This document shows positions 1-64,000 of a stretch of 64,000 bases of DNA, in pieces. A program made the translations under genes and the position numbers. The notes beneath the pieces were generated by a model. The model was not told where the DNA came from. It searched no databases and worked only from the letters and a program-made list of their open reading frames with translations. Positions within the stretch are counted from its first letter, which is position 1. Every line of letters begins with the position of its first letter. The stretch is taken from contig NC_016474.1 of the NCBI RefSeq assembly GCF_000226095.1, positions 3,038,001 to 3,102,000 on the forward strand, written 5' to 3'. The DNA is from Thermothelomyces thermophilus ATCC 42464 (taxonomy: Eukaryota > Ascomycota > Sordariomycetes > Sordariales > Chaetomiaceae).

Positions 1-1012
1 ATTCGCTGTGCCGGGTCAACGGAGCGGCCGGCCTGGGCAACGCCGCTTTCTTCAACGACGAGACCAATTCCTGGCAGACCTTCTCGCCCGAGGCGGTGCT
101 GAATGAGGATGGCGTCCCGAGCCGGTTCTCCGCCGGGCGCATGTGGAACGAGGGCCTCGCCTTCTATGGCTGGTTGTTCTACCTCAGCAAGTTTTATGAG
201 GTCTTCGACACGCTCATCATCCTCGCCAAGGGCAAGCTCAGCTCGACCCTGCAGACGTACCACCATGCCGGCGCCATGATGTGCATGTGGGCCGGCATCC
301 GATACATGGCGGTGCCTATCTGGATCTTCGTCTTCTTCAACTCGTTCATCCACGCCCTGATGGTAAGCTTGCCCTGCCGCTCCTTGTGAGCTTTGGAACG
401 AAAGTGTCAAACTAACCGGATACCGCATAGTATACGTACTACACCGTGACTGCTTTCAACATTCGTGTGCCCGTCTTCGTCAAGCGCAGCCTGACGACGA
501 TGCAAATCACTCAGTTCCTGGTCGGTGCTTCCTGCGCCATGATTCACTCCTTCATCAGCTATACCGTCCCGGTGATCACGGGCTCTCAGACCGACGCCCC
601 CGCCTCCGCCGCCTCTGCCGCCGCCAACGGTTCCATGGCTGCCGCCACCGGCGGCGTGCTCGACACTGTCAAGGGCACCTACGCACGCCAGTCGGTGCGC
701 TGCATCACGTCGAGCGGCGAGACCTTTGCGGTGTGGCTCAATGTGTTCTACCTCGCTCCGCTGACTTATCTCTTCATTTCTTTCTTCATCGAGAGCTACA
801 TTCGTCGTAGCAACGCCAGTCAGCCTAGCACGCGGGGCGCCAATGCGGGCGTCGCTGCTCGCCGCCTGAGCAACAACGTTCAGCTTGCCGAGAAGGCCGG
901 TTGGGAGGCCGCAAAGAATGTTGAGCGCGAGGTGTACGGCGAGAGCAACGAAGAAGCAGTCGTTTCCGGAACCAAGAAGGCCAACGGTCGGGTGCTGCGC
1001 AGCCGGAAGTAA
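1..1012 (+). CDS. ELO-family very-long-chain fatty acid elongase (5' partial)
   Basis: This is a 3-ketoacyl-CoA synthase of the GNS1/SUR4 (ELO) family, which condenses malonyl-CoA with a fatty acyl-CoA in the ER membrane. The reading frame enters from outside the window; codons begin at base 3. Exons are 1-362 and 431-1012 with a 68-nt intron (GTAAGC...ATAG), giving at least 313 residues here. Four family boxes are visible in order: KFYEVFDT, LQTYHH, HALMYTYY (formed across the splice) and TTMQITQ. Hydrophobic stretches around the boxes fit a multi-pass membrane protein. The histidine box reads QxxHH rather than the usual HxxHH. After the last membrane segment the protein has a charged tail ending in RSRK, with no clear KKxx retrieval motif. 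The family assignment is firm; substrate chain length cannot be told. Confidence 0.93.
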
Positions 1013-2756
1013 CGGTGGACGGTGACACGCACGGCAACGGCCAAGGGAATGACACAGCTGCCTCCGTCCGAGCGAGCATGCATTGTCGCCATGGTCATTT
1101 GTGTGTGAACGCCATATACCACCCACGGTGGGCCCATGGCGGGCCCATGGCGGGAAACGTCCGAGGAAGCAATCAACCCTTGGGCTCGGACACACTCGGT
1201 AGGACGGCCGACGAGGCGCGTAATCTAAGGGCGGTCGGCCCGCCGACTTGATGATTCATGACGAAGTCATGAGCCAGTTACGAAGATATTTTATACTGTT
1301 GATGCACACCCATTCTTCTTGGTCGGGGGCATATATCTCTGCGCGGTAGACACACTGTGTTGGGTTGCAGATGGGAAGGACGTATGGGAAATGGTCATCA
1401 GCGGTTGTTACATGGTTTTCAATGAAGTGAGGCAAAAAGGGGGGAGTACAGCGTCAAGGACTCGGGTGAAGGTGCATTTGCATTGCGTTAGTCTTACATA
1501 TTTTGTCTCTTGTCATCAGATTGGGCTAATCGGGTACGACGGGCTAAAAGGGGAAAGGAAAGGGCAAGTCGGTACCTACAACGATATGCTAATATGAAAT
1601 GCTTAAGAAATGGCACATAATGTGAGCTAGGCAAGTATGACAGATTGTTTACTGCCATGGCTTCGGTACTTAGACGCACAACAAAGCAGCTCTACCCCGT
1701 ATCGTTTTGGATGATGACCATATGCCGGTTGCGCAGCTTGCCTCCGACGATATGATCGGTGGCGTATGATCATAGTTCTCCAGTCTTGTTCTCTGCTCTC
1801 TGCAAGCGCGCCAAGTCGGGACTCGGGTACGGAGCATAGCCACACATCAATATGGCATCGGTCAAAAAGAGCAGTGTGAATCTATCTATCAGAGAGCTAC
1901 CTCCGTACTTCCGCTGTTTATTACCTCGAAACGACATTACCAAATTCTCTGCTTGATCCAATCAATGTTGAGCTAGATAACAGCGGCGACAGATGACTGA
2001 ACAATCAAGGCCGACACCAAACGTTAGCAATCTGTCATGTCAAGCTCATCAGCAGATCATCTCCACTGGCCAGCCCTCCGCTCACGTCCGGCCCTACTTC
2101 GTCCCGAGACCCAACACCACCTCCAACGTGATGAACTACCAGAGAATAGTGGCCCCCCTTAACGCCTCTAAACTGAAAAGAAAAACAGCAGAACGCCAAT
2201 GCGCAGATGCATCCATGCAATGCCCCGAGCGAAACCAAGAGACGAAAGCTGTGAGAAATGCAGAGGCTTGTCAGACGGCCAAGACAAATCAAATCAACCT
2301 CTCAACCACCCCCCTTCTCAAATCCCCTCCCCTCCCTCTCACCGCAAGGGTATATCCTCCACGCGCCTCCGAATCATCGCTCCCCAAGAGTGTTGAGATT
2401 TTCTGAAGAATGAAAAATTGCCACGCCCCTTCTCAGCGTAAACATGTGATTATAACCAAGGAGCTCCCTGGTTGCGCAAATGCGGTTTCTCCAAATCTTG
2501 GGGAAAGATCAAAAAAAAAAAGTAATAAAAAAGAACTCCTCCGACTCTATGCTGTAGCCGTCTAAGCCTGTCTGTCCCGCCGGTCTTCATCATGGCGTCT
2601 GCCAGTTCTGTCATTGCGCAAAAGAAGACTGCGCACAGATCTCTCCTTGCTCGCGCGCTGTGGCAGCCCCGTCTTTCGAAAGCGCCGTTGCCATCGTTGG
2701 GCGTTGAATCTTTAGTGTTGTGCCTGGTATCAAAGGTCCTTCACCGGCAACCGACG
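1013..2756. other. Intergenic region, convergent 3' ends
   Basis: This lies between the stop of the ELO gene and the stop of the minus-strand FYVE gene. Open frames here (the longest is 137 codons at 1993-2406) lack ATG-led conserved protein or splice context. A few purine and pyrimidine tracts are present. Nothing further is recognised. Confidence 0.6.
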
Positions 2757-3736
2757 TTAAAAGGTGCTCCAGTTCCAATCCCTCGGCACGCTGTGGGCCG
2801 CATCGGGCGTGTGAAGCGGCAGGCTGCCGATGCCGCCACCGGTAGGTGACGCCGCGACGGGGGTCGACGGAGTGTCGGTCTGGCACTGGCGAATGCCCCC
2901 GGTCGATTCGCGCCTCGGCGGCTTGCTCGTCGCCAAGCGTCGCCACTCCTTGAACTGCGTGTAACAGTGGCCGCACGCCCGGCTTGGCGTGCCGCGCGGG
3001 TTGAAGTTGGCGTCCTGGTCGAGGGGGATCTCGTAGGCGCTGTGCTGGTCACAAAAGATGTTGCCACACTTGCGGCAGTGATGGCGCCGCGTGAAGTAGC
3101 TGAAGTGGCGCTTGCAGGTCGCGTGGTCGCAAATGGTCGACTCGTGGTCGGGCTGCAGGAGCGCGTCATGTCAGCATGGGTGCACGATGGAAAGAAAGAC
3201 GGAGTCGCGCCGGCATCACGCGGGGAGAAACATACCTTCCAGTGCTCCCGAGTGGGCGGGCCTGTAGGAACTGGGAACTGACCGAGATCCCAATTGCTGT
3301 CAACGAATTTCGCGCTGTCGCCCGTGGACCGCCTACTCAGCCGGCCGAACGCGCTCAGACCGCCGAGGCTCATAAAGCTGCTGCTACTTGGGCGCAGGAA
3401 TTCCTCGGTCGTGCCATTGTCGTCCTCGGGCTGTGGAGGAGCGGGCGGCTCCTTGGATGGGAACTCGGTCGGGCGTAGCACCGCGGGGACATACAGAGGC
3501 CGGATTTGGCGGGTGAGATGGTTCTTGGATGATGTCGGTGAGATGTTTCCCGGTGTCCCGAGCGGTGAGAGTGGAGAGTTGAGTTGGGTGGACGTGGGGT
3601 AAGCAGTCGCGATAGCAGGAGGTTGAGATGGAACCTGCTGTTGGGGGTGGTATTGGGGGCGCTGCGGGTAAGCAGCGGCGTAGTAAGGAGTCTGCTGCTC
3701 TCCTGGAAGCCGCGGCATTATGAAATCGGTCGCCAT
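2757..3736 (-). CDS. FYVE zinc-finger protein (PI3P-binding, endosomal)
   Basis: This is a predicted 298-residue protein with a proline/glutamine/serine-rich disordered N-terminus and a C-terminal FYVE domain, which in this family binds phosphatidylinositol 3-phosphate on endosomes and vacuoles. Exons read from the minus strand are 3736-3236 and 3152-2757, with an 83-nt intron (GTATGT...TGCAG). The FYVE domain shows WKPD (WxxD motif, completed by the splice), the CDHATC knuckle, the basic patch RRHHCRKCG and the later SRACGHC pair, so the zinc ligands are complete. ATG at 3736 (MATDFIMP) is the first ATG in frame; the frame continues upstream without ATG. There is no RING, VHS or Rab-binding domain, so it is not Vps27, Pib1 or Pep7 as usually built. 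The exact orthologue is uncertain. Confidence 0.88.
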
Positions 3737-5730
3737 GGGGAAATCGCGATCGCGCGGCTGATTCCCGAGCTGGTGGTACGCGGCGATGTGGTGCAAGTGA
3801 TAAGATAGTGGGGGTCAACAAACACCCACGCCCAGACGATTGAGCTCGCTTTCCACACCGAGTAAAACCACGGTGAGCGACGCAAGGGCCTAAAATGTCT
3901 CCTTTGAGATGCCTTATATAGGTATGTTGGAGTAGGGCAATATATCGACGGCCAGAGAACTGGGACGAATAGGAGGAGTGGCGAAAGGATCCCGGTCGGG
4001 AACAACAGATCGGGCACGGTATATTGATGCCGCGAGGTAGCAGCACCGCATGCAAGATGCACACCGACGCTTGCTCGGTTGGTGACGGGTATAATCCGTA
4101 GAGTTGTGTCAACCAAGCTGGATGAGACAAACAAGCCAAGTCAGTCCTCGCCTTGGACAAGTCAGAGGAAAGTACGAACAGTTCAGAATCGTCGTCGAAT
4201 GGCAGCGAAAGGGCACGGTGGCTGGACACGGAGACGAGGGCGACGAGTCGAGGGCGTTATCTTTTCTTATTACGGGTGGGGCGGGAGCGCCGAATGGGAA
4301 AGGGTCCATTGTAAGAATGCTTGGATCCGAAGTGCCATGGAGATCTCTCCGCGGGCTGGGCAGCGAGTCGCAGTGGAACCCGCCGTCGGGAAGCTTGTGG
4401 GTGGGAGAAGGAACGTCCACTTGGTGAAACCCTGCCCCTGTTCATGTTCGGGAACGGCAAGTGCTCATGCTCCTCGGCCAGGTCCCAGCTACAACTAATA
4501 AGAGCGGAGAGCCATGCATTCAAACCGAGAAGCGCAAATGCTGGGGCACGTGTCTCGTCACAATGTCGTTCGTACATACACAATCCTAGCTGTCCGCGGG
4601 AAGCAAATGATTGAAACAATTGTCGGGGATCGCAACGGTGACCAAAATCCATGATGCCAGGATGATTGTTTGCACGTCCCCTCCGTGCTGGGAATATGGA
4701 GACCGACACTGTGCATGGCATCCATCACGTTTAGACCCAGAAACGTCCCGCATGCGCATGGACCCTGACCCCTGCGACAAGATATAGTGTACGGATTACT
4801 GCGTAGAAGGGTGGATGCCCTCCTACTTCCCGCGTCCGAAAACGCACGCTGACTCGGTCAATAACGTCAAGTATTCGAGAGCACACAAAAAGCGAAGCGA
4901 TTTTGATGCCAAGGGTTCGAGACAGAGAAAGACAAGTTCATATCACCGCACCAGAGACAGTTCCAAGAAAAGTGACGCGGTTCTAAGGGGATCCATCTGA
5001 CGAGCCTCTCTATCCCTCGGGTACGGATGCTTACTCCGTACCAGTGACGACTTGCAGGTAGCGGGTCGGTAGGAATATGCAACTGCCGGTGTCTTTCTCG
5101 CCTTACACTAGTTGCCTCGCGTCGCTTGTCGCACGCTGGCTGTTCTAAATTATATCTCAACTGCTTAACTGCAAGCATTGAGTTGGGTGACCGAGAGGCC
5201 CCACAGGGCCGGACAAGCCGTTTCAAGCCCAAGTGGAGCTTGAAATTGGCCGCCTCCAAGTGGCCCAATGGTCGGTAGCGGCAAAGCTTTTGGCCGAGGC
5301 AGCCGGAGACCCCGTTCTGCGCCGCTGGGGCCTGGGGGTCGCACCTGACTGTTGGACGTCGCCGACTTCCAAGTTCCAGAACGTGGCAACATAACCTCAA
5401 TTCTCGACAATTTACGGCGAACCAGCAATATCATTCGCATTAAGTGACTCTGCACTGCCTTCTAATACCTTCGACACGAGGTCCGTCGTCCGACAAAGAG
5501 CGATATAAGTACTGGTAATCTGAGGGCCAAACGCGAACTGGTTTCCAACCCCCGCCCAGGCTCGCCCCACATCCCCGAGCGCTGCCGAAGTTCCTCGCCG
5601 ACTCCGTGACCTCTCACCTCGGTGCCCTTGCTGCAGGCGATCCACTCACACCGCCTGGACCGTACGCCGTATATCCCACCAGCCCGGGTTCGCGAGTCCC
5701 GACGAGACAGGCCAGCACAACACCGACACG
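3737..5730. other. Divergent intergenic region, FYVE gene / ykt6
   Basis: About 2 kb serve as the upstream region of both the FYVE gene (left, minus) and ykt6 (right, plus). The palindrome-like TACTCCGTA motif occurs at 5032-5040. No protein or RNA gene is recognised. Confidence 0.6.
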
Positions 5731-6508
5731 ATGAAGCTTTATTACGTCGGCGTACGTTTTCCACGCGGCGCCTGACCGTGAGGGAGCTTGACGGCTAACA
5801 CGGCACCAGGTTCTCGACAACTCCAGGAAGCCGGCGGTGCAGCTGTGCGCCGCGTACGAGCTCAGCGACTTCTCACGCTTCACCAGAAATGAATATGGAA
5901 ACTTCATGACCATGATCAGCAAGACGGTGGCCGAGCGGACAGGGCCGGGTCAGAGACAGAGCGTCGAGGAGCAGGGTGCGTCCCAGATGCGTCGCCCAGA
6001 CATTCACGTGCCGCCGCGCTCACAAGTGCCCCAGACTACGTTGTCCACTGCTATTCCCGATCCGAAGGCGTCGCGGGGGTCATAATCACCAAGGACTATC
6101 CCCACATTGCCGCCCACAGCGTTCTCTCCAAGCTCATGGACCAGTTCCTGTCCGAGGTCCCGCTCGACACGGTCAAGGCCGCCCGAAACGACGGCGATGT
6201 CTCGTTCCCCGCCGTGCAGGATTTCTTGAACAACTACCAGGATGCCAACCAAGCGAGCAGCATCGCCAGGATTCAGCAGGAGCTGGATGAGACCAAGATC
6301 GTGTTGCACAAGGCCATCGACAGCGTACGTATTCGCGGCGGAGGCTGATCTGCTTTTCGAGTACGCCGGGCGCGCTAATCGTTCACAGGTCCTGCAACGT
6401 GGTGAGAAATTGGACGACCTCGTAGCCAAGAGCTCCGACCTGAGCGCGCAGAGCAAGATGTTCTACAAGTCGGCCAAGAAGCAGAACTCGTGCTGCCTTG
6501 TGATGTGA
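5731..6508 (+). CDS. ykt6: R-SNARE Ykt6
   Basis: Ykt6 is a lipid-anchored R-SNARE acting in ER-Golgi, endosome-vacuole and autophagosome fusion. Exons are 5731-5751, 5810-5975, 6035-6324 and 6389-6508, giving 198 residues, close to the usual 200. It begins [15 protein letters not shown], typical of the longin domain, which runs to about residue 130. The SNARE helix follows, with the central arginine in [10 protein letters not shown]. The last residues are SCCLVM: a CCaaX ending in which the first cysteine is palmitoylated and the second farnesylated in characterised orthologues. Splice sites are canonical (GTACGT...CCAG, GTGCGT...CCAG, GTACGT...ACAG). The first coding exon is only 21 nt. Confidence 0.96.
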
Positions 6509-8864
6509 GCCCTTGAGGGTGACTAAGAGCAGGCCGCGCCCTGGAACGGGATTCGGAACATTGGACCGCCGTGTCCTCCCTCGGCGCCTCGACTGAGATA
6601 GGATGAATGCTGCTTCTCGCGTGGCTTCCTTGACGGTCCTCAACCGACATCTACCGCCTTGGTGTACCACTGGTGTTTTGGCCCGGGCCCAGGGTCGACG
6701 AGGAGTGGCCTCGATACTCACTCGAATCTATCCGCCTGGGTGATATTTTTGGCCCTGGAGCCGGCTTTAGCCCTTTGGTCTCTCAATTCGCTTGGGAACG
6801 GTCGGAAGACTTCACCTTGGGCCCGACACGGAGCCGACAAGCCGCCGGACAGCTTCAAGAAAAGGTTTCACCGAATCATGGGCTCAATCAGGAGAAGGTA
6901 GCTGTGGTGTTCGTGATGGATCATCCAGCTTCCGCGCCCTCGCTCTCGTCCCCGGCGACAGCGACAGCCGCTCGGATTTCTGTTATTACAATACCCCGAT
7001 AGATGAATGATCTGTACAAGAATATCGATGATCTTTGTCTGCTAGCTTTCTGTGAGAGTGAGGTTCTACCTTTAATCCGTACAGTACGACATTACGAATT
7101 AGTTAATCTGGTCGGTCTCCGTCATATCAACATTACCGTTACACTGCATGCTCCAGATTCAACCTGATGTGCCGCGGGAGCCGCCAAAAGTCCTGCTTGG
7201 TACTCTCCTAAAGTGTGCATTTTGTCATCTTGTCTTGATTGTCTCGAGTACGGAGCCGTGTTCGGAATACGCAATGAGAAATTTGGGGGTGGGGGGTTTG
7301 ATCAGCTTGGGATCCACCAAGACCTGCCCTTCCGCGAGAGCCTCCGTCGGACTTCAAGCCCTCACAGTCTTACACTACGGAGCAAGGACATCCACCAACC
7401 ACCTCAGCTTTTGACCAAGCCGTGTAAGACGGTCGGTTTCTCCGACCGCATAACGTTGTGAGCCATTCATTTTGCACCCTCACCGCCACACCACACTCGA
7501 CTCGAATACGGAGCGGAGCGGAGCGGACGTGGGAAATTCAAGCATGTGAGCGAGAGCATTTTAGCGACACAAGGCGAACGGGCACAGGGTAGGCGCTGAT
7601 GGGGGCAAATACTTAGGACAGAAGAGGTAGGTTTCGCTTTCCTTCTCTGCCAAAACGTTGCACTGCATAAGGTCGGACTCTCCACCGGTCCATGGCTACC
7701 CTTGTAGTGGCCTGACGGAGGAGAAATTGACGGAGTGTGATTGAGAGAAAAAGGTTATCGTCGAGTCCTGATTGGCGAGGGCTGAACAGGTTTGGGTAAG
7801 AGCAGTCTCCGTCAAGCCTCGTTCTGCGTCGCCCGTTTTGGTTAAGTTGTCATCCATAATCGGTAGTGTACACTACACAGTACGGCGTACTGTGTATCCT
7901 ATCCACAGTAATCCGTCCAAACGGGCCAATCTGGCGTTGTTTGCGGAAGGTGGTGGCGGCTCAAAGACAACGGAGGGGGAAAGGGGGGAGGGTTAGGAGG
8001 GGCGAAAGGCGGGGGAATGCGGCAAACCGAGCATCGGATGGTTTCGGCCTCTCTGCTGTTTCGCACACGTACAAACATCCCTATCTTACTTACATAAGAC
8101 ACCTACAAACGGCGTGCATTTCTTGTGCAACATACACTACACTACAGACTCGGCGCGCGTTCAACGACGGGGTCGCGTGCGATGGTGGAGGAACGTCGGT
8201 GAGATGGGCGAGCGGATACTCCGTAGCGCCGTCTCACTCTCCCTCCTGGTCCTCCCCACAATTGCAGCAGCAGCAAGCAGCCCCTTGGTTCCCGTTACGT
8301 CATGGCAACAAGGGGGACCCGGACGGGCGCGGCGTTCGAGCCCCCGTCTGCGTGCAGCAGGAACGAGAGCGTGGGCGACGTCCGATTGTCGGTTGTTTGA
8401 GAGTTGATACACTTACACAGTACACTACTCTACACTCCTCCTGAGAGTTGGGGGTTTGATAGTTAGTGTGCAAAAAGAATGAGCTGGAACTTACTCAAGT
8501 TGTTGCAGTTCAGGGGTTGTTGATACAAGTCTTGTCAGGCACCTCTCCGGACGGGGCTAAGGTTATCCCTGCTTCTCTTGAGAGTAAGTAAGTAACATTC
8601 CGCCTGCGAGGGCAGAACATGGAGTGGAAGCATCCAAGTGAGAGAGAAAGTATGGGATACTCTCGTGTAAAAAGTGCACACAACCTGTTGTGAATCGATT
8701 GTTGTCACATAGTCACTAATTACAGACAGCCAAGTCGTTTATGAACGCGCCCTTTTCTTCCCATGCAAATGAACACAACTGGTACTCCGTACATACGATA
8801 CAATGCTTTCCCTCCCCAACTCCCATCAAACAAACAATACAAATAGGAGTAGTGTGTGTACCCT
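6509..8864. other. Intergenic region, convergent, with short palindromes
   Basis: About 2.4 kb between the 3' ends of ykt6 and cnxABC. No coding potential is recognised. It holds two overlapping palindromes (7863-7876 and 7874-7896), TACACTAC motifs near 8131-8150 and 8420, and TACTCCGTA at 8217-8225 and 8783-8791. Confidence 0.6.
7863..7896. repeat. Overlapping palindromes (GTAGTGTA family)
   Basis: GTAGTGTACACTAC at 7863-7876 is a perfect 14-nt palindrome. It overlaps a second inverted repeat at 7874-7896 with 10-nt arms (TACACAGTAC / GTACTGTGTA) around GGC. The same core, TACACTAC/GTAGTGTA, recurs in other non-coding parts of the window. Confidence 0.8.
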
Positions 8865-11252
8865 CTAACCACGGCTCCCGTCTCCTTCGACCCAGCGCCC
8901 GCTCCTGCCGCCCTCTTTGAGCACCACCCTCAACCCCTCAATCACCATCCCCTTATCCACCGCCTTGCACATATCGTACACCGTCAGCGCCGCCGCGCTG
9001 GCTGCCGTGAGAGCCTCCATCTCGACCCCGGTCTTGCCGTCGCATGAGACGGTCGCCGTGATCTCGAGCACCCTACTACTACCATCATCATCATCATCAT
9101 CAGTATCCCCCGCCCCCGAGCTCGCCGGTTGCGGCGGCGGCGGCGGCGCGACGAGCTCGACCTCGGCGTGCGTCAGCGCGATGGGGTGGCAGAGCGGGAT
9201 CAGGTCGGGCGTGCGCTTGGCCGCCATGATGCCCGCGATGCGCGCCGCCGCCAGCACGTCGCCCTTCTTGATCTGGTTGTCCCGGATCAGGGCGAGCGGC
9301 AGGGGCGAGGAGAAGCGCACGGCGCACTTGGCCTGGGCGGTGCGCCTGGTCGGGGTCTTGTCCGAGATGGAGACCATGTGTGCAGAGCCCGAGGCGGTGA
9401 CGTGCGTTAGCCTGGGGGCGGGGCCTGCGGCGTTGTCGTTCTTCTCGCCGACGTCGTTGTCATTATTGTTTTTGCTTTTGTTGTTGTTGCTGTTGTTGCT
9501 GTTGTTGCGGCGTGTAGAGTTCGAAAAGAAGCGGTGTTGGTGAGTGGTGGCCGCGCTGTTCGTGGTGAAGGGAGGGATCAGTAAGCCAGGTAGGTGCTTT
9601 GAGGGTAGAGGCCTAGACGGCAAGCCGGCATGATGCCACGACAGACGATTCCGGGTGCGGCCCGGGGGTGACGTTGGAGCATCTACAGTTTCTACTTAGC
9701 GCTCGTCTGACCGTACATGCCTTATCCAGATGTTTGCGAGATGCCCCCGACCATGAGATGCCATGATATGCCCCCAACTCCGCCCAATGCTCGACAGGAA
9801 GATGAAAGGAAACCACCCCCCCCCCCCCCCAACCAAAAAAAAAAAAGAAAAAAGAAAAAAAGGACAAAGTCACCCACCAATCAGTATCATCGGTCGGTTT
9901 TTCATGTGCTCCAGCTCCCCGATCCCGGCATGCTTCTCCTTCTTCCTCTTGACGGCCATGCCGATGACGTTGAGGAGCTCATCCGAGTTAGGCACCACCA
10001 GCGGCTGAGAGGCAGGGCTTGGGGGGCTCTCTATCCTCTCCAAGGCCGCCTGCTCCAGCGCTTTGAAGGCCGTCTCGTCAATGGGCTCGCCCTTGTTCAC
10101 TCTTCGTATGATATCTCGCAGCGAGACTTCGGCATTGCCAAACAGACACACCTTGAGGTTCCCATCGCTGGTGATCCGAAGCCTGTTGCATGTCCCGCAA
10201 AAGTTGTGAGTCATGCTAGTGATGAAGCCGATTCTGCCTGTGAAGCCGGGCACTTCGAATGTCTTGCTCGTGTCGTTCCTGTGGCCCTTAACCCTCCGCA
10301 GGTCCGGGTATCGGGTCCTGATCAGGTCCAGCATCTCCTGGTAGCTGAACATCTTGCCCTCGCTCCACTTGTTGCCGTCAAAAGGCATGTACTCGATAAA
10401 GCGCACCTCGACGTCCCTCTCGCGCGTCAGTTCTACAAAGGGGAGGATCTCGCGGTCGTTGAGCCCGCGCATGACGACGCAGTTGATCTTGAACTTGATG
10501 CCCGCCCCCGCGCGCTTCAGCTCGAAGATGCGGTCCATGGTTTTCTGGACCGCGCTGAACCCCGCCCGCCGCGTCATCAGCTGGAACTGCCAGGGATCCA
10601 GCGTGTCGAGAGAGAGGTTGACGCCCGTCAGGCCTGCCTCGACCATGGGTTCGAGCTTACGGTGCAGTGAGAGTCCGTTGGTGGTCAGGCACAACTCTCG
10701 CAGTCCGTGGGCGCGTAGCGCTCCGATCTGCTGCATCAGGGGCACGATATCCCGCCGCACCGTTGGCTCGCCGCCCGTGAGCCGGATCTTGGTCACCCCC
10801 TGCGAGACGAAGAGGGAAGAGAGCATGACGATCTCGGGCGTCGTCAGGAGCTCCCGCGAGGGTGAGAGAGGCACGCCCTCCTCGGGCATACAGTACAGGC
10901 AGCGTAGGTTACACCGCTCCGTGACCGAGATGCGCAGATAGTCGTGCTGTCGATGGAAGGAGTCGGTCAGGAACTCGGAGAAAGGCTTGGCATCCCGGAT
11001 GCGGTCTCTACGCGAGCGTGCCGGATGCACGGGGGACTGCGCGGAGCCATTAAGATCCTGGCCGTCTAAAGAAGCCGGCGCCCCGGTTGCTGGCATGTGA
11101 GAGCTTGGCGGCGGCGACGGTTCGTGTGCGTGAACCGCAGCGGCTCCGGATGCGAGACGTTTCGGTTGCAGCGAAGCCCCTCGACTTCTCGTGGTCGGCT
11201 GCACCACGCCGGACCGGAGCCCGCGAGTGACGGAGCGCACAGTCGCTGCCAT
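8865..11252 (-). CDS. cnxABC: Molybdopterin precursor synthesis MoaA-MoaC fusion (cnxABC)
   Basis: This gene performs the first step of molybdenum cofactor synthesis. A radical-SAM GTP 3',8-cyclase (MoaA) is joined to cyclic pyranopterin monophosphate synthase (MoaC), as in Aspergillus nidulans CnxABC. Exons are 11252-9878 and 9682-8865, giving 730 residues. The N-terminus ([15 protein letters not shown]) is basic and serine-rich, fitting mitochondrial import. MoaA shows CNLRCLYC near residue 120 for the SAM cluster and a second cluster motif, CGTCNRLR. MoaC shows [16 protein letters not shown] and [21 protein letters not shown] low-complexity Asn/Ser linker precedes MoaC, and a Gln/Asp/Ser-rich insert lies inside it. 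The 195-nt intron starts GTGGGT and ends TGTAG. If it is kept, translation stops two codons later as ...ILIGG, the normal MoaA C-terminus. The gene is divergent from wdr8. Confidence 0.93.
9683..9877 (-). promoter_or_regulatory. cnxABC intron with splice donor overlapping Gly-Gly-stop
   Basis: On the coding strand the exon/intron junction reads ATT G|GTGGGTGA. Unspliced, it is ATT GGT GGG TGA (Ile-Gly-Gly-stop). Spliced, the G joins AT GCT (Asp-Ala) and continues into MoaC. The intron is long for this genome (195 nt). It has a non-consensus donor, a U-rich tract followed by a 15-nt G run (forward strand C run 9816-9830), and an acceptor preceded by a CTAAG branch-like site. A regulated choice between two products is an inference. 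Confidence 0.7.
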
Positions 11253-12074
11253 CGTCCGACTTCGCCACTTCAGCCGTCGTAACAAGTTTTTTGTTGCTGG
11301 TGAATCTGGTCCTGATCGGAGTGCCGGCGCATGTCGTGGGAATGAATGGGAAGAGGCAGTGCTATGCTCTGTTATCAACTCGGCCCTCGGGCCCTGGTGA
11401 CATAACGCCCTCTCGTTTGAGGATGCTCTCCTGTTGGTTTGCCGGAGATAGGGCGAGCAGGCGCCGGCGGGATGGCAAGCGTTGACTCAGCGCGGGGGCG
11501 GGAGGTCTCCGCGGGGCAGCAGAGGCGGGATTCGGGCGAGCAGGTGGGCCCCGGTGCTGCTCAACGGTTCGGAGGGCGGCGAGACCCCCCCAGAGGGTCC
11601 AAGCTCTCTCCCCTCGGAGCCATTGTTGGGCTTGGCACTGGTGGACCTGCTAGTGTGTACGGACCTATACCTTAGGTGCTTGGGGAGCGGCAGCGGCAGG
11701 CATTGGCTGGGCAGGCACGCACTCTGACCCTCATTTCACAAGCCAGTACGGAGGTAGTAACTAATACTGCGCAAGCTCTTCTGGCAGTTTGCTGTTGTAT
11801 GTATGTACATACATACATACATACGTCGCTGCAGTGTTTTGGTTCTGCACCGCGGGCGCACAGGCCGTATCTGGCAATCTTGACCTTGTAACACTCGGAA
11901 GGCACGAGTTGGAGCAGAATAGGCAGCAACGGCAGAGCCGTCCCAATCTTTCCAGCTTCTCCATCCGGAAGTACTAGTGGTTTGATTGCCGCCACAGCCG
12001 TCGACCTTCGTCTCTCGCTCGGCCGTAATTGTTCCTCCGATCACTGTCGAAGCTACGACCGACCAAGTTTCACG
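11253..12074. other. Divergent promoter region cnxABC / wdr8
   Basis: 822 bp shared upstream of two start codons. It contains the microsatellite palindrome at 11797-11816. No gene is recognised. Confidence 0.6.
11797..11824. repeat. GTATGTACATAC microsatellite palindrome
   Basis: GTATGTATGTACATACATAC at 11797-11816 is a perfect 20-nt palindrome that continues as further ATAC units. Related copies lie near 18536, 20967 and 50342, all outside coding sequence. Confidence 0.85.
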
Positions 12075-13773
12075 ATGCACTTTTCACACCCGGTCAAGTG
12101 TGAGTTCTCCGGGCCATTCTATATATAATTGAGGCAAACAAGAGTCCAGGGCTCTGACAGTCAACAGCTTCGGTTCACTCCCTGCCAAGCCCAGATGGCA
12201 ATTACATCGCGACGGTCTTCGCGTCCGTTGTCAATGTCCGAGCCGTTGCCGGACTAGGCGTGGTCAACGTGGTCAAGCTGGGCCACGACTTCGCGGGTCC
12301 CGTCCTGAGCTTCCAGTGGTCGCCCTCATCTCGCCTTCTGCTTGTTGCCGACGCCGAACGAATCCGAGTCGTGTCGGCGTTGGACGACAGCTTTAGTGCC
12401 ACCGTCCGGAATCATGCCATCCCTGGCACGAAGCCGGCATACATCGGTTTCGGCGCCTCAGACGCCGAGATGTGTGTGGTATCTCCGTTCGGCCTCAAAT
12501 TCTGCGTCTTCGACCTTGCCTCATCCAAGACGACCGAGATCGGCAATCCCAAAGTCTTCTCTTCGTCGTCTGCCTCCAACTGTTTCTCCTTTCGACCCGA
12601 GACACGTCACCTTGCGCTGCTGACAAGGTCCTCGGGTAGAGACATGGTGAGCATACACAGCTACCCGACCAGGGAATTACAAAGGTCCTGGGCGCCCGAC
12701 ACCGTCGATGCCCAGGCACTGGCTTGGAGCCCAGACGGACGATGGCTGGTAATCTGGGACTCGCCCGCGCATGGCCACAAGATCCTGTTCTACACTTCTG
12801 ACGGGCACATCTTCAAGTCATGGACGGGGCCTGCCAATCCGCCTCCGGAAGACCGAGATTACGCCCTTGGGGCTGGGGTAAGGTCGATGGAGTTTTCTGC
12901 AGACGCCCGATACCTTGCCGTCGGCGATTTCAGCAGGTCCGTCTGCCTGCTCAACATGGCCTCCGTCACCGAGACAATGCGGCTCCGTCACCCGAAAACT
13001 CTCATGCCCAAAGAAACCCTCCAAGTATGTAGATAAGGCGACTTCACTATGACTACTTTGCTCATCATGTCTTGCAGGTCTGGCAAGAGCAGATTGCCGT
13101 CTCGCACGCGGGACCTGTCATCCACACTTTCCTAAGGACGACGCAGGGCATCTCTCCAGCGCCAGCCCTGAGGGATAATTCAGAGCCAGTGTCTGGCTGC
13201 ACCTGGATTTCATTTGATCCTTCCTCGACACTCGTCGCCACGCGGCTCGATGACTCCCCCAGTACCGTCTGGATCTGGGACGTGCAAGCTGCCGAGCTCC
13301 GCGCAGTGCTCTTATTTCACGGAAATGTAGCCAGCCTCTCCTGGCACCCACAAATTCCAGAGACCCTGCAGATCAGATGCGAGGGCGATCAGTACAATGG
13401 CCTGGTCTTCGTCTGGGATCCTCTTTCGGAAGGGCCCCGTCCCCTCGATTTTGCTCGGCACTTGCCTGGCGGTAAGGCGGGTGGCAAGCAGCGTGCCTTG
13501 TGGCTCGGATCGAACGAGTCAAGCCCTCCGTCGGTTTTCTTCTCGGACGCCCATAACTACGTGCTTGCATCCCTTGGAGATGCAGACCAGATCCCGCCTC
13601 CGTGGGGCGACCACGAGTTGTCTGGGCAAGGCCCGTTGGCGGGCGGCGGCTCTGACCGTGAAGAGTCGCCCCTCAACCTGGTCCCTGCACCTGACGCGAG
13701 ACCTGAGGTCCCGGACCTGGGAGGAGATGGCGACTACAGCGAACTCGAGGATACGTTCGTCTACAAACGGTAG
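12075..13773 (+). CDS. wdr8: WD40 protein Wdr8 / WRAP73 homologue
   Basis: This is a WD-repeat protein of the WRAP73 (WDR8) family. In fission yeast and animals Wdr8 forms a complex with Msd1/SSX2IP at spindle pole bodies or centrosomes and helps anchor microtubule minus ends. Exons are 12075-12099, 12168-13024 and 13078-13773, giving 525 residues. The spliced N-terminus runs MHFSHPVKSSVHSLPSPDG, whose SPDG turn is the first blade. Later blades are visible as LSFQWSPSS, LAWSPDGRWLVIWD, MEFSADARYLAVGD and VASLSWHP. The C-terminus ends in SELEDTFVYKR, which I recall as typical of the family. Splice sites are canonical, and the first coding exon is only 25 nt. No sign of damage is seen. Confidence 0.9.
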
Positions 13774-15884
13774 GCAGTCGTAGTCGTCCAGTCCGCTCAT
13801 TGTGCCCGGCTGGCGTTAACGCTCTCTGAACTCCGGGCCAGGGCGACGTCGCCGAACCAGCGGAGCCGGACGTGTTCCGGCATTCCTCCGCACAAAGCTA
13901 TCGAGGAACGCGGTCTGGTCCCTTGTCGACTTTTGCTTTAGTGGACCATCAATCAGCGATGGTAGTCGACATGTGCAGGCCTGCTCCCTTCAGGATTAGC
14001 TTAAGCATCAAAAAAATTAGCACCATTCGTGGACGTTTGGGTCGTTTGATCAAACGGAAAATGGGTGCAGAACCCCCCAGACGGCTTGGGGCCTTGTTGC
14101 TTATTCCCTTCGATTCCCTTTCGGGGACAGAGGGTCAGTTCAGGCCCCAACGTCACCGCTTCCGAAAGGCCCTCTCCGATCTTTGTAGATCCATTACACC
14201 GATTGGTCGTCTCAGAGGGACTTCGACAGTATCAGGCCGGGGCCAAAGCCTTCAGTTGACAAGCACGCTTCCCCATACTCTCACTTCCCGTTCGTCCGCA
14301 GAAATGACGAGACTACAAGATTTCACAAGTTTCTCCGTCCGTTTTACTAGGATGGGAGGTCAGACCGCATCCGCAGAGCTCAGCTTGTTTGAGCGAACAC
14401 GAGGACGGATACCCTTCCAGGCATCAGCAAGTCTGCCAGCCAGGCAAGCACTCAGACCTGTGTCTCGAAATAATATGTTGCGGAAGCTCGCAGGACGTTC
14501 GCTTGGTGTGGAGGTCATATTAGTTAAATCTCCAAACCGCCTACTCAGGACGCCTTGAGCAAGGGCGTAACTACTCCGTGATAGCGCGCGCCTGGCGACG
14601 GCCCAAGAAGGGGTTGAGAAGACCAGCGGGCTGTGGCGTTCACAGCAGGGTCCTGGGAACGCCAACCCAACCCCACCACCTCACCCGCTCAAAGTGTCCT
14701 CGGCGGCGCTTGCGCAAGCCCCAGCAGGGCTGTTTGACATGCTAATGCCTGCTTGCGTCCCTTCGAGCCCATCACACAACCCTGAGTGTTGATTATCGCC
14801 GACTACATGCTGTGTTCGCCGAGTCGCTCCAGACAAACAAACCTCGTTGAAGCCCGCACAACCTGTTGGCAGCAGCATCCTGGTTCCTGCTTGGATCCGC
14901 GACGAAGCCGACCCGGCTGATTGGACTGACAGGGGGGCCAGGCGGGGAGATATTGACGCCACCTCTTTTCTTTGGTTGAAGAGGTTCGGCTTTGCGAGCT
15001 TCGCGGATGACAGAAGCACAATCTCGGGCCGGGATCTGTCCTGTTCAGGGCATTGCCTGCACCACCATGTCAGATGTTCAACCAACTATCTCTCGTGCCG
15101 CTCAATGCGCGCCGACCTCGGTATGGCCCGTCATTGCACAGCTTGAGCTGCCACGATTACGATCGAGGCTGGTCGGCTCTACCAGAGTCGGTTGCCTGTC
15201 TTAGGATTGGGGAACTTGGCTCGGAAAGAGTTGTGACAAGTCGTTCATGGCGGACAACCCTCCCAAGCAAAAAAATCCTTGCCCTCACTCGCTGTTGGTA
15301 TCCCTGGCAATGGACGTGGTTCACGGGTCTAAACCCTTTTTTTCGCAGAGTCAGCTGTCCGAGTCGGGCAGTTGGCTTTTTAAAGAATGGGGATCGTCCA
15401 ACTAATTGTCAAGTAGCTCCCAGAGCTCTTTTGTCAGCTCGGGTCCTAGGCTGCTGCCAGCTCAACAACCGGATAGGCCTGCTGGTGGCGATATCGTCTT
15501 TCTATTGTCCTGCTAGATGGGAATCTTCTCTTCAACTGAAGAAACAGTAGCCCACCATCTTTCCTGTCCGCCGGCATATCTGCGAACTTTCGGCCGAGCA
15601 TCAGACGCACCAAACCCTTGACTTCGCATCCCGAGAGTCGGAATCACCCCTGCAGACGAAACCGGTTGGGAGCCCCAGCCTTGTTTTGGATGGCTTGTTA
15701 TCACCTTCAGTACCCGATACCTCGTGAAACTCTGCGGCACCCAGAGGGCAGCACGCCGCCACCCACTGCAGGCCGAAGACAATAGCAGCGCCGTGCCCCC
15801 AATCGTGGGGTTGTGATAGAGACAGCTGTTTTAGCGCCCTCATATCCATCCGCCACCCGTACAGTGATCGGACGACGGCCCAGT
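13774..15884. other. Intergenic region
   Basis: About 2.1 kb between wdr8 and the RRM gene. Short open frames exist on both strands but none has recognisable domains, plausible splice joins or conserved termini. It may carry the 5' leader of the RRM gene. Confidence 0.55.
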
Positions 15885-17556
15885 ATGCATCGTAAGCAGC
15901 GTCATAGCCGAGGCTTGGAGCCTTTCACGGTGAGACCGGGATCCGAGACAGGACTGTACTACATTCTGGTCGCGAATGTACGCGTTCGCTGTTCGGCCCA
16001 CTTCGCGCGTCATGTGCAAGACTGACTCGCCTTGGGCAGCTCGCTCCCCGGACGACATGGAGAGAGCTAAAGGCGTTTGCATCCCAAGCCTGCGAGGTGG
16101 ATCATGCTGAGGTATACCCTCCTACCTCCGGTTTCGTTAGGGTGAAAGGGCGAGCCAACTTCGAAAACGCGTTCAGTAAGGTGGACTCGGGAGGTTTAAA
16201 CTTGACTGATTCTGATACTCTTTATAACAGAGTTCCTCGATGGCAACACGCTCGACTACCGCGCCCTCCAAGCGGATGGCCGGAACCTGAACCAGAGTAC
16301 TGTCGTCAAGCTCATGCCAACGGACTACCATGCAGCAAGGATCTTGCGCGGAGACGAGGGAAGAATTTACAACGAACCCGAAAGCCCCGCCTCTGATTCC
16401 GCCGAGCCGCTGCCTCAGGGCGCAAGTGCAGTGCTGGGAAGCCCGCATTTGGGATTCCAGGGGAGAAACAGTCCGGCGTTCAGCGTGCCAGATACCCAGT
16501 GGAGTTATGTCACGTCGTCTTCATACACGGATGATGGCGGGAGGTACCAGCCAGCTCCTCACGCAATCGTTATGCCATCCATTTCCGGAGCATATCAAGT
16601 CGTAGCAGCCTCTAGCCATGGATTCGTTGCGCAAGCTCCCATCACGCCGCCGATCACGGCATACCGGACGGTGCCAGGCCCGACGGGCACCGCTGCCCAC
16701 ATCACTCAGCACCAGTACAACGACCCTAGAATGTACTATCCCGCAGGAACCGCCTCTACTATGGGTGTGCCCGGCTATGCCGGCTTTGTCCACATGACCG
16801 GGAGCGGCTGCGGCCACTTATCTGCGATGGCTTACGAATGGCCTCTAGTCCCAACCCACTCGCCGCTGCAGGGAGACATGACCGCCAGTCACGTCAACAA
16901 CAATAGCAATAACAACAGCAGCAATGGTGGGCGACCAGCCGTTTTCGTAGAAAAGCGCAAAAATCCTCATCCGCGGGTTGGAGCGGAACCGTCTTTCACC
17001 GGCCGTGGTCACGGATCTGCTCGTTCAGAATGCTGGAATTGGCGCAACGCCAGGCCAGGTTGAGAAGGTGGAGCTGCCACTTAACAAGGACGGCAAGGCG
17101 CGGGGCATCGCGTATATCACGTTCAGCACAGAGGAACTCGCGGGCGCGGCCGTGACGGCCCTTGAGGGATGCAAGGCAGGGGGCAGCAGGAAGCTGTCGG
17201 CGCGGCTGGTGGTGGAAGGCGTCTCGCCGGAGGGATCGGACGATGGTGCTCCTCGGCCATACCAGCGATTGGCTGGTGGTGGTGGGAGTCGGGGCGGGGG
17301 GAGGGCAGGCTCTAGCTCAAAGAGAGGAGCTGGTGGCAAGGCGCCAAAGTCGTCATTGCAGGAACAGTCTCCTCGTACGTCGACCGAGACGCTGCTAGTG
17401 CAGTTGAAATCTGATACAGCGGTATCCGCACTACCATCTGCAGCAAGCGACGGCCAAAGGAAGAAAGAAGAACGCCCGGTGATTGTTGATGGGAGCGGAG
17501 GAAGATGGAAGAAGGAACCGGCGCCGGTTGTGGTGGGTAGAACTGCCGGCAAGTAA
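15885..17556 (+). CDS. Two-RRM RNA-binding protein, with one frame break
   Basis: I infer exons 15885-15977, 16040-16175 and 16231-17556. The first two were found by splice logic: GTACGC with CTGAC branch then GGCAG; GTAAGG then AACAG. The first RRM spans the three exons, with RNP2-like YYILVANLA and RNP1-like SGFVRVKG, and reads on as NFENAFKFLDGNTLDYRALQ. A Ser/Asn/Gln-rich middle follows. The second RRM has ILIRGL (RNP2) and ARGIAYITF (RNP1) near 16965-17210, then a Gly/Ser/Lys-rich tail ending in TAGK. The two halves lie in different frames. They join cleanly if the A run at 16959-16963 is read as four As, so this is a one-base indel, a sequence error or a +1 frameshift. A 63-nt intron ending at TAG 16950 is less likely. 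The ATG at 15885 is tentative. I do not recognise a named orthologue. Confidence 0.72.
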
Positions 17557-18232
17557 GGGGGAAGTGGGCTTCAGAGCTCGAGGCATTGATTCCCATGTTG
17601 CAGTTTAGGAGAACCACGGTCCCGTGCACAGAAAGAGGCAGGAGGAAAGTATACAGAGGCGGGACAGCTGTAGCGGGAAAGAAAAGGAGATGGTGTTGTG
17701 CCCTGAACAGCGGTAAAACAGCTTTATTTCTTGAAGATATCGGTGGGCATTGCCCTGGAGAAGCCAGGGAAATGTTATGGCGATTTCCGCTAGACGGAAG
17801 CACTGGGGTCTGAAATGAGGAGCCGTTCAATAGACTAGCTATAAGGAAACCTCGCCCGGATCAGCTTTTCTGTTGAATCCCGTCCATTCTTCGCATTTGC
17901 GCTCGCCGTGGCTCCCCGACAATAACGGAGACGTCTCGTACGTATGTACCAGAACCTCGACGAAGCTCTGGGTTCTCCGCCTGTTGGAAGTCGCCCACTC
18001 ACTCGTCGACCACGGCCACGCCCGACTTTCCCGCATGGTATGACATTTCCCAACGGCCACAACGCCGACCCGGCTCCGGTGACCGCGCCCTTCCCACAAG
18101 CGCAACACCCTCGCTCATTCCTTGACAAAAAAAAAGATAACGGTCCAAAAGAGACGAACCGAGATTACGGCGAACAAAGGTCCCCGCGCTGGAGCTGACT
18201 CGCACCTCGACCGATCTCATCTCACGGCAGTG
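17557..18232. other. Intergenic region before tRNA-Ala
   Basis: 676 bp holding the 3' end of the RRM gene's transcript and the upstream flank of the tRNA gene. Nothing else is recognised. Confidence 0.55.
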
Positions 18233-18320
18233 GGGCGTGTGGCTCAGTTGGTAGAGCGTTCGCTTAGCATACTATCTCACCGTATGCGAAAGGTCCTGGG
18301 TTCGATTCCCAGCTCGTCCA
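18233..18320 (+). tRNA. tRNA-Ala (AGC) with 15-nt intron
   Basis: The cloverleaf can be drawn by hand. The acceptor stem is GGGCGTG with CTCGTCC and discriminator A. It includes the G3:U70 pair that identifies alanine tRNAs, and one U6-U67 mismatch. The D arm is GCTC-AGTTGGTA-GAGC, the anticodon stem TTCGC/GCGAA and the loop TTAGCAT with anticodon AGC. The T arm is CTGGG-TTCGATT-CCCAG. A 15-nt intron (TACTATCTCACCGTA) sits one base after the anticodon, the usual nuclear tRNA intron position. Confidence 0.93.
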
Positions 18321-18740
18321 AATCAGCCCTGGAGATCAGGGTGATGGAAGTTGTTTTTTCCTCGTATTACCCTTCTTCTTCTATTTTTTTCACCCTCCAA
18401 CCCAGGTAGCCGTTTCTTGTGTGACGTTGAGCCTGTGTGGTGGTGGTGATGGTGATGGTTCACACAGGGAAGTTTGCGGGTGGGTTTCTCGATGTTGAGA
18501 GGGCCAACGCGAGAGGAGCTGAATCTTGAACCAGGTATGTACATACACACATGCATCTGCATGGATATACATACACAGAAGGGAAGGAAAGGGGGAAAGA
18601 ATTGAGCAACGCCGCTGCTCGCACGACGTTCGCTTGATGCGCCGCGGGCCTGGTATCCAGCCGACCTTCACCCCCTTGCAGCGCATCTGGTCATGAGGAC
18701 GGCCTCTACATTGACAACGCGGGTCAAGAGGTTATAAGGT
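18321..18740. other. Intergenic region after tRNA-Ala
   Basis: 420 bp between the tRNA and the 3' end of the minus-strand DUF3074 gene. It holds the T run at 18354-18359 and a GTATGTACATAC copy near 18536. Nothing else is recognised. Confidence 0.55.
18354..18359 (+). terminator. RNA polymerase III terminator (T6)
   Basis: A run of six Ts lies 33 nt downstream of the tRNA-Ala discriminator base and is the first T run long enough to end Pol III transcription. Confidence 0.6.
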
Positions 18741-20600
18741 TCACAAAACCTCTTTCCTCAAGCCCTCCACATCCACCCCCTCTCCCCCTAACTTGGCGAC
18801 GAGCCTGGTTTTCTGCCGCTGTAGCTCGCCGACGCGCTCCCGTACTATCTCAGCCTCCTTGCGCGCGACGTCGCGCTCGGCCCGGGCGCGCTCAAGCTCC
18901 CGAACCAGGTTGGCCATCTCCTCGCGCTCGGCGGCTTTCCTGCGCCGCGCTTCAGCTTTGCGCTCCTCGGCCGCGCGCTTGTGAACCAGCCGCTGCAGCT
19001 CCCGCCGGTACTTCTCCTCCTGCCGGGCTATCTCCCGTTCGTGCTTCTCGCGCAGTTTGGCCAATGCTTGATCGTCATTTCCTTGTCCTTGTCTTTGCCT
19101 TGGATGCCGGCGGTGTCGCTTTCGACGTCGGTGGCCTTATCGTTGCTGTTGCCATGCTTGGCGCGACGGCGGGCCTGGGCGCGCTCGAGCTTCTCTTGGG
19201 CTTTGCGCATGCGATTTTGGAGCTTACGGAGTTCTTTTTCGTGGTGGGATTGGGCTTGGGAGAGGCCGGTTGGGGGACTTGGCTCGCTCGAGAGGCCTTG
19301 CGAGCCTGTCTCCGAGAGGACGACCGAATCGACCGAGGACCGGGCCGAGGTGTCGTCGGCAGCGATATCGTCCTTGTTGGCAAGGGAAGCGTCGTGTGAG
19401 GCAGAACCCTCGTCAGCCGAAGCGAAGCTGACATTTGAGGAGCTGCTTTCGCCGTCATGATCCATTTTCAAAAGAAGCAGGAGCGAAAGCGGCGACTCTG
19501 CTCGCAACAGCAGAGGATGTCATGCCCAAGGCACTGCTGAGTATGCCGTAAACCCCGTTGTTGTTGGACGCCGCTCCCTCTTGGTTCTCTTTCTCGCCAT
19601 CGGAAAGATGACCCTGGCCTGAAGCATCCGCTGGGAGCTGTCCTGGAGCTTGCATGGCTGGCGATTTCGTTGTCGGCTTCGTCTCCTGCTTCCCCGCAAC
19701 GGTCTCGTCGCGTGGCTTCGTGAGATCCTCCCAGGTCTGTGAAGAGAGCCAGTCGAGGAAGCGGCCAGCGTCGTTAATGACCCCCCCCCCCGGAGTACCC
19801 TTCTCAACCATAAAGCGAGGCACACTGCCACCGGGATCGCTGCGGGTGACCATCAACCACTCTGTAGCCATCTCCACGTCGCCATCAGCGCGGTCAGGTA
19901 GGTGAAGCAACGTCTTTCTGCCTCTTCCCTCGCCGTCGGGCGCAGCCCCATCAAAAGTGGCTTGTTTAGTGGCACGTAGGACAGCCTCTTTGTCCATGCG
20001 CTCAAATATCTGGAGTCTTCTTTGGCTTGCCCCGGCCGGGGTAGATTGACGATCTTGTCCGGCGCAGCGGTATCTCAACGGGCACCTCGCAGGTCACTTC
20101 GACCGACTCGTACATTCCGTGGATGAACCCACTCCTCGGCAGGCAGTCTGGGTGCTCACACGGCCGCGAGACGAGCATGAGCTGTCTTGGTGCTCTCGGT
20201 TTGCCATCCTCCTTCTTCCCCTCCTTCGGCATCAGAATCAGCGTCGCAAAATCCCTGGGCGTTGTCGGGCCCGGGAACCTCGTCGAGACATGAGACACTA
20301 CCACTGTTAGCACTCGTGTCGCTCACAGGGCCGGTCGGGACTTGCAGAAGAAGGAAGAGAAACTAAGTGACAAATCAAGAAACAAAAATGACTCATATTC
20401 CATCGTTCCTGCCTCGACTTCCACACGCTCGACCATCCATCCTCTCGGCCCCAATTCCTTGAATATTTCCCGTCCCTGGCTCCTTCCCCGGCGTCGCCGG
20501 GACCCGCTCCAGGGTGGCTTCCACCTCCTTCCTGAGCGCGGCTTCCCTATACTTAATCGTCAGCCGAAAGTATATTCTCCACCATGTCTCGAGGATAACG
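18741..20600 (-). pseudogene. DUF3074 START-like gene, broken reading frame
   Basis: This matches a Sordariomycete DUF3074 (START-like, putative lipid-binding) protein by recognition of conserved stretches. In order they are NIQGIGAER and VERVEVEAGTME, STRFPGPTTPRDFATLIL, RQLMLVSRPCEHPDC, SGFIHGMYESVEV, and EWLMVTRSDPGGSVPRFMVE with a following DAGRFLDWL. A long Lys/Glu/Arg coiled-coil tail ends at 18741. These lie in frames that do not join. Breaks occur at a GGAT tandem duplication (20433-20442), near 20005-20030, at an A run near 19464-19469, and at 19071-19082; two of them sit at A runs. One intron ending CTAACAG near 20304 is likely. The 5' end upstream of about 20600 could not be resolved. 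It is either a recent pseudogene or a stretch with several sequence errors; the neighbouring 1893-codon mot1 is intact. Confidence 0.65.
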
Positions 20601-21673
20601 GGAATAAAAAGAACAAAGCAAATGATGAGAAGAAAATGTACATAATGAGAGAAAAAGAAGAAAAGAGCAAATGGGAGAGATTAGGAGAGAGGGGCGCGAG
20701 AGATTCGAAAAGGCGGTGGTGCGACATCTTTTTCCGTTGCCTACTCTTGTGGGATGTTGCTATCTTTCTTCCGCCAGAGCCTTCTCCTTCGTGTCCCCCT
20801 ATCCTTCTTCTTCTCCTGATACTGTCGTGATGTCAGTGCGAAGCGGTGAGTCAGAGCCTCGGTCACCCCTGGAGCGTAATTGAATGGTCTTCGGGGCTCC
20901 TTGTGAGAAAGCGTGCTCAAGAGCATACGAAAAGTGTTACCCTGAAACGCCATAGCTCAGCCCTATATGTATGTACATACATACATACCGATAGTGCTTC
21001 TGGATTGGCGGAGAATGGCCGCTTTTACAACCCGACCTACTTCGTACGGACTACCGTAAGCAAGGACAGTAGCGTGGTAGTAGTGTGGTAATATATGAAC
21101 TTATGTGGTACAGTGCCTACAGGAGTCGACTAAGGGGCGCAGGGTGGTGAGGTAGGTAAAGGTCGGCACCTCACTTGGAAGGTGGAAATGAAGTGGTGGT
21201 ATACGGAGGATAAAAGAGTAATCCGCACTTTTTGGTAGGTCGGCACAACCCTTACAACCCAAGGCCACACACGCAGATCGACAGCACAGAGCACGGATAG
21301 GGGTAACTCAACAATTTGTTGTCCATGTTTCTGATCGCAACCTGCAAAGTGCATGTACAGTGAATCCATGTTTCTCCCACTTACAAGTACACGTACAATC
21401 CAATCGCCAGCCCCATTCCGTATTGCCCCGTTTTCCGTACCAACGCCCCAGGCCGTTTCAGCTCCAAATCCGTTGGCGCCCCAGTAGCATCGCTGAATCG
21501 GTATCCTGTCGCCCTAGCCAGGCCATCCATATAAAGACAAATATGTGTGTACGTGTATGTATGTGTGTGTGAGAGGAAGAAGAGAGAGAAAGAGAGATAG
21601 TGTGTGTGTATGTGTGGGTTGGTTGGGAAAGGGGGAAAAGAGGGGTGGAGGGGAGGGGGTGGTGGTGTGGTGG
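20601..21673. other. Intergenic region upstream of DUF3074 gene and downstream of mot1
   Basis: About 1.1 kb. Purine/pyrimidine-rich DNA at 20600-20830 may hold unresolved 5' exons of the DUF3074 gene. A TATGTATGTACATACATA palindrome lies near 20967, and GT-rich repeats at 21540-21670 precede the mot1 stop. No separate gene is recognised. Confidence 0.5.
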
Positions 21674-24600
21674 CTACTGCATCGTTTTGAGGAAGCCGTC
21701 CAAGTCGAAGCTTTCCTCATACTGGGCGTTATCCCACAGCTCGCCCAGTCCCTCGAGCCACGCCGCCTTCTTGCCCGGCTGTCGGACGTCACCCGTCTCA
21801 ATGTCCACCATGTCCTCCTCCCGACCCTCCAGGTTCTCCTTGCCCCCTTCCGTTATGAGATTCGGTCCCGACTCGCCCAGATTGAACAGGTCGAGAATCT
21901 GGTCAGTGTCCATCGTGGCCAGGCCCGCGTTCTGCTGGTTCACTACCGTGCTCGCCACGTCAATCTTGAACCGCTGGAGGCCCAGGATCTTCTCCTCGAG
22001 CGTGCCGCGAGTTATGAGCCGGTACACGTTGACCACCTTCTTCTGCCCGATGCGGTGCGCCCGGTCCATCGCCTGCAGATCCTTCTGCGGGTTCCAGTCG
22101 TGCTCCACAAAGATGACCGTGTCGGCGCCCGTGAGATTCAGCCCCAGTCCACCGACGCTGGTCGTCAACAGCAGCACGTCATACGAGGGATCGCTATTGA
22201 ACTTGTTGACGATGTCTTGGCGCCGATTTGCCTCGACCGAGCCATCCAGGCGGAGGTATTGCACTGTCGGGAGCATGGTCTTCAGCACCGTGTTCTGCAC
22301 CATGTCGAGCATCTCCTTCATCTGGCAGAAGATGAGCGCCCGGTGTGGCTTGATCGGTGTGTACAACGGGTCGGACGACTCGCCCCCTTCGGTGCCGATC
22401 CCGCAGTCCACAAGAAGATCCCGGAGAGCTGTCAATTTGGGTGCGTGCACCGGGTCCTCGAGACTCGTGTTCTGCTTGGCCAGGTATTTCTGCGTCTCTT
22501 CGTAGGACCTGTGGCCCGGCTTCATGACAAGGGCGGGAGAATTGCAGAGCTTGCGCATGTACTGCAGCGCCTGGAAAATGTGTTGCTTGGCTTCCTTGTC
22601 GTCCCTGCCAGCCTGCTCCGAGAGCTTCCGGCCTTCTCTCTTGGTGAATTCCTCAAACAGCTTGATTTGCAGGTCGCTGAGGTCGCAGTAATAGTTCTGG
22701 AGGATCTTGGGCGGCAGGTCGTCCAGCACCTCCTCCTTGAGACGGCGGAGGAGGAAGGGTAAGACCTGCTTATGCAGAGCTTCGATGGCTAACGCGCCAG
22801 CTTCTTGCTCCTTCGACGACGCCTTGCTGTACCGACTGTTCGCAATCGGCTTTGCAAATCGGTCCAGGAAAACCTTTTCAGCACCCAAAAAGCCCGGCAT
22901 TAGAAAGTCGAAGAGAGACCACAGCTCCAGAACGTTGTTCTGAATCGGCGTGCCTGTCAGAATCAGCCGGTGGTTGCTGATCAGCCTCTTGACCGCCAAC
23001 GTGATTTTGGCTCTCGGGTTCTTGATCAGGTGGCCTTCGTCGAGGACGACGTAGTTCCAATTATACTTCTCGATCACGTCGATATCATTTCGGCAGACGT
23101 CGTACGAGGTGATTACGATATCCGTCTGGTCAAGCCGGTCCTTCATGGCCTTGCGCTCGGCTGGAGGACCGACATACGCCGTCACGCTGAGGAATGGAGC
23201 ATAAGTCTTGATCTCTTGCTGCCAATGACCTGAGAGCGTGGGCGGGCAAACCACGAGGGACGGGAGTCTCCTGACCTCCGGGGCACCCGTCTTGGCGAAC
23301 TCCTCGGCACGCTGATGATGGTCGCTTGCCACCATGCAAATCGTCTGTAGTGTCTTGCCGAGGCCCATGTCGTCGCAGAGAATGCCGTGCAAATGGTATT
23401 TGTTGAGGAAATGGAGCCAGTTGACACCCTCCTGCTGGTAGGAGCGAAGTTCAGCCTTGATGGCAACGGGGATCTGGAACGGCTCGACCTTCTTGGGATC
23501 CAAGAGTTGAGCTATGAATGTGCGCTCGCGGTCGCGGCCCTTCAACAACTCCTCCGACAGACCCGGGGGATCCGGGATACCAGCCTCGAGCGGAACCAGC
23601 TTCACGAGTGTCGCAAACGATGTAGTAGCAATCAGGCGGATCTCGTTGTCCGAATCGCTCATCCGACCCAAAACAGGCACGATGAGGAAGATGACATATG
23701 GGAGGATGGCGTCCCCCATCACGGCGATGAGGTGATATATGGCCTCGATAGCGCCTTGCCGGAAGTTGAGGTCCAGGGGGTTGTTGATGGATGGAAGGAC
23801 CTTCTCCACCAACGCCGTCATGCCCTCGATAGTGATCACGCTGCAGATAGTTGCCATGCACTTGGCCGCCATGTACCGGAAGACGGACAACTCTGACCGC
23901 AGAGCCTTGATTACCAAAGGCACCTGCCGCATGACGAAAGGATGAAGAGCCGAGTGCAATGTTGGAGCCATAGTCCGGATTACAGACATGGCATCAATGA
24001 TCTCCTGGCCGAATGTGTTTTCTGGATCTCTAGCCTCCGAGGGCAAGTCGCCGGTGAAGGCTCTCACCAGGGGCTCCTCCATAAATGCCTGCAGGCTGGG
24101 GATACGATCCAGAAGTTCTGGGCCAAATGTTTGCGACAGTATCTCCAGAGCCTCTTTGGCACCGCGTCGGGTGATACGGGCGGCCCTGGCTTCTCTTGCA
24201 AACCTGGCTGCGTCCGGATGGTCGACACGATCCTCCTCCTTCTGCATCGAGAGGATGACGTTTGTCTTGTGAGCATGGTTTGGAAATTCGGGTGTTTCCG
24301 CAACTTCGACGCATGAGAATTTGACCAGATTCGCAACCACCTTGTCGGCTGGGCCGCGGCGGCCAGATTCGGTAAAGAGCTGCACGAGGCGCGCGATTGT
24401 CGCAGCCGAGCGGCTCTGGAGCTCTTGGTTCTCTTCCGTCTTGATGCTGTCCATGATGGCTTTGATCAGGGGACTCGGCTTCTTGGGCAGAACTTTCATA
24501 GCGACGAGCGCACAGGCTGCGGCAGCCCTGATGCGGGCATCACGGGCCTCTTTAGCCGCCTTTGCCTCCTCAATCGCGGATATCGTCGCGTCGCGAGCCT

Positions 24601-27508
24601 CGTTAAGCTGCGGGAGCGCAATCAAACGCTGCCCGGGCGCCATGGCTTTTTTGAGCCTGTCAAAGTCGTCGGCCACGACCTTCTCGGCGTTTGCGACAGA
24701 GAAAGCCCCGGGACCGGCCTCTGGCTCGCCCTGGACCACGACAGCCAGCGTCGGCAGCTTATTGTGAGAGACCTTTCCGTGGTCACGGAAGAGATTGATG
24801 AGCTGCTGCGATTGCGACCGCACCCGGTGAACATAGCTCACCAGGTCCCGGTAATGCGACGGCCGCTCCTGGTCAATGATCTTTTGCAGAGGCTCGATAA
24901 ACCGCCCTGCTGCATCACTTGTCGCGCAGTTCTTCGCGTACTCGTCAATCACCATGGACGCAGACAGCTGCGTTGATGCGAACGGAGATTTCAGCCCTTG
25001 CAGGATGTTGCTGTCATACGAGGCGAGCCTGGAGGGCGGGATGAGCGACATGATGAGACCCATGGCCTTAGCCGCCGAGATGCGGGAGCGAATGAGCACA
25101 TCCATGCCGACCAGATCAACATCGCCTTGCATCATGTGGCCATCAACGTCGTGGGCGTGCGTCGTCGGCGGAGTGTCGTCCACCTTGGTCGACTTTCTCC
25201 GGCGCTTCGTGGCCCTCTCGCCCTCTGGGGGCGATGACCGTCTGCTTGGGGTAGGGACAACGCCGGGAACCGAGTATGTCCCGCCCGAGGGCTTTTGAAA
25301 GAGGTTACCGTTCATAGGAATGGGGTGTCGAGGGACGCCGATGGGATGAAGCGTCAGCTGCATAAGCGGTTCCACGTGTGCCTCGAATTCGTCGGCAAGG
25401 GCCACTGGGTCCTTAGCAAGGTCACGTACGAGCGCAGCCCACAGCTCCAGAGACATGCTGAGCGTATCTTGATCCCGCTCGACCACAATGTTCTGGAAAA
25501 CGAGGCGCAATATCCTCCCGTTGAGCCATCCTTGAGACGCCTCGCCACCGAAGTTCGCGAAAGTCATTAGGGCTTTCAGCACGGCAAGCCGCACCGACGT
25601 GATGGTGTGCCGGAGGAAAGGATAAAGCCGGGGAACTAGGAGGGTGAAGGATCGCTCCTCATCCCGGGAGGCCGAGAGCTTCATAGCTTCCAATACTTCG
25701 GGGAAGCTGCACAAAGTCGCAAGCAGGTCCATGATTTTGCCGGTTGAAGCACTCAGGTCATCACCCAGGTTCGAGAGACTCTCCCAAACAATGTGGATGA
25801 GGCCTTCTAGTGCTCCTCGGCGCATCATGACGAATTCCTTGGCCATTGGAATTAGGGTTGCCGCGCTGACTGAGCGGACATCGTCGTCCATGTCGCCGAG
25901 GCCTTTCATGACAGCACGGATGACGCCGTCGATCATGTCCCCATCCTGGAGCAGGAGGTCCTTACGCACGGCAACCACATACCTCAAGCCCACCATGCCT
26001 CCGTGGCAAACGGCCCAGACATTCTGCTCCAGGTTCAGATCTTCTTGCATCACCATTCGATAGAGCAGCCGGTAAATGGCGTACACCGATTGCGCCGGGA
26101 TGTGGCGAAGAACCGAACCAAGAGTTTGGCCGACAGTCTCTCGGATAGGAGCTACTGACGTGTCGGAGCTGTAGTCGGTAAACTTGTCGAGCATGAGGAC
26201 GCAACAAAGGCGGCACGCCAAGTCATCCAACCACTGGCGGTTAAGCCTATCGTTTTCTTTGCGCGATTTGCCTTTACGCCTCCCAGCGCCGGCGCCGTGA
26301 ACACGGATAATCTCTCGCAGGCCCATGGCGGCGCCATGGCGTGTTTCCCATTGAGGATCAAACAGGTCGACCTTTAGAAAATCGCAGAGGCGTTCGTACG
26401 GCCATTCGGCGCCCTCCATATTATCGTCCACTTCGAGCTCGGACTTGATTGGGAGAACAGGCCCCTTGAACTCGGACACAACCTTGGTGTCTTCGTCCAC
26501 GTCGGCGGGCCGGTCAAGGCTGAAATAATCAGACACCTTGCCGTTCTTTTTCGAGTCAGCATCGGGCATAGGTGTGTCGTCGGCGAACCCGTCTGAACCC
26601 GCCGTTGTTGTCCGGCGGAGGGTCAGATCACCAAAACCACTCTTACCCTGGGCGGCCTTCTGAGCCTCCCGCTTCCGTTTCCTCTTGAGAACATTCAGTT
26701 GTCGTGAGCTAAGCTTGCTCTCGTCCTGAGCCTGGGCCTGACTCTCGCTGCCTATGCTGTCTTGCCGCCCGAAGCCATTTGTGCCGGCCCCAGCCTCGTG
26801 CGGCGTCTCGGGGCTGATTGCATGCTCGGGAACGACGGGCAGCTCGTCTTCCTCAACCACACGGCCGAGAAGACCAAGCCTGCCGATCAGCGTTTTTTGC
26901 TGATGAGCCAGCCGCTTCTGCGGGTCCAATGCGGCGAGCGCGAGGTCCACGTTGCCCCCGCGGAGCAGCGGCCGGCCATACTTCAGAATGGAGGCAACGT
27001 CAAGGTTGTCAAGCGAAAGGTAATCCTCTTGGTCGAGGATGGAATCCTTCTGTTCTTCCTTCTTGACGATGCCATTCTTGTCGCCGGCTGCGTCATCCTC
27101 AGGGGGAGACGTGTCATCCGCATTGGGATCGTACAAGGGCGCATTCTCGATGATTTTGCCTATTGCCTTGGCGGCAGTGCTTCTTGTCTCCCATTCTCTG
27201 TGCCTGAGGTAGGGGACAACCCGGGTCAAAAGGTTGAACAGCTCATCGGGATGCTGTTTTTGCCAGTCGGCAAGCTGATTGACAGCCGTGTCCCGAATCA
27301 GTCGGGTGCTGCCGGTTTCGAGGATTCTAAAACCACATATTAGCCTCGCCACGAAGAAAACTAGCACAGGCTGCACGGCAGGGGGTTGGCAGCCGCTTAG
27401 GTAACGGTAACTTACGTGACGAGTCGGTCAAGCCTAGCGGAACGAGTTGTTAGTCGAAAATAATAACGAGGCGGAAGATTGCTTAGCTCCCACTCACCGA
27501 GACGCCAT
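21674..27508 (-). CDS. mot1: Mot1, TBP-removing Snf2-family ATPase
   Basis: Mot1 (BTAF1) uses ATP to strip TATA-binding protein from DNA and redistribute it. Exons are 27508-27498 (11 nt), 27433-27416 (18 nt) and 27326-21674, giving 1893 residues, the usual size. The spliced start is MASRLDRLVTILETGSTRL, matching the conserved N-terminus. The first 1250 residues or so are HEAT-like repeats that clasp TBP, interrupted by charged disordered insertions. The ATPase follows: DDMGLGKT near residue 1329, DEGH near 1439, then the helicase C half with GLGLNLTGADTVIFVEHDW and RAHRIGQ near 1762. The C-terminus ends in SFDLDGFLKTMQ. The last exon is a single uninterrupted frame of 5.6 kb, which argues that base-level accuracy here is good. 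The gene is divergent from smc3, 2.5 kb away. Confidence 0.97.
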
Positions 27509-28064
27509 TCTTGTTTCATGTCAACGTATCTCGTAATCAATACCTAGGCGGCAGAGGCCATGGCACTGCATCCTGTTAGCGTCGCTTATTGTACTTCTAT
27601 ACCTGAGTGGCTGCATGAATTGAATGGAATGACAACTCAGTGTGCCATCGCAGTGTCGCTGTGATTGGCTCATCACCCCTGGGGATGGCGTGCAGTGTGG
27701 GGGGGCAGGGGGCATGGATCGAGCAATAAATCCCGACGGAATTTCGATCTGCTCGGGATCTGATCGTAGTTGCACTGCAACGTTGATGAGATCCAACCTG
27801 ACCCTCCCAGTACAGACAGACGAAAAAAAAAAAAAAAAGGATCGCCAAAAATGAAAGGCAATGAACGAAAGGATAAGTGCACGACGGGTGTAGCGCAGGC
27901 TTTGTTTCGGCTGGAAGCAGCTGGTGGGTCGGCTGCAAGTTGGAATGGACCGTACCTGGCCAAAAAGTAGTCTCGGGAAGAGATGTTGTTGTTGGGAGAG
28001 CAGGAATGAGGTGGCGTGGTTTGGTGACGTCTAAAGCCTCATGCACTGCGATAAATCTTTAGTC

Positions 28065-28085
28065 AAATCTATAATTTATAGATTT
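28065..28085. repeat. Perfect 21-nt AT-rich palindrome
   Basis: AAATCTATAA and TTATAGATTT flank a single T. A related AATTTATAGA occurs near 28371-28380. No terminal repeat or target duplication that would define a transposon was found. Confidence 0.8.
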
Positions 28086-28751
28086 TTGGCCGCAGACAGG
28101 GAAGTTGGCGATTTATTGGATCAAAGCAACTTTTTGAAACGCTGGCAGAAGTGACAGCACATACCACCAATGTGAGGTAAACAGAGGTGGGCCGGACTGG
28201 GATTGCTTCAAGGTGTGGCGGTAGGCGAAGACGGTGAGCTGGGCGTGTCTGCCGGGTGCGACGGTCTGGAGGCGGGGTGGTGGAAATCTGGCAAGGCGTG
28301 CAGGGCGAGCGAGTGCAGTGGGAGGTTCGGGTGGAGGGCAGGCGCCCGTCTATAAAGAAATATTGGTTTAAATTTATAGACAGCAGGCGTTCCCAACGCT
28401 CCTTTCGGGGCCTGGCACATTTTAGCGCATTCTTACACCCCTGTCCATGCGCCGCCCGCGTCCAAGTCCCGTGCCCCCCTTTCCCCGGTCCCAAATATTA
28501 TTGACGAACAAAAATGCTTGGAAGGTGCGTTCTTCGCCCAAAACGTAAAACCCACTTCATCAGTATGCACGGCATGGATCCTCAGCTTGCCAGAAGTTTA
28601 AATGAGCCGGATGACGAGAGATTCTAAACCCTTTCATTAGCAAGGTACGCTCGCTATAGGCGTGTAGTGTATAATACCATGACACGCAGCTTTGTGTACC
28701 AACCACTCCGCATCTTGACACATTTTCACGACTAAGGTTAACCAGGTTGGA

Positions 28752-29854
28752 ACGCGTCTATCTCTGCTCGCTGTTCTCCTGCACGGATGGGGTCGGGAAC
28801 TAGGCTGCACTGCGGCGGTACTCAGAAGGAGTCTGCTCAGGCGTCATGCGGCCATGTATGTATGCATGTAGGTTCTGCGGGAGTACGAAATTCTGCCTCT
28901 TGATAGAAGCCTATCAAAATGTGAATCACCACTACTTATGTATACGTACTCGGCGACTCTCGCATGCGCGATACCCTAGGTAGAAAGCGCACCGGCGACC
29001 TGAGTGCCTGAACTCGGTAATTGCATATATAAGGTAGATGCGGCTGGGTCGTACCAACAGTACGGAACACTTGGCAAATCATTCAGCTGCCGGATCTTCG
29101 GGGTGCATTCATTCCTCTAAGATAACGCGTTATTATGTGCACGCTCACACACAGGCCCTGACAAAAGCGTTCTGCATCAGGCGGACACTGAAGAAATTGA
29201 GATGCTCTATTTGGTATCAGGAGCCCAAGTTTGAGTAGAAGAAAGGTGTAGACATGACAGCAAAATGCTGCCAAACTGGTTCCAGGGTCCTGACAACGCT
29301 TCCTCTGCAGTTCAGATATGTGAATACCGGTAGGCAAGGCACCCTGAGTAGTAGCATTGCCAGTTGCGTACTCGATCTAGACGTCGCTACTCGCCCATCC
29401 GAGCTCCGAGGATACACATAAACCATCATCAACACGCTGCATTATCACCGCGTGGCAAGCCAACTGTATACAGAGTATTACAACGCGTGAACGGATCCAA
29501 GCATGCAGCGCAGATAACCAAGCAATCTTGACATGCAAGAGGCGATCTAATAGGCGATTCAAAAATGCTAAAGCTTGCTAGATGGAGTTCCAATCCTCGT
29601 TCCCATGCCTTACTAAATTCCAAACGATAACAAGGCAGCTTGCGCAACGTTCAGAGCCTATATAGGCTCTCTACAGTCACTACCCTCAACATGGGCGCCA
29701 GTTGTAGAGTACTCCGTCATTTGGACCTGCTGTGCCCGAAGCCACAGGCAGGATGGGGCTGGTCGGCAGCCTAAAGGGTCAGATCACGTGAAGCGCTCCC
29801 AGGCCTGGCTGGCCCAAGCTCTGCAAACCTGGGGAATGGCGCGACAAGACGCGT
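28752..29854. promoter_or_regulatory. Cluster of four ACGCGT (MCB) boxes upstream of smc3
   Basis: ACGCGT occurs at 28752-28757, 29125-29130 (inside the palindrome ATAACGCGTTAT), 29483-29488 and 29849-29854, which is 1308, 935, 577 and 211 bp before the smc3 ATG. In yeasts this is the binding site of MBF, which drives G1/S genes including cohesin subunits. Function here is inferred. Confidence 0.5.
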
Positions 29855-30059
29855 TGTTGCGGGACCCCTCCTCCAGCCGTTGTCAAGCCGCGAATTTGTC
29901 GCTCGACAGCGATTTGGAGAATGCGACAGCAGAACTGCCCACCGTCTCCATTCCGACGCCTGCCACGATTTTGATGCCCGCACGAGCCGAATAGTCTGAG
30001 TCGCAATTTTCTGCTGGGAATTTTGACTCGGCTGTCGAGTCGACAGCACCGGCACAAAC

Positions 30060-33000
30060 ATGCACATCAAGCAAATCATCATCCAGGGCTTCAAAAGGTG
30101 CGCGAGACATTCGGGACGCGCCTCTGAAAATCATCATGGAGTCGCTGACCCCCAACCCCTGTCACCCGATACAGTTACAAGGACCAGACTGTCATAGAGC
30201 CCTTCTCCCCCGGCACCAATGTCATTGTTGGGCGCAACGGTTCCGGCAAGAGTAATTTCTTCGCCGCGATCCGGTTCGTGCTCAGCGATGCCTACACCAA
30301 CATGAGCCGCGAGGAGCGGCAGGCTCTCCTTCACGAGGGCTCGGGCTCCGCGGTCATGTCTGCTTACGTTGAGATCATTTTCGACAACCGCGACAAGCGG
30401 TTCAGCGAACCCGGCGACGAGGTCGTGATCCGCCGCACGATTGGTCCGAAGAAGGACGAATACTCGGTCGACAGGAAGGTCCAGACCCGCGCCGACGTGC
30501 TCAAGATTCTCGAAACTGCCGGGTTTGCCAAGGAGAACCCCTTCTACATCGTGCCCCAGGGTCGCATCGCGGCGATAACCAACATGAAGGAATCCGAGAG
30601 GCTCAACCTGCTGAAGGAAATTGCCGGAACCAACACCTACGACGATCGGAGGATACAGTCACTTAAAATCATGGCTGAGACCAACAGCAAGCGCGAGAAG
30701 ATCGACGAGACCCTGGCATACATCGAGGAGCGCCTGAGAGAGCTGGAGGAAGAGAAGGACGAGCTGCGCGACTTCCAGGAGAAGGACAGGGAGCGCAGGT
30801 GTCTGGAGTACGCGCACTGGCACCGCCTGCAGGCGACCAACGCCGAAACCCTGGAGCAGCTGGAAGAGGCGAGGCAGGGAGGTGCTGGTGTCTCGACCAA
30901 GGACCGCATGCAACTCCAGAAAACAGAGAGGGAGATCAGCGCCCTGGATCAGCAAGCGCACGAACTCAGGCAAACCCTGGAATTGCTTGCCATGGAGCGG
31001 CGACAGCTTGACGAAGACCGCAGAGATGCGGCTCGGGCCCGTGCAAAGGCCGAATTGAAGACGAAGAACCTGGACGAGAGTAGGCACGCGCGGGAACAGG
31101 CGCAACAAAAGCAAGAGGCAGAGTTACAGGAAGTGAGGCGGAAAATCAAGGCTGTCGAGGCGGACATTGCGCAGATAACGCCCGAGTACGAGGAGAGGAA
31201 GGCCGAGGAAGCCCGGATCAGGCTGCGACGGGACGAGGCGGTAGCGGGCAAGAATCGCTTGCTCACCAAGCAAACGCGCAGTTCTCAATTCAAGACGAAG
31301 GCAGAGCGCGATAACTACCTCAGGCAGGAGATCAACGATGCCACCACGTCCCTGGGCGTGCAAAAGGCCAATGCGTTGGACGCGGCGGAGCAGGTGAAGT
31401 CGGTCGAGGCGTCTATCGCGCAGCTCGAGAAGGCCATCCAGGACATTCGCCAAAACATCGAGGGTTACGGCGGGAACCGAATGACGCTCGCCGAGAAGCT
31501 GACCAAGGCTCAGGAGACCCGGGAGCAGCTGCACGAAGAGCGGAAGAGGCTCCGCCGCGAGGAGGACAAGCTTGGCTCGCTGCTCGCCAACACGCGGGCG
31601 GAGAGGGATCAGGCCGAGTCCGCGCTCTCGCACTCGATGGACTCGGCGACAGCCAAGGGTCTAGCAACGATAAGGCGGCTGAAGCGGGAGAGGGATATCC
31701 CGGGGGCCTATGGAACGCTGGCGGAGTTGATGAGTGTGCCGGTCGAGGCATACAAGTTGCCAGTTGAGCAAGTGGCGGGGAACAGTCTCTTTCATTACGT
31801 CGTCGACAACGACAAGACGGCGACCATGCTCTCCGACCATCTTTACAAGACCTACGGCGGGCGATTGACCTTCATGCCTCTGGAGCAGTTAAGGCCGAGG
31901 CAGGTCAAGATGCCCAGGGCATCGGACGCGCAACCTCTGATCAGCAAGATTGAGTATGACCCACAGTTCGAGAAAGCCTTCCAGCAGGTCTTTGGCCGCA
32001 CCATTGTCTGCCCAAACCTGTCGGTTGCGTCCCAATATGCCCGATCACACGGGCTGGACGCGATCACGCCAGAAGGTGACACCACCAACAAGAGGGGCGC
32101 GATGACGGGAGGTTATGTGGATGCCAGGAGGTCACGCCTCGACGCGGTTCGGCGAGTTAGTCAATTGCGCGACTTGTATGAGCAGCAACTGGCGGACATG
32201 GACAGGATCCGGAAGGAGATCGAAATCATCGATCAAAAGGTGACGAGTGCGAGCGGCGAGGAGCACAAACTCGAACAGCAGATGCGCCAGTTCGAGATGG
32301 GCTTTGAGCCGCTCAAGACGGAGCTACGGACCAAGAATGCCCAGCTGGAGCGCGAGCGAGCCCACCTTGAGGCGGCTCTGGAACGGCGGGCACAGGTGGA
32401 AAGGAACCTCAAAGAGCTGGACGACTCCATCTCGATGTACCAGGCCGAGCTTTCCCAGGACTTCAAGAAAGCCCTGTCGGCAGCCGAGGAGCGGCAACTG
32501 GAGGAATTCACCGCCGAAGTGCATCGACTCCAGCGGGAGCTGAAGGAAGTCAGCAAGAAGCGCTTCGACCTTGAAGGCCGCAAGAAGCTCCTCGAGACCG
32601 AGTTGCAGAGCCATCTCCGGCCGCAGGAGGATCAACTCCGGAGCCAAGCCTTCGAGAACTCGACGGTGGGCGGCAGCGAAAGCTACCAGGATGCCCAGAG
32701 GGAGCTCAAGAGGGCGCAGCGAGCCATGGCTGAGATTGAGCAACAGCTTGGTGAGAACGAGCAAAAGACGGAGAAGGTGAGCGGCGAACTCGCCAAGCTG
32801 GAAACTCAGAGGTCAGAAAAGGAGCAGGAGCTGCAGGAGCTGCAGAAGCGGATCGATCAGCACCAGAAGAAGATGGAGAAGAACATCCAGACTAGGGCCC
32901 GCCTCGTCAGCCAGGCTGCCGAGTACGCCAAGAATATCCGGGATCTGGGGATCCTGCCGGAGGAGGCGTTTGGCAAGTACGAGAAGATGAAGCCGGAGCA

Positions 33001-33907
33001 GGTACGTGACGCGGCCGCAGAGCCAAGGCTCGGATGCGCTGACAAGAAGTTAGATTGAATCGAGGCTGCGGAAGGTCAACGAAGCGCTCAAGAAGTACAA
33101 GCACATCAACAAGAAGGCGTTTGATCAGTACAACAGCTTCACCGCCCAGCGAGATCAGCTCTTGAAGCGGCGCAAGGAGCTCGATACATCTCAAAAGTCA
33201 ATCGAGGCGCTGATCGAGCATCTCGACCAGGAAAAGGACGAGGCGATCGAGCGGACTTTCAAACAGGTCTCGCGGGAGTTCGCCACCATTTTCGAAAAGC
33301 TGGTCCCCGCCGGCCACGGCCGTCTCGTGATCCAGCGCAAGGCGGATCGCGGGAAACAAAGGGGAAACGCTGAGGACTCAGAGGAGGAGACGACGGGCGT
33401 GGAGAGTTACACGGGCGTGGGCATTTCGGTCTCGTTCAACTCCAAGGTCATGGACGAGCAGCAGAAGATCCAGCAGCTCAGCGGCGGGCAGAAGAGTAAG
33501 CCCGTTCTTCCCCCCCCCCCCCCCCCCAAAAAAAAAAAAAACCACCCTTCCCCTTTCCAGACAAAACGGCTGGCTCGACGATTACGGGTTGCTAACAAGA
33601 CGATACGCACCTAGGTCTTTGTGCTCTCTGCCTCATCTTCGCCCTGCAGGCAGCCGAGTCGAGTCCCTTTGTCATCTTTGACGAGGTTGACGCCAACTTG
33701 GACGCACAGTACCGGACGGCGGTGGCCAGCCTGCTGATGGAGATCTCGCGGGAGCAGAAGACGCAGTTCATCTGCACGACGTTCCGCCCGGAGATCGTCC
33801 ACGTTGCGGACAAGTGCTACGGTGTCACGTTCCACAACAAGACGAGCACCATCGACTGTGTGCCGACAGAGGAGGCGCTAAACTTTGTCGAGGGCCAGAA
33901 GAAGTGA
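30060..33907 (+). CDS. smc3: Cohesin subunit Smc3
   Basis: Smc3 pairs with Smc1 to form the cohesin ring that holds sister chromatids together. Exons are 30060-30097, 30175-33001, 33054-33495 and 33615-33907, giving 1199 residues, the usual length. The spliced start is MHIKQIIIQGFKSYKDQ. Walker A is GRNGSGKSN. Lysines 105 and 106 (GPKKDEY) are the pair acetylated by Eco1 in characterised orthologues, with the same numbering as human SMC3. Long coiled coils flank a hinge at roughly residues 520-680. The C-terminal head has LSGGQK near 1096 and FVIFDEVDANLD near 1122. The third intron (33496-33614) contains an 18-nt C run followed by 14 As. The first coding exon is 38 nt. Confidence 0.97.
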
Positions 33908-34801
33908 AGGGGTGGCGGCGGGGCGTTGCCAATCACTTGTTCAGGGGTTGTGTCATGTGTACACGTTGCGGTTCTGGGAAGCATGCCTTTTAACTACGGA
34001 GTCTGAGTGAATGGATGGATGGTCGTTGTCGAAGGTAGACGTTGAGGCTATTGAACCCTCTTTTTTTCTCACTGGAAAGGGGGATTAACCAAAGGTTTCG
34101 TTTTTCTTCTTTTTCTTCTTCTTTATCTTTATTTTATTTTATTTTTTTTCGGTCTGCATCAACAGGAGCTCGACTTGTTTCTCTCATGTTTTGGCGCGGC
34201 TAGTTGCTTTTTTGAATGATGTATACCTAACGTTAGCTTTTGCGCTTGTGGCATTACCTAGAATGCGTCCCGAGCGGTTCGGACTACGCAATGTTGGTGT
34301 TTTACCTTTGCGGGTTTATATAAGTGAAATGAATCAGGTAATGAGGTATTGGAGGGTTACCTTAATGCATACATATCCGTACCTTGCTCGTGTACTACCC
34401 CATATTGTAGCACAGAGACTCAGTATATACTGTTCGGGCGTACTCCGTACAGTACGGATTACATACATGACCGATCACACGATGGTGGTTTCTGCCTTGG
34501 GGATTCCCCCCTGAAGCTCGGGCTCGGTGGTCAGAGCCGAAGCTCTGCTGTGCCCCACTTCGATTGCTATACGATTCTAGAAGTTACCCCTCCATTCACC
34601 GGGTTGTGTGTGGTCGCGATAACAAAAGACGGGGACTTGACGGCAAGGCTCAAACCAACCAACAACATCTCGTGTAACTCCGCGTCACTTTTTGCCCTTT
34701 GGACGATTCCATCACCGAAGTCAGATCCCACCCCGCAGACAACCGAGTACAATAATTCCAATAATTCCCGCATCGCGGTCATACCGCAGAGAGAGAGCAC
34801 G
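33908..34801. other. Intergenic region smc3 / cdc37
   Basis: 894 bp with T-rich DNA after smc3, then the cdc37 upstream region. TACTCCGTA lies at 34441-34449. No gene is recognised. Confidence 0.55.
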
Positions 34802-36540
34802 ATGCCGGTCGATTATAGCAAATGGGTGCGCAGAGCCTCGTTTTCTCCTCACGCCGTGTGACGAGGGAGGAGGGAGGAGGGGTAAAGCGCTCCAGCTAAC
34901 ATGTCGTCTTCTGTAGGATGCGCTCGAGCTTAGCGATGACTCGGACATCGAGGTGCATCCCAATGTCGACAAGCGGTCCTTCATCCGCGCGAAGCAGCAC
35001 CAGATCCACATGGAGCGCCAGCAGCGCAAGCGCCAGATCGAGACGCTCAAGTATGAGCGGATCATCAACGACACTCTGATGAGGCGGATCCAGGGGCTTA
35101 TCGACCGCCTGAAAGCCCATGCGTCCGAGGCAAAGTCGGGAAACCCGGGAGAGGTGGCCTTCCGGGCCGTCATGGAGTCGGCGGCCGGGCTGGACCCCAA
35201 GGACGACCAGCCGCCCCCGCGCCCGGAGGGCGTCCACGAGGCCGAGGAGCCGCAGCCGACGTATACCAAGATGATGGCCACCCTCCTGGATCAGGTCAAC
35301 AAGACGCTGGACGAGAAGAAGGTCGGACAGGATGGCCGATACGACGCCATGGTGGCCGAGATCGAGGAACACCTCAGGAAGGTCAACAACCTGCAGGAGG
35401 AGCTGATCAAGAAGCTCACCGACCTGGAGAAGCAAGAGAAGAGCAAGATCACCAGCGAGGACATCCACACGGGCTTCGACAGCTCCTTCATCAACAAGAA
35501 ACCCTCCTCCACCTCCGGCGGCTCGGGGGCTGGCAAGGGCTCCTCCTCCCAGGTCGAACTCCTCAACCCGAACTACGCCGACGCCACCTCCCTCCCCGCC
35601 GGGTCCGGGTCCGGGTCCGGCTCCGGCTCCAAATCGGGCGGCGGCGGCGACGACGACGATGAGGTCAGCGCCTCCCCGCTGGCGCGCCAGTTTGCCCAGA
35701 TCAAGGCCAGCTCGTACCGCGACTCGCACGCCTTCCTCAACGAGCACCCGGAGATCCTGACGGAGAAGGAGACGGACGGGCTGCTCGTCATGGCCTTTGA
35801 CGCGCAGCTCGAGAACCGGTCCGACTTCGCGCGCAACTGCGTGCACCAGGCGCTCCTGCTGCAGTACTGCCGCGCCCTCGGGCGCGACGGCGTCGCCCTC
35901 TTCTTCAAGCGCATCACCACGCCCGGCCACCAGGCCCAGGAGGTGTTCTACAAGGACGTGCAGGACACGTACACGCGCATCCGCAACCGCACGCGCGAGA
36001 TCCTCGCGCAGCGGGCCAAGGACGAGGCCGAGGGCAAGCAGCAAGGCGTCGAGCAGATCCAGCTGCACGCCGTCGAGCCGGGCACCGTCATCAACATCCG
36101 CATCCCCGAGGAGAACAGCGAGGACGAGGAGACGAGGAAGGGGAGGGCCATCTTTGACGGCTTCCCGGAGGATATGAAGAGAGCGCTGCAGACGGGCAAG
36201 CTGGAGGAGGTGAACAAGGTCTTGGGAGAGATGAAGGTTGAGGAGGCCGAGGAGATAGTCGGCAAGTTGGGCGAGGTGAGTTTGATTTTTTTTTTTTTCG
36301 TTTTCTTGTTCCTTGTTTTTTTTCGCATCGCCACCCACTCTCTCCCTCCCTTTCATTCGTGAAACGAGAAGCTAACTGTTGGACCAGGCTGGCATCCTGA
36401 GCCTCGAGGAGGAGATCATCGACGCGACCACCGAGGATGGCAAGGACAAGCTGAAGAAGCTGGAGGAGAGCAAGAAACTTGAGGAGAGCAAGAAGGCGGA
36501 AGAGAACAGCGAAGCCCAGTTTGCTGACGACCCGGAGTAA
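34802..36540 (+). CDS. cdc37: Hsp90 co-chaperone Cdc37
   Basis: Cdc37 delivers protein kinases to Hsp90. Exons are 34802-34825, 34917-36275 and 36388-36540, giving 511 residues. The spliced N-terminus is MPVDYSKWDALELSDDSDIE. Serines 14 and 17 match the CK2 sites that control yeast Cdc37. The kinase-binding N-domain is followed by a long coiled coil (HIHMERQQRKRQIETLKYER region). The Hsp90-binding middle domain lies around FLNEHPEILTEKETDGLLVMAF and ARNCVHQALLLQYCRALGRD, and a charged C-terminal domain ends in FADDPE. A Gly/Ser/Asp-rich insert (about residues 215-250) separates the domains. Splice sites are canonical. A strongly open antisense frame is only a by-product of codon bias. Confidence 0.96.
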
Positions 36541-37231
36541 GGATTCAATGGCGTTTATCGGAGTTTCAACATGCATCTTGTCTCTGTCGTCAATACCATC
36601 GGTCATTGATTCATCCTGCGGGTTATCCAAGGCGTGCAGCTCTGTTTTGATTCCCTGTCTTGATACTTTGTGAGTTCCAATCTCGAACCTTCCCTCCCTC
36701 CTTTCAACGCACCCGAAAGACCCCTAATTTTTCCCGTCGTTCATTCGCTTCAAGTTAGCTACCTCTCTCATCTCCGTGCCCTCCAGTCGAAGGAGGTCTG
36801 GCAATGGATGGGCTCACCAGAGCAAAGACCGAGGACCTCCGCCAGATTCCGCCAGACCACGTTCCCAACTGCCTCCCAGCCATTCCTTCTCTCTCCTTGC
36901 TGTTGTGTGCTCAAAGCAAGACCGTCTATGCTACAAGCTCAGGACCAAACTTACACTTCATTTAGCGACTCGTCCAGAGTCCCAGCTTCATTTCTACTCT
37001 CGGACATCTAGGCTCATACCGCGAGCACTTCTTCGTCTTCCCCACCACCGCATTACACATTCCACTTCTTTCGAGAGCCATTGCCGTTTTGTTAATATAC
37101 TTCGCCCTCTTTATTCTTTTTTCCCCCCTTCTTTTCTGTTTCCTTCTAGCTATACGTTCTTTCCATCCTCTTCATCCGCATCACTTAACTATCCTCCGCT
37201 CCTGGCAACTACTTCCGCCTACAGATACCCC
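36541..37231. other. Intergenic region, pyrimidine-rich
   Basis: 691 bp between cdc37 and the next gene, with long C/T-rich stretches near 37020-37200 typical of fungal promoters close to the transcription start. No gene is recognised. Confidence 0.55.
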
Positions 37232-40200
37232 ATGGCTACAACACCCAGCTTGCAAGATGCCTTGTCACATGGGGTATTGGGCGTTAAACAGCCGATCATA
37301 CACGCGACTCGACACCACTCGGAGTCTTTCGCACCAGACCAAGACCAGAGCATGCATCCACCAGGGCAGATGGTGACCGACCTTGCTCTCACCCAGGGCT
37401 TGGGTTCTGCAGTGGTCACAGCTGACGCGAAATCTCATCCAGAGTCTACTTCTTCGGAAGCCGTCTCGGAGACCGTTCGACACTCACCGAAGAAAGGCGT
37501 TGTCACTGGTGCTGACGCAACAGAAGAAGCTAAGGAGCCAGCCGCAGGGGTCGCCGCCGCTCCGGACACGGCGGAGAGCGAAGCTAGCAGGACCGAGGCA
37601 GCAGCCAACGGCTTCTCAACCACTCCTGGTTCGTGACTTTTGATGAGATATGAGCGAGAGGGGCCCTGCCATTGACCTAATCGACAGATACCGCGACGGA
37701 AACACCATGCTCAAGAAATAGTCCTGCTATCCTCCCTACCAATGGCGGAGGAGCCGACGAAGAGGAAGAAGACGACCTCGTCGCGGCCATCCGCGACCGC
37801 AAGAAGAAGGCTTCTCACACAGGCCAAGACGCCGCCAAACCGCTGCCGTCGGGTCCGCCGGGGAGATCCGCAGACGGCACCACACACACCAATGGCGAAG
37901 GCTCTCAGCGAGAGCTCTCGATTCTCGACGGCTCGGTAAACAATGTCTTGGTAACCCGGCTTGGTCTAAAGAGACCGGCCAGTGTCGTTGGAAGCAGTTT
38001 CCTCGGCAGCTACGACTACGCGGGGCGGAGGCAAGAGGCAAGGCAAATCACCGGAGCCAGAACTAGCCATGCCCCTCTCGGCGAATCCAGGGAGACCACG
38101 TCTAGAGTCTCGCGCAAAAGACCCTCTCCAGAGGTAATAGACCTCACCAGTATCTCTGACAACGAAGAAGAAGCCCCCGATCTTTTCTCGCACCGCGGGG
38201 CCAAGAAACACCGGCTGGACAAGCATGGTCGGGAGAGACAGCGTACACCAGAGCACGGAGAGTCCCAAGCTTTTGATGATGTTAAGAGAGCCGAAAAGCG
38301 CTCTTGGGAGAAGAGGAAGAAGAGAGATAAAGAGTACTCGCGGCGCAGGCGGCGCCCGGACCGGCGGGAGGGGCGAGAGAGGACGAAGCAATGGGGCCAG
38401 CAAGGTGTGGGGGAAGAAGAGGCTTGGTTAGAAATCATCCGCGGCATCCAGCAGGTGTCTGGTCAACCGCCTCCCCGAGAACACCTCGGGGAACCTAGCC
38501 GCCAATCAAACCTCCGTAGTGCTCAGCCGACCAACGAACTACAGCACGGCCAGCAGCCGAGACGACAGCCTCGCCAGGATGCCTGCCAGTCCGGTATGCG
38601 CCCAGACCAGGGATCCCGTACCGTACCGCAGCCCAGTCAGGGGGTTCAACATCAGATAAGCGTCCCAAGTCCAGCCACGCGCCCTCCGAGTCAGGGGTTG
38701 CTCCAGGAGTCGAGTTCGCCGCTTGGTCTCGAACTAAGTCTTCGGCCGGGGAGCAGTCCCAACCAGGCACAGCTGCATAATCAAAGGATCATAGACGCCA
38801 TCAAGAATCGTCGGCCTGGGACTGCGGGCGACAACGAGAGCACAAGGCTTCAAGATGATTCGCTAGGTCGGAAACCCGCGGTGAGCGATGGTCCTCTATC
38901 CACAACCACTTACCCAGAGGATGATGCTGCGCTCTTCCAGACGCTAGCGGCCAAGGTGCCTGAAAAACGGACCGCCCAGTTCGTGACGGGCCTGCCAAAC
39001 GGCGACGTGCGTCTTGGCCGGAATAGCCTCCAAAGGGTGGGTCGAGGAGCCGGGCTTCCAGGGGCACAACGGCAAGCAGGCAGTCTTTCGCGGCGGGCGC
39101 CTCCCGAATCAGCCCTCAGTCGCCGGCTAACCCAGCGCCCAAACCTTCTCCTGCCACCGGACGGCAAAAGTAGCCGTCAGGCCAGTCGGCTTCCCCAGTG
39201 CCGAAATATCTTTCAGCCCAGGCAGCCCCAACAACCGTCCCGTTCCGCCGCTCGGCCGTGTACCGAGATCTCCACAGACCAGGACATCGTCTCGCCACCG
39301 CCGCCGGCTGCCTCCTCTCGCGTTCCGTCGGCTGTCTCGCAGCCCCAGAACGCCGGCTACCACCCGCTGCTGCCCCCGAGCCGCGCTCGTGAACGACAGC
39401 AGCAGCAGCAGCAGCAAGTGACGGCGCCCACTTTTCACTACGAGCCCGGTGCCCACCCCGCGCGGCCGCCGCGTGAGACGGTCCCGGCCGCCGAAGCCCT
39501 GGGGCCAGACAGGACGGTGGTCCAGTACGTCGTCTATCGCACCCCACGCTTTAACCCTCCGGCCAACCTACGGAAGAGGGGGACAACTGGAGGAACAAGG
39601 GGGGGAGGAAGAGACCCAGGCGGGGAGGAAGAAGAAGAGGAGGAGGAGGAGGAGGAGGAGGACAATGATGAGGAGATGCTCCGAAGGCTGCGGCAGCGCA
39701 GGGCGGTGCGGTGCAGCGAGCACTGCTCGGTGCAGGCGGCCAACGCGCAGGCCGCGGGACGGCTCGACCGCCCCCGCAAGGGCGTCGTCGGCAAGAGCTG
39801 GGCCATGGTCCGCTCCTCTTTCTCCTTCTCTTCCTCCTCCCCCTCCTCCTCCTCCTCCTCATCATCATCTCCACCTTTCTCCACCGCTAATTCTGTGGCT
39901 GCTGCTGCGCCAGGTTCGGGCCTTGTCCCACCGGAGCAAGCGGCGGGAGGGGCAGGAGAAGAAAGAGACGAAGGGGTGCTCCTGTACGAAGGGCGCGTGA
40001 GCTACGCCAGCGGGGAGGTGCAGTTTTTCTGGGTGGGCGAGGAGGTCCGCGACATCGGCGGCGGCGGCGGCTTGACGGGCGGGCTCGGGCGGGTGCGTGT
40101 GGACCGGGAGGCGGCGGCCGTGTATGCGCGGAAGCGGTTCGACGTCTGGTCGAGGGTGGTGTATCTCGGGAAGAGGGGGGAGGAGCAGGCGGGGTCGGGC

Positions 40201-40941
40201 CAGAGGCAGGGGCAAGGGCACGGGCACGGGCAAGGACAGGGGCAGAAGCTTGTTTTCGAGTGTGCTGGCAATGAGGATGGTGAAGGAGGTGGTGAAAAGG
40301 CGAGTGGGACGTCCGCTGGAGGGAATAATATGGAGGGTACGGAGAAGGAAGGGGAAAGGGGGAGCGTGGCGGACGCGGCTACTGCTGGCAATGACGACGA
40401 CGATAACGACAACAACAACACCGAGCCCGACCGTGCCCGCCGCTCCTCTAGCGTCTCGAGCACGGCGACCGTCACCTTCACCCCCTACGCAACCCCGCTG
40501 GACCTCGTCGAGATGGAGACCCGCCTTGAGGGGAGCTACACAATGCTGCACCTAGCCAACCGGGCGGCGCTGGCCGCCTTCCTGGAGCTCGCCCGGCCGC
40601 GGAACCGGGGGATCGACGACCATCACCACTACCAGCACTCGGTCCGGCCCGAGATGGCGGCACGCTTCAAGGAACACGGTCTCGGAACGCCCGGGTGCGC
40701 CAGCACGGCCGAGCTCGTGTTCGAACCGCCCGCATGGCGGCCCTTTCGGTGGGGATTCCTGAAGCTAGTGGTGGAGGTGGTGCAGAGCGAGCTTCGCGGG
40801 CCGGTAGACATCGGGGACATGGTCGTCGAGGGGGACGTGAACGCGCGCGAGCCAGGGGTGGCCGGCGAGGTCGACGCTCCAGCGGTGGCGTGCCAGGTAG
40901 AGGAGGAGTCGGAGGAAGGGAAAGGCAGCGAAGAAGAATGA
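37232..40941 (+). CDS. Large disordered protein of unknown function
   Basis: I do not recognise this gene. Exons 37232-37628 and 37688-40941 (donor GTTCGT, acceptor GACAG) give 1216 residues starting MATTPSLQDALSHGVLG. Most of the chain is predicted disordered: an acidic patch DEEEEDDLVAAIRDRKKK, Arg/Lys-rich segments, and long Pro/Gln/Ser/Arg-rich tracts with glutamine, glutamate and serine runs. The sequence PEVIDLTSISDNEEE resembles a SUMO-interacting motif followed by acidic residues. The last 330 residues look more ordered, with hydrophobic blocks such as VQFFWVGEEV and TPLDLVEMETRLEG, plus FRWGFLKLVVEVVQSEL, and could be a conserved domain split by low-complexity inserts. GC content and simple repeats are high at 39600-40400. 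A nuclear role is only a guess from the basic patches and SUMO-like motif. Confidence 0.78.
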
Positions 40942-41934
40942 CGGCGGTCATATACCTACCACCTAGGCAAACATGGGTAGATCAAGGGCGGGTATAGATT
41001 CAGGAACGGTCCATGTGTTGAATGATATATCGGGCTAAGTGAAATCGGACAGCCAACACCTTGTATATAGCTTATTCGAGACAAGACAAGAAAAAGAACA
41101 AAAAGTAGGGAATACAAAAGAATGATAAAACGTTGAGAAAAGCGGGGGGGGGGGGGGGGGAAGGAGTAACGAAGGGTCTGGCTAATATTGGTTGTCGAGC
41201 TCAATTCCTCTCGCTCTCTGCTCCTTCTTCTCGGGAGCAAGAGCGACAGCAGCGCTGGATTCAGGGGCAACGCGTTGAATGCCCGAGGGTAAACAAGAAG
41301 ATTGAACCGGAAACGGCCAGGTAAATGAGTAGTTAACTAATCGGGGGAAGCGCAATTGTGACGGGACGCATTCATTCAGAGCATCGCAGGCAGCGAAGGC
41401 AAGATTCAGTGTACCGAAGTACTCTGACCAAGGCAACAACAAGGAAAATGGCAGCCCTGCAGTCATTTGTTCCTGGGGTCCAGAGGCGTGTGGGGCCGGT
41501 CTGTGAGAAGACGGCCCAGCCCAGCGAGGATTGGCGCCCATCCCCGCAGGTGGGGTCGCTCGAAATTGGAACCTTCCGCTGCATCTGTGCGTGTTGAGAG
41601 CGGCCCAGACGTCATCGAGCAGCCAACCGAACGGGTGAAAATGGAGAGCGCCGATGGATGAATCCTCGATTGCTTCTTAGGGTAGCCCACCAATTCAACC
41701 CGGAAAGTGTGCGGCAGCGAGCCCGACGACGGAGTGCAGACGCACAAACACCTCGACGACCGATACAACTGCCAGCGCTTTTTACTTAGCGTACAATCCA
41801 AATGGCATGGTAACACAGCGTTGTTGGTTTGACATAACGTACCGAGTACCGTCGGTCCCTTGCGTCTGCCACCATTACCACCAACAACCAGCAGCACAAG
41901 CCGTTTCACCTCCCCCACTCCTTGGCTCTCCGCA
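40942..41934. other. Intergenic region with G17 tract
   Basis: 993 bp with a 17-nt G run at 41144-41160. It serves as the 3' flank of the large unknown gene and the 5' flank of the rmd1-like gene. No gene is recognised. Confidence 0.55.
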
Positions 41935-43808
41935 ATGGCCGAAACGTCTTCGGCATCCGAGAGCACGCCGCTCCTCCCGTCCGATGCGTCGTCTCCCGAG
42001 TCCCTCCGGCCATCTAAGCCCCCGCGAACCGTCACTTTCAATCCAAACCCCGTCAGCAAGACCATCGAGCCAGAAGCTGCCTACCAACATGCCCGATCGT
42101 CGCAATCACGGCGCCCGTTCGCGTCTCCTGCGAGCCCCTCCGCTATCAGCGTCGGCGGCTTGGGCGGTGGTCCGCCCATGCTCTCGGCCCTGAACAACAA
42201 ACTCCTCCGTCGCAATAGCCACGGCGGCGTCCCTGGCGGCCACTCCGGCGGCCACTCCGTCAGCTTGCCGCTGGTTGCCACCGCCGGCGCCGGGATGCCC
42301 AAGATCGGCCCGCAGCGCAGCACCAAGAACGCCCAGAAGCTCAAACTCCTGCCGAACCCGGAGCTGGAAGCCGACGTTGACGACGAGATCGGCCGTGATG
42401 TCTACTCGCAATACACCCGCATCAAGGACCCTTCGGCCCGCCGCGATGCTGCCCGTCTCGGCAAGGCCGACCGCGACCGGCTACCGCGTGTCACCGCCTA
42501 CTGCACCGCCAACCGATACCAGATGGACGGCCTGCAGCGCTTCCTCAAGGGGAGAGGGAAGACGAGAGGGGCGAACCCCAAGCTGATCGACGAGTGCATC
42601 TACACGCCCTACAGCTACAGCTCCAAGCAGGTACAGACGGCGCGCCAGGAGAGCCTGGCCGAGACGCGCTCCAGCCCGGGACGGAGACACTCGACCGGAA
42701 ACCTCCTCGAAGGTCTCGCCGAGTCTAGCCGCCCGGCCCTTGGCAACGGTCTTTCCGAGGGCCGAGAAACCACCGGCGACGTCCTTGACCAGCAGATCTC
42801 TGGCGATGGCCTGGACAGCGAGGTTCTCGACTTCGACATCAACGTGCACACGCCCGAGGTGTTCCTCTTCGAGTACGGCGTGGTAGTAATATGGGGCATG
42901 TCGGCCGCCCAGGAGCAGCGCTTCCTTAAGGAGATATCCAAGTTCGAGGTCGAGAAGCTCGGTCCGGACGACGTCGAGACGGAAAAGTTCAACTTTTACT
43001 ACACCCACGAGTACCAGGCCCGCATCTACAACGACTTCATCGCCCTGCGCGACAAGAACAACTACATGACCAAGCTGGCCATTTCCCACGCCCTGGCCCA
43101 GAGCGTAAAGGTGAGATTTCTCTTCCTGGACTAGATAACCCCCATTGCTGCTGCTACCTTGAAGAGGATATATACTCCCTCTCCTCAGATAATCGTAGAG
43201 GAAGAGAATGAAATTAATTCGTCTTGTTCGGTTCCTAGACGTCTCTCTTCGAGGAGCTCATAGCCTCCACCATCGACGAGTGCAAAAACATACCGGCGCA
43301 GCTCGCCCTGACGGGCAAGATCGCCCTCTCGCGCGCCGAGATCAACATGCAGATCGGCGAGCTCTTCATCCTGCGCATCAGCATCCACCTCAACGGCTCC
43401 GTCCTCGACACACCGGAGCTCTTCTGGGTCGAACCCCAGCTCGAGCCCGTCTACCAGGCCGTCCGGAGCTACCTCGAGATGGACCAGCGCGTCGGCCTGC
43501 TGACGGAGCGCCTCGACGTCATCGCTGATCTGCTGGCCGTCCTCAAGGAGCAGCTCAGTCATGGGCACGGCGAGAAACTGGAGTGGATTGGTATGTTTTC
43601 TGCTCTCGTCTTTCTTTCCTTCTTCTTCTTCTTTTCTTCTCTTGTCTTGTAATTTTTCAGCCTGTTCCTTCCCTCGCGAGAATGGAGAGAAGCAAAAACT
43701 GCGGTACTGACCTGACCGTAATTACCTTTTCCAGTCATTGTTCTCATCGCTGCCGAGATTGTCGTCGCCATCGTAAATATCATAGTCGATTTATGGGTGG
43801 GCGTCTGA
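41935..43808 (+). CDS. Rmd1-like DUF155 membrane protein
   Basis: This belongs to the DUF155 family (yeast Rmd1/Rmd8, fission yeast Sif2/Sif3, mitochondrial RMND1); biochemical activity is unknown, and yeast mutants are affected in meiotic nuclear division. Exons are 41935-43110, 43239-43590 and 43735-43808, giving 533 residues. The N-terminal 150 residues are Ser/Pro-rich and disordered. The DUF155 core begins near PRVTAYCTANRYQMDGL and continues with VFLFEYGVVVIWGMSAAQEQRFL, EKFNFYYTHEY and QIGELFILRISIHLNGSVLD. The 24-codon last exon encodes a hydrophobic tail (IVLIAAEIVVAIVNIIVDLW), a single C-terminal membrane anchor typical of the family. Splice sites are canonical (GTGAGA...CCTAG, GTATGT...TCCAG). 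Whether it is the Rmd1 or Rmd8 paralogue cannot be settled. Confidence 0.92.
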
Positions 43809-44695
43809 CACGTTAATCCTTAACGCTGGCTTCTTCTCGGTTCTGAGGGCGGGTGAGGTCCATCCCACCCACCGATCTTTGTCTTCCAAATGCTGGTGCG
43901 GACAACCTTTTTGGAGTTTGGGGAAGGTATAGGCTGGCGTTCTGGTTCGGGAGAGTTCTAGTCGTTTGAGTTTGGTCCGACCTTAGAAGGGGGAATCACC
44001 TCGCGAGGAGCCGCGTAGGCCTGTCTGCGAGCGTAGAGTCTCTGTACTACTATTTGTATGTGTAATGTACAAGCACGGATATTTTTGGATTGCGGGTTAG
44101 AGAAGGAGCTTCAGTAATGAAGGGCTGTATCCGGGGTGAATATGGGACAATAGATGCCAGAGCTAGCTCTCTCTCTGTTCACTCAAGGAGCGCTGCTTGA
44201 TCAACCTGGAAAATTGGGCATATGGCAATTTCTTTTTTTTTTTTTCTTTTTTTTTGGAAGAATTTTCGGGTGACGCAGAGAAATCACCTTCGGTTCGGGA
44301 TCATCCGTACTCTTGTAATACCAAAGATCAAGCAAATTCATCAAGCATACCCCCCGCCCCTTCTGGAAAGCAAAGTTGACGAGTACAAATACCCAGAACA
44401 TGTCGATTCAATCTTGGGGGAAGAGCCCCAGCCGTCCCATGAAGAAGCAAGTCAGAAAGAAAGGGGGGGGAAAAGCGCCAGTACATTAGCCATCTTACGT
44501 GACCACGTCTTGACCCCCCTGTGTACAGTCCCAAATCCACCCTAGCAGGATCGATCCGACATCAAAAACAATCAGGCGACGACACAACCCCCTCGAACAA
44601 ACCTAGGCGCGCCCGGGGAGGGAAAAAAAAAGATGATGAAATCAGAGACAGAAACGGTTTGCATTAATCATCTGCCGCCTCCACGGCCGGACTAA
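43809..44695. other. Intergenic region, convergent 3' ends
   Basis: 887 bp with T-rich tracts (44230-44254) and no recognised gene. It lies between the stop of the rmd1-like gene and the end of the open frame behind the HMG-box gene. Confidence 0.55.
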
Positions 44696-45160
44696 TTAAT
44701 AGCGCCAGCCACCGCCCGGATGAAAAGGTCCGCGGAATCCCGTCGACCCCCAGTCGCCGCCACCGCTGCCGAACCCGGAACGTTCAGCCGGCTCGCGAGT
44801 CCCCGGCTCTCGTGCATCGTGTTCAGCACGGGAGGCGTACGCGTAGGGAAAGCCTTGGCGAGGAGGAGGAGGAGGGAACGAGCCGGGGTCCGGGTAGGTT
44901 GGGTAGCCCTCTGAGCCCCGGGCCCGAGGGAAGCTACCGGGCCGATGTTGGTGGTAGAGAGATATGGCGTAGCCCGCGTAACCGTGCTGCCAACGGGGAG
45001 GCCCCCGGTGATCCGAATAAGGGCCCCTCAACGCCTGCCCGTGTCCTGCCCCTCTATGACTCCCAGCATGGCCGGCCCACCCCCCGTACCCCTGAATCTG
45101 ACGGGCGGACTCTGGAGGGCCCTGCTGCTCACGCGCAGCGTGGTGATAGCCCCAGTAACG
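44696..45160 (-). other. In-frame open extension behind the HMG-box stop codon
   Basis: Directly after the TAG at 45163-45161 the same frame continues for 154 sense codons to a TAA. The encoded tail is Gly/Tyr/Pro/Arg-rich (it starts RYWGYHHAAREQQGPPESAR and ends PGGGWRY), a plausible disordered C-terminus. No good splice donor lies upstream that would remove the TAG. Options are a stop-gain in a longer ancestral gene, translational readthrough, or one wrong base. Confidence 0.5.
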
Positions 45161-46376
45161 CTACTCCTCGGGTTTCTCGCCCTGTGTCTCCTGATCCGTG
45201 TCATAATTCGTCATCTCGACGTCCTCCTGCTCCTGTTGCTGCTTCTCTTGCTGCTGTTGCTGTCGCGGTGACGACGACGACGACTGCTTCTGGGACGCTT
45301 CCTCCTCCTTCGCCCCGGCCGCCGGCCGGTCCGGTTCTGTCGACTCGGCCTTGTCGTTGCTGCTCTCCTGCGCCTTGGCGCTGGCAGCTTCGGATCCCTC
45401 CTTCGCCTTGGCGTCGTCGTCGTACGCGTCCTTCTGCTTCTTGTACTCGGCCATCTGGTGATCGGCACGCGCCCGGTACTCCTCGCGCTGGCTGTCGGAT
45501 AGTTCCTTCCAGCCGCTGGAGAGCATCTCCTCCACGTCGTCGCCCGGCTTGGCCTTCTCTTGGAGGGACGGGCGGTTCTCATCGCAGTACAGGTCAAACG
45601 CGGAGCCGGGCATCTTGGGCGCGCCCTTGTGCGCACCGTTGGTCTTGCTTCCCTCGCCCTGCCGCGCGGTGGAGAGGGCGTCCAACTTGGGTGACTGGAG
45701 TAGGCGGTTCTGGCTGATGAAGGTCGTCGAGCCGGGTGTGGCGGCGTTTACCGAGGTGGCAGCATCGAGGTTGGCGGGAAACGCGGAGGGCTTGCGGTGG
45801 CCGCGCTTGATGCGCAACGGCTTGTCCTTGGGCTGTGATGGCGGAGAGGGTATGGCGTCAATGATTGTTGTCCGCGCGGGAGGGGAATGTGTTTGACCGT
45901 GGCCAGCGTCCCGGTTGTCCGGCAGGGAACTTACCGTCGGCGGAGGGCTGGGGCTACCGTCTGAATCCTCTACGTTCGTGCTCGTCCGCCTGGCCAGCTG
46001 TTCGAGCAGGAAGGCCCGTTCGAGCCGCATCTTCTCGACCTGCCGCTTGAGGCGCGCGAGACGCAACCTGGCAGCGTCATTGGCCTCTTCCACCTCGTTC
46101 GTTCGCTGCTTCAGCTGGATGCACTTTCGGCGGTAGGCTTCCTCCACCGAGGGTGGGAGCGCAGGCGGGACCGACGAAGCTGCGGAGAGAGGTACGGTCA
46201 GCGGGTTATTATTCATTGGCAAACATTGCGATCCACATGACGAAACAAATGTCAGAAATGGATTGTGGAAGCAGCCCCATCAATGACTTCCGAAAGGAAG
46301 TAAGTTTGATTTTTTTGATTTTTTTTTTTTTTTTGGCCAAGAGAGCATTGCTGGCTTCGAACATACCAGGCGCCAT
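45161..46376 (-). CDS. HMG-box protein (Nhp10-like candidate)
   Basis: Exons are 46376-46367 (10 nt) and 46179-45161, giving 342 residues starting MAPASSVPPALPPSVEEAYR. A basic coiled coil at about residues 14-55 (VEEANDAARLRLARLKRQ) is followed by a Pro/Ser-rich linker. A single HMG box starts at about residue 185 (MPGSAFDLYCDENRPSL, then GWKELSDSQREEYRARAD). The tail is acidic and Gln/Ser-rich. A coiled coil followed by one HMG box resembles Nhp10 of the INO80 complex, but this is a tentative link. The 187-nt intron is framed by GTATGT and CCGCAG and contains a 16-nt A run. After the TAG stop the same frame stays open for 154 more codons (see the separate entry). The gene is divergent from cct8. 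Confidence 0.82.
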
Positions 46377-46934
46377 GTTTGTCTTGGAAGCGTTCTCTGG
46401 AGTAGCGGTTATACCGAAAACCGATCGGTCTGCAAATGGAGCGGGTATCGAGGGAGAGGCTACAAGTAAGTTGGCGTGCGGAAATTGGCTTGATTCAGAG
46501 GTGTGTCGCGAGATAAAAACAAAAAGAAAAAAAGGAAATGGATGGAAATTGCGCTCGGCGTTCGTTCAAACTCTCGCGTTGGGAGTCGCGAGTTCGTTCC
46601 GGAGAAACACTTGGATGGCGCTGCGCGCAACAAGGCTGACAACGCCCCAAGACCGGGCCACTGCTGGCCTTCCTTGCGCTGAACAGAGAGGAACAGGGGG
46701 GGAGGGGGCCGCCTGAATGCGGGTCCGGTCCTCCCACTCATTGGATCCCGGTAGGTTCTGCGGGGCCAAAAGGCTGCAGCGGGTTGACTTCGATTTGCTT
46801 CACCAACTTTTTTTATGGACCTGCTCCAGAGTGGGCAGCAGCGGGAAGCTCGAGTTAGCAGGTTGACTTTGGTGAGACGGTGACACTTCCGCCAAACCAG
46901 CCCCCACGAGTTGCCTCCAAAACCACCCGCCATC
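46377..46934. other. Divergent promoter region HMG-box gene / cct8
   Basis: 558 bp shared upstream region. No perfect heat-shock element was found; TTCCGGAGAA at about 46599-46608 is only a partial match. No gene is recognised. Confidence 0.55.
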
Positions 46935-48948
46935 ATGTCGCTGAATATTCCCAACGCGCCAAAGGCCGGCTTATTCAAGCAGGGCTACAATAAGTAAGTG
47001 ATTTCTTTTTGCTTGCTGCTTTTGGACCCGAAGCAGCCCCTCAACTCCCTCTCTACCCCGCCATAACTCTCTCTCCCCAAGCAGCTCCGACGGGGGTGAC
47101 TGGTCGCCTTTCTGCGCCGACAGCAACTCGTAGTAGACTGGTGATTCACGCTGACCATTTGCTCCCTTTCTCGCTCCCGCCCCGTCTTTAGCTACGATTC
47201 CGAAGATGGAGCTGTCCTCCGCAACATTGACGCCTGCCGGGCCATCTCGTCGACGGTCCAGACGTCGCTGGGCCCCTACGGCCGCAACAAGATTGTCATC
47301 AACCACCTGCAGAAGATGATCCTCACCTCGGATGCCGCCACCATTTTGCGCGAGCTCGATGTCGTACACCCCGCCGCCAAGCTGCTCGTCATGGCCAGCC
47401 AGCAGCAAGAGTCGGAGATGGGTGACGCCACGAACCTCGTCATTATCCTGGCCGGCGAGCTGCTCAAGAAGGCCGAGGACCTCCTGCGCATGGGCCTCAA
47501 GGCGTCCGACATTGTCACCGGCTACGAGCGTGCCCAGAAGATCGCCCTCGATACGCTCGAGGAGCTCGAGATCGACAAGGTGGAGAGCCTGCAGTCGCAG
47601 GAGGAGATCAGCAAGGCCATCCGGACCGTCATCGCCAGCAAGCAGAACGGCAGCGAGGAGTTCCTGGCCAACCTCGTCGCCGAGGCCGTCCTGTCGGTCC
47701 TGCCCAAGAACCCGGCCAACTTCAACGTCGACAACATCCGCGTCGTCAAGATCATGGGCGGCAGCCTGGACCAGAGCCGCGTCGTCAAGGGCATGGTGTT
47801 CCCCAAGGAGCCCAACGGGACGGTCAAGAAGGCTAGGAAGGCCAAGGTCGGCGTCTTCACCTGCCCGATCGACATCTCCCAGACGGAGACCAAGGGCACC
47901 GTCCTATTACACAACGCCAAGGAGATGCTCGACTTCACAAAGGGCGAGGAGGAGCGCCTCGAGGCGGTGATCAAGGAGCTGTACGACGTCGGCCTCCGCG
48001 TCGTCGTCGCCGGCTCGACCGTCGGCGAGCTGGCCATGCACTACCTCAACCGCTACGGCATCCTGGTCATCAAGATCCTCAGCAAGTTCGAGCTCAGGCG
48101 GGTATGCAGGGTGGTGGGCGCCACGCCCCTCGCCCGGCTCGGCGCGCCCATGCCGGACGAGATGGGCACCATCGACGTGGTGGAGACGCAGGAGATTGGC
48201 GGTGACCGGGTGACGGTCTTCCGGCAGGAGGACGAGGCCACGAGGACGGCGACGCTCGTCCTCCGCGGCGCCACGCAGAACCACCTGGACGACATTGAGC
48301 GGGCCGTCGACGACGGCGTCAACGTCATCAAGGCCATCACCAAGGACCCCCGGCTCGTCCCCGGCGCCGGCGCGACAGAGATTGAGCTCGTCGAGAGGAT
48401 ACAGGCCGTCGGCGAGAAGACGCAGGGCCTGGCGCAGTACTCCATCAAGAAGTACGGCGAGGCGTTTGAGGTAGTGCCGCGGACGTTGGCCGAGAGCGCC
48501 GGTCTGGACGCCACCGAGGTCCTCAGCCGGCTATATGCCGCCCACCAGAGGGAGGACGGCTGGTCTACGGGCGTTGACATCGAGGTGTGTTTTATTATTA
48601 TTATTTATTGTTTGCCTTTTGTTTCGTGCGCCCCAAAACTACTAGCCGCTTGCTTGCTAACTGAGCCCCTCTTCCCACACCAGAACCAGGATAACACGGG
48701 CATACTGGACGCCGAGGACGAGGGCATCCTCGACCTTCTCGTCAGCAAGCACTGGGCTATCAAGCTGGCCACCGAGGCCGCCCGCACGGTGCTCTCGGTT
48801 GACCAGATCATTGTCGCTCGGCAAGCCGGCGGGCCGAAGCCTCCCGGACCCAACCCGGTAAGTTTGACTGCAAGCCCCCTTTTCTGGCTTGGTCTCCGAG
48901 TGAACATTGCTAACCAAGATTGTTTGGCAGAACTGGGATGAGGACTGA
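46935..48948 (+). CDS. cct8: Chaperonin CCT subunit theta (Cct8)
   Basis: This is subunit 8 of the cytosolic chaperonin TRiC/CCT, which folds actin, tubulin and other proteins. Exons are 46935-46993, 47192-48584, 48684-48857 and 48931-48948, giving 547 residues, the expected size. The start MSLNIPNAPKAGLFKQGYNN and theta-type LGPYGRNKIVINHL are clear. The nucleotide site includes TSLGPYG and EMGDATNLV; the usual GDG of this motif reads GDA here. The apical domain contains the substrate-facing GVFTCPIDISQTETKG. The C-terminal equatorial part has LVPGAGATEIEL and DQIIVARQAGGPKPPGPNP and ends in NWDED, encoded by an 18-nt last exon. Introns are canonical, and the first (198 nt) is long for this genome. 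Confidence 0.96.
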
Positions 48949-51900
48949 GTTTGAGGGATAGGATAGGGGAATAAAGGGTTGTATTTCCCGATTCGGTAGC
49001 TGTCTCCAAAAAAAAGGGACAAGCTTGGATCTGGGCCAAAAGCAAGGTTAATGTTAACTGCCTCTCTAGACCTACGCGTCTCATCCTCCTAACCGGTGCA
49101 AACCGTCCCATTTGCTCTTCCTTGCCTCGCCTGCGCAACCAACGAGTAAACATCTGCAACCTCCTCTCATGTCAAGCAATAGGGCCCATGATCATCATCA
49201 TCAATGATCAAGCAACCCTTCCGCCCGGCTGTTCTGCCCCTCATGATTGCTAGTAAGGCTCATTTCAAACATCCGACGGTGATTACCGACCGCAACTATC
49301 AACGATGAACATTCGTTCTCTGTGTCCCCTAGCATGAGCACGCCGCTGTTGTTTCCTCTGCTACGGTCATCAACCGTAGGCTGCCATTTCGAGTCATCCC
49401 AGCACGTTAGGCACGGCATTGCAGCCTAGCTCCTCGTGTCATCATGGAAAAAAAAAAAAAAACAATTTCAGCTCAACGTCCGGCAACGCCCTTCACTGCC
49501 CTTGCTATGTCACAAGTTGATGGGCCGTTTTCGTCAAGGGTGTGTGGTAGGAGCTGCCTTGCCGCTTCAAGGGTACTCAACCCCCCCCCCCCCCCCCGGG
49601 GGGCCCTGCGGGAGAACGCCCAGAAAACAAGCCGCCCTCGGAGGGATCTATCGATCTATCTACAGCAACTAGCGGTGTAGAGTACGTCAATGTCAGGATG
49701 GTCATCACAATCGGGGGCGTTCCCCTCAACCCCTCAGCGGGAGAAGGTCCGTTCTGGCTCAGCGTGCATGGCTTTTACATACATGTGTAGTTATACATAC
49801 ACACACAGGCACTCGAAGAAGTGTTCTGTACGTGTATGTGACGACAAAGACACCCTGCGGCTGCAGCCTTGTCTGGGATATGGCTATGAGATTACGGGTA
49901 ACTTATACCCCGGCACACGAAGTGCTTCTGCTGTGATGGCCTACAGGCAGCTTCAACTCCGCGTTTCGGCCTGCGCGGGGGGATGCAGCGGCCGGTTAAC
50001 CCTCCACCCCCCACCCCTCCTTCTCTCTCTCTCTCTCTCTCTCCGGCTGTCCAGGGTCTCAGCAGCCTGGCTGGACTCGCCTCGTTCGGGAACTGTGGGC
50101 TAGGTAGGCTAACTAGCCAGGCTAACGATCGCTACATAGTAGTTATTAACTAACAGCCGACGCTAACTCGCGATAACCATCCCTCTTGACGGGCGTACTA
50201 GGGTATCTGATGTTCGGCTCTCTGGGCCCTGGATCCAGCCCCAAACCGGGGGGAGAGAGCGGCTCAGTGTAACCGTACACACACTACAGTAGTGTAGTTG
50301 CTGGTCACATATGGATCATATATTGTCGTGTGTATGTATGGATGTATGTACATACATACATACATATTTTATAACATGGTCCGTACCTTACATAGACCGT
50401 CACGGTCCCATCGCCTGTCCACAGTTGGCGAGCGGGTGTTTATTTAACCGTGTCTTGCCTGGTGTACGATGAGAGCGGAGATCTTACGATGAAGCCGGCA
50501 CTTCGCTCGTCCACGCGGGGCACCTGCCCTCGCAGGTCCGTGGAGGGCCATGTCGCGTGTGGCTGCATCTGATCGAGCATCGAGGACGTGGCCTCGTGGA
50601 GTCCTGCCTGGCGTGTAATAGTATGTAAATAACTATAACGTTCCTGAAGATCCGGCAGTGATCTTGTATGTATTTCGTAACCTTGTCGTTCCAGTGTTCG
50701 TCATGCAGGAGGTAGGTATAGCCGAAACGGGCCCAAAAGCGCGAACTCCGGAAACCATTGTCGGAGTACGGAGTTACTTGAAAACTCACTCCAGGCCTGG
50801 TTACACAACAAACCAACTGCCCATCTTGGAACCCAACAGCTCGGGGCACCTTCCCCCCCCCCCCCCTCCCCCGGGCCAGCCCTCCCCGGGGCTTGCCACA
50901 AAAGAACTATGGTTCGCCAGTCCCATCTGTTGGGACACGGGCAGGTCGGATATGAAACCGACCTTAACCGACTGCTGTTTTTTTTTTTTTTTTTTTTTGG
51001 TCTCGGGACACGAAAACGGGCTTGTTGTACAAGAAAACCCCGCCGGATGAAGGTGAGTGCGCGTGCTGGCCCCCCAACAACCGATAGTTGGTCTTCCGGT
51101 GTAGACGGTCAACGGCAACCGAAGGAGACGGTGACAATGACGAGGGAATAGTGTATCGTTTCGGTAGCGGGCTCGGGGAAACGGCAGGGCGCCAGCCGAT
51201 CCAAATGACGAATCCGACGCTTAACCTATCTTTTAAGATACCCTTCATCACATATAGTTAAATTATTGGACTGTCAAATATATAGCGCACATTGTAATGT
51301 TTAGTGTATGTACTGTACAGTACAACAGACGTGTGTGTGGACTGCAGCAACGGGTCTTCTTGGGTGGCATGCTCCCCACCCGAGGATCTGGCGAAAGTCT
51401 TGACGTTGGATCTCCCGAGTGCTTGGTAGTTACTGGCCACAAGCAACCCGATCTCTGGAGATCTTGCTTGGGTTTTGGGCTAGTTCACTAGCTTGTGGTT
51501 TGTAAGAACATGGGATAACTAGCGTGTTCTGTCGAACCCGGTCTCAGAGAAAATCCTCCGCGTTGATCATGTTTCGTCAGAGCCCCGTCGCACCTTTTCT
51601 GTGGCAGAGAAAGAGAGAGAGAGAGAGATTGACACATGCTGTACATTGCGGGGGCCGGGACAATCTCCGGGGTTGTGTCGTACTAGGTGTAACTACCCTA
51701 GGTAACCAGCGTACGGAGTACCGTAATACCCTACACTACGTGTAACAGCGTGGTGTAGTGTAAAGGGCAAGGGTGCAATGGTCGATCTCGCGGCGTGCAC
51801 AGACTCTTTCGATAATACACCACGTTTAGCTACAGCGACGTTGCAACGGCATTCCTTTGTAGGAGCACTGTGCTGCACTGCAACTCCAATGTCCCCGCCA

Positions 51901-53311
51901 TGGTGCCATTCCACTATCCACTGCTCTCCAGCGGCAGCCCGTTGCACCCCGTCGGTGACTCGACCGAGGTGTGCTCTCAACTTCTGGCCAGCGGAGGTTC
52001 GCTTCAGAGATTGAAAAAGTGACAAGAGGTCATTCCTTCCCCGTGCCTCTCGGTGGGCCGGCGAGATTCTTTGTAGCGGAGTGTAGCGTGTGGAGCTACA
52101 CTAATAGTGTAATTGCACTCTGACGAAACGGAGGAGGATCGGCACTCCAGCAAAGAGACCCGGTTAAGGAGGTCGATCCGGCCCCTGGCAATGATACCGA
52201 TCTTCCAACAACGCTCTGCAGTACACTACGCGGTAGTGTAGTCTACACTAGCCATTCAGCGTAGAAAAAAAAACACCCGATCCTGATCGACAGCGGAGCT
52301 CCACGACCGAGAGTCTCTACACTATTAAACTACCTCCGCAGGCATTGTTGTATCGCGCCAAGTACGGAATACTTCATCGCGGACTATTAGATGTCGAAGC
52401 GTACGGAACATGTCTTGCGTCGTCGCGATGAAGCAGCTGCCATTACTCCAGGTAGTTACAGTGCGTAGTTACCAAACCTGGGAAAGCGAAAAAAAAGATG
52501 GGGCGACCTGGAAATGAAGCTACTCGTCGACTTTTACTGCGTAGGGGGCCTGCTGTTACTTAGTGTGCTTGATGTGAGACGAGACGTCGGCTCGAGGAGC
52601 GCCATTGGCTCAGCCGATGACGACTGAACTGTGTATAGAAGTGTGGTGGACAGTAAGTGTTCGCTGGACTACCCGAATGCATGGAACGCTTTTCCCTTCC
52701 CCGCCCCAAGGTTGAAACATGCACTCTTTCTTTCGTTCGAACCTGAAGCACGGGGGAAGAAGGCAGGGACGGCGTTTCAAGCCAACCGGGGAAGGCGGCG
52801 TGGATTTCGAAACAGTTGTCAATGTGCCATGCCGCTGCACATTGCCTCTTGGCGAGAGCAAATCTTGCTCCAAACGGACGGTTCGTAACGTCCGCTGCCC
52901 AGGGCCAAAGCATGAGCTCCGCTCTTACACTAGCACTGCAGCTGCAACTAGGGTTACCCGTACTTGAAGAAACATGGTCCACGGAAGACGGATTGCGTAC
53001 CGCCTCCGGCTCATGCGTGTAAAGGCGTTGAGCACATCCGAATAACGCAGTCGAGCTGGACTTTGTTGTCATTCAGAGGCTTCGAAGGCCCTTTTCGGAT
53101 TCGCGACTGTCAAACACGCTGTTATTGAACTCGGTGTCCCTTCTCCCAATCGAGAGGAATGTCTCGCTAACGCTGGTCCATGAGCCGGGCGTTTGCACTT
53201 GAGAACTGTTGATGAGCTATGGGTCCACGGGAAAAAGTATCCCGCCATCCTGAACCCCCGAACGGACGTTACGTATCTTTGACAACGAGGGTGTCGGGTT
53301 GGGAGTCAGGG

Positions 53312-53344
<33 letters not shown>

Positions 53345-56300
53345 GCAGCGATGCCCATATCCCGACGAGATTTCGCGCTTACCCTGGAGTTGTCGTCCGA
53401 CACTCGCGTTCCCAGGCCGCTTCTGCGAGCCGCCTTTTGGTTACACGGTGGATGTATTGGCCAATCCAGATTGCAGGCGACGGATCCATCTGCGCGCCTT
53501 CCCTCCTTCGCTTCACGAGAGAGCGGGGACGGATTCCGATTCGGCCCAGGAACCTCGCCTGCCTGAGCCCTTTTGGCGAAGGACCTTGGCAAAGCTTCCT
53601 TACTGCATGCCACTGCGTGTGTGGTGCACTCGTACTCATTGCCCTGTATGTATGTACACTACACTCGGCACACTTCGATGCGCGATAACCTCTCAACATA
53701 TGCGCCTGACGCGAGATGGTCGGGATAATGAGCCAACAGGTGGTAAGCAGCAACCTAGGGCTCATTTTAGTCTCCAGTCAGAACTGGCCGCTCTGTCAAG
53801 AGCCTAGTTCACCGCAGGAAACAGCCGGTGCTGTTTCCGTGCCTCTGCGGAGTATTAGCAGTACGAAATGGCAACTGCTGATCCAGTATCAAGGAAGGAA
53901 CTGGCCCCGTGGGGGAAGCGCAGGGGATATTCGGTCCCTTCCGTGGAAGGGGCTGTGGACACACAAGATAACCCAGCTTACATAGTACACTACCGTACTA
54001 CAGGGAAAGAGTCGCCGGCAATGGAAGTCCCAAACTCACTGGCTACACTTGCCTTGAGCTATCGGTAAGATGGGAGTTTTCTTCAGCTCTTTTCGCGTCT
54101 CGGGCTTTCCTTTCTTTGTAAGGTACCAGAAAAGGAAGCAATTAGTGATGAAGTACCAGATATGCCCTCGAAACCTCGGAGAAAGGATGGTTCGGTTGGT
54201 TAGCGTTGCCCGTTCGCGGGTCCTGCATCGCTAGGCCCTCCACCAAGATCGAGCTTGGGACTGAATAGGTTCGTCTATTGCATTGCGCACGGACGATGCA
54301 GGCTTGTTAAACTGTGGTCAACCCGCATCTGCGTTGATTTCGGAGTAGAAAGCCGATGGACGAAAATTTGCTTGGATCGAGGTTCGGTGACGGCCAAAAT
54401 GATCATCTTTACGATAGTAACCAGTCGTGAGCAGTGCTTCGAGAAACGGGAGTATTGCCTGCAGTGTGTGCGCTCAATGGATACTCGAGGACAATGTCGG
54501 CACTGCCAGTAACTAACGACCGCATACGGGTATATATATACTGCGCGATCCTTGTTATGTTTGGTCAGTATTTACGGGTACGCTGCGGGAAACTGTCAGC
54601 TGGTGAATCCAGCTAGACGGTCTCCCGAGGCTGGACTGCTGAACGCCCAAACGGAATGATATTCTTCCAGTAAAGGAACGCCCAAATCGACAAGGGTCCG
54701 TGTGATTCTCGGGGGCTTCGAGAAATCTGGAATTGAAACTGCCCATCCCAAACACGTACCTGGTATGTGCTGCATTAGGCGAAGGAAGGCTGACTGACAG
54801 TCTAGATCGTTTCTATTTGCTTGTTCTCGCAGCCGCCCATCTTCAGAGGCTGTCCTTGGTCGCTCCTTCCCGCTCTTGGACTCGGAGGAATTTCGTGAAG
54901 CTGTCCTTTTCTCGGAAACCCACGTTTCTTCTGGTGGCAAACCGGTAACTTTGAGGCTAGCGCAATCCGTGGAAGGCAAGGATAAACCGCACTGAATGAG
55001 ATACATGAATTAGGGTCCAACGCCACGTGCGACAGCTCAACCTTTTTAGACGTGGGCTTTTGAGCATCAGATGAGCACGACCAAGGGGCAAGGAAGGTCG
55101 TGATTTCTCTTTCCTTTAATGATTTACGGAACTTTATAGTCCCTCGTGGAGATATATCATCCACTTCGCCCCTGCACAACCTTCTGGAGTGCAGAGTAGT
55201 GTTACACTGCTTTCATATGATTACCATGATATTAGTTCGTAGCCTTCAGATATGGACAGAATCAAGCCGACAACTTGAAAAAATCGGCGTTTCCGCCGCT
55301 CAGGAACTGTCGAGATGACCCGCCTGGGCATGCAAGAAAATCTGAGGCCTGATCACTTCCTCACCCCCCTCACCCCGGCCAATTGCATCGACGTGCCTTT
55401 ACAAGAAGGTAGTACGGGGGAGAGGCACGGACGCATCCGTTCGGCGTAGAGAACAGTGTCAAATTTCCTCGGCCTCGACGCTCTGGACGGAGTGTCCTGG
55501 ACACCGGAGTAGCTATAGAGCAGCGGACATGGACACAGGGATTTGAAACGGTCGCAAACGAACAGGCAGTAATCACCGTATCCACGTCCGAACCGTGTAT
55601 GTAAGTATGTAGGTATGTAGCACCGTGAAGCGGCGACGGACGGCGCCGGCGTGGATTCCTTGACGCCTGGGGCTGCCGTGCCGAGAAAAGGGGAGGAAAA
55701 CGGCAAACAAAATAACGTTTACCGTTTCCCGGCGCGCAGCCAGCGCCAGGGCGCCTCTGGCCCCACCATTTTTTTTTCTGCCATCCAGGGCCAATAATTA
55801 CAACCCCTGCAACCTGAATCAGTATCAGAGGCTGTTGCAGCCCCTGTTCGGGCCCGGTAATTCAGGTACCTTGTCGGGCATTCTCTGTTGACCTAGCAAG
55901 CGACCCAGACAACCCCACCACGGCAGCAACTCCTGAGCTGCCAGCAGGGGACCAGGCAGATAATCGGGTACCTACCAGAGTAGTCGTTAGTGTACTCCGT
56001 ACTATGTAATGTAATGTACCCTTTCCACGTTTCTCCTATTTGGCTCATCCCAGTAGCCAGCCACGAGAGGACCCGCCACTTCGCAGCTTCCCCCCTCTTG
56101 TTGCGTGATGCTGCAGGAACGCGACGGCTGTGCCCTTAGTTCGGCATCGCCTTGTAATATCTTCTCCTATATGGCTCCATCTTTTACCTTCTGACCACTC
56201 GCATTCTCTCCAGGCGACCTTTTGCCGTTCCATTTCCCAACGACGGCCTCCGGATGTTGCAGCCCTCTTGCTTCTGCGAAGCGCTGCGACCAAGGGCAAG

Positions 56301-57060
56301 CTCCGCCAAGATTCGGCTCTGAGGAATTGATGATCGAACGCCGCGCAACTAGCAGCTGCATCGAATAGTGAACGCAGTTTTCTTCATCGTGCGGGATCCC
56401 CCTCAAGCTACGCTTTCATACTGCAGACTAAAACCACGACGCTCGCGTCGTCCTTCCCCAGCAACAGCGATAACTCCTTTCACGGGCGAATTCTTGGTCC
56501 GAACACCAGTCGAGCTCTTGTGCCACCCCCCTTGTTCCCGACGCACGACGCCCACGCCGCAATCTCCAGCGCACGCCCACCCGAGCAAAATAAGAAAAAG
56601 GAGAAGGAAGACACCCGCCGCTCTGGGGGTCCTCCAACACCAATTGCAGACGCAGAGACAAGAGGCCCTACTGCGATCCAACCTTTGGACGCCTTGCTTT
56701 TGCTTGCTTCAAGTTTGCGCAACAATGCCCCGCCCCCTTCCCTTGGATCGACGCTCGCATTGTTGATACCGCCCCTGAAACACGGCCCTTCGGCGTTGAC
56801 CTAAGGATTTGTGCCACGCCCCCAGCGCGGGACGGGAGCAAGCGATACATTAGCTTTATGGTCTGCGACAACCCACGCCTACAGTATCAAGAGATCTCCG
56901 GGGTCATAGTTACGACGAGACAACCCGTGCGCCGCCCGCGAGTACTTCCACGATAGGCGAAGCGAGGTGCGCATGCTTGCGCCTAGATAGCGGTTCGGAG
57001 AACCTAAGCGAACCCAGACCGATTACAGCCCGGGAAGTCGGCCAAACGCACGATCCCCAC
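48949..57060. other. 8.1 kb region without recognisable genes
   Basis: No conserved protein, splice-linked exon set or RNA gene was found on either strand; open frames up to 170 codons lack domain signatures. The region is dense in simple sequence: A17 near 49446, C17G6 at 49581-49603, CT repeat 50022-50043, GTATGTACATAC palindrome near 50342, C14 at 50853-50866, T21 at 50978-50998, GA repeat near 51607-51628, and GCT repeat 53312-53339. TACACTAC palindromes cluster at 50281-52250. The right end is probably the promoter of the RING-PH-VWA gene. Confidence 0.55.
52097..52240. repeat. Perfect TACACTA palindromes
   Basis: TACACTAATAGTGTA at 52097-52111 is a 15-nt palindrome. TACACTACGCGGTAGTGTA at 52222-52240 has perfect 8-nt arms. 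They belong with similar sequences at 7863-7896, 50281-50295 and 51731-51758 (one mismatch). Confidence 0.8.
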
Positions 57061-60000
57061 ATGTTCAACAGATCCCACAGATCTCGCAGCAGCAAGACCC
57101 CGGGTTTTGCAAACGATCAGGAAAGGAAGGCGCCTGGTATTCACCGGTCATTGCTTGCCGAGCTAGGGTTCGCCAGCTCTGACTCGTCGACGGTACGGTC
57201 TGCAAGCCGTAGCACGTGGAGGACCGACCTGGAACGACCGACTTACGACTACGCCAGCAGCATCGCTTCTGCACGCTCCTACGGCGCTCCGTCATACGCG
57301 AATAAGAGTAGGTCTTGCAGCTCTGCACTCCCTCGTTTGGCTGCGTCTGGTGACTGGATCTTGAATCATTCCGGCGGAACTTTTCCGCAGCCTCTCGCTG
57401 TACCTACTCCGTGTAACGCAGGCCAGACGAGGGTATTGATACTGAAGAACTGCACGTCTGCATCCAAGACAGATGGCTAATTCGTGGTGCGGAGCAACTA
57501 GGCCCCTCTATTACGTCTGGAAACCTCGGTTCGCCGTCCTTGTCGGACCGATCCATCGCTTCAGTTGGATTACGCGAGAACCGTTTGAGATCCCCATCGG
57601 CGGTGCATAACACAATGACTTCCGCAGATCGAAGTCGCCCACGCCGAGAGCGTACCTTCGTTGGGAGCGAGTGCGCTGTCTGCGAGGAGCCTCTCGAACA
57701 CACGCTTCGTGGTGAAAGGATATTGCAGTTCTCTTGCGCCCACGTATCACACGAGGCATGTTTCTACGAGTTCATCCGAGACTTTGACGGACAGTATTGC
57801 CCAACCTGCAATGCCCCGCTGCATCTAGATACCAGCCGTGGAGGAAATGTCCTGGACATAGGTGAGCCGGCCCGCGGGCTCATGCTCTTTCTGGACAAGG
57901 CTGACAAGCGGACGACCAGAGAAACTAAGTAGCATGGTGCGCGCGGCCTCTGTGAATGACACGCGGTCACAAGCTACGCCCACACCGACGCCATCCCACT
58001 GGGACGACCAACAGGGCCGGCCACACAGCCGGGGCTCGGGGGCTCGCCCTGGCGCCGGGGTCCACGGTGTCATGCGAGAGGGGCTGGCGAGAGGGGGCGC
58101 GCGTGACGGTCGCGAGAGCCGCGACGCCCCGTCATCAGAGCACCGCTACCATGGGCAGAGACACGTGCGGAGCGATAGCGAGGCGACCGGCGTAGCCTCC
58201 TCGGGGGGATACCCCGAGACGACGCAAAGCGGGCCGCCGCGACGGCACGACTACGACGTGCAAGCGATGGAGACATCGCTGTCCAGTCCGCGATCCATTA
58301 CCCGAAATCCCATCCCGCCACCGACTGTGACAGTCCGCTCCGAGTTTCCCACAATCAGCAGATCACGGCAGCAGCAGACCCTCACCTGCCTCGTCACCGT
58401 TGAGGTACCTGATAACAAATGGAGGCCCGATCCGGAAGACCTGCAAATCGCACCACCACCCCCAGCAGCGCCGAAGCCGGAAGAAGCGATACGTGCGCCA
58501 TCCCCTGCGCAGAGCGCCCCGCGATTCTACCCTTATGAGTCTCCCGAGGTGCTGGCTGAGATGACGGAGAACCTACGAAACCGGGTTGATAACTGGCATG
58601 GCCTGGACTTCAGCAGGTAAGTGAAGAGCGACGATAGGTACAATCCCAGGGTTTGGGATTCCTGCAGTGAAGCAACATGCAAGAGCTGACGGCGTACCAG
58701 GTTCGGGAAGCTCCGCCTATACGGCACCCTCCGCGTGGGCAAAGACAAGGTCTCCTGGCAGGAGTTGGAGTGTTACCTGTTTGCGGAAATGCTCATCTGC
58801 GTCAAAGAGAAGAAGCATGCCCACGCGCCGCAGGGGCAGTGGGGAGACGATTCTGCCCCGCGCAAAACGACCCGCTGCACGTTGAAAGGCTCTATCCTTA
58901 TCAAGAAACACCTCAACGAGGTGACAGAGACCGGCAGTGTTGACGAGAACATCCTGACTCTCAGTCTGTCGGTTGCCGAACTGCCCCAGTTCCACCTCAG
59001 ATTCGAGAACCGTAACCAGCTCAAGTTATGGCAGCAAGCCCTCCTTGATCTCAACGCGGTTGAGACCTCGCCGGTACGCAGCCCAGACTACGACCGCGGG
59101 GAGTTCTCCGAACCGGATGAGGACGAATGGAACCGAACGTCTGGGTCCAGCAGGCCGCAGCGGGTGTCGTCGCTGGCTTCGTCGTGGGGAGGTGCCAAGT
59201 CTGCTACGACCGCTCCGACCGAGTACACAAACTTTACCCGGAGCCCGTTACTGCCGTCGATTCACGTGCCCGTGGACGTCGTGGTGGTGGTACCCATTTC
59301 GGCGTCCATGCAGGGCGTGAAGATCAACCTCGTTCGTGATGCTCTCCGCTTCATGGTGCAAGCTCTTGGAGAACGTGACCGCATGGGCTTGGTGACGTTC
59401 GGGTCATCGAATGGTGGCGTTCCCATCGTCGGAATGACTACCAAGGCGTGGGCCGGCTGGAGCAACGTGCTCAGCTCGATCAAGCCGGTTGGCCAGAAGA
59501 GCCACCGCGCAGACGTTGTCGAAGGCGCCAACGTGGCCATGGATCTGCTCATGAACCGCAAGTACAACAATCCCATTGCTACGATCATGCTCATCAGCGA
59601 CGCGTCAACCTCCGACGCCGACAGCGTCGACTTCGTCGTGTCACGGGCAGAAGCGGCAAAGTATGTTTTCCCCCCCCTCACAATCGCGAGCCGCATGCGG
59701 TGTTCGGCTAACAAAACTAGAATCACCATCCACTCCTTTGGCCTGGGCATGACCCACAAGCCGGATACCATGATCGAGCTCTCAACGAGAACCAAGGCGT
59801 CATATACTTACGTCAAGGATTGGATGATGCTCCGGGAGTGCCTTGCCGGCTGTCTCGGTGCCATGCAGACGCTGTCACATCAGAACGCCAAGCTCAAGCT
59901 CCGGCTACCGGAAGGCTCACCAGCTAAGTTCCACAAGATCAGCGGCGCACTTCAGATCACCAAACGGGCCACGGGCCGTGACGCGGAGGCATCCCTTGGC

Positions 60001-60960
60001 GACCTCCGCTTCGGTGACAAGCGAGACGTTCTTGTGCAACTGGTGATTATGCCGGACACCTCGTCTCAGGAACAACTACCACAGGATCCCTGGGACAACA
60101 TCGTGTCAGGGTTGGAAGCCCTGGGCGGTTCGGTGGACCAGGATGAGCAAAGGGTGGCCTCAGTCGAGGAGGTGCCGCTGATTCAAGCGGAGATCACCTG
60201 GGGCGACATCCTGCGGGACGGTACATCGCAGCACACGCGGCCCAGCCTGCTGGCCATCACCATGCTCCCTGCCTCAAACTCGAAGAAGCCATGGGGCAAC
60301 AGCCCGCCAATCCCTCCACACCCGCATATCGTGCAAAGGCGGATGGAGCTTCTGACATCCGACATGCTGACCCGCGCATTAACGCTGGTCAGCAGGGGAC
60401 AGCACGACCGCGCGCACACGCTCCTGAACGAAACACGGTCCATCCTCAAGGGGCTCGGCAAGGGTGGTCTTCCGCCCGTCCCTCCGGCTTCTTCCAACAA
60501 GTCGCAGCCGTCAACCCCCCACCCGGGCGCCGAGGGATCGCCGTCTGTTGCGGGGACCCCAGACAGGAAGAACTCGCCCTCACCAACTTTGGCGAACCAA
60601 AGCTCGGGTGGTGCAGGGCTCCCGACGCCGTTGATATCACGCAGCCGGTCCAACGACGGGCTCGGCCTTGGCGGCATGGGCGGCTCGACCGGCATCGATG
60701 CAACCACCGTCGCGGCGCTCGACGCAGAACTCGAATCGAGCCTCGAATGGATCAACCACCCGGCCGTGTTTGGGCGCGACAGCCGCAAGGCGGTGCTGCA
60801 GGCCATCGGCGTCATCAGCTCGCAGCGCGCCTTCACGTTCCGCACGCCCATCGAGAGCTTGTGGGCGGGTCGTATCGCCGGCGTCAAGAGACTTACCGAG
60901 AAGAGCCGCGAGTGGAGAGAGGAAGGGGGCGGCGAAGGCGGGATCGTGGAGGAAGCGTAA
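57061..60960 (+). CDS. RING-PH-VWA protein (Far1/Ste5-like scaffold)
   Basis: Exons 57061-57307, 57427-57861, 57920-58616, 58701-59660 and 59721-60960 give 1192 residues starting MFNRSHRSRSSKTPG. A RING-H2 domain (C-x2-C at CAVC, SCAHVSHEAC, CPTC) is encoded by exon 2. A disordered Ser/Pro/Arg linker with PPPPAAPKPEE follows. A PH domain starts FGKLRLYGTLRVGKDKVSW, then a VWA domain (VVVVVPISASMQG, IMLISDAST). The rest is Ser/Pro-rich with a conserved-looking end (SLEWINHPAVFGRDSRKA). RING, PH and VWA in this order is the plan of Ste5/Far1 scaffolds of the pheromone MAPK pathway, so a signalling role is likely, though a ubiquitin ligase is possible. The VWA metal site is degenerate (PISAS for DxSxS). 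The last intron is 60 nt with no stop and could be retained in frame. Confidence 0.87.
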
Positions 60961-63570
60961 ACAGGCGTTGGTCGGGTGGCCCAGATATCCCCCCCCCCCC
61001 CCCGCGGGTCCACGATCCGGTCTGTCTTGTACGATGAGGGATTCCGGGCGACCCATTCTCCTCACCATCATTTCCTCATATGGCCCGCGGCAGGCAAGAC
61101 GTGCAGTGTCTCCAATTGGGAGTTGCGCCGCATTGGCTCCAATGAATTGCCTTAGCGGCGCCGCTCGATCATGAATTTCCAGGCCTCCCAAAACCGACCG
61201 CGCATCTCAATTACGGGCCAGCACCATTTGGTTTACCCTTTCCTCCGTTGGCCTCCCCCACACACCGCCGTTTACCATGCATTCAGCGGATTTCCACCAA
61301 TTCGACGCTCGAGTGGATCGACGCTCCCTCGCTGAGGGGGGGGGGGGGGGGCGTAAACGGAAAAACCAATCTTTAAGGCCCAAAGATACTTCAGCAAGGG
61401 GTTCTTTGGGTAATTTTTTTCTCATTATCCCGATGTCCGTCTTTTTCTTTTCTTTTCTTTTTCTCTTGGGACTAGCTATTTATCTTTTTGTTGGCTAGAG
61501 TTGGGTTTTTACCGGCTGGCTTATGCCACGCCGGACCGCGTTGGGAGATACCATTCTGCTTCTATCTTAACCTGTTTTCGTTGATCAACTTACCTCGTCG
61601 TTGGCAACTGCCTCCGTACGTTGCCTTCGCCCTTCATGTCATCGGCGGCCTCAAAACCCGGCACAACACCGATTGTTGACACATTTACATTTTCATTAAA
61701 TTTTCTTCATTGCGTCCTATCCTCTTTCGCTTTGTTCCTTTTTTTTCATGCTTTGTTTCTTGTTCCGCCCTTTTGTGTACAACCGGTAGTTGGGGCAGCG
61801 GGCGGCTTGTCTGTTTGGGTTGGAAAATGTGGTTGGTCGAAGAGTACCTGAGGGGAGTGGATAAAAGGAAGGCATAGCCTTGTGCTGTACGGCAAGGGGA
61901 AAAGCAGGGAATGGGATGAAGGTATTGGACGGGAGGGAAGGGGATTGGGCTGGTATAGTTATCCGCGTGTGGTGATGCTTCTGTGATGGGGCGAGGTGGT
62001 GGAGTCTTGGAGCAATTGTCAACTCTCAGAATTTTTACACGGCGCCGTCTGTACATCAATCAAAGCAGACGTGTCATGGAATCTGAACAACTGGCTGTGG
62101 TGACCTTACCAAACACACTTTATACGCCTCTTCGTTGTCCAGAGTCAGCCGAGAGAGCACATCCTTGCGGGCGACCAGGAGAGGGATTGCGGAACGGCCC
62201 GCAGTCCGGCCTCGGCATCATCTGACACTTGTGATCCGGTTGATCTTCGTGTGTGGGCTCCGATACTTAATTGAGGACGCGACACGCCATGGCACGGTAA
62301 ACGTAAGCACCGCGCTGGCCGGCATTTTGAACGGTATTCGTATTGTGTTGCCTGTCGCCGCAGATAGCGGATTCCGCACTAGCTTCTACACCGTACGCAG
62401 CCGCTGGCTACTCTGGTTGTGTTGGCGCAGGGCATGTCAGATCGGGACGATCAGCTCCCAATCCGGGGCTGGGCGCCGGAGGAGCCATGTCTCATCACAA
62501 GCCGGAATGCAGCGGAATTTTGTGCCGCAACTGGCGAGTGATTTTGGTGAGAAAAGTGGGCTTTTTGCGGCAGGCAGCGGGTCTTGGTCCTCCCAGACCC
62601 CACAAGGTGTCAGCTTATCAGATCATGTTGATAATCTTGAACCAATAGCTAGCGGCGACCTCGGGACCACTGCTCAATGAACCCTGCGGGTCCCGCTCGA
62701 CCAGCTGTCATAAGCGAGCATGCGTCCCTGGAATCCGCCCTACTTTGGCTGCCCGAATGAGGGGGGGTGGGTTCGCGTTGGGCAGGTGGCCAGCCGCTCC
62801 ATCCCATGGGAAAGAGCGCGCTCGGCGCCTCGATCAGGTAGGAGGCACCTTGACATGTTGTGTAACGAACTCGAAGGTTACTACTTCATTGTACTTGAGT
62901 AGGCCCTCCCCAACTTCTCAAACATCATCCATCTACAACGTTAAAGCGTTCTTCCTCACCGAACCGGCTTTGCAAGGTTATTCCTTTTTTTTTTTTTTTT
63001 TGAAATCTCTTTTCTTTCTGATTCAAAACTGCCCATCGCTCAGGACACGCGGTTACTGGACGGGAAGGACCTGAAATTCTCGCATCCAATCCGCATCGTT
63101 TCGGGCGTGGGGAGGAGGGAGGTAAGCCCAGGGCAGGCAACCGAAGGGGGTTGGCTCATCAGCCGAGTTGAGTCAAATACTCCGTACCTTACCTAGTTAA
63201 TAATACCACAGCCCCCTGGTCGGACAACCGCCCATATTACACGCGCCACTCTCTCCAGCCTTGCACTTTCTTTCTTGCGGCGGGTGATCTCAGGGGTGTC
63301 TTTTCTGATCGCAGTTCCCACCTCCCACCTCTCTCTCTCTCTCTCTCTCCTTTTTTGAAGAGAAAAAAAAAACCCTAGAAGAAAAGAAACAAACAACCCT
63401 CGACTTGCCCGGGAACACTCGCCTGGAAACTCAACCCGCAAACACATGGGGACGAGAGGCTCTGCCAATCAGGGAACCTTGAGCAGCAGAGCGCGAGAGC
63501 TGCGAATGCCCGGCTGGACGCGGCCTTAACAAAAAGGGGGCTCTTCCTGCATGTGCAAAACCGGCGGACC
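60961..63570. other. Intergenic region upstream of the siderophore transporter
   Basis: 2.6 kb with no recognised gene. It contains C15 at 60989-61003, G16 at 61336-61351, T-rich stretches, a CT repeat near 63331-63350, TACTCCGTA at 63178-63186 and one iron-type GATA site at 62615-62623. Confidence 0.55.
62615..62623 (-). promoter_or_regulatory. Candidate SRE/SreA GATA site
   Basis: The minus strand reads ATCTGATAA, a perfect match to ATCWGATAA, the site recognised by the fungal iron-repressor GATA factors (SRE, SreA, Urbs1). It lies about 950 bp before the siderophore transporter start. About one chance match is expected in the whole window, so this is suggestive only. Confidence 0.4.
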
Positions 63571-64000
63571 ATGGCCGCAGCCGGCGACCATGACGCCCGG
63601 GCATTGCTCATCCCCGGCCACTGTGATGTCCGCGGATACGGCGCCGTGACGGACGTCCAGGGCGGCTCGGGAGGTATGGGCACTGCTGAGGACAGCGAGC
63701 CCGATGTTCAGGACGGAGTGAGGCGCATCGAGGCCGTCGCCCGGACATGGTCGAGATGGGGGCTGATGGTCGCCTACATGAGGTTCGTTGGCCGGAGTTT
63801 CTCTCTTCTTCGGCAGGAGACGACCTGCTTTGTGACCCGCCGCTGACACGGTAACATCAGCATCTTCCTTATGGCTTTCACCATCTCGCTGGAGGGCCAG
63901 GTCACATACTCCCTTGCCGCGTTTGCGGTCAGCTCGTTCAACAATCATTCCCTGCTGTCGACCGTCTATGTCGTTCAGGGGGTTGTCAACGGTATGTTCC
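63571..64000 (+). CDS. MFS siderophore iron transporter (3' partial)
   Basis: This is the N-terminal part of a major-facilitator transporter of the siderophore-iron family (Arn/Sit1, MirB type), which takes up ferric siderophores at the plasma membrane. Exons are 63571-63782 and 63861-63991; a third intron starts GTATGT at 63992 and the gene runs off the window. The start MAAAGDHDARALLIPGH leads to an acidic cytosolic tail. The family block then reads QDGVRRIEAVARTWSRWGL and, across the splice, MVAYMSIFLMAFTISLEGQ (first membrane helix). The second helix region is SLLSTVYVVQGVVN. Only about 114 residues are visible, so substrate type cannot be told. The upstream ATCTGATAA site fits iron repression. 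Confidence 0.88.

What the first reader, a model, noticed from the sequence alone, without database searches (positions are those of the whole stretch)
9683..9890. One intron may switch cnxABC between a MoaA product with the Gly-Gly tail and a MoaA-MoaC fusion
Seen: the MoaA part ends MKNRPMILI followed by GGT GGG TGA if the intron is kept. The intron donor GTGGGT begins inside the first Gly codon, so splicing deletes the Gly-Gly and the stop and fuses MoaC in frame (G+AT GCT). Known: the C-terminal GG of MoaA enters the active site and is needed for catalysis. In human MOCS1, alternative splicing yields either a GG-ended MOCS1A or a fused protein lacking GG that supplies MoaC activity. Inference: the same division of labour is encoded here by retention of a single weak-donor, 195-nt intron carrying U-rich and G15 tracts.
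Basis: partly seen in the sequence, partly recalled or inferred. Interest (0 to 1): 0.75.

Follow-up and report, generated by a model that had tools for sequence, protein, structure and literature searches.

The report
Known nit-7-type MoaA/MoaC splice switch
A fungal gene for the first step of making the molybdenum cofactor can give either a stand-alone first enzyme or a fusion with the second, depending on whether one intron is kept; the same arrangement has already been worked out in the mould Neurospora, so this is a confirmed relative rather than a new discovery.

Summary
On the minus strand a 195-nt phase-1 intron (9877-9683) starts inside the first Gly codon of GGT GGG TGA. Kept, it gives a 460-aa MoaA ending [10 protein letters not shown]; removed, a 730-aa MoaA-MoaC fusion without Gly-Gly. 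A gene parser not given the intron chose the same borders, even with this gene left out of its training. Both domains match their families, and 79 of 80 fetched bacterial MoaA end in Gly-Gly. The bare GGTGGN-stop word is not rare (6 seen, 4.9 expected), so the case rests on homology and position. Retention was not measured in this organism, probably another Sordariales fungus. One modest lead: a presequence-like linker with a single RFF/S site where MoaC might be cut free. The U-rich and G15 tracts have no shown role.

The parts
9878..11252 (-). Exon 1 of the nit-7/cnxABC/MOCS1-type gene: likely mitochondrial presequence (aa 1-43, no D/E) plus MoaA
   Evidence: Pfam Radical_SAM and Mob_synth_C; TIGR02666 339 bits. 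The rough parser chose later starts, 11096 and 10889, so the ATG at 11252 is my reading.
9683..9877 (-). The 195-nt phase-1 intron, GTGGGT...TAG
   Evidence: same borders chosen
9870..9878 (-). GGT GGG TGA: Gly-Gly tail and stop used if the intron is kept; the donor begins at the second base of the first Gly codon
9835..9869 (-). U-rich tract, intron +9 to +43, 83% T (highest of the 26 predicted introns, this one included)
9816..9830 (-). G15 tract, intron +48 to +62
9695..9699 (-). Branch-point-like CTAAG, its A 13 nt before the intron end
8865..9682 (-). Exon 2: linker and MoaC, stop at 8867-8865
9378..9680 (-). Linker (aa 460-560 of the fusion); aa 460-532 hold no Asp or Glu and 10 Arg/Lys
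9522..9533 (-). RFFS (aa 509-512), the only RX[FYL][SA] site in the fusion; candidate internal MPP/Icp55 site
   Evidence: motif rule as printed in PMC8847149 (passages)
8907..9377 (-). MoaC domain by Pfam, from Met561 (ATG at 9377)

Best explanation
This is the orthologue of Neurospora nit-7 (Aspergillus cnxABC, human MOCS1). One transcript has two fates. If the single intron is kept, translation ends at GGT GGG TGA and gives a mitochondrial MoaA with the free Gly-Gly tail that it needs to work. If the intron is spliced, the tail is lost and a MoaA-MoaC fusion results, whose MoaA half serves mainly to carry MoaC into mitochondria, where MoaC is cut free. Shown here: the sequence, frames, domains and conserved tail. 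Shown by others in N. crassa: both RNAs, the need for both proteins, import, release of the B part, and more unspliced RNA on nitrate. Inferred: that the same holds in this fungus.
For: Exact borders and products; intron chosen by a parser not given it, also with this gene's ORFs left out of training and with the branch, acceptor and length preferences switched off; MoaA and MoaC family matches; Gly-Gly end in 79 of 80 bacterial MoaA, the 80th carrying the tail in another frame; N. crassa exon 1 of 1459 nt, the same phase 1, with a 237-nt intron encoding the double glycine and a stop, if the paper counts from the ATG; human MOCS1 alternative splicing gives the same two kinds of product; near-full-length Mot1 match to PDB chains that I recall as Chaetomium thermophilum, placing the window near Neurospora.
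Against: No RNA or protein data for this organism; no genome is held and no other fungal locus could be fetched, so conservation of the overlap in fungi rests on a paper's numbers. The Gly-Gly-stop word alone is at chance frequency. The second N. crassa donor, 9 nt downstream (delta 1469-1696), has no counterpart: no GT stands at intron +10 here.
Confidence: 0.9

Rival explanations
1. The intron is spliced constitutively; retained RNA is noise, and the GGT GGG TGA overlap is a relic or a side effect of a GTGGGTGA donor after a G.
For: The bare word is not enriched (6 seen, 4.9 expected). Retention was not measured here.
Against: All MoaA would then lack the Gly-Gly tail that 79 of 80 bacterial MoaA keep. 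In N. crassa both products were required for growth on nitrate.
Confidence: 0.05
2. Both enzymes come from one unspliced bicistronic RNA, MoaC starting at its own ATG (Met561, 9377).
For: An in-frame ATG stands at the start of the MoaC domain. The N. crassa paper says that this was discussed for Aspergillus cnxABC, and tests the equivalent M623.
Against: Six ATGs lie between the retained stop and this ATG. In N. [quoted passage not shown]
Confidence: 0.03
3. The gene is a plain fusion enzyme whose MoaA half works without Gly-Gly.
For: The fused frame is open over 730 aa.
Against: The Gly-Gly is conserved and called functionally important in MOCS1A (PMC3602415 passage). In N. [quoted passage not shown]
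Confidence: 0.02

Closest known systems
Neurospora crassa nit-7 (Wajmann et al. 2020, PMC7232280: parts 1-4 of 6 and the passages seen; Probst et al. 2014, cited there, not seen)
   Same: One gene, two exons, one intron of a length divisible by three (237 nt there, 195 here) that encodes the double glycine and a stop; phase 1 in both, if the paper's numbers count from the ATG; unspliced gives A, spliced gives AB.
   Different: N. crassa also uses a second donor 9 nt downstream, absent here; its linker is longer by the paper's numbering (B part from M623, against Met561 here).
Human MOCS1 (PMC9607355 passages)
   Same: Alternative splicing gives MOCS1A or a MOCS1AB fusion that is cut (at position 432) to release MOCS1B.
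   Different: The choice is made by alternative splicing in exon 9 of a ten-exon gene; the N. crassa authors report that the mammalian import model does not hold for NIT-7.
Drosophila Mocs1 (PMC5817353 passages)
   Same: Alternative splicing gives Mocs1A or the full-length fusion.
   Different: Detailed donor anatomy not seen.
Aspergillus nidulans cnxABC (mentions only; original paper not seen)
   Same: One locus for both domains.
   Different: Its intron structure at the Gly-Gly was not checked.

Membership tests
nit-7 / cnxABC / MOCS1 type gene | MoaA followed by MoaC in one gene, able to be fused in frame by splicing | tested here: met
nit-7 / cnxABC / MOCS1 type gene | Gly-Gly plus stop available only when splicing does not join the two parts | tested here: met
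   identity of the tail
nit-7 type (single-intron retention) | One intron, phase 1, donor within the first Gly codon | tested here: met
   phase in N. crassa deduced from the nucleotide numbers
nit-7 type (single-intron retention) | Both spliced and unspliced RNA are made, unspliced raised on nitrate | not testable with these tools
   No RNA data
nit-7 type (single-intron retention) | Second in-frame donor 9 nt downstream (a variant reported as not essential in N. crassa, so not a strict requirement) | tested here: not met
   GT dinucleotides stand at +1, +5, +13 and later, none at +10
MoaA (GTP 3',8-cyclase) | MoaA profile above cut-off | tested here: met
   TIGR02666 339 bits against cut-off 284.05
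MoaC (cPMP synthase) | MoaC profile above cut-off | tested here: met
   TIGR00581 177.9 bits against cut-off 141.5; PF01967 174.1 bits against 27
Internally MPP-processed tandem precursor (like yeast Arg5,6) | Presequence-like internal stretch with an R-X-F/Y/L|A/S site | tested here: inconclusive
   Stretch and site present, but 15% of 20,000 linker shuffles hold such a site, 63 of 5000 whole-protein shuffles hold as long a D/E-free run, three other predicted proteins of the window have longer D/E-free runs, and the linker shows only a modest hydrophobic moment

The most novel reading that the evidence does not exclude
The fusion made by splicing is a two-enzyme mitochondrial precursor whose linker holds a second, internal presequence. 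The matrix processing peptidase (with Icp55) cuts at RFF/S (aa 509-512), frees a MoaC of about 23 kDa, and leaves a tail-less MoaA half that is discarded. This would name the protease and the site for the release of NIT-7B seen in N. crassa, for which the parts of that paper that I read name neither.
Probability: 0.3. Interest if true: 0.4.

Novelty: already known. Interest (0 to 1): 0.2.

Why it matters
It supports, in what is probably a related fungus, the published view that intron retention sets the balance between an active MoaA and a carrier fusion for MoaC, a neat case where a splice donor and an essential C-terminus share the same bases. The overlap gives a comparative test for which fungi use the switch, and the linker gives a concrete candidate for how MoaC is released in the matrix.

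Tried and rejected
Own genome: none is held. Other fungal loci: a viral-contig scan gave 2 pattern matches, neither a relative; the genome collections are described as prokaryotic, so the requested comparison across Pezizomycotina could not be run, and N. crassa was compared only through a paper's numbers. Known RNA families in 8500-11500: none at gathering score. A special intron structure: not supported, z -0.75, 38 of 200 shuffles fold at least as well (9670-9900 folded). Rarity of the Gly-Gly-stop/donor word: not unusual. Bacterial MoaA fused behind another protein: lengths of 657, 641 and 640 aa in the list looked like fusions, but one search found plain ORFs of 348, 335 and 335 aa ending in the same tails; 5 of the 80 ORF strings in my script held an inner stop, so the lengths should not be used. 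L042, the one miss, carries the tail in another frame. The gene parse is rough: its training ORFs included both exons of this gene, its second pass used a donor matrix that included this donor, and it predicts overlapping genes on opposite strands near 34.8-36.5, 42-43.8 and 47-49 kb, so some of its 26 introns must be false and the donor tally is only a guide. The control without this gene's ORFs and without a donor matrix still chose the same intron. Linker as presequence: kept only as a lead, for the reasons in the membership test. A structure prediction was not run.

Full report
What is there. The minus strand of 8865-11252 holds one gene of two exons. Exon 1 (11252-9878, 1375 nt) encodes an N-terminus with several Arg and no acidic residue for 43 residues, then MoaA. 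Exon 2 (9682-8865) encodes a linker and MoaC. The intron is 195 nt, 9877-9683, phase 1. Pfam finds Radical_SAM, Mob_synth_C and MoaC; NCBIfam finds TIGR02666 at 339 bits (cut-off 284.05) and TIGR00581 at 177.9 bits (cut-off 141.5). In the PDB, MoaA chains (1tv7 and its further entries) and MoaC chains (1ekr first) lead the lists. A simple gene parser that I wrote, not given the intron, chose the same borders. Its training had included this gene's ORFs, so I repeated it with them left out, with no donor matrix, and with the branch, acceptor and length preferences first on and then off: the same intron came out both times. It placed the start later than I do, at 11096 or 10889.

The switch. If the intron is kept, ATT GGT GGG TGA ends a 460-aa MoaA in ...[10 protein letters not shown]. 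If it is removed, G joins AT GCT and the protein runs on as ...[16 protein letters not shown]... to 730 aa. The word GGTGGN plus stop on its own occurs 6 times in the window against 4.9 expected, so I do not use its rarity.

What is known. N. crassa nit-7 was described with two exons and one intron; the unspliced RNA makes NIT-7A, in small part encoded by the intron, and the spliced RNA makes an inactive A domain fused to B (PMC7232280, citing Probst et al. 2014, which I have not seen). The spliced form lacks nt 1460-1696, and the intron encodes the functionally relevant double glycine. If these numbers count from the ATG, exon 1 is 1459 nt, also phase 1. Among the transcripts tested, only the unspliced nit-7 RNA rose significantly on nitrate. 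A strain that cannot make the spliced form showed no significant growth on nitrate; heterokaryons needed NIT-7A plus NIT-7AB; NIT-7B alone was not mitochondrial; and NIT-7AB lost its A part after import. A figure legend speaks of a stop codon within intron 1. I read parts 1-4 of 6 of that text and the passages. Human MOCS1 and fly Mocs1 reach the same two products by alternative splicing (passages). The importance of Gly-Gly is stated in a passage of PMC3602415; its entry into the active site is from recall.

Which organism. No genome is held. The Mot1-like protein at 21677-27427 matches PDB chains 7z8s_E and 6g7e_B over 1,885 and 1,835 residues at 3722 and 3604 bits; I recall these as Chaetomium thermophilum, which would place the window in or near the Sordariales, the order of Neurospora. 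The species is not established.

How the choice might be made. The donor GTGGGT departs from GTGAGT at +4, the branch-like element is CTAAG, and intron positions +9 to +43 are 83% T, the highest of the 26 introns of the rough parse. U-rich tracts behind weak donors help recruit U1 through TIA-1/Nam8-type proteins in other systems (recalled), so such a role is possible here, but nothing tests it. The G15 tract has no shown role, and the RNA fold is ordinary (z -0.75).

A lead on MoaC release. The linker has 73 residues in a row without Asp or Glu, 10 Arg/Lys among them, and RFFS, the only RX[FYL][SA] in the fusion. This fits the R-X-F/Y/L|A/S rule for MPP followed by Icp55, and internal cutting by MPP is reported for yeast Arg5,6 (passages of PMC8847149). 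Against it: such a motif arises in 15% of linker shuffles and about 0.15 times per 103 residues in the other predicted proteins (15 in 9,973 aa); so long a D/E-free run arises in 63 of 5000 whole-protein shuffles, and three other predicted proteins have longer ones; the linker's hydrophobic moment is modest (at most 0.38; N-terminus 0.51; protein mean 0.21). In the listings and passages that I saw from the literature searches, none names a cleavage site for NIT-7AB; for human MOCS1AB a site at position 432 is given.

Verdict. The remaining new content is small: a probable second fungal case with the same base overlap, and a testable release site.

Noticed in passing
11507-11514 (+) and 11612-11619 (-): Two CTCCGHGG sites (NirA-type nitrate regulator motif, recalled) in the 822-nt stretch 11253-12074 upstream of the gene, up to a predicted divergent gene; 12 in the whole window, 0.15 expected in the stretch. 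GATA is not enriched (3 seen, 3.7 expected; HGATAR 2 seen, 1.2 expected) and the NIT-4-type TCCGCGGA is absent. It would fit nitrate induction.
   Followed up: partly
9522-9533 (-): RFFS in an acid-free, basic linker after the splice junction: a possible internal mitochondrial processing site.
   Followed up: partly
9816-9869 (-): T7, T6, T12 and G15 runs inside the intron; their exact lengths could be affected by sequencing slippage. They lie behind the retained stop and inside the intron, so neither product's frame depends on them.
   Followed up: no
L042 around 2455: A Sediminibacterium MoaA locus whose Gly-Gly tail lies in a different frame from the rest of the match, perhaps a frameshift.
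   Followed up: no
21677-27427 (-), 47145-48938 (+), 30149-33055 (+): Mot1-like SNF2 ATPase, CCT theta-like chaperonin and an SMC protein: ordinary eukaryotic housekeeping genes.
   Followed up: partly
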